Under the pieces are notes generated by a model. That model was not told where the DNA came from, ran no database searches, and saw only the letters and a program-made list of their open reading frames with translations. From a virus, in the IMG/VR virus record IMGVR_UViG_3300042549_003579, positions 1-25,266 of that record: a stretch of DNA of 25,266 bases. One strand, written 5' to 3'. Within the stretch, counting starts at the first letter, position 1. Every line of letters starts with the position of its first letter. Below are positions 1 through 25,266 of the stretch, in pieces. Both the position numbers and the translations under genes were made by a program.

Positions 1-419
1 GTGGAAAGCCTAAGGCTAGTAGCGCCTATAGTGCTTATGGTTCGGAGTATGACCCTTATTGGTCTGACAAGTATGATGGCACGCCTAAGCCTTATGGTTC
101 GTATGAGGACTGGGATGATGACGACTATGAGGCTCTTTCTTGGAATGCATCATTCAATGTAGAGCCGCCTAAGGTTGAGAGGTCTCGTTCTGCTAGCGAG
201 TATTACATCCAATACCAGATGTCGATACATTCAGAACCGCATTACATCTGGTATGCCGAGCAAGAGTATGGCGATTGGGAGCAGGATATTTACCTGTTCC
301 AGAACGACAACCATAACTATCGCTTGTTCGATTACGGTAGTGTGGCCGCTAACGGGTTGTTACAGTCAGAGATGCCTGGCAACCCTAACATCTCTTGCAG
401 TCTAGACAATGTTGTTTAG
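1..419 (+). CDS. Tyr/Asp-rich hypothetical phage protein, 3' part only
   Basis: The reading frame is open from base 3 to a TAG at 417-419, so about 138 C-terminal residues are visible and the start lies outside the window. The protein is rich in Tyr, Asp, Ser and Trp, with spaced short motifs such as YGSEYDPYW and KPYGSYEDWDDDDYE, then a more ordinary stretch with SEPHYIWYAEQEYGDWEQD. I do not recognise a family. The acidic, aromatic composition would fit a disordered linker or virion-surface segment, but no neighbour supports a specific role. The Met at 219 is not a convincing start, because similar coding composition continues upstream of it. Confidence 0.7.
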   Translation, partial: GKPKASSAYSAYGSEYDPYWSDKYDGTPKPYGSYEDWDDDDYEALSWNASFNVEPPKVERSRSASEYYIQYQMSIHSEPHYIWYAEQEYGDWEQDIYLFQNDNHNYRLFDYGSVAANGLLQSEMPGNPNISCSLDNVV

Positions 420-435
420 GCTGTAGGAACCGCTT

Positions 436-473
436 AGTTGCAGGTCTCTCCCCCCACCTTCCTGCCTGCAACT
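436..473 (+). terminator. Intergenic hairpin with pyrimidine-rich 20-base loop
   Basis: Perfect 9-bp inverted repeat AGTTGCAGG (436-444) / CCTGCAACT (465-473), starting 17 bases after the stop of the left-edge gene. The 20-base loop is almost purely C and T. No T-run follows, so it may be a weak terminator or a leader structure for the helix-turn-helix gene. The loop contains TCTCC, complementary to GGAGA in that gene's ribosome binding site at 543-547. Confidence 0.5.
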
Positions 474-511
474 GCCACCTCGAACATGTGGTGAAACTGT
501 TCGCTAATCTT

Positions 512-532
512 CCAACATCAAGGTGGTGTTGG
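512..532 (+). promoter_or_regulatory. Leader hairpin upstream of helix-turn-helix gene
   Basis: CCAACATCA (512-520) pairs with TGGTGTTGG (524-532) with one T-G wobble and a three-base loop AGG, ending 9 bases before the AAGGAG ribosome binding site (541-546). Together with the 436-473 hairpin it fills most of the 135-base gap 420-554. Role unknown; a translation-control leader is inferred. Confidence 0.4.
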
Positions 533-554
533 TTTGCTATAAGGAGATAGAAAT

Positions 555-902
555 ATGGGTATTTTGCAGGTTGATGGCAGACCGGTTTGGACTGTTCACG
601 ATATTGCACGAACGTTCAACGTTTCGCGACCTACTGTAGATAACTGGCTGTTCAAGGCTAGCAACTTCCCTGCTGTGGCTCACATTGTTGGGCAGAAGCA
701 GAGACTGTTTTTCGCTGATGAGGTTGCTGGTTGGCATTCGGTTATGATTGGTCGCCGTAACCGTATCACTACCTTGCGTTCAAAGGTTGCGACTTTGTCT
801 GATGCTGAGTTCGCTAAGGTTCTAATGTTGCTTGACCACAAGGCTAGTGTTCGCCCACCGGCGAAGTCTCGTGTCGCATCTAAGGTTGCTTCTAAGAAGT
901 AG
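555..902 (+). CDS. Excisionase/AlpA-like helix-turn-helix DNA-binding protein
   Basis: 115 residues. Residues about 14-33 (VHDIARTFNVSRPTVDNWL) read as a helix-turn-helix, followed by a wing-like stretch with FPAVAHIVGQKQRLFFADEV and GW. This resembles the F-P-x-x-x-G-x-x-R-F-x-x-x-E-V-x-x-W pattern of AlpA/excisionase and MerR-type small DNA-binding proteins. The C-terminus is a basic Lys/Ser/Ala tail (KSRVASKVASKK). The start is set by AAGGAG at 541-546. Upstream are two hairpins and downstream a strong terminator, so it is probably its own transcription unit. No integrase is in view, so a regulatory role is as likely as an excisionase role. The fold call is fairly secure; the target is unknown. 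Confidence 0.8.
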   Translation: MGILQVDGRPVWTVHDIARTFNVSRPTVDNWLFKASNFPAVAHIVGQKQRLFFADEVAGWHSVMIGRRNRITTLRSKVATLSDAEFAKVLMLLDHKASVRPPAKSRVASKVASKK

Positions 903-915
903 CCTCCCCCTGGCT

Positions 916-963
916 GGAAAGTAGCCGCATTTTTTTCCCTTTTGTTTGGTGCGGCTACTTTCC
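916..963 (+). terminator. Strong hairpin terminator after helix-turn-helix gene
   Basis: Perfect 14-bp inverted repeat GGAAAGTAGCCGCA (916-929) / TGCGGCTACTTTCC (950-963), a 20-base T-rich loop, and TTTTATCTTT immediately downstream. It lies 14 bases past the stop of the helix-turn-helix gene and closes that unit before the micro-gene array. Confidence 0.8.
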
Positions 964-983
964 TTTTATCTTTAGGAGTTGTA

Positions 984-1058
984 ATGTTTGCTGACATTGT
1001 GCAGTGGTTGCTTATTGGCACCGGTATTGGTTTGATTGTTTGGGTGGCTGGTACGTAA
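984..1058 (+). CDS. 24-residue single-pass membrane peptide
   Basis: ATG at 984 with AGGAG at 974-978. The product is 24 residues: MFADIVQWLL, IGTGIGLIVW, VAGT. Residues about 5-22 form one hydrophobic segment with a GxGxG spacing and no charge. Its TAA shares a base with the next gene's ATG (TAATG), which supports translation. It is the first gene after the 916-963 terminator, so it heads the micro-gene array. Function unknown. A small membrane effector, or simply a translated leader for the gene behind it, are both possible. Confidence 0.55.
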   Translation: MFADIVQWLLIGTGIGLIVWVAGT

Positions 1059-1186
1059 TGGCTGATTTATCGTTTGATGATGTGGTTCGGTTGGCTTTGT
1101 CGATTGACCCTAAGGCTGAGGTTCACGCGACGGATACGATTCCGTCGTATTACATCATTTACACCTCGTTTGAGGTAAAGGAGTAG
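1058..1186 (+). CDS. Small hypothetical protein (42 residues)
   Basis: Starts at ATG 1058 inside the TAATG junction with the membrane peptide; the longer reading from 1004 would bury that gene and has no ribosome site. The sequence MADLSFDDVVRLALSIDPKA followed by EVHATDTIPSYYIIYTSFEV has a helix-then-strands look and is acidic. No family recognised. It ends two bases before the next start and carries that gene's GGTAAAGGAG-type ribosome site in its last codons. Confidence 0.55.
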   Translation: MADLSFDDVVRLALSIDPKAEVHATDTIPSYYIIYTSFEVKE

Positions 1187-1188
1187 AT

Positions 1189-1359
1189 ATGCCGAAGTAT
1201 CTTGTTACTGCTGTATCAAAGTTCACGTATCTTGTTCCTGTCAAGGCCGCTAATGAAGAAGAGGCTCTTGCTGAACTAGATGATTATATTGCGTCTGAAC
1301 TTGCCGACTATCAAGAGGATGCTGTTTGGACTTACGAAGTGGAGGAAGTCTTTGAATAG
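1189..1359 (+). CDS. Small acidic hypothetical protein (56 residues)
   Basis: ATG 1189 preceded by AAAGGAG at 1177-1183. The 56-residue product starts MPKYLVTAVSKFTYLVPVKA and continues with an acidic helix (ANEEEALAELDDYIASELAD). This resembles small phage proteins with a beta-alpha-beta layout in which a strand leads into an A-x-x-x-E-E-A helix. Its stop overlaps the next gene's TTG by 8 bases. Function unknown. Confidence 0.6.
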   Translation: MPKYLVTAVSKFTYLVPVKAANEEEALAELDDYIASELADYQEDAVWTYEVEEVFE

Positions 1360-1558
1360 AGTGAAGAGCGCTATGGCTCGTGCATGGTTTATGTTGTGGG
1401 TTCGCCCTTACCGTCAAGGTTTCGAGGATGGTATGAAGTCGGCTCGTCGCATGCCGCCTAACTATCTCATTATGTCTCGTGAGTTGCTGGAGGATTACAA
1501 GCAGGCTGCCCGCAAGGAGGAGCGTGAGTTGATGTTTCGTGAAAGGACTAAACGCTAA
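1352..1558 (+). CDS. Small basic hypothetical protein (TTG start)
   Basis: The frame is open from 1280, but the best start is TTG at 1352: GGAGG at 1341-1345 lies six bases upstream, and the resulting 8-base overlap with the previous stop is the same geometry seen at seven other junctions here. GTG 1361 is the alternative. The 68-residue product is rich in Arg, Lys and Met (ARAWFMLWVRPYRQGFEDGM, then a charged C-terminal helix ELLEDYKQAARKEERELMF). Possibly nucleic-acid or membrane associated; no family recognised. Confidence 0.55.
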   Translation: MNRVKSAMARAWFMLWVRPYRQGFEDGMKSARRMPPNYLIMSRELLEDYKQAARKEERELMFRERTKR

Positions 1559-1701
1559 TGGGTGAGTTTTCTTGGGGTGTCTGCCCTTGTGGCGGCAAAC
1601 GGTTTCACCTTGACCGTTGGAACAACAACTTGATGCGCCCTGTATGGGTGTGCTCTACGTGTGGTAAGCCGAATCAGATAATGAATCCGGAGGAACTGTG
1701 A
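1558..1701 (+). CDS. Small zinc-ribbon protein (47 residues)
   Basis: ATG 1558 overlaps the preceding TAA by one base. The product has two Cys pairs, C9-P-C11 and C32-S-T-C35, about 20 residues apart, the usual spacing of a single zinc ribbon (CPCGGKRFHLDRW ... WVCSTCGKPNQ). At 47 residues it is little more than the metal-binding module. The last codons contain GGAGGAACT, the ribosome site of the next gene. DNA, RNA or protein binding cannot be distinguished. Confidence 0.6.
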   Translation: MGEFSWGVCPCGGKRFHLDRWNNNLMRPVWVCSTCGKPNQIMNPEEL

Positions 1702-1817
1702 CTGACGGTATAGGTTGTTGCAACGTTGAGCCTATTTGGCTTGACTGTGAGTGTGGTGACCCTGAAGAGTGGCATGAGTTCGCTTTATGCCCTGAATGTG
1801 GAGAAGATATTGAGTAA
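1698..1817 (+). CDS. Small Cys-rich zinc-finger-like protein (GTG start, 39 residues)
   Basis: GTG 1698 follows CGGAGG with ideal spacing and overlaps the previous TGA by 4 bases (GTGA). The 39-residue product has six cysteines: C7, C8, C17, C19, C31 and C34. It ends in the characteristic CPECGEDIE knuckle after C-E-C-G and His26, consistent with one zinc site, the first Cys pair being extra. Strongly acidic. It resembles many phage mini zinc-ribbons of unknown role. Confidence 0.6.
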   Translation: MTDGIGCCNVEPIWLDCECGDPEEWHEFALCPECGEDIE

Positions 1818-1968
1818 ATGTGTGCGTTGTGCTAGAGAGTTCAGTGTTGTGACTAAACCTGAACGTGATATGTGTTTTCTGTGTCGTGAAGAGTCTAAAG
1901 ACCAAGCGACTGAAGACCGTGAGTTTGCGTGGTATACAAGCCAACGCAAGATAGTGGAGGAACTATGA
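1810..1968 (+). CDS. Small zinc-ribbon protein (TTG start, 52 residues)
   Basis: The open frame extends back to 1726, but that would overlap most of the previous gene. TTG 1810 has GGAGA at 1800-1804 five bases upstream and gives the recurring 8-base overlap. The product then begins LSKCVRCAREF and carries C4-x2-C7 and C22-x2-C25 (DMCFLCREES), a clear CxxC-x14-CxxC ribbon, followed by a charged helix. Its end provides the GGAGGAACT ribosome site for the gene at 1965. Start assignment moderate; coding assignment better. Confidence 0.6.
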   Translation: MSKCVRCAREFSVVTKPERDMCFLCREESKDQATEDREFAWYTSQRKIVEEL

Positions 1969-2183
1969 GTAAACAAACGTCACTTGTCGTAACTTATGAC
2001 CACGACACAAAGAAGTACTTTTATGACGAGGATTCGACTGATGCTTGGATTAGGGAACTGTTTTACCCACCGAGTTGCACCTATTCCACAGAGGCGGCAG
2101 ATTATGTCTCTGATGCTCACTTTATTGGCCTAATAATCCGCGACCTCAACAAAATCCTAGAAAATCAGGAGGAAATACTGTGA
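1965..2183 (+). CDS. Small hypothetical protein (72 residues)
   Basis: ATG 1965 is preferred over 1929 because GGAGG ends seven bases upstream and the overlap with the previous gene is the ATGA type. The 72-residue protein (MSKQTSLVVTYDHDTKKYFY ... HFIGLIIRDLNKILENQEEI) starts with strand-like residues, has a central acidic/aromatic segment with a single Cys, and ends in an amphipathic helix. No family recognised. Its 3' end encodes AGGAGG for the next gene. Confidence 0.6.
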   Translation: MSKQTSLVVTYDHDTKKYFYDEDSTDAWIRELFYPPSCTYSTEAADYVSDAHFIGLIIRDLNKILENQEEIL

Positions 2184-2383
2184 AAAGTAAGTTTCATGTA
2201 AGCATTGGTTGCTACTACGACTTCGATAACCCTGACTTCAGGGATGAGTATGATGAGTGGCGCGACGACCATCCAGACACGCTAAAAATGCGTGAAGAGT
2301 TTGTTTGGGATAGGTTTGCGCCTGAACACATCATGTCAATGCTTGATTCTAATGCCTACAAAAATATAGGAGATGCACTGTGA
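2180..2383 (+). CDS. Small acidic hypothetical protein (GTG start, 67 residues)
   Basis: GTG 2180, behind AGGAGG at 2168-2173, overlaps the previous stop by 4 bases. The product is very acidic and aromatic (CYYDFDNPDFRDEYDEWRDD, later EEFVWDRFAPEHIMSMLDS). Strong negative charge on a protein this small recalls DNA-mimic or host-factor-binding phage proteins, but nothing in the sequence proves that. No homologous family recognised. Confidence 0.6.
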   Translation: MKSKFHVSIGCYYDFDNPDFRDEYDEWRDDHPDTLKMREEFVWDRFAPEHIMSMLDSNAYKNIGDAL

Positions 2384-2472
2384 CTAAACATGAACACCAA
2401 TGGGTTGTAGACATGTTGTCTGACGACTACGAAACAATTTGTGGCATTTGCCAGATGGAGAAAAATGACTAA
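2380..2472 (+). CDS. 30-residue mini zinc-finger protein (GTG start)
   Basis: GTG 2380 follows AGGAG at 2369-2373 and overlaps the preceding TGA by 4 bases. The 30-residue product has H4-E-H6-Q-W near its start and C21-G-I-C24 near its end, so four ligands for one metal in a single knuckle; the HxHxW plus CxxC pattern is common in phage mini zinc-fingers. Its last codons form the next gene's ribosome site and 8-base overlap (ATGACTAA). It is too short to be predicted by length alone; the junction geometry is the main support. Confidence 0.5.
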   Translation: MTKHEHQWVVDMLSDDYETICGICQMEKND

Positions 2473-2695
2473 GAAATGGCAATACGTCGTAAGTACGACA
2501 TACACTATCCACGCCAATGATGCATCAGCCGCTGATGCTGGTCTTGCGTGGGTTCTAGAACATGGCGAGTTCGGTGACAACGTTACCGTGACTGACCAAG
2601 CCGTGGCTCGATTCGACCCACCGAAAGAAGTGCCGGGAGATTCCTGGTTCTGGAATGACAAAACCTGTGAATGGGAGAAAGTAAACAATGACTAA
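2465..2695 (+). CDS. Small hypothetical protein (76 residues)
   Basis: ATG 2465 with GGAG at 2457-2460 and an 8-base overlap with the preceding gene; the Met at 2441 has no ribosome site. The product starts MTKKWQYVVSTTYTIHANDA, with alternating hydrophobics suggesting beta strands, then an Ala-rich helix (SAADAGLAWVLEHG) and a Trp-containing end (GDSWFWNDKTCEWEKV). The beta-alpha start resembles the 1189-1359 product. Function unknown. Confidence 0.6.
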   Translation: MTKKWQYVVSTTYTIHANDASAADAGLAWVLEHGEFGDNVTVTDQAVARFDPPKEVPGDSWFWNDKTCEWEKVNND

Positions 2696-2972
2696 CCTCT
2701 TCGAACTCAACACCGATTACCACAAGAAGACGGACGGTTTGATTCTCAGCATCGAGGTGCTGTATGATATTGACTCTGACAAGTTACAAATCGACTGGGT
2801 CCAACGTAACGACTTCGTGTCTGAGCAGTTGCTTCAGCGTGTCGCTGAGCAGGTTGAGCATGCGTTGCGTTCCAAGTCGACGTTCTATGCTTTGCAGTTG
2901 CAAACTATCGAGTCTAAGGCTGGTCTGCCAGCCACTACGGCGTGTGGATGTACGGAGTGTCCTATTGATTGA
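2688..2972 (+). CDS. Small hypothetical protein with C-terminal Cys cluster
   Basis: 94 residues, ATG 2688 overlapping the previous gene by 8 bases (ATGACTAA again), GGAG at 2673-2676. The N-terminal two thirds look like strands followed by an amphipathic helix (VSEQLLQRVAEQVEHALRS). The last nine residues hold three cysteines, C86-G-C88-T-E-C91, enough to form a metal site together with a partner or in a dimer. Directly precedes and overlaps whiB, so the two are likely translated together. Confidence 0.6.
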   Translation: MTNLFELNTDYHKKTDGLILSIEVLYDIDSDKLQIDWVQRNDFVSEQLLQRVAEQVEHALRSKSTFYALQLQTIESKAGLPATTACGCTECPID

Positions 2973-3384
2973 AGAAGAAAAAGAGTTAGCCAAGGTCGCG
3001 TTCTCTAACCAAGATACTTTCCGTATCTGGCTTAAGTTCATCGACGAGCAGGACAGGGTTGAGGCTGAGCATGGTGATGTTGCATGCAAGTCTGCTCCCG
3101 ACTTTTTCTTCCCCGAAACTAATGAGAACATGGAGTACACCAAAGCCACCTGTCGTGCATGTCCTCTAGTTGATGCATGTGCAACGTATGCGATTTACGC
3201 TAACGAGCGTGAAGGCATTTGGGGTGGCTTAAGTACTAGGGAGCGACAGAATGTTCGCAGAGAGGTAATTAAGTTTGGCAACCAAGCATTCTTTATCGAG
3301 AACGGTTTTGCAGCATATAAAAAGTTTCGGCTTGAATCCGATAGACGGCGTGCCAAACCAATTCTTTGGGAGGGCCCGCTCTAG
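2965..3384 (+). CDS. whiB: WhiB-family iron-sulfur transcription factor
   Basis: WhiB-like proteins bind a [4Fe-4S] cluster with four cysteines and modulate sigma-factor-dependent transcription; they are found in Actinobacteria and their phages. Here C41, C63, C66 and C72 (counting from TTG 2965) give C-x21-C-x2-C-x5-C. The flanking ACKSAPDFFFPE, CRACPLVDACATYA and the G-[I/V]-W-G-G turn followed by ERxR (GIWGGLSTRERQNVRRE) are all family signatures. About 40 residues follow the usual core, basic at the end (ESDRRRAKP). The frame is open from 2764, but TTG 2965 has GGAG at 2954-2957 and gives the 8-base overlap seen elsewhere; the extra upstream stretch is a shadow of the previous gene. Likely controls phage or host promoters, or superinfection, as described for other phage WhiB proteins. 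Confidence 0.93.
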   Translation: MIEEEKELAKVAFSNQDTFRIWLKFIDEQDRVEAEHGDVACKSAPDFFFPETNENMEYTKATCRACPLVDACATYAIYANEREGIWGGLSTRERQNVRREVIKFGNQAFFIENGFAAYKKFRLESDRRRAKPILWEGPL

Positions 3385-3421
3385 TACACTGTTTGAACCG
3401 TTCGTGGTTATAGTTACGGTC

Positions 3422-3631
3422 ATGCCGTTAGCTTACACGCCGGGACAGTTTTTGTTCACGGCTACATATAACGGGCAGTTGGCTTTCTCTTTCAAAGAGG
3501 GCACTGTTGAAGATTTAGGCTCTATGCTTAAGTCGTATGCAATATACGAAGATATACAGGTTTGGCGTGAGGGCCGTGCAGAGCGCGGTTTGAAGCGGGC
3601 TATCAAGGAGAACACTGATGATGATTTATGA
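3422..3631 (+). CDS. Small hypothetical protein upstream of helicase
   Basis: Frame open from 3275, but that part overlaps whiB and reads as its shadow. The protein-like portion begins MPLAYTPGQFLFTATYNGQL and continues AFSFKEGTVEDLGSMLKSYA to a basic helix and acidic end, 69 residues from ATG 3422. No clear ribosome site precedes ATG 3422. GTG 3404 is an alternative, and a TACACT at 3385-3390 could be a -10 element for a nearly leaderless message. The 3' end carries AAGGAG for the helicase and overlaps it by 14 bases. No family recognised. Confidence 0.55.
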   Translation: MPLAYTPGQFLFTATYNGQLAFSFKEGTVEDLGSMLKSYAIYEDIQVWREGRAERGLKRAIKENTDDDL

Positions 3632-5129
3632 CATGCTGTGGGAGCCGCAGAAGCAAGCTGTTGACTTTATAGTTAACCAGCGTCGCGTACTGCTTGCTGA
3701 CCAGCCAGGGTCCGGTAAGACCCTTATGAGTCTTGCCGCATTAGAAGTGGATGGCTGTTTCACTAACGGCATTGTGTTAATCCTTGCGCCAAAATTTCCT
3801 GCCAAAACTACATGGCTAAAAGCTCATGTGCAAAAGTTTGTGGCACCATTAGGAGTTAACGTATACGATTTAACTTCTGGAACTGCTGAGGCTAAAAATG
3901 AACGCATCGAGGATATCCGACGTCCTGCTGTTATTGTTGCTAATCACGACGCTTTGGCTGTGGGTTCGGGGAACAAGAAGCGAGTTCCTAACCTCTTTGA
4001 AGTGGTTTATGACGCTATTGTCATCGACGAGTCTCATAGGGTTTTGCCTACTGACGCTGATGCTCGCTATGAAATGACACAGTTCTGGCGCGGGCTATCT
4101 CAAATCAAGGTAGCGTCGGGTGGAATGCGTGTCGCAGTGTCAGGTACTCCTGACCGTTCTAAGCTTGAGAACCGTTACGGTACGCTCAAGTTCCTGTTTC
4201 CTGAAGTGTACACATCTCATAAGCATTGGATGTTCACTAACTTCGAAATGGAGATGCGCACTATCCGCCTCCCAGGTGGGCGCAGCAAAGAGTTAGTTGT
4301 ACCTATCCGTTTGCGTAGCCCTGAAGAGTGGGTTAAGCGCGATAGGTTGTATCTTGTTCGTCGCACTAAGGCTGAAATTCAGGCTGGCCGACCATCCAAG
4401 GAATACATTTATGTGAACTTGGATATGTCTAAACCGCAACGTGTCGCCTATTTCAACTATTTGCGCGAATATCTTTCGTCTCAGAGCACAGATAAGCCTG
4501 TGCCTGCGGCGACATATGCTTTGAGGTCGCGGCAGCTTGCTATTACTAGTGGTTGGTTGTTTTCTGACTCGGATAGTCAGATTGGTAGTTCGTTTGCGTC
4601 CTCAAAGTTCGACTGGTTAGCAGAGTGGCTCGATGAGCGAGGCTACATGGACCCTGAACATGCGTCGGATGGGCCCTCAAAAGTAGTGGTAGCGTCGTCT
4701 TTTACGGCCACTCTGCGCTGGTTGCAACGTGAACTGGCTAAGCTTGGTGTGCGTGCAGAAATCCTTGACGGTTCTGTATCACAAACTGAACGTCAACGCA
4801 TTCAGGATGAGTTCCAAAACCATGACTCGCCGTTGCGTGTCGTACTGCTCTCTATGGGTATGGGTGTCGGTATTGACTTGGATGCCGCTGACGATATGGT
4901 GTTCTTTGATGTACCGTATTCGTCTGATGATGCTGAGCAGGTTGAAGACCGCATCGACCGTCTATCACGTAGTCACCGGATGACTATCTGGTGGTTGATG
5001 TCGAACGAGTCTATAGATTTGGCAATCGCAGAGGTTAACTCTGAACGGTTCCAAATATCGCGCGAACTCCTTGATGGTTCTCGCGGTATCGAATACGCGA
5101 GACAGGTTCTCGCCCAATTGAGGAGATAA
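3618..5129 (+). CDS. Superfamily 2 (SNF2-like) DNA helicase/ATPase
   Basis: 503 residues with the ordered SF2 motifs: Walker A ADQPGSGKT (27-35) just after a Q-like W-x-P-Q-K-Q-A start, motif II DESH (137-140), motif III SGTP (175-178), motif V LSMGMGVGIDLDAAD (411-425) and motif VI Q441-V-E-D-R445-I-D-R448. The PGSGKT loop, DESH box and the QVEDRIDRLSRSH segment are typical of phage SNF2/DEAD-like helicases, which move on duplex or branched DNA using ATP. Residues 180-300 carry the inserted basic region between the two RecA-like lobes. ATG 3618 is set by AAGGAG; a second ATG follows directly. It opens the DNA-metabolism block and probably works with the RecB-like nuclease two genes downstream in replication or recombination. 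Confidence 0.9.
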   Translation: MMIYDMLWEPQKQAVDFIVNQRRVLLADQPGSGKTLMSLAALEVDGCFTNGIVLILAPKFPAKTTWLKAHVQKFVAPLGVNVYDLTSGTAEAKNERIEDIRRPAVIVANHDALAVGSGNKKRVPNLFEVVYDAIVIDESHRVLPTDADARYEMTQFWRGLSQIKVASGGMRVAVSGTPDRSKLENRYGTLKFLFPEVYTSHKHWMFTNFEMEMRTIRLPGGRSKELVVPIRLRSPEEWVKRDRLYLVRRTKAEIQAGRPSKEYIYVNLDMSKPQRVAYFNYLREYLSSQSTDKPVPAATYALRSRQLAITSGWLFSDSDSQIGSSFASSKFDWLAEWLDERGYMDPEHASDGPSKVVVASSFTATLRWLQRELAKLGVRAEILDGSVSQTERQRIQDEFQNHDSPLRVVLLSMGMGVGIDLDAADDMVFFDVPYSSDDAEQVEDRIDRLSRSHRMTIWWLMSNESIDLAIAEVNSERFQISRELLDGSRGIEYARQVLAQLRR

Positions 5130-5516
5130 ATGTCAGAACCTACTGATAACATTACTGACGATGCTGCGCTAGCGGTATTGAACGGTATCCTTGCTGAAAT
5201 GATTGACATTGGCGAAGGCCATGCAGAGACTATCAGTGAGTTGCCGGAGGAACATCGTGTTGCCGCAATGCAAATCAACACTATGCTTTCTGTCGCCACT
5301 GTGCTAATGTATAGAGCGAACGAGCGCAAAGATGTTGTAGTTGCTCGCGAACTTGTTGAAGTGTGGACTTCAGAGACCATGCAGCAACTTGTATCTTTGG
5401 CTTTCCGTGAAGAAATTGCGGCAGCCTACAAAACCATCGATGATGGTATCGATTCGCTAGAGAAACTAGTGAATGACGAGGAGACAAATGACTCATCCAG
5501 TGGACAAGGCGCTTAA
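5130..5516 (+). CDS. Helical hypothetical protein (128 residues)
   Basis: ATG 5130 directly follows the helicase TAA, with AGGAG in the helicase's last codons. The product is acidic and predicted mostly helical by eye (AVLNGILAEMIDIGEGHAET, then a long helix rich in A, E, V), with an acidic Ser/Asn/Glu tail (DEETNDSSSGQGA). No motif recognised. It lies between helicase and nuclease and overlaps the latter by 29 bases, so an accessory factor of that pair is a reasonable guess. Confidence 0.75.
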   Translation: MSEPTDNITDDAALAVLNGILAEMIDIGEGHAETISELPEEHRVAAMQINTMLSVATVLMYRANERKDVVVARELVEVWTSETMQQLVSLAFREEIAAAYKTIDDGIDSLEKLVNDEETNDSSSGQGA

Positions 5517-6249
5517 CGACGTAATCGTTAACGCTATAGTTAATCAGCCTCGAAGTCAGCAAAAACTTATCGGCCCGTCCGAAATAGGTATTGACTGTAT
5601 TCGATGCCTCGCTCGCAAACTTGCGGGCGTAGAGAAACTACCCGCTTCAGGCGTACACGACCTGCCATGGCTACCATTCATTGGTACGGCTGTTCATGCA
5701 ACGTTGGAAGAGATTTTTGCTAACGATAATGAGTCCAGAGAGTCTCATCGGTGGCTTATTGAAGAGAAGTTGACAATCGGTAAGATTGGCGACAAACTCA
5801 TCACCGGGTCTTGTGACCTCTTTGACCGTGAAACAAACACAGTCATTGACCACAAGATTGTAGGAGAGACTAAACTACGTGAAGTCCCTCGCAAAGGCCC
5901 AGGCAACACTTACCGTATCCAAGCACACTTGTACGGATATGGTTGGCGTCAACTGGGTTTCGAAGTGTTCGAAGTCGCTGTAAAGTTCTATCCACGAAAC
6001 AATATTTCGTTGGGGGCTGGCGTTTTCTGGCACGAAATGTACGATGAGCAGATTGCTCTGGATGCACTTGCACGAGCTAACGAAATTTATGCTAAGGTTA
6101 GTGCTACCGATAATCTGAACGAGTATTTGAAGACCCTAGATATCGCATCTGGTTGCTTCTCATGTTCAGAATATCCGTCATTAGAAGAACCAGTCGTTGC
6201 TTTCATGGACGACTTGTTCACACAACCAACACCATTCAATAAGAGATAA
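5488..6249 (+). CDS. RecB/Cas4-like PD-(D/E)XK exonuclease
   Basis: 253 residues from ATG 5488, chosen over 5473 because GAGGAG ends four bases before it. The RecB-family nuclease signature is present in order: PSEIG then C37-I-R-C40, H70 in GTAVHATLEEI, D110 in TGSCDLFD, D121-H-K123 in VIDHKIV, and Q145-x3-Y149 in QAHLYGYGW. D110, D121 and K123 would bind metal and catalyse DNA cleavage. A C-terminal C223-F-S-C226 together with C37/C40 could hold an iron-sulfur cluster or zinc, as in Cas4 and AddB-type nucleases. Phage proteins of this kind are usually recombination exonucleases acting with a ssDNA-binding or annealing protein; the next gene is a candidate for that partner. Confidence 0.85.
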   Translation: MTHPVDKALNDVIVNAIVNQPRSQQKLIGPSEIGIDCIRCLARKLAGVEKLPASGVHDLPWLPFIGTAVHATLEEIFANDNESRESHRWLIEEKLTIGKIGDKLITGSCDLFDRETNTVIDHKIVGETKLREVPRKGPGNTYRIQAHLYGYGWRQLGFEVFEVAVKFYPRNNISLGAGVFWHEMYDEQIALDALARANEIYAKVSATDNLNEYLKTLDIASGCFSCSEYPSLEEPVVAFMDDLFTQPTPFNKR

Positions 6250-6265
6250 GGAGAACCGACACATC

Positions 6266-6838
6266 ATGTCAGTTCCGTATTTTGAAGACAGCTTTTCACA
6301 GCCGGCTTCACCAAGCAAATTCCGTCCAGCCGACTACCAGGGCAACCTGATTCTCGTCTGGCCTACCGAGTACCGCACCGGCATCAAGACTGACTACGGA
6401 GACAGCGACGCAGTCGCAGCCCGCGTAGTTGTCCTAGACGGCCCTGCAGGTGTTGAGGAGCACGACAACGTTCTCTTCTTCCAAGGTGCTCTCATCTCCA
6501 CCCTTAAGCCAAGCGTAGGCACCAACAAGCCTGTACTAGGTCGTCTAGGTCGTGGAACCTCCAAGCCGGGACAGTCAGCCCCGTTCATCCTCACCCCATT
6601 CACTGAGGCGGATGCACAGACTGCACGTGAGTACTTCGCTAGCCAGTTCGGTGGAACTAGCGCAGCACCTGCACCTGCCCCTGCTGCACCTAACGCAGAC
6701 CCGCTCGCAGCATTCCCAGCCGACAAGGTTGAACTTGCTAAGAGCCTCGCTGCATCGTCAGTGCCATCAGACCAGATTGCTCTAGCAACCGGTCTACCTA
6801 AGGCTCTAATCGATTCGGCTATCAACAACCTGATTTAG
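6266..6838 (+). CDS. Putative single-stranded-DNA-binding-like protein
   Basis: 190 residues from ATG 6266, with AAGGAG at 6248-6253. Residues 1-125 read as a beta-rich domain (YQGNLILVWPTEYRTGIKTD, ARVVVLDGPAGVEEHDNVLF, then a G-rich GRLGRGTSKPGQSAPFILTP). A Ala/Pro linker at about 130-145 follows, then a small helical domain (146-190, with VPSDQIALATGLPKALIDSA). Actinophages often carry a protein of this kind between the RecB-like nuclease and the primase. An OB-fold ssDNA-binding role is inferred from that position and layout, not from a definitive motif. There is no classical acidic SSB tail. A terminator-like hairpin follows, so this gene ends the operon begun upstream. Confidence 0.55.
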   Translation: MSVPYFEDSFSQPASPSKFRPADYQGNLILVWPTEYRTGIKTDYGDSDAVAARVVVLDGPAGVEEHDNVLFFQGALISTLKPSVGTNKPVLGRLGRGTSKPGQSAPFILTPFTEADAQTAREYFASQFGGTSAAPAPAPAAPNADPLAAFPADKVELAKSLAASSVPSDQIALATGLPKALIDSAINNLI

Positions 6839-6839
6839 G

Positions 6840-6848
6840 TGCTAAACT
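6840..6848 (+). promoter_or_regulatory. Candidate extended -10 element upstream of primase
   Basis: TGCTAAACT: a TGC extension followed by TAAACT (T-A-x-A-x-T). The expected start of transcription, about seven bases past the hexamer, is the first base of the 6855-6889 hairpin. No good -35 is visible. It resembles TGCTACACT at 17827 and TGCTATAAT at 23884. Confidence 0.3.
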
Positions 6849-6854
6849 GGTGTC

Positions 6855-6889
6855 GTCCCCGAGAGTTTGTCTCCTTTCCTCTCGGGGAC
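6855..6889 (+). terminator. Hairpin between ssDNA-binding candidate and primase
   Basis: Perfect 11-bp inverted repeat GTCCCCGAGAG (6855-6865) / CTCTCGGGGAC (6879-6889) with a 13-base pyrimidine-rich loop. Only a weak T stretch follows. The loop contains CTCCTT (6871-6876), the exact complement of the primase ribosome site AAGGAG at 6900-6905, so a translational role is possible as well as termination. Confidence 0.6.
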
Positions 6890-6910
6890 TTCACTATCTA
6901 AGGAGTAATA

Positions 6911-9406
6911 ATGGAAACCCAAAAACCGATTCTTGAACTGTTCACGAGGCTCGGTAAGCAAGAGACCGACAAGGTCACTGTCTGCTACTTCGGTCCTAAG
7001 AACGCTTGGACCTCTAAAAGCCTCCCGCTATCTAACGCGGATATTTTTGCCCAAACGCTAACCGCTAACGGCATGAACGTTTACACGATGGTCAACTCTG
7101 TAGACGATTCAACAATCACCTCAAGCAACACACGCGGCGACGTAAACGACATAACCCGCCTCAACGCACTATGGGCCGACCTTGACTACAAGGACAACGG
7201 CATCAACAGCGAAGAGAACGCAATGAACGTTATCGAAGCAATCTCCGACATTATTGGTGTACGTCCTTGCGCTATCGTCCACTCAGGTCACGGCCTGCAA
7301 CCCTATTGGGCTGTAGAAGACGGCGAAATCAACGACATGAACCGTTCGCACATTGCCGGCGTGTCACGTCGTTTTGGTCAGCTAATTCAGCGTGTTGCCG
7401 AAATGTTTGGCGGTAAAGTAGATAACGTATCAGACTTACCTCGTGTACTGCGAGCGCCTGGCACAGTTAACCACAAAGACCCCGACAACCCTGTACAGGT
7501 AAAGGTAGAATTCAATGACTTCACCTACCCCCTCGAACTCTCGCAAGTCATCGACGCTCTGGAATCGCACGGTTTTATTTCAGACAACACGACTGTGGCT
7601 GAGTTTGTTACTGTATCTCCACCTGAAGAATGGCGAGTCGCTAGCGAGAACTGTGCTTGGACTGCACAACTTATTGACACCATTGACAAAGCGAAACCCA
7701 AAGCACGTCACCCGTGGCTGGTTGCGATGGCGATTAAACTTTACTCGTCTGTACGTTACGGATGCTTCACAGAAGAAGGATACGCCGAAGCCGCCCGACT
7801 TCTAGAAGCCAAATTCCTATCTATGCTGCTTGACGGTGAGAAACGCACACCGAACCCTGGCGAAGTCCAGACAGCATTCAAATGGGCTAAACAAATGGTT
7901 GCCACCTATCCTGAAAGCAAACTCGCTTCAGAAGTCCGCAACCACGTACATAAACTGCACCTATCAGCAGTTCCAGACCTCCCAAAAGAACAAGGCTCCG
8001 GGCAGACAACTACCGACGGAAACTTGGCCTTATCCCCTAACCTTGCACCCATTTCTCTGCCGATGGACGCATTCAAATATACAGATGTAGCAAACAGCGA
8101 ACGCCTAGCAGACTATGCAAAAGGCAAGTATGTGTTTGTTCCCGAACTTGGCTGGTACCGCTGGGAGAACAGTGCCTACGTACTAGACAATGCGAGAAGC
8201 ATTGAGCGACTTGCAGCCGAGTCGGCGCTCGCCTTTGGAGCAGCAGACGGTTCAAAGGCGGGCCTCGACTGGGCTAAACGTTCCCTATCACGCTCATCCA
8301 TCTCCGCCGCAGTAGGCTTGGCACAGACAGTGCCAGACATTATCTGCGAATCACACAAACTAGACGCTAACCCTCTAGACTTGTGCACGCCAAATGGAAT
8401 TGTTAACCTTGAGACAGGTTCACTTCGTGACGCTGACCCGTTGGAAGACTTCAATACGATGCAAACGAACTGTGCGCCTGCTGTACAGGCAACACCGCTG
8501 TGGGATAACTTCCTAAAGCTAATCATCACCGACCAGGAACGCATCGACTACATCCAGCAACTGCTTGGTATTGCGTTGATTGGTGAAGTGCGTTGGCACG
8601 TCCTACCCGTATTCGTGGGTGTAGGTGCTAACGGTAAATCAACCCTGCTAGAAATCGCATCGAAAGTATTAGGAACCTATGCAAGAACAATGCCAGAGAA
8701 CTTCCTGCTTGACACTAACTCACAGCAGCATGCAACCGAAATCGCAAACCTGCGAGGTGTGCGGTTCGCTGTTGCGTCAGAAACCCGCCCAGACGGTAAG
8801 TTCAACGAGTCACGAATCAAAATGCTCACCGGTGGAGACACCATCTCCGCACGAAAAATGTACAAAGACTTCTTCGACTTCAAGCCGAGTCACACACTTT
8901 TTCTCGCAGTTAATCACCTCCCGGCGGTTCGGTCAGGAGGTAGTGGATTCTGGCGTCGGCTACGAAAAATCGACTTCAGTTACCAAGTGCCAGAAGGATT
9001 GCAGCGCCAAGGTTTAGCGCAAGAAGTGTTCGAGAAAGAGGGCCCTGGTGTTCTTGCTTGGATGATTGAGGGCGCACGTAAAGTACTCACCGAGGGTCTA
9101 CAAGAACCGAACTCTGTCAACCTTGCCACTCGCGAATACCAGTTCGAAGAAGACCACATCTCCAAGTTCATCGAAGACTGCATCGCTCAGAACGTGAACG
9201 GTACAGTAACCTCGGAAGACTTGCAGAACGCATACCGCAACTGGTGTTCGCAGAATGGTGAGAACGGCCTAGCCATGACACCGTTCATTCGTGAACTGCG
9301 TATGCGCATCCCGATGTCTCCAACTCGTGGAGCGTACGGTCGCAGGGCGTATAATGGAATCTACTTATACAACGGCGACTTTAGGCACATGTACGAAGAT
9401 GACTAA
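6911..9406 (+). CDS. Bifunctional primase-polymerase / D5-family helicase
   Basis: 831 residues. N-terminal RepB/PrimPol-type primase: catalytic D90-L-D92 in ALWADLDYKD, SGHGLQPYW (125-133), and RVLRAPGTVNHK (178-189), matching the three conserved motifs of archaeo-eukaryotic-type primases. A linker leads to a D5/P4-type superfamily 3 helicase with Walker A GVGANGKST (570-578), a following MLTGGDTISARKMY segment and an arginine-rich GFWRRLRKIDF. Such fusions lay primers and unwind DNA at the phage fork. Start ATG 6911 follows AAGGAG. This is the central replication enzyme in the window; no DNA polymerase gene is seen, so replication would rely on one outside the window or on the host. It overlaps the HNH gene by 8 bases. 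Confidence 0.9.
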   Translation: METQKPILELFTRLGKQETDKVTVCYFGPKNAWTSKSLPLSNADIFAQTLTANGMNVYTMVNSVDDSTITSSNTRGDVNDITRLNALWADLDYKDNGINSEENAMNVIEAISDIIGVRPCAIVHSGHGLQPYWAVEDGEINDMNRSHIAGVSRRFGQLIQRVAEMFGGKVDNVSDLPRVLRAPGTVNHKDPDNPVQVKVEFNDFTYPLELSQVIDALESHGFISDNTTVAEFVTVSPPEEWRVASENCAWTAQLIDTIDKAKPKARHPWLVAMAIKLYSSVRYGCFTEEGYAEAARLLEAKFLSMLLDGEKRTPNPGEVQTAFKWAKQMVATYPESKLASEVRNHVHKLHLSAVPDLPKEQGSGQTTTDGNLALSPNLAPISLPMDAFKYTDVANSERLADYAKGKYVFVPELGWYRWENSAYVLDNARSIERLAAESALAFGAADGSKAGLDWAKRSLSRSSISAAVGLAQTVPDIICESHKLDANPLDLCTPNGIVNLETGSLRDADPLEDFNTMQTNCAPAVQATPLWDNFLKLIITDQERIDYIQQLLGIALIGEVRWHVLPVFVGVGANGKSTLLEIASKVLGTYARTMPENFLLDTNSQQHATEIANLRGVRFAVASETRPDGKFNESRIKMLTGGDTISARKMYKDFFDFKPSHTLFLAVNHLPAVRSGGSGFWRRLRKIDFSYQVPEGLQRQGLAQEVFEKEGPGVLAWMIEGARKVLTEGLQEPNSVNLATREYQFEEDHISKFIEDCIAQNVNGTVTSEDLQNAYRNWCSQNGENGLAMTPFIRELRMRIPMSPTRGAYGRRAYNGIYLYNGDFRHMYEDD

Positions 9407-10043
9407 CGAGGACTTTTGCCTTGCATGCAAGGCTAGCTTTCATGATGAATGCCAAAGCTTATGGGATGAGACCCTCGCAGACGACATTGAATGTTGCTGC
9501 GAGGGGGCATTCTCATTCGAAGGCCGCTCCCCTAAACCTTCCAGTGAAGAGGGCGACAAGCCTGACCTTGAAGCATACTTCGAAGGCTATACAGGTTCTA
9601 AAGCGTTAGAAGACTATGCCGACCCGCTATCTACAGGCCGTAAAGAGGCTGTAAAGAAGTATCCAATTAAAGCCGGCATGGTTTGTGAATGGGCTTGGCT
9701 ACAGAACGCTGGGGGTGGTGTAGTCCCCATCATTGGCTGCCCAGGTCACCCAGCCGAAGCCGTACACCACGGACCTGACAAAAACACTATGTGCAACATT
9801 GACGGCAATGTTCACCGTATTTGTGCTGAATGTCACAACCGTTGGCACGCAGTGAACGACCCGCACTACGGCGAGCGCCCTACGCTGGAAGATGGGCGTG
9901 TAGATGCGTCTGTACCGTTCCTACCTAAGGGTGAATGGCTGGCGCATGATGATAAGACTCTCGCCAAGGATGAGTTGATTCACGCTGAAGATAAGCGTCG
10001 TCGTGACGAGGCTCGCCGCCACGGCTCTATTCCGAAGGTGTAG
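9399..10043 (+). CDS. HNH endonuclease with N-terminal Cys-rich region
   Basis: 214 residues from ATG 9399 (8-base overlap with the primase); the longer frame from 9291 is primase shadow. The HNH/beta-beta-alpha-metal core is clear: H123-H124-G-P-D-K-N, then G-N137-V-H139-R-I-C142-x2-C145-H146-N-R-W-H150, with C96, C114, C142 and C145 as likely structural zinc ligands. H124, N137 and H146 or H150 would form the catalytic core. Residues 1-35 carry a separate Cys cluster (C7, C10, C18, C32-34). The C-terminus is a basic helix (EDKRRRDEARRH). Phage HNH enzymes near the terminase often assist DNA packaging; here the fibre cassette and resolvase lie between. Its 3' end overlaps the convergent minus-strand gene by 17 bases. 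Confidence 0.85.
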   Translation: MTNEDFCLACKASFHDECQSLWDETLADDIECCCEGAFSFEGRSPKPSSEEGDKPDLEAYFEGYTGSKALEDYADPLSTGRKEAVKKYPIKAGMVCEWAWLQNAGGGVVPIIGCPGHPAEAVHHGPDKNTMCNIDGNVHRICAECHNRWHAVNDPHYGERPTLEDGRVDASVPFLPKGEWLAHDDKTLAKDELIHAEDKRRRDEARRHGSIPKV

Positions 10044-10170
10044 CCTCTACCTTATTGGTGATTTCTTCCATGCACACGCCGCAGATGCAACGCTCGCCTG
10101 GGTCTTCAAATGGGATGCCAATGTTGGCGTTTCCGCAGCCTTTTGTTTCGCAAGTGAGAATAATTATCAT
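10027..10170 (-). CDS. Small Cys-rich protein downstream of fibre, minus strand
   Basis: ATG (complement of 10168-10170) shares a base with the fibre's TAA, giving a TAATG junction on the minus strand. The longer frame from 10218 runs inside the fibre. The 47-residue product begins MIIILTCETKGCGNANIG and has C7, C12, C28, C30 and C33, a zinc-ribbon-like arrangement ending GERCICGVCMEE. Translational coupling to the fibre suggests shared expression; a fibre assembly factor is a guess. Its 3' end is antisense to the last 17 bases of the HNH gene. Confidence 0.6.
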   Translation of the reverse strand: MIIILTCETKGCGNANIGIPFEDPGERCICGVCMEEITNKVEATPSE

Positions 10171-12326
10171 TAGCCTGATACCGCTCCTGAGGTCATTTGA
10201 ACTGCCATCCAGTTCCACGTGTATGTGGTTCCAGTAGCGTCCGATACGTTACGAACAATAAAAGTAAAACCAGTTGATGATACTGAGGTGACTGCTGCAA
10301 CATATCGTGGTGAGCTTGTGTTTGCGGTCACGGAAGGGGTTACAGAGAATCTGCTTGTTGGGAATGTTACAGTGGTTGCCGTTTCCTGGGTGTTGATTGC
10401 AAGCGCAGTACCTGCAGCAGTTGTTGTTCTGTTCGCTGCCATAGCAAACGGAACACCGTTAGAGCCCGCTACTGCTTTGTCATTTAGCTGGCTTTGGATA
10501 CCGCTAGTTACACCGTTAAGATAGCCAAGTTCAGTAGTGTCTATAGTTGTAGAGACAGCGATAGCACCTGCACCGTTAGAGATTAGAACACGGTTAACAG
10601 TGTAACCTTCAGCGAGGGCTTTAGCGTCAAGCGCAGTTTGGAGACCCGTAACGTTAGCGATTGTGTGAGTGTGGGTGCTAGATGCTTTACCATCCAACGC
10701 TGTTTGCAAACCTGTCGTGTCACCAATAATGTGAGTGTGCCCAGTAGCGGCCTTAGCGTTCAACTGTGTTTGGACGTTGCTTGTCACGCCATCAAGATAG
10801 TCAAGTTCAGTCGTCGATACCAGTGGCGAAACTACTACGTTGCCTGAAGCGTCAGAAATCAGCACGCGGCTGGCAGTATAGCCGCTGTTGTTAGCTTTAG
10901 CATCAATCTGTGTTTGAATGTTGCTAGTCACACCGTTAAGGTATCCAAGTTCGGTTGTGTCGATAGTTGTAGAGACACCAATAGCGCCTGCACCGTTCGA
11001 TACGATTACTCGGTTGGCTGTGTAGCCCTCCGCGAGCGCTTTAGCATCGAGCGCGGTTTGTAACCCTGTAACGTCAGAGATAGCGTGAGTGTGTGTTGTT
11101 GAGGCTTTACCTGCAAGCGCAGTATCCAGTCCAGTTACTTCGCTAGTGATGTGGGTGTGTGACAAGCTGGCTTTACCCGCAAGGGCTGTGTCTAAGCCTG
11201 TCACGTCGCTTGTAACGTGAGTGTGGCCCGTGTCTGACTTGTTGCCTAACTGTGTCTGAATGTTACTTGTGACACCGTTAAGGTATCCAAGTTCGGTGGT
11301 GTCGATGGTTGTTGACGCTGTGATAGCGCCTGCACCGTTAGACACCAAGACGCGGTTAACGGTGTAGCCTTCAGCGAGCGCTTTAGCATCAAGTTCGGTT
11401 TGTAGGCCTGTAACGTCAGCGATAGCGTGAGTGTGTCCTACTGGTGAATAAACGCCGGTGTGCAAATGCCCAGTGTCAGATTTGCCGCTAAGCAACGTAG
11501 TGATTTCGGTTTCGGTATAGTAACGGTCATCGTGCGTGTGACCAGTGTTTGACTTGCCAGAAAGTAACGTGTCCGCTTCGGTCTCAGTGTAGTAACGGTC
11601 ATCATGCGTGTGGCCTACAGCAGAAATACCCGCCTCAGAAAGCGTCTTATTCTCCCACAAGTTGCTAGAGGTGCGTTGAATAACCTCACCAGCCGCAACC
11701 GACGTAATAAGCACGTCGTGAATCTCGTTAAGTTCGAAACCGTTTTGTGGCTTGATGAAAATCTCACCATTGTTGCTATTAGCGCGTGTAACAACACCGA
11801 TAAACACTAGGTGCGCAGGGGCTACAGGTTTGCTAGCCAAGCCATAAATAAGGTTGCCATCAGTACCCAACCAAACAGCATCACCAGCAGTAGCCGTAGA
11901 CGTGTTCAAGCCGGCAAGCAAACCCTCAGTAACAACGTTAACTTTAGCGTTCGTAGCACCGCCAGCCTCCAACAAACCCATCGTCTTCGACGAAGTAGCC
12001 TCAGAAGCGTTCGACGCTTTAGAAACAATCATGTTCGTGCCATCAGCCGACGACACATAAACAGCCTGCCCCTTCGCGATAGCAGCACCAAGTTTCACCT
12101 CATGCTTAACCGTCGACGTATATTCCGCCGCACCGCCACCAATGTCTGGTAGATTAAGCAAACTGTTGTAATCAATCTTGTTAGAATCTTTACCGTCGTG
12201 AACATGAGAACCAGGAGATGCCTGGAACGGCAACGGACCTAGAGTATGATGAATGGCAACAGTAGACGAATCAGTGTCCGCACTCAAATGCGATACAATA
12301 GATTCTTGATTATTCTCGGCAGCCAT
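10170..12326 (-). CDS. Repetitive tail fibre with HxH motifs
   Basis: 718 residues, one of only two minus-strand genes. The N-terminus (1-200) carries HHTLGPLPFQ and GSHVHDGKDS segments typical of phage fibres. Residues 235-615 are repetitive: four roughly 45-residue copies (near 316-360, 430-474, 479-522, 570-614) with a TTELGYLNGVTSNIQTQL core, alternating with short DVTGLxTALxxKA units. Ten His-x-His motifs occur (starting at 41, 239, 263, 287, 298, 368, 390, 412, 530, 552). In T4 gp37, HxH motifs of a trimeric needle coordinate iron; the same use is inferred here. The C-terminal about 100 residues (FPTSRFSVTPSV ... SSTGFTFIVRNV ... TYTWNWMAVQM) look like a beta-sandwich, lectin-like receptor-binding tip. 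No clear ribosome site precedes the ATG. Confidence 0.85.
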   Translation of the reverse strand: MAAENNQESIVSHLSADTDSSTVAIHHTLGPLPFQASPGSHVHDGKDSNKIDYNSLLNLPDIGGGAAEYTSTVKHEVKLGAAIAKGQAVYVSSADGTNMIVSKASNASEATSSKTMGLLEAGGATNAKVNVVTEGLLAGLNTSTATAGDAVWLGTDGNLIYGLASKPVAPAHLVFIGVVTRANSNNGEIFIKPQNGFELNEIHDVLITSVAAGEVIQRTSSNLWENKTLSEAGISAVGHTHDDRYYTETEADTLLSGKSNTGHTHDDRYYTETEITTLLSGKSDTGHLHTGVYSPVGHTHAIADVTGLQTELDAKALAEGYTVNRVLVSNGAGAITASTTIDTTELGYLNGVTSNIQTQLGNKSDTGHTHVTSDVTGLDTALAGKASLSHTHITSEVTGLDTALAGKASTTHTHAISDVTGLQTALDAKALAEGYTANRVIVSNGAGAIGVSTTIDTTELGYLNGVTSNIQTQIDAKANNSGYTASRVLISDASGNVVVSPLVSTTELDYLDGVTSNVQTQLNAKAATGHTHIIGDTTGLQTALDGKASSTHTHTIANVTGLQTALDAKALAEGYTVNRVLISNGAGAIAVSTTIDTTELGYLNGVTSGIQSQLNDKAVAGSNGVPFAMAANRTTTAAGTALAINTQETATTVTFPTSRFSVTPSVTANTSSPRYVAAVTSVSSTGFTFIVRNVSDATGTTYTWNWMAVQMTSGAVSG
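10485..11381 (-). repeat. Four-copy internal repeat region of the fibre gene
   Basis: Copies at about 11247-11381, 10905-11039, 10761-10892 and 10485-10619 encode the 45-residue unit with NGAGAI and TTELGYLNGVTS cores. The copy at 10761-10892 is the most diverged (DYLDGVTS, SDASGNV). Amino acids are far better conserved than third codon positions, though short identical runs remain, such as ACACCGTTAAGGTATCCAAG at two copies. This indicates older duplication kept by selection rather than recent slippage. Confidence 0.8.
12294..12299 (+). promoter_or_regulatory. Candidate -10 for the packaging/structural operon
   Basis: TACAAT (five of six consensus bases) lies 55 bases before the resolvase-like gene, inside the 5' end of the opposing fibre gene. 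No good -35 is seen. A plus-strand promoter has to lie in or near here because only 28 bases separate the divergent genes, but this particular hexamer is only a candidate. Confidence 0.25.
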
Positions 12327-12354
12327 ACAACGAGTTTATCACGAAAGGACAATC

Positions 12355-12798
12355 ATGAGCAAAGCTAAACAAATCGGCACGCGCGCCGAAACAGCAGTCA
12401 AAAACGCGCTACTAGCAGCAGGATACACGCCACTAGAAGCACACCGGAACGTGCTGAAAGGGTCACAAGACGAAGGCGACGTGTGGCTACGCTCCACCAA
12501 ACACGGCCTCATAATCTTCGAAGTCAAAGGCGGCGAATCCGCCAAGAAAGCATCCCATGAACAAACCAAAAAATGGTTCCAAGAAGCAGTCACCGAAAAA
12601 GGACACGCCCAAGCCACCTACGGATTCCTTGTCACCCAACGAGCGGGAGTTGGCTATCCTCGTGCAGGCGAGTGGTGGGCTTACGCAAGCCTTAAAGACC
12701 TTGTTTACCTACAAACCCATGGGCTAGAGACGTACCACAAAAACGACCCAACCGTCCGCCTAACCCTCAACGAACTCCTAGAGATACTAAATGGCTAA
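12355..12798 (+). CDS. PD-(D/E)XK nuclease, Holliday-junction-resolvase-like
   Basis: 147 residues. The compact nuclease signature is present: E12 in GTRAETAV, a G-S-Q-D-E-G-D42-V-W strand, then E56-V-K58 in LIIFEVKGGES. This E...D...ExK arrangement with an early glutamate is the pattern of Hjc-type resolvases and related phage endonucleases, which cut branched DNA. ATG 12355 has AAAGGA six bases upstream. It is the first gene of the rightward late block and overlaps the terminase by 8 bases, consistent with clearing branched replication intermediates before packaging. Exact substrate not shown by sequence; a structure-specific or restriction-like nuclease is the alternative. Confidence 0.8.
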   Translation: MSKAKQIGTRAETAVKNALLAAGYTPLEAHRNVLKGSQDEGDVWLRSTKHGLIIFEVKGGESAKKASHEQTKKWFQEAVTEKGHAQATYGFLVTQRAGVGYPRAGEWWAYASLKDLVYLQTHGLETYHKNDPTVRLTLNELLEILNG

Positions 12799-14305
12799 CC
12801 GCAAACTACTAAACCCTACCGAGACACTGTTCAACATGAGTGAACAGATACGTACCGCAGCAATCCGCCCCAACCTGAACAGGTACAAACCACATGCAAA
12901 ACAGATTGAGTTCGCTGCAGACCAGCACAAACACCGCCTCTACGTGGGAGGAAACCGTTCAGGAAAAACCGTTGCAGGCGTCATTGAAGATATTCGATAT
13001 CTCAAAGGCGAACACCCTTTCAGAAAAGTACCAGAATCCCCAATACGCGGGCGTGTGGTCGGCGTTGACTTCGCTAGCGGTATCGACAAAATCCTCCTCC
13101 CCCAATTCCAACAATGGGTACCAAAAAGCCTCCTAATCAACGGCTCATGGGACGACTCGTACAGTAAAGAGCGCCGCGTCCTAACCCTATCCAACGGCTC
13201 ATTCGTAGAGTTCATGTCCTACGACCAGGACCTACAAAAGTTCGCTGGAACCTCCAGACACTTCGTACACTTTGACGAGGAGCCACCAGAACTCGTCTAT
13301 GACGAATGCCGTGCACGTCTCGTAGACACCAACGGAGACTGGTGGATGACACTCACGCCCGTTGAAGGTATGGAATACATCTACGAACAGGTCTACATCC
13401 CAGGTAAAGAAGGGCATGAACTGTTCGGCGTAGTCGAAGTAGAAATGTCCGACAACCCATACCTGGACAAAAAAGCCATTGAAGACTATCTATCCTCGCT
13501 AACGCCAGAACAACGTGCCATCCGTGAAAAAGGCCAGTTCATTCAGGTAGGTGGAGCCGTATTTAAAAGCTTTAACCAACTCACCCACACCATCCCATCA
13601 GAAGAGTTCAAACTCACACGCAAACACCGCATCTATGTGAGCATCGACTACGGCTGGCGAGACCCTACAGCCATCCTTTGGCATGCTGTAGCCCCAGACG
13701 GTACCATCACAACATTCGCAGAACACTACAAGTCACAAATGACTATCGCGGAACACGCCGAAGTGTTCAAGTCAATCAACCGCGAATGGGGTGTACAACC
13801 ATACCTAACCGTAGGTGACCCTGCCCTGGCACAAACCAGCGGTGTACGAGGCACCTCCTATCAGCAAGAGTTCAACCTGCACGACATGAACGTCGTAATC
13901 GATATCATTCCAAAACAAATCGGTATCGGTCTGAACAAAATGCAGCAATACATGAAAGTGAACCCTAAAACAGGCAAACCATTCTGGCAAATCACCGACA
14001 ACTGCCCCAACCTTATTAGTGAACTATCCAAACTCAAGTTCAAACGCCGCGCATCCCGCCAAATGGAAATGACGTTGAACAAACTTGAAGAGATTCAAGA
14101 CAGAAACAACCACGCATTTGACTCGGCACGCTATTTCTTTACGCTAATGGACGACCTCGCCCCTGACGTAATCAGCGGGGAACGCCAAATGTACCTAGAG
14201 TTTGGTGATACACTTGATGCTGTACAACAAGACACCAGAAGAGACCCCGGAACTTCGTCTTGGAAGTTCAAAGACATATCAGAAGATACCGTAGGATGGG
14301 AATAA
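12791..14305 (+). CDS. terL: Terminase large subunit
   Basis: 504 residues, the packaging motor ATPase plus nuclease. ATPase: Walker A GGNRSGKT (53-60) and Walker B with catalytic glutamate in HFVHFDEEPPE (159-167). Nuclease (RNase H fold): D286 in VSIDYGWRDPT, D343 in TVGDPAL, and D444 in NHAFDSARYFF, the three metal-binding aspartates in order. Length and motif order fit the phage large terminase family. No separate small terminase is recognised upstream; the resolvase-like gene overlaps its start by 8 bases. TAATG coupling to the next gene. Confidence 0.95.
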   Translation: MANRKLLNPTETLFNMSEQIRTAAIRPNLNRYKPHAKQIEFAADQHKHRLYVGGNRSGKTVAGVIEDIRYLKGEHPFRKVPESPIRGRVVGVDFASGIDKILLPQFQQWVPKSLLINGSWDDSYSKERRVLTLSNGSFVEFMSYDQDLQKFAGTSRHFVHFDEEPPELVYDECRARLVDTNGDWWMTLTPVEGMEYIYEQVYIPGKEGHELFGVVEVEMSDNPYLDKKAIEDYLSSLTPEQRAIREKGQFIQVGGAVFKSFNQLTHTIPSEEFKLTRKHRIYVSIDYGWRDPTAILWHAVAPDGTITTFAEHYKSQMTIAEHAEVFKSINREWGVQPYLTVGDPALAQTSGVRGTSYQQEFNLHDMNVVIDIIPKQIGIGLNKMQQYMKVNPKTGKPFWQITDNCPNLISELSKLKFKRRASRQMEMTLNKLEEIQDRNNHAFDSARYFFTLMDDLAPDVISGERQMYLEFGDTLDAVQQDTRRDPGTSSWKFKDISEDTVGWE

Positions 14306-14832
14306 TGGCTAAAAAGTTTAACATCGTAGAACGAGCACCGTTCCAACCATTCACGTGCCTGCTGTGCAAGATGCACCCCACTCACGAAAACCCTGCCCTA
14401 GACCTCGATAAACAAATCGACTACTTTGGTATGGTTTACCTATGCTCATACTGCATCGCAAACGTTGCAGACCACATGGGCTACATGCACCCTAAAGAAG
14501 CCGCCGCTGCACGTGAAGAGCTAGCGTCGCTTCGGGAAAAAATTGGCAGAATCCCTGCCGTTACTGAAAGGCTAGTAAATGACATCCGAGACCTCTCTAT
14601 CGCTGCTTCTGCTGATTTGCTTGCTGAGCCTGCCCCTGTCGTTTTGGTTAATGACACGGAGCCTGAATCAAGCAACCAAGGGCCTAATCTCGACTACTTT
14701 GGAACAAGCGAACCTGCTGAATCAAGCAGTGAACCTGTTAGCGACGAAGGACCCACTAGCGTTTCAGCAAGTGCTAGCAGCGTCGGGAAACCTAAGACCA
14801 CCCCAAGAAACCGCACCGCTAGTAACGGATAA
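14305..14832 (+). CDS. Zinc-ribbon protein with disordered tail
   Basis: 175 residues from ATG 14305, sharing a base with the terminase stop; the longer frame from 14260 is terminase shadow. C18-L-L-C21 and C47-S-Y-C50 make a zinc ribbon (CxxC-x25-CxxC). A charged Ala/Glu helix follows (about 64-92, PKEAAAAREELASLREKIG), then a low-complexity Ser/Glu/Pro/Ala tail. Residues 92-175, precisely the helix end and low-complexity part, are also read in another frame by the gene at 14579. Its place between terminase and portal suggests a packaging or portal-assembly accessory, but no family is recognised. Confidence 0.75.
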   Translation: MAKKFNIVERAPFQPFTCLLCKMHPTHENPALDLDKQIDYFGMVYLCSYCIANVADHMGYMHPKEAAAAREELASLREKIGRIPAVTERLVNDIRDLSIAASADLLAEPAPVVLVNDTEPESSNQGPNLDYFGTSEPAESSSEPVSDEGPTSVSASASSVGKPKTTPRNRTASNG

Positions 14833-14902
14833 CTACGTAGAGGTAGATGACGATAATGAGTATGACTTCGACGCCGTCAGGGCAGAATACGGCATTAAGT
14901 AA
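14579..14902 (+). CDS. Overprinted small membrane protein with conserved-looking tail
   Basis: 107 residues in the +1 frame relative to the zinc-ribbon gene, overlapping it by 254 bases and the portal gene by 56. ATG 14579 has GAAAGG at 14566-14571, seven bases away. The product has a hydrophobic segment (residues 7-25, LSLLLLICLLSLPLSFWLM), a helix (STTLEQANLLNQAVNLLATK), the motif ATKDPLAFQQV and an acidic end (YVEVDDDNEYDFDAVRAEYG). The TM plus [S/T]KDPLAFQ layout matches small membrane proteins I recall in actinophages near the terminase or portal. The part not dual-coded (14833-14846) continues smoothly. I judge it a real gene. Role unknown: membrane association during packaging, or holin-like, are possibilities. 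Confidence 0.6.
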   Translation: MTSETSLSLLLLICLLSLPLSFWLMTRSLNQATKGLISTTLEQANLLNQAVNLLATKDPLAFQQVLAASGNLRPPQETAPLVTDNYVEVDDDNEYDFDAVRAEYGIK

Positions 14903-16928
14903 CGAAGAGAAGCTTGACTTCGAAGAAAGGCCAATGATTGAACTCAACGGCCTGCTCGATGACACGCAACTAAAAGCGTTACAGCAAGACAAGAAGGGTA
15001 AAACCCTTGTCGATTATGTCCGTAAGGAATACCAGAAGTCGAAAGATGCTAAAAACTGGCGTGTACGCCAGTGGTACATCAACATGTCATTTGAACGTGG
15101 CAAGCAGTATGTTGCTTGGGACTCAACTAAGAGCCAACTAGCACAGTTGCCACGTGGCGACAAGAACGTTCCACGCATTATCATCAACCGTGTACGCCCA
15201 ATCGTGCGCACCGAAATCGCTAAACTCACCTCGCAGAAACCTACCGCAGTAGCATTGCCAGCATCGAACGACGTTGAAGACGTGTTCGCTGCAACAGCCG
15301 CGGGACAGATTTGGGATAGCCTATATGACCGGCTACACGTTGGAAGAGAAATGCGCATGGTCGCTCGTGACCTATCAGTGCTTGGCGTGGGCTATCTCAA
15401 ATCTTACTGGCACGCAGGGGCATACGACCCTTGGAGCGAAGAAGAAGGCGACATCTGCATCGAGCACGTGTCACCATTCAACATTTTTGTACCAGACCTG
15501 TCAATCGTTGACCACAACAAGCAGCCATACGTTCTACACGTGTACACGAAGCCCCTTGAATGGGTGAAGATGACGTACGGCGACCTAATCCCGAAAGACA
15601 TGCAACCAACCGTTGTAGCGTCAACCGAGATTGCCGACATCTCGTCAGCCCTAGACATCCGCGAAAACAACAGCAAGCCAGACGCCTGTCTAGTAATCGA
15701 AGCATGGATTAAGCCAGGAACCACTAACCTTCTGCCTAAGGGTGGCCTCATCACCATCGTTGACGAAGTCATCGTAGAAGCGTCACTAGACGGCTTCCCT
15801 GCAGGTTACAAAGACTACCCAATCGTCAAGTTTGACCACATCCCCGCAGGACAGTACTACTCAGCCTGCGTGATTGACGACATCATCCCGCTACAGCGTG
15901 AAATCAACCGTACCCGTTCACAGCGTATCCAAGCAAAGAACATGATGGCTAAGCCACAGGTTTACTACCGTGAAGGTTCGCTAACCGTATCGAAGATTAA
16001 CACCAGCCCAGGACAGTACATCGGTGTACGCCCAGGATTTGACTACCCAATGTCTGCCCCAATGCCTCAACTACCACCATACGTGGCAGAAGAACTCCAA
16101 GCATTGAACATGGACTTGGAAGACATTTCAGGTCAGCACCAGGTATCGAAGGGTTCAACCCCTCCAGGTGTCGAAGCAGCAACCGCTATCGCCTACCTGC
16201 AGGAACGTGACGACTCATACCTTGCCCCAACCTTCGCGTCAATCGAAGAAGGCTTGTCAACCATTGCACGTATCGCACTGTCACTCGCTGCCGAATACTG
16301 GACCGGCGAGCGTACCGTAAAGATTACAGGCTCAAACAACGGCTACTCTGCCGAACTGTTCAAGGGTTCAGACATCAGCCGCGGCACCGACATCCGTATC
16401 GAATCAGGCTCAGCACTGCCAACAAGCAAGGCTGCAAAGCAAGCACTCGTTATGGACATGATGCGTCTAGGAATGATTCCACCAGAAGACGGCCTAGAAC
16501 TGCTAGACATTGCAACCATTCAACGCTACACAGACAACAAGGGCACCCGCCCAGACGAGCTACGTGCACAGCGTGAAAACATCATGGTCAAAAACCTTGG
16601 TGACATGGATGTTATGCAGCACTACCAGCAGTGGCAGATGGGAATCGAGCAGGGTAACCCTGCAATGGTTAACCCTGACACTGGTGTACCTCTTGAGCCG
16701 CCAGCCGTTATCCCAGTCAACAAGTGGGACAACCACGCTGTACACATTCAAGAGCACGACAACTTCCGCAAGAGCCCAGCATATGATATGCTTACTCTTA
16801 CGCAGAAGGCCGAGTTCAACAAGCACATCAACATGCATGAACAGGCTCTCGCAAACCTAATGATGCAACAGCAACAAATGGGTATGCAACCCCAGCCAGA
16901 CCAGGCTGGGCAACCACCACAGCAATAG
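14847..16928 (+). CDS. Portal protein (P22-type)
   Basis: 693 residues. N-terminal YVRKEYQKSKDAKNWRVRQW and WDSTKSQLAQLP, then VPRIIINRVRPIVRTEIAKL, the pattern of P22-family portals, which form the dodecameric DNA-entry ring. A central region with DIIPLQREINRTRSQRIQAK and DISGQHQVSKGSTPPGVEAA is also portal-typical. The C-terminus ends in a Gln/Met/Pro-rich stretch (LMMQQQQMGMQPQPDQAGQ). Length favours a podovirus-type portal with barrel extension. Starts ATG 14847, 14856 and 14862 are all in frame; GAGG at 14840-14843 is close to the first and 12 bases from the second, so the start is uncertain by three to five residues. Confidence 0.9.
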   Translation: MTIMSMTSTPSGQNTALSNEEKLDFEERPMIELNGLLDDTQLKALQQDKKGKTLVDYVRKEYQKSKDAKNWRVRQWYINMSFERGKQYVAWDSTKSQLAQLPRGDKNVPRIIINRVRPIVRTEIAKLTSQKPTAVALPASNDVEDVFAATAAGQIWDSLYDRLHVGREMRMVARDLSVLGVGYLKSYWHAGAYDPWSEEEGDICIEHVSPFNIFVPDLSIVDHNKQPYVLHVYTKPLEWVKMTYGDLIPKDMQPTVVASTEIADISSALDIRENNSKPDACLVIEAWIKPGTTNLLPKGGLITIVDEVIVEASLDGFPAGYKDYPIVKFDHIPAGQYYSACVIDDIIPLQREINRTRSQRIQAKNMMAKPQVYYREGSLTVSKINTSPGQYIGVRPGFDYPMSAPMPQLPPYVAEELQALNMDLEDISGQHQVSKGSTPPGVEAATAIAYLQERDDSYLAPTFASIEEGLSTIARIALSLAAEYWTGERTVKITGSNNGYSAELFKGSDISRGTDIRIESGSALPTSKAAKQALVMDMMRLGMIPPEDGLELLDIATIQRYTDNKGTRPDELRAQRENIMVKNLGDMDVMQHYQQWQMGIEQGNPAMVNPDTGVPLEPPAVIPVNKWDNHAVHIQEHDNFRKSPAYDMLTLTQKAEFNKHINMHEQALANLMMQQQQMGMQPQPDQAGQPPQQ

Positions 16929-16940
16929 GACGAGGATAAA

Positions 16941-17774
16941 ATGCCTAGCGACGAATTCGAATACGAAGACGAAGACCAGATTGAAACGCAAGACACTATT
17001 GAAGAAGTAGATGTCGAAGTTGACGACGAAGAAGAAGCAGCCGGTAACCCTGCGCTCGCGGAACTCTACGACGTTCTACCAAAGTCACTGCACGGCCTAG
17101 TCGAGCCAGTCATTAACAAATGGCAGGCAGGCATCGACCAGCAGTTCGAAAAGATTGCACCATACCGTCGTTACGCTGACGCAGGTGTAGACCCACAGGT
17201 TATCGAAGCGTCACTAGAGTTGGCTGCAGAAATCTCAGCAAACCCTAAGGCCGTCTACGACGAACTAGCATCACGTTACGGCTTCGCTGCCGCACAGCAA
17301 ATTATGGAAGACGCAGTCGATACTGCAGAAGCCTACGACCTAGACTTCGAAGAAGACGAGTCAACTGCTGAGTTGCGTGCACTCAAGGCAGAAATTGACG
17401 CTTTGAAGGGTGACCGTGAGCAGGAAGTTGCTGAACGTGAAGCCTACGCAATGGACAACGAAATTGAAGAAACCGTCGCTGCAATTCAGCAAGAGTTCGG
17501 TGACTTCGATGAAGAGGCTGTTATCCGTCGCGCCATGCTACTAGCAGACGACTACCCTAACGCTGAACTACACCAACTAATCGGTGCAGCACACGAACAG
17601 TACATGGGCGAAATCAAAGCCATGCAGGCATCAGTTAAGCGTGCACCACGTGTCGCAGGCGGAGCAGGCAACAGCAGCATTCCAGCCCCACCAGCACAAA
17701 AACTATCAACCCGCGAAGAGCGCGTAGCGGCCATCGAAGAGATTGCGAAGCGAAGCCTAGCAGGTTTCAACTAA
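16941..17774 (+). CDS. Capsid scaffolding protein
   Basis: 277 residues between portal and capsid genes, the canonical scaffold position. Very acidic N-terminus (SDEFEYEDEDQIETQDTIEE), a middle of long helices (AELRALKAEIDALKGDREQE), Ala-rich segments and a basic C-terminal helix after a Pro/Gly linker (APPAQKLSTREERVAAIEEI, then AKRSLAGFN). Scaffold proteins guide capsid assembly through such basic C-terminal helices. GAGGATAAA precedes ATG 16941. The gene is closed by a hairpin terminator. Confidence 0.8.
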   Translation: MPSDEFEYEDEDQIETQDTIEEVDVEVDDEEEAAGNPALAELYDVLPKSLHGLVEPVINKWQAGIDQQFEKIAPYRRYADAGVDPQVIEASLELAAEISANPKAVYDELASRYGFAAAQQIMEDAVDTAEAYDLDFEEDESTAELRALKAEIDALKGDREQEVAEREAYAMDNEIEETVAAIQQEFGDFDEEAVIRRAMLLADDYPNAELHQLIGAAHEQYMGEIKAMQASVKRAPRVAGGAGNSSIPAPPAQKLSTREERVAAIEEIAKRSLAGFN

Positions 17775-17785
17775 AAACCCCGTGT

Positions 17786-17816
17786 AAAGCGCCCTGAGGC
17801 TTCCTTGGGGCGCTTT
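17786..17816 (+). terminator. Hairpin terminator between scaffold and capsid genes
   Basis: AAAGCGCCC (17786-17794) pairs with GGGCGCTTT (17808-17816). The inner bases GAGG/CCTT can extend the stem to a three-base loop. It is followed by ATTCTATCT. It starts 12 bases after the scaffold stop and would separate scaffold and portal transcription from capsid transcription. Confidence 0.7.
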
Positions 17817-17826
17817 ATTCTATCTG

Positions 17827-17835
17827 TGCTACACT
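17827..17835 (+). promoter_or_regulatory. Extended -10 promoter upstream of capsid gene
   Basis: TGCTACACT just past the terminator: TGC extension and TACACT hexamer, with a weak TTGGGG 19 bases upstream. A roughly 83-base leader follows to ATG 17925, containing a short hairpin (GCCAC 17855-17859 / GTGGC 17865-17869) and AGGAG at 17911-17915. Terminator then promoter ahead of the capsid gene would allow its high, independent expression. Confidence 0.5.
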
Positions 17836-17924
17836 TTTATTAGTAGTGAGTACGGCCACACCTGGTGGCTAGGGCGAACGAAGTAGATAATTTCTTATTC
17901 AATCTAGCACTAGGAGTGTGAACT

Positions 17925-19178
17925 ATGGCCGATGGCCAGAACCTCGCTATTGCCAACGTAATCCTTAAAGACGTTTACGGTGACATTAACGAACAAATCA
18001 ACAACGCAACTCCTGCACTTGACGGAATTAAGTCAACCGCTCGTAACATCACCCAGGTAGGTGGTCTAGGTGTCAAGTTTGTTGCACACGTAGGTCGTAA
18101 CACTGGTATTGGTGCACGCGGTGAGGACGAAGACCTTCCAGAAGCAGGCAACCAGCAGTACGTCTCAGGTGAGACTGGACTAAAGTCGTTCTACGGCTCA
18201 GTTCGTCTAACCGGTCAGGTTATGGCTCAAGCTAGCCAGAACTACCAGACCTTCGCAGACGTCACCTCGGAAGAAATCGAGCGCATCCGCGACGACATCG
18301 CTAAGGACCAGAACCGTCAGGTTTTCGGTGACGGAACCGGTACCCTCGCAAAGGTCGCAACTGCAAACACCAGCGCAGCAGCAACGCTAGCACTAGACGA
18401 CGTAAAGTACCTACACATTGGTATGCGCGTTGACGTTCTACTAGCCGCATCGCTTGGCAACGCAACCCCAACCCCAGCACACACCGCTGGATACGTAACC
18501 ATCACCGCAATCAACAAGACCACCAAGGTAGTAACCTTCGACCGCAACCTAGCGTCGTCTGTTACTGTCGGTTCTGCTGTTGTACGCTCGAACTCGACCT
18601 CGTCGGCTCAGGTAAACAACTGGAAGAAAGAATGGTCTGGTTTCGGTGCAATCGTTAGCGACAGCAGCGAGCTCCACGGAATCAACCCATCAACCACCCC
18701 TCTATGGGCTGCTCACATGGACGACATCTCGGTGTCATCTGTGCCACAGCAAATCACTGAGTTGGACATGATTGGTATGGTTACCAGGATTGCTGCTGAC
18801 GGCGACAAGCCAGACGTTATCTGGACCGACCACGGTTCATGGAACGGATACTGGAAGGCTCTCGAAGAGAACCGTCGCTACGTAAACAAGGTTGACCTAC
18901 AGGGTGGTAACCGTGGACTTGGTTTCGCAACCGAGTTCGGTGACCTACCGTTCAAGGCCGACTTCGACGCTCCAACTGGCAAGATGTTCTTCATCAACCA
19001 GAAGAAGCTCAACCTAAACACCAGCCGCGGCTGGGAGTGGATTGACGAAGACGGTTCGAAGTGGAAGCAGGTTCCACGTCGTGACGCCTTCATCGCTTAC
19101 CTACGTTCGTACTCTGAAATCAGCACCTACCGTCGTAACACCCACGGTGTTATCTCGGGAATTGCTTCAGGTATCTAA
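17925..19178 (+). CDS. Major capsid protein (HK97 fold)
   Basis: 417 residues. Position after scaffold and features fit an HK97-fold capsid protein: an N-arm (MADGQNLAIANVILKDVYGD), an E-loop-like GRNTGIGARGEDEDLPEAGN, spine helix region with EEIERIRDDIAKDQNRQVFG, and a C-terminal strand with RRDAFIAYLRSYSEISTYRR. Residues about 140-230 are a Thr/Ala/Val-rich insertion (AAATLALDDVKYLHIGMRVD ... GYVTITAINKTTKVVTFDRN) with the look of a beta-barrel insertion domain. Codon use is the most uniform in the window, as expected for a highly made protein. Bracketed by a promoter-like element and a large hairpin, it appears to be its own unit. Confidence 0.88.
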   Translation: MADGQNLAIANVILKDVYGDINEQINNATPALDGIKSTARNITQVGGLGVKFVAHVGRNTGIGARGEDEDLPEAGNQQYVSGETGLKSFYGSVRLTGQVMAQASQNYQTFADVTSEEIERIRDDIAKDQNRQVFGDGTGTLAKVATANTSAAATLALDDVKYLHIGMRVDVLLAASLGNATPTPAHTAGYVTITAINKTTKVVTFDRNLASSVTVGSAVVRSNSTSSAQVNNWKKEWSGFGAIVSDSSELHGINPSTTPLWAAHMDDISVSSVPQQITELDMIGMVTRIAADGDKPDVIWTDHGSWNGYWKALEENRRYVNKVDLQGGNRGLGFATEFGDLPFKADFDAPTGKMFFINQKKLNLNTSRGWEWIDEDGSKWKQVPRRDAFIAYLRSYSEISTYRRNTHGVISGIASGI

Positions 19179-19191
19179 CAGTTAACCGACT

Positions 19192-19234
19192 GCTAATGGG
19201 GTACAGATTATCCTCGTATCTGTACCCCATTAGC
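19192..19234 (+). terminator. 17-bp perfect hairpin after capsid gene
   Basis: GCTAATGGGGTACAGAT (19192-19208) / ATCTGTACCCCATTAGC (19218-19234), no mismatches, 9-base loop TATCCTCGT. There is no T-tract; the ribosome site AAGGAG of the next gene starts seven bases later (19241-19246). Could be a partial terminator that reduces downstream expression or a 3' stabiliser or processing site for capsid mRNA. Confidence 0.65.
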
Positions 19235-19250
19235 CTTCTCAAGGAGAAAC

Positions 19251-19718
19251 ATGGCAATCGAATACTTTAACCAAAAAAACACTATCGCAGACTTTAGCGA
19301 ACTAGACCGGATGCGCGACGTTCCACGCGGCTGTGAACGAATCGCCCGAGTGCTCGGAGATTACGACCCGACACTTTACATCAGGAAACTCCCAGAATCC
19401 CACCCACAGTTTGACCGCGAACGCCCATACAGCATCGTCGTCAACTCAACAAACGAACGTTATGTTCTCAAGAACTATGCGGAATGGCAACTAGATGAAC
19501 GCATCATGGCAGACATTATTCTCGCAGACGTCACCCAAGATGGCGGCTCAATCAGCGACATTCAAGCCCTAAACGCTGCACACGAGTTCATGAAAATTAA
19601 AGAAAGAGAAGAAGATATGGCTGCTAGGCGTGAAGTTGCCCGAGATGTTGCTAAACTAGGTATGTCCATGAATTACGCCCGCCACAACGGAAAGCTGCTG
19701 TTCGACCCAAATGCCTAG
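19251..19718 (+). CDS. Hypothetical structural-region protein (155 residues)
   Basis: ATG 19251 after AAGGAG. N-terminal MAIEYFNQKNTIADFSELDR and GCERIARVLGDYDPTLYIRK, later a charged helix (HEFMKIKEREEDMAARREVA). No domain recognised. It sits between capsid and head-tail adaptor and overlaps the latter by 8 bases. The helix-rich C-terminal half and position make a head-completion or assembly role plausible. Confidence 0.75.
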   Translation: MAIEYFNQKNTIADFSELDRMRDVPRGCERIARVLGDYDPTLYIRKLPESHPQFDRERPYSIVVNSTNERYVLKNYAEWQLDERIMADIILADVTQDGGSISDIQALNAAHEFMKIKEREEDMAARREVARDVAKLGMSMNYARHNGKLLFDPNA

Positions 19719-20367
19719 AGAAACCTACACCCGCACAGCGAACGACGTCGCAACAGACGTTACGCGCATCTTTGGCGACGAAAGCGGAGTTGAGTTAAAG
19801 AACTCTGACCTTATCCGATGGATTGGTGCCGCTCAGCGTGAAATCGCCGCAAGCCACGAAACTATTAAAGGCACGCTCACACATGATGTTACTGCGGGCG
19901 TAAACACTTACGGCAACCTGCCAGATTCTGTACACCAGATTCAAGCAATCAACTACGACGGCACCCCACTCAAGCCAGTAACATTCCAGGCTGCGCAAGA
20001 AACTATTGTTTCTGATGACCCAGACATGGACGCCATTGGTGACCCTAAGATTTGGTACGAATGGGACGGCGACATCTTCATCTACCCATCACCGATGGAA
20101 GACAAAGTGGATGCACTCAAAGTGTTCTACTTAGGCTACCCGACTAACGTCACCTCACTAAACGACGCGCTACAAGTGCCAGACCGTTTCTACAACCAGA
20201 TTGTAGATTACGTACTCGGTCAGGCATACCGTTTGGATGAAAACTGGCAGGCGTCTCAGTATCAAGACCAGCGTTTCCGTGACTCAATGAACCGTCACCT
20301 TGCAAAAGAGAGCACTATTGACAGCAACTACTACCCAACCAAGGTAGTTCTACCTGAGGATGAGTAA
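19711..20367 (+). CDS. Head-tail adaptor-like protein
   Basis: 218 residues, ATG 19711 with 8-base overlap. The start PRETYTRTANDVATDVTRIF and SDLIRWIGAAQREIAASHET is the N-terminal helical bundle of phage adaptor proteins (HK97 gp6 / P22 gp4-like), followed by strands (IWYEWDGDIFIYPSPMEDKV) and a helical end (RFYNQIVDYVLGQAYRLDEN). Such proteins form the ring below the portal. Placement directly before the tail-hub-like gene supports this. Exact family not certain from sequence alone. Confidence 0.7.
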   Translation: MPRETYTRTANDVATDVTRIFGDESGVELKNSDLIRWIGAAQREIAASHETIKGTLTHDVTAGVNTYGNLPDSVHQIQAINYDGTPLKPVTFQAAQETIVSDDPDMDAIGDPKIWYEWDGDIFIYPSPMEDKVDALKVFYLGYPTNVTSLNDALQVPDRFYNQIVDYVLGQAYRLDENWQASQYQDQRFRDSMNRHLAKESTIDSNYYPTKVVLPEDE

Positions 20368-21932
20368 TGGCACGCGACGGAGTTCTTTTAGATAACTTCT
20401 CCGGTGGGCTAAATAACGTAACAGACCCTAGCATTATCGGTGAAAACGAGCTAGCCGAAGCCACCAACGTTATCCTTACACGTAACGGTAAACTAGCAAG
20501 CCGCTACCCGTTTCTTGTCGAAAAGGCTAAACCGTCTGGCGCAAACAAACTAACCCCACTAGGTTATTTTCGCAACGAAGATGGCCTGACCCAAATGGTT
20601 GTGGCTACTCACGCTAAAACATACTTGTATAATTTCAGCACTGATGCTTGGACTGAGATTGCTACGTTTGCTGCCGCAGACATGACAACCTACTACAACC
20701 GTCTGTACTTGGTAAACCCTGGCGGTTACGGCGGTTACTACCACAAAAACCCATCCACCAGCGTGTACGAATTTGTGACCCTAAACGATTCATTAACAGG
20801 ATTGCCGAAGGGTAACCAGATTCACTACACCAAGGGAAGAATCTACGTCTCTAGCCGCTTCGGAACAAACACTTCAACATTGCGTTACAGCAACATTCCA
20901 GTTAACGAAGAAGACGCACTTAGCCAGTTCCCAGCAAGCAACTTCATCAACGTAAACGAAGGTGACGGAGAGTTGCTTCACAAAATTGTTGAGGGCAACA
21001 GCGAACTATTCCTGTTCCGTTCACACTCAACGTGGCGTTTAGCGTTCGGCGCATCAGCAGACCCCGCCGACGGTTCCCTGACACAACTATCATCAAGCGT
21101 TGGCGTAGATAATGAGTTTGGTGTAGTCGCAGGCGAAAACTATCACGCAGTAATGTACGCGGGGACCCTATACCGCCTCGCGGGATACAACTACTACCCG
21201 TTTAACGACTCAAATAAAGTCGAGTTTAAAACAGTAAGCAGCGGCTACACAATTAACACAGCCGTATCCAAGGTGGGTCAATACTTACTTGCTTGGTATT
21301 ACGGTTCGATTTACTGCTTTGATACAGAAGCAAATGCCTGGACTCAATGGACTTCAAGCCTAGACGCAGCATACTTCCTTGAAGCGCCACGCGGAACGGT
21401 CGCCGCAGCAAACGAACCACTAGTCGGATTCGGTGTAGGCGGAGACTCAGACGAGCAATCGTTGCTCAAGTTTGCACTCAAATATGACGGTGACAACACC
21501 AACGAGACCATTAACTGCCGCATCAAAACCAAAACATACGATGCAGGTCTACCAACTAAGTTTAAGCGCATGTTTGGCTGGGACTTGCTAGTAGTAGCCG
21601 TCAATTATGTGACAGCAAGCATTGTAGCCATTGAGCAAGAAACTGAATCGATTTCGTGGGCAACCTTACAAACCTACACTTGGGCAACTGCTGAGGCTGC
21701 AAACATTCCGTGGACGCCGGTGGGCATAACGCCCACAACTATCCAGGGTTTAACTGCAGAAAACCCTGTACCAAGCATCGTTAAAGTGGCAGGCAAAACA
21801 ACTTTTAAACGCGCCTACTTTACTGTCGAATTTGCTAACAAAGGTTCAGCAGTTACAGCCCCGTCACGCCTAGACGGCATAGTCCTATACATGACAAGTG
21901 GACGCAAATCATCAGTAGAGAGAGTATCGTAA
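20367..21932 (+). CDS. Tail-hub / DNA-stabilisation-like protein
   Basis: 521 residues, TAATG-coupled to the adaptor. N-terminal LLDNFSGGLNNVTDPSIIGE then NELAEATNVILTRNGKLASR matches the opening of podovirus tail-hub proteins (P22 gp10 and T7 gp12-like), whose GGLN...P...E...N...G.L.. pattern precedes a beta-propeller. Repeated strand motifs with Trp/Tyr (YLYNFSTDAWTEIATF, IYCFDTEANAWTQWTS, FLFRSHSTWRLAF) fit propeller blades. Predicted to close the portal channel and form the short tail tube. Its presence, with no tape measure, is the main argument for podovirus morphology. Confidence 0.72.
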   Translation: MARDGVLLDNFSGGLNNVTDPSIIGENELAEATNVILTRNGKLASRYPFLVEKAKPSGANKLTPLGYFRNEDGLTQMVVATHAKTYLYNFSTDAWTEIATFAAADMTTYYNRLYLVNPGGYGGYYHKNPSTSVYEFVTLNDSLTGLPKGNQIHYTKGRIYVSSRFGTNTSTLRYSNIPVNEEDALSQFPASNFINVNEGDGELLHKIVEGNSELFLFRSHSTWRLAFGASADPADGSLTQLSSSVGVDNEFGVVAGENYHAVMYAGTLYRLAGYNYYPFNDSNKVEFKTVSSGYTINTAVSKVGQYLLAWYYGSIYCFDTEANAWTQWTSSLDAAYFLEAPRGTVAAANEPLVGFGVGGDSDEQSLLKFALKYDGDNTNETINCRIKTKTYDAGLPTKFKRMFGWDLLVVAVNYVTASIVAIEQETESISWATLQTYTWATAEAANIPWTPVGITPTTIQGLTAENPVPSIVKVAGKTTFKRAYFTVEFANKGSAVTAPSRLDGIVLYMTSGRKSSVERVS

Positions 21933-22153
21933 TGGCAATCGGTGGAGCAGGATTCAACAAATACGCTGCAGGGGCTAAAAAGTACGGCATCGGTGTTGTC
22001 GGACCAAACACTGGCATGAAACTAGATAACGCAGGTTATCAGGAACGTAGCACACAACAGCGAGCAAAGAACGCCGCTATGCTAAAATGGATTCAAGGCC
22101 GTAACTCTTCGCGCCTGTTTGCTAAGCCGCAGTCTCAGATAGGTAAGAAGTAA
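21932..22153 (+). CDS. Small basic hypothetical virion-region protein
   Basis: 73 residues, ATG 21932 in a TAATG junction. Gly/Ala/Lys-rich (AIGGAGFNKYAAGAKKYGIG ... QRAKNAAMLKWIQGRNSSRL) with a basic end. Positive charge would suit DNA binding or a minor virion role. It is coupled at both ends to structural genes. No family recognised. Confidence 0.65.
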   Translation: MAIGGAGFNKYAAGAKKYGIGVVGPNTGMKLDNAGYQERSTQQRAKNAAMLKWIQGRNSSRLFAKPQSQIGKK

Positions 22154-22653
22154 TGCCAAGAAGTTGGGCACAGGAGTGGACTCCTACCGCTAAAACGGCT
22201 AAACCTAAAGCCGAGACCGCTACCCCTAAGCCATACCAGTCTAAAATGATTGGCGGCATCAACGAAGAGATGGCTTCAGCGCAAGCAAAAACGCAGTACG
22301 ACGCAGGTAGAGCACTACGCCAATACCAAATGGACACGGCACAACGCAACCTACAGCAGACACTTAAAACCCTTGACCGTTCCAAAATGGATGCATTCAA
22401 AAATGTTGCAAACGATTACGGTTCACGCGGCTTGCTACGCTCTGGCGGCTACCTAGGTTCACGAGACAAAGTAGAAGCTGGCTATACTGAGCAGGGAAAC
22501 TTAGCAAGAACCTCTGTTAACGACCTAGCAAACCAATCTCAACTTGAAGACATCCAGGCTTTGGCTAGCTTGCAGGGAATCGACTACAACATCCTGCAGC
22601 AGTATATTGCTGCGTTGATGGCTAACAAGATTAACCAGACAGGACAAGCATAA
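22153..22653 (+). CDS. Coiled-coil probable internal virion protein (166 residues)
   Basis: ATG 22153, TAATG-coupled both ways. After a Lys/Thr/Pro-rich start (TPTAKTAKPKAETATPKPYQ), the protein is a Gln/Ala/Asn-rich helix with heptad-like spacing (ALRQYQMDTAQRNLQQTLKT, then a Gly-containing turn GSRGLLRSGGYLGSRDKVEA). The GSRG-LLRSGGYL piece recurs in phage internal or tail proteins I associate with DNA-ejection genes. Cellular role inferred from composition and position only. Confidence 0.7.
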   Translation: MPRSWAQEWTPTAKTAKPKAETATPKPYQSKMIGGINEEMASAQAKTQYDAGRALRQYQMDTAQRNLQQTLKTLDRSKMDAFKNVANDYGSRGLLRSGGYLGSRDKVEAGYTEQGNLARTSVNDLANQSQLEDIQALASLQGIDYNILQQYIAALMANKINQTGQA

Positions 22654-23879
22654 TGCCAACAGAAGACGAAATTAATAACGCTTCCGATGCTTTTGGCGAC
22701 GGCCTATCAAACATGGGTGACACCCTAAGCAACAAGTATGCTGAACGTGTAGACCCGATAGGTCGAGCAATCGCAGGTTTCGCTGAGTCACTTTTTGGTA
22801 ATAGCGCAGTGCTTGGTTCCGCAACGCCCCAGCAGCAAAGCAACCCATACACTAACACAAACATTTCGGGGCAAACCGGTTACGGTTCACCAGACGCACT
22901 GGAGCGCAGACTAAACGGGTACGGATTGAACCCCATCACGGGAGAATCATCACTATCGTATGACGACGCTTTAGCAAGCATTTACGATAAATACGGTTCA
23001 TACTCTGGCGGACCAAACGCTGCCGTCCTACGTTCCCTAAACCAAGGCATCCAGAACAAAAACAAACAATACAAGCAAAACAGTGCAAGTGTTGAAAACA
23101 TGTACGGTCAACTCACCCAAGAGTCAGAAGCCGCAAAACAGTCAATTCTAGGCTCATACGAGCAAGCAATTGGAGCTACCGGTCAACGCGCCTCAGCTCT
23201 ACAGAACGTCCTATCGCAAGAAGGCGCAGCACAGGAAGCACGCCGTGCAGGACTTGCTGCACAACTAGGTATAAGCCAAGAGAACGCACTAACCCAGTAC
23301 AGTTCACAAACACGCCTAAACGAAGCAATGGGAAACATCCTAGGACAAGGTCAGTCATGGCAGGGACTCCTAGAATCTCAGAAACTATCGGCTCAGCAAC
23401 AAGCTGACCGCATGAAGACCGCTATTGGTAACACCAAATCGGCAACTAAACTGTCGCTCACTGAGGCATACCAGAACGCTATCAACAACTACAAGAACCA
23501 GATTGCTCAAGAGAAGAGCAAGACCGCTACCCGCACCCTTGACCCTCTAGGTCAAATCCAGGCGGACGTTCTTCTAAGCCAATACAAGAACGAACTTACT
23601 GGCGGAACCCCCGCAAAGTGGGAGCAGGATGAGCAGGACCGTCTAGACAGGTTCTCTAAGACTGTTGTTGGCCGTGCAGTTAAGTCACGTAACGACCCAG
23701 CCTATCAAGACATGCTTGCGCTTGCGCAGGAATACTACAAGAACCCTCAGGGTGGTGGAGCAATCAGCGAAGACGTTCTAACGTTCATGGATATCTTCCA
23801 AATTAGCCCTAACGACTTGTACCCTAGCGGCGCAAACCTCTTCAGTTCAGGCATTCCTAAAATAGGAACAGGCAACTAA
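22653..23879 (+). CDS. Probable internal virion / ejection protein (408 residues)
   Basis: ATG 22653 in a TAATG junction. Mostly Gln/Ala/Ser/Asn-rich helices (QGIQNKNKQYKQNSASVENM ... GATGQRASALQNVLSQEGAA) with a Gly/Tyr-rich stretch near residue 70 (SGQTGYGSPDALERRLNGYG) and an acidic C-terminal portion. Long, low-complexity, helical proteins after the tail hub are typical of podovirus ejection proteins, which enter the host envelope with the DNA. No enzymatic motif seen. A 33-base gap with an extended -10 element follows. Confidence 0.7.
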   Translation: MPTEDEINNASDAFGDGLSNMGDTLSNKYAERVDPIGRAIAGFAESLFGNSAVLGSATPQQQSNPYTNTNISGQTGYGSPDALERRLNGYGLNPITGESSLSYDDALASIYDKYGSYSGGPNAAVLRSLNQGIQNKNKQYKQNSASVENMYGQLTQESEAAKQSILGSYEQAIGATGQRASALQNVLSQEGAAQEARRAGLAAQLGISQENALTQYSSQTRLNEAMGNILGQGQSWQGLLESQKLSAQQQADRMKTAIGNTKSATKLSLTEAYQNAINNYKNQIAQEKSKTATRTLDPLGQIQADVLLSQYKNELTGGTPAKWEQDEQDRLDRFSKTVVGRAVKSRNDPAYQDMLALAQEYYKNPQGGGAISEDVLTFMDIFQISPNDLYPSGANLFSSGIPKIGTGN

Positions 23880-23883
23880 TAGA

Positions 23884-23892
23884 TGCTATAAT
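23884..23892 (+). promoter_or_regulatory. Perfect extended -10 before the last gene
   Basis: TGCTATAAT, a consensus TATAAT at 23887-23892 with a TGC extension, in the 33-base gap between structural genes. No -35 match is evident, which extended -10 promoters tolerate. The expected transcript would begin near 23899 and reach ATG 23913 through AAAGG at 23903-23907. It is the best promoter-like sequence in the window. Confidence 0.5.
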
Positions 23893-23912
23893 TGCCTAGA
23901 AGAAAGGCAGTT

Positions 23913-25266
23913 ATGGCTCAGAATAACTCCGACGTAAACAAGTTTAAGCGCATGCTCGACCAAGTGTCGCTGCCAACCAACGACCCTGTAATCAATTTCC
24001 TTAAACAGCGTCAAGGACAATCAGACAAGCCGTTCTTTGACCCTGCAATGAACCAGTCATTCCAGAAAACTGTCTCTGGCGTACAAAAAAGAGCCGCAGA
24101 CACTTCAGCAAACTACGAACTAACCAACCGCATCACCGAAGGTGACACCAACCTATTCGGTGCAACCCTACGAATCCTCACAGGACTAGGTCGAGGCATC
24201 ACCAACGGTGCCTACGACGTGATGGAAAAAGCAAACGTAATGTTTGACCGCCTAAACGACGGCGACGTAACCGCAGAAGACTTCTTCGCAACCGCAGGCG
24301 ACATTATTACCACACCGTTTGCGTTCGCTGGCGGTGCAGCACGAGGCATTGCCGGTTCGGCACCAGGCGCAGAAGGCGCAGTGCAAGACCTCACAGGCCG
24401 TCCAGTAATCGAAAACTGGTACGAACTGTTCAAATCACCAGAATTCGCTAAATCGGTAGAAAACCTGCCAGCATTAGACATTGCACGCTCAGACAAAGAA
24501 ATCTTCGGAGAAGGAACCTGGTTTACCCCATCAGGAGTCATCTCAACCGTACTAGACATCGGTCTAGACCCTGCAAGCTTCGCAACACTCGGCCTAGGTG
24601 GAGCCCTACGTGGTGTCGGACAAGGCATCCGTGGCGTAAGCCAAGCATCACAACGTTCAGTAGCCGCAGCAAAAGGCGTAGAAGGTGCAATTGCTCCAGA
24701 ACTAGGCGAATATGTTGTCAAAAACGTCTACAACAGAAACATTGCCAAACCAGAAGTAGGCGACGCACTCACCGCACTACAAGGCGGACGCCTCGGAGCA
24801 ATCAACCACGTCCTAAAATCTGCAGGAAGCGGATTCGTAGACGCACACAAACGAGCAATCGCCCGAATCGAATCCCGTCGCGCCCTAAAAGGCAACAAAG
24901 CAGCCCTACTAAACCAAGCAGAAGACCTAGTCGATGCAGAACTAGAAGTCGTATACGGCAAAATTGACGAAATGGCTGCCGAAAACATCAACCGTCTAGC
25001 CTCATCAGCACAAAAAACAGCCGACGGAAACAAAGCAGCCTCAGAAAAAATCCTTGCAGAAGCAGAAGAAGCCAAAGCAACGCTAGCAAGAATCTGGGAC
25101 GAATACCCAGACCCTAGCCCAGCACGAACAGCAGCAGTAGCAGCAGCCCGCGAAACTGCAGAAGAAGCCGCCGCACCAGCAGCAAGAGCAATGAACCCTG
25201 CCATTGCTGCCAAACTGGAAACAGAAAACGCACTAAGCGGCACACCACGAGTAGAATCGCTCGTAC
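23913..25266 (+). CDS. Large virion-associated protein, 5' part (runs off right edge)
   Basis: ATG 23913 with AAAGG five bases upstream; the frame stays open to the window end, so 451 residues are visible. It starts MAQNNSDVNKFKRMLDQVSL. Around residues 125-145 is a Gly/Ala hydrophobic patch (FAFAGGAARGIAGSAPGAEG) and around 205-235 another (VISTVLDIGLDPASFATLGL, GGALRGVGQGIRGV), membrane-active or glycine-zipper like. From about 300 it is a long Ala/Glu/Lys helix (ARIESRRALKGNKAALLNQA ... AEEAKATLARIWDEY). This fits a large internal or ejection protein. The + strand here is almost devoid of T, stronger than in upstream genes. No catalytic motif in the visible part. Confidence 0.8.
   Translation, partial: MAQNNSDVNKFKRMLDQVSLPTNDPVINFLKQRQGQSDKPFFDPAMNQSFQKTVSGVQKRAADTSANYELTNRITEGDTNLFGATLRILTGLGRGITNGAYDVMEKANVMFDRLNDGDVTAEDFFATAGDIITTPFAFAGGAARGIAGSAPGAEGAVQDLTGRPVIENWYELFKSPEFAKSVENLPALDIARSDKEIFGEGTWFTPSGVISTVLDIGLDPASFATLGLGGALRGVGQGIRGVSQASQRSVAAAKGVEGAIAPELGEYVVKNVYNRNIAKPEVGDALTALQGGRLGAINHVLKSAGSGFVDAHKRAIARIESRRALKGNKAALLNQAEDLVDAELEVVYGKIDEMAAENINRLASSAQKTADGNKAASEKILAEAEEAKATLARIWDEYPDPSPARTAAVAAARETAEEAAAPAARAMNPAIAAKLETENALSGTPRVESLV

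Follow-up and report, generated by a model that had tools for sequence, protein, structure and literature searches.

A putative membrane-protein gene, conserved out of frame across the end of a zinc-finger-like gene and directly before the portal gene of phages

The Rz and Rz1 genes of phage lambda are a case of same-strand overlapping phage genes. In lambda, as in the locus described here, the second gene starts inside the first and one stretch of DNA is read in two frames. Rz and Rz1, however, are lysis spanins, whereas the present overlap lies in the head-packaging block and shows selection that is mostly one-sided. With respect to membranes and head assembly, the closest described system is that of phage T4, the portal of which assembles on the inner membrane, helped by gp40 (PMC9958956; PMC4493910). 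Like gp40 (114 residues), the protein predicted from our locus (107 residues) is small and membrane-associated and has an acidic segment, a functional likeness of the two being conjecture. Unlike it, gp40 has no obvious transmembrane helix and is encoded in a DNA-replication gene cluster, not beside the portal gene; comparison of our protein family with gp40 by hhalign gave a probability of 0.3%, that is, no detectable similarity. Closer in gene position is gp3 of Bacillus phage Pony (L187:2305-2730), which is encoded between terminase and portal and has an N-terminal transmembrane segment, a long helix and the sequence NPFEAQAMHAM before a short tail. Its gene, in contrast, does not overlap another gene along its length, and hhalign (probability 0.1%) gave no support for homology. 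Small helical ORFs occupy the same place in very remote portal relatives (Bacillus phage Pony, ctLwi270 and ctKpZ937). Our literature searches returned no description of this overlap or of membrane genes before the portal gene.

The stretch of DNA analysed here (the window) comprises all 25,266 nucleotides, positions 1 to 25,266, of the virus record IMGVR_UViG_3300042549_003579. On its plus strand, the gene for the terminase large subunit (12791..14305) is directly followed by that for a C4 zinc-finger-like protein of 175 residues (frame 1, 14305..14832; assigned from the ORF listing, an AlphaFold2 model and the family alignment), the terminase stop abutting the ATG of the zinc gene at 14305. 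Inside the zinc gene, in frame 2 (+1 relative to it), an ATG opens the ORF for the putative membrane protein (14579..14902, plus strand, 107 residues). It is preceded by the ribosome-binding site GAAAGG (14566..14571) at a spacing of 7 nt. The out-of-frame overlap of the two ORFs amounts to 254 nt (14579..14832), across which the third frame is full of stops. The initial annotation had given these coordinates, the length of the product, the extent of the overlap and the ribosome-binding site exactly. Downstream follow the genes for the portal (14847..16928, plus strand), a protein in scaffold position, the major capsid protein and the connector. Upstream, a gene for a RusA-like Holliday junction resolvase (12355-12798; phrog_244, E 1e-15) directly precedes the terminase gene and overlaps its start, and a tail-fibre-like gene, in which five stretches match phage tail repeats (PF12789), lies on the minus strand at 10170-12326, upstream of the packaging genes.

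The last 56 nt of the membrane ORF lie within the longest portal ORF, as initially annotated. That three genes share bases did not hold up: the overlaps are pairwise only, 254 nt with the zinc ORF and at most 56 nt with the portal ORF, and since no portal start is possible before 14847 and the zinc ORF stops at 14832, no base is common to all three. The portal start itself is uncertain, the earliest ATG being that at 14847 and another, at 14856, having a better-spaced ribosome-binding site. In the 56-nt stretch, second positions of the membrane-protein frame differ with a frequency of only 0.12. The frame is thus again well conserved there, and therefore the portal gene may in truth begin further downstream than its longest ORF suggests. 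Frameshifting from the zinc gene was considered as a way of reaching frame 2. It is disfavoured by the ATG and ribosome-binding site of the ORF itself and, in the window, by an in-frame TAA (14576..14578, plus strand) which abuts this ATG and excludes in-frame read-in from the 5' side.

Relatives of the membrane protein are plentiful in viral contigs. A scan of these contigs revealed 46 loci encoding a relative, with identities from 100% down to 29%, and an alignment-based scan revealed 52. To avoid circularity, an alignment of portal proteins was used as second query and the best 80 loci were kept. All portal-anchored loci examined that had enough upstream sequence contain the portal gene and, before it, a zinc-type ORF within which a transmembrane ORF begins in the +1 frame. 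Altogether, the layout of zinc ORF, membrane ORF and portal was found in 59 of 59 evaluable non-redundant loci, with overlaps of 98-332 nt, a count that pools loci from both searches and so is not wholly independent of the search with the membrane protein; two more loci are truncated at contig ends. A scan for prophages in genome_contigs found no relative. In ctEqG8 (L051:2676-2966), the ORF that overlaps the zinc gene out of frame in this position has no obvious transmembrane helix.

Among annotated records, the closest portal matches are the Arthrobacter phages Brad, Adat, GurgleFerb, Nellie, Casserole and Jasmine, Cellulosimicrobium phage DS1 and Microbacterium phage Shocker. When the membrane protein of the window or a distant relative was compared with phages by tblastn, no match was obtained because the known isolates are too divergent; it was the portal search that found them. 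All six Arthrobacter phages have an intact +1-frame ORF over the gene before the portal, in Adat at 6916-7374, and no CDS is annotated there. In Jasmine (KU160650.1, 7333-7429) the gene numbers skip from 13 to 15 exactly at the hidden ORF, as though an originally called gene 14 had been removed afterwards. The membrane ORF of DS1 starts inside QSJ04813.1 and is likewise unannotated. In Shocker the ORF extends from 8678 to 9028 and overlaps gene 18 by only 95 nt; as annotated, gene 19 starts only at 8777 and thus lacks the transmembrane helix. The link to actinobacterial hosts comes from these isolates.

Could frame 2 be open by chance or through codon bias, with no gene behind it? The one point in favour of this view is that the reference genomes carry no annotation for it, and we consider it practically dismissed. 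When the codons of the zinc frame were resampled synonymously, frame 2 stayed open in 1.8% of the trials for the window and in 0.4-29% for 12 divergent loci, unlike the real sequences, in which it is open in every evaluable locus. The substitution pattern also argues for a gene. Among 13 close relatives, positions 1, 2 and 3 of the zinc frame differ at frequencies of 0.40, 0.31 and 0.63 outside the overlap and of 0.37, 0.23 and 0.21 inside, the third position thereby falling from 63% to 21% of comparisons. Such a switch of phase is expected if frame 2 is constrained, because the third position of zinc-frame codons is the second position of those in the membrane-protein frame; two other clades show a weaker pattern in the same direction. 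In simulations on the portal tree in which changes were accepted separately for each frame, the best fit was obtained with omega at about 1.0 for the zinc frame and about 0.35 for the membrane-protein frame, values that are approximate given the coarse grid and uniform omegas. Constraint on frame 1 alone and constraint on neither frame both fitted poorly. Finally, 86% of 43 starts of the membrane ORF are preceded by at least four bases that match the ribosome-binding consensus, against 15% of random positions.

Taken with the 59 of 59 layouts and the conservation of frame 2 in all lineages examined, these patterns make it almost certain, as far as comparison of sequences can tell, that 14579-14902 is a real conserved protein-coding gene. 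Two long ORFs in different frames occupy the same bases both in the window and in all 59 relatives, and the embedded frame is under selection at the protein level. Reading of the overlap in two coding frames, as initially proposed, is thereby supported by phase switch, simulation and layout; no evaluable relative has a stop in frame 2, its homologues are abundant, and the constraint measured for each frame across relatives places frame 2 under selection.

Analysis by segment gave signs of constraint on both frames in the first 20 codons and mainly on frame 2 beyond. Within the overlap, the zinc frame has signs of constraint in these first ~20 codons and an omega of about 1 in the rest, though it is still open there, with the reservation that changes silent in both frames are few and constraint on frame 1 is the weakest part of the selection analysis. 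The first ~20 codons of the membrane gene (14579..14638, plus strand), encoding the C-terminal helix of the zinc protein together with the transmembrane helix, thus look dual-coding. Over most of the overlap, by these substitution patterns, the transmembrane protein is the constrained frame, whereas the zinc protein has in its Ser/Glu/Pro tail a nearly neutral passenger that reads through the membrane gene (14639..14832, plus strand). Frame 1 was itself open by chance in 2-44% of trials; since this is somewhat unlikely, the zinc tail may have some role. A sequence in this tail, EGPxSVPAS, was considered as a functional motif and rejected, as it is the frame-1 reading of KDPLAFQQ in the membrane protein.

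These data bear on which of the two frames is older. The initial annotation had described the layout as that of classic overprinting, by which the membrane gene would have originated de novo within the tail of a zinc-finger gene that predates it. For this it can be said that the membrane ORF starts inside the zinc ORF in every case, that no relative without any overlap of the two was found among the 59 evaluable loci, and that the transmembrane helix is covered by the core of the overlap. We nevertheless regard this order of events as rather unlikely: past ~20 codons the zinc tail is nearly neutral while the membrane-protein frame is constrained, and the length of the overlap varies from 95 to 332 nt between lineages. 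The shortest overlaps, of 95 and 98 nt (~32 codons), do not exceed the dual-coding core by much. Because the membrane-protein frame is constrained and the zinc tail nearly neutral, we see the tail, which is the less constrained and probably the younger sequence, as a read-through of later date into a membrane gene that was already there. In the simplest history, the two genes overlapped over a short stretch in the ancestor, and the overlap grew when the zinc stop codon moved downstream into the membrane gene. Loss of a stop codon is route a among three listed routes by which overlaps originate (PMC2268670). A de novo origin of the start of the membrane gene within the short core is possible.

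The zinc-finger partner is itself variable. In its AlphaFold2 model, helices extend to residue ~107 and are followed by the disordered Ser/Glu/Pro tail, the length of which varies between lineages. In the window, the ligands C18, C21, C47 and C50 are encoded within 14356-14454 on the plus strand. The zinc module, initially described as constrained, is not strictly so: in several lineages (L006, L008, L011, L012, L015; L043/L044; L137/L138/L144; Arthrobacter gp12/gp13; Shocker gp18) the four zinc-binding Cys residues are partly or wholly lost, and the ORF and its position are kept. Six of 29 members of the zinc-protein family match phrog_37518, a family of unknown function (best E 7.5e-7), while the zinc protein of the window itself does not do so significantly (E 0.15). 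One member matches the ClpX-type C4 zinc finger (PF06689) at an E of only 0.052. A fold search of the zinc protein against the PDB gave nothing significant, only weak zinc-finger matches. Some relatives (L048:1698-2108, L049:1907-2287, L093:2023-2691, L095:2035-2562) have an extra gene between terminase and zinc gene, coding for a GGPY-like motif and acidic or low-complexity sequence.

In the product of frame 2, an N-terminal transmembrane helix leads into a helical stalk, after which come the near-invariant motif LL(A/S)(S/T)KDPLAFQQ and an acidic tail. The relatives uphold all features that had been noted in the window at the outset: the helix, the KDPLAFQ motif, the acidic C-terminus, the separate ribosome-binding site and the position next to the portal gene. 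All 43 members analysed have a hydrophobic 19-mer scoring above 2.0 at the N-terminus; in the window, the transmembrane segment comprises residues 7-25 (14597..14653, plus strand). Lys and Arg residues number 0.05 on average before this segment and 2.3 in the 15 residues after it, and the last 40 residues are net acidic by 7. Because the positive charges follow the transmembrane segment, the positive-inside rule predicts a cytoplasmic C-terminus and a very short N-terminus outside. The AlphaFold2 model, for which two rows from annotated phage records were left out of the input alignment, has a helix at residues 2-57, a break at D58-P59, a second helix at 59-68 and a disordered tail (mean pLDDT 78). 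The break falls within the most conserved part of the protein, the KDPLAFQQ motif (residues 57-64; 14747..14770, plus strand). Searches with the protein and its family against Pfam, PHROGs, PDB and BFVD gave no meaningful match and no homologue of known function.

For the function of the protein, we tentatively favour, at somewhat less than even chances, a membrane anchor acting with the portal or the packaging machinery and so a role in head assembly. The reasons are the strict linkage to the portal gene, before which the membrane ORF always directly lies, the predicted cytoplasmic location of the conserved element, and the separate holin annotated in Jasmine; position beside the portal is in itself only a hint of function. 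Podophage ejection proteins are expected alongside the tail genes, and it is among these that DS1 (6593-11944) and Jasmine (gp28) have large unassigned ORFs. Our gene, in contrast, sits between terminase and portal, and a transmembrane protein of the virion would need to remain soluble before ejection. A virion or ejection component helping the podovirus genome to cross the inner membrane at infection is thus an unlikely identity, although the gene lies within the structural block, the transmembrane helix with its long helical stalk would suit it, and one carrier, Jasmine, is a podovirus (PMC5513430).

A small protein with a single transmembrane helix and a helical stalk might also serve in lysis, as holin, antiholin, spanin-like protein or regulator, and 2-3 of the 43 members have weak matches to Rz-like spanin profiles (best E 2.5e-4). 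These matches are few and probably reflect generic sequence of a transmembrane segment plus coil. An i-spanin of the Rz type has its N-terminus in and C-terminus out and belongs to a lysis cassette; here the positive charges follow the transmembrane segment, so that the C-terminus would be cytoplasmic, and the gene precedes the portal. Nor is the gene encoded with a lysis-cassette holin or in place of one, as Jasmine has endolysin and holin annotated separately, adjoining each other at the far end of the late block. The known hosts being Gram-positive also, we consider a lysis function improbable, the least so favoured of the functions discussed. Small phage membrane proteins often act on the infected cell, for example in superinfection exclusion or by recruiting a host membrane process. 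Nothing specific to our protein points in this direction. Accessory functions tend to be mobile and subject to loss, and for them a link to the portal as strict as that observed here among divergent lineages (portal identity 33-44%) is unusual; such a role appears distinctly unlikely, if less so than one in lysis.

If the protein does act in head assembly, it would reside in the inner membrane of the host, with its N-terminus, which is very short, on the outside, and expose to the cytoplasm its stalk, the helix-break-helix KDPLAFQQ element and the acidic tail. This element would bind the portal or the terminase, and assembly of portal and head, or packaging, would thereby take place at the inner membrane, much as in T4. 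The nested order of terminase, zinc protein, membrane protein and portal would keep their translation linked. In its full form, the proposal is that portal nucleation or DNA packaging is tied to the inner membrane in a large group of podophages, the isolated members of which infect Actinobacteria, by a head-assembly factor that is anchored in the membrane, has so far gone unrecognised and is the product of a hidden out-of-frame gene, with KDPLAFQQ as its docking site; we consider this plausible but less likely than not.

The examined records of Arthrobacter phages (Jasminevirus) and of the Cellulosimicrobium phage thus lack annotation of what is very probably a conserved gene of the head-packaging block, and the Shocker record has it without its transmembrane helix. 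An annotation practice that discourages long overlaps on the same strand is the likely reason why the gene was missed. The locus is a clean example of a reversal of roles: the gene that seems old, in the form of the zinc tail, would be the passenger and the hidden gene the constrained one. As carrier phages grow in culture, the membrane gene is open to a knockout that is silent in the zinc frame. Should its product prove to anchor the portal, the long-standing question why the heads of some phages are initiated on the membrane could be studied in culture with these phages.
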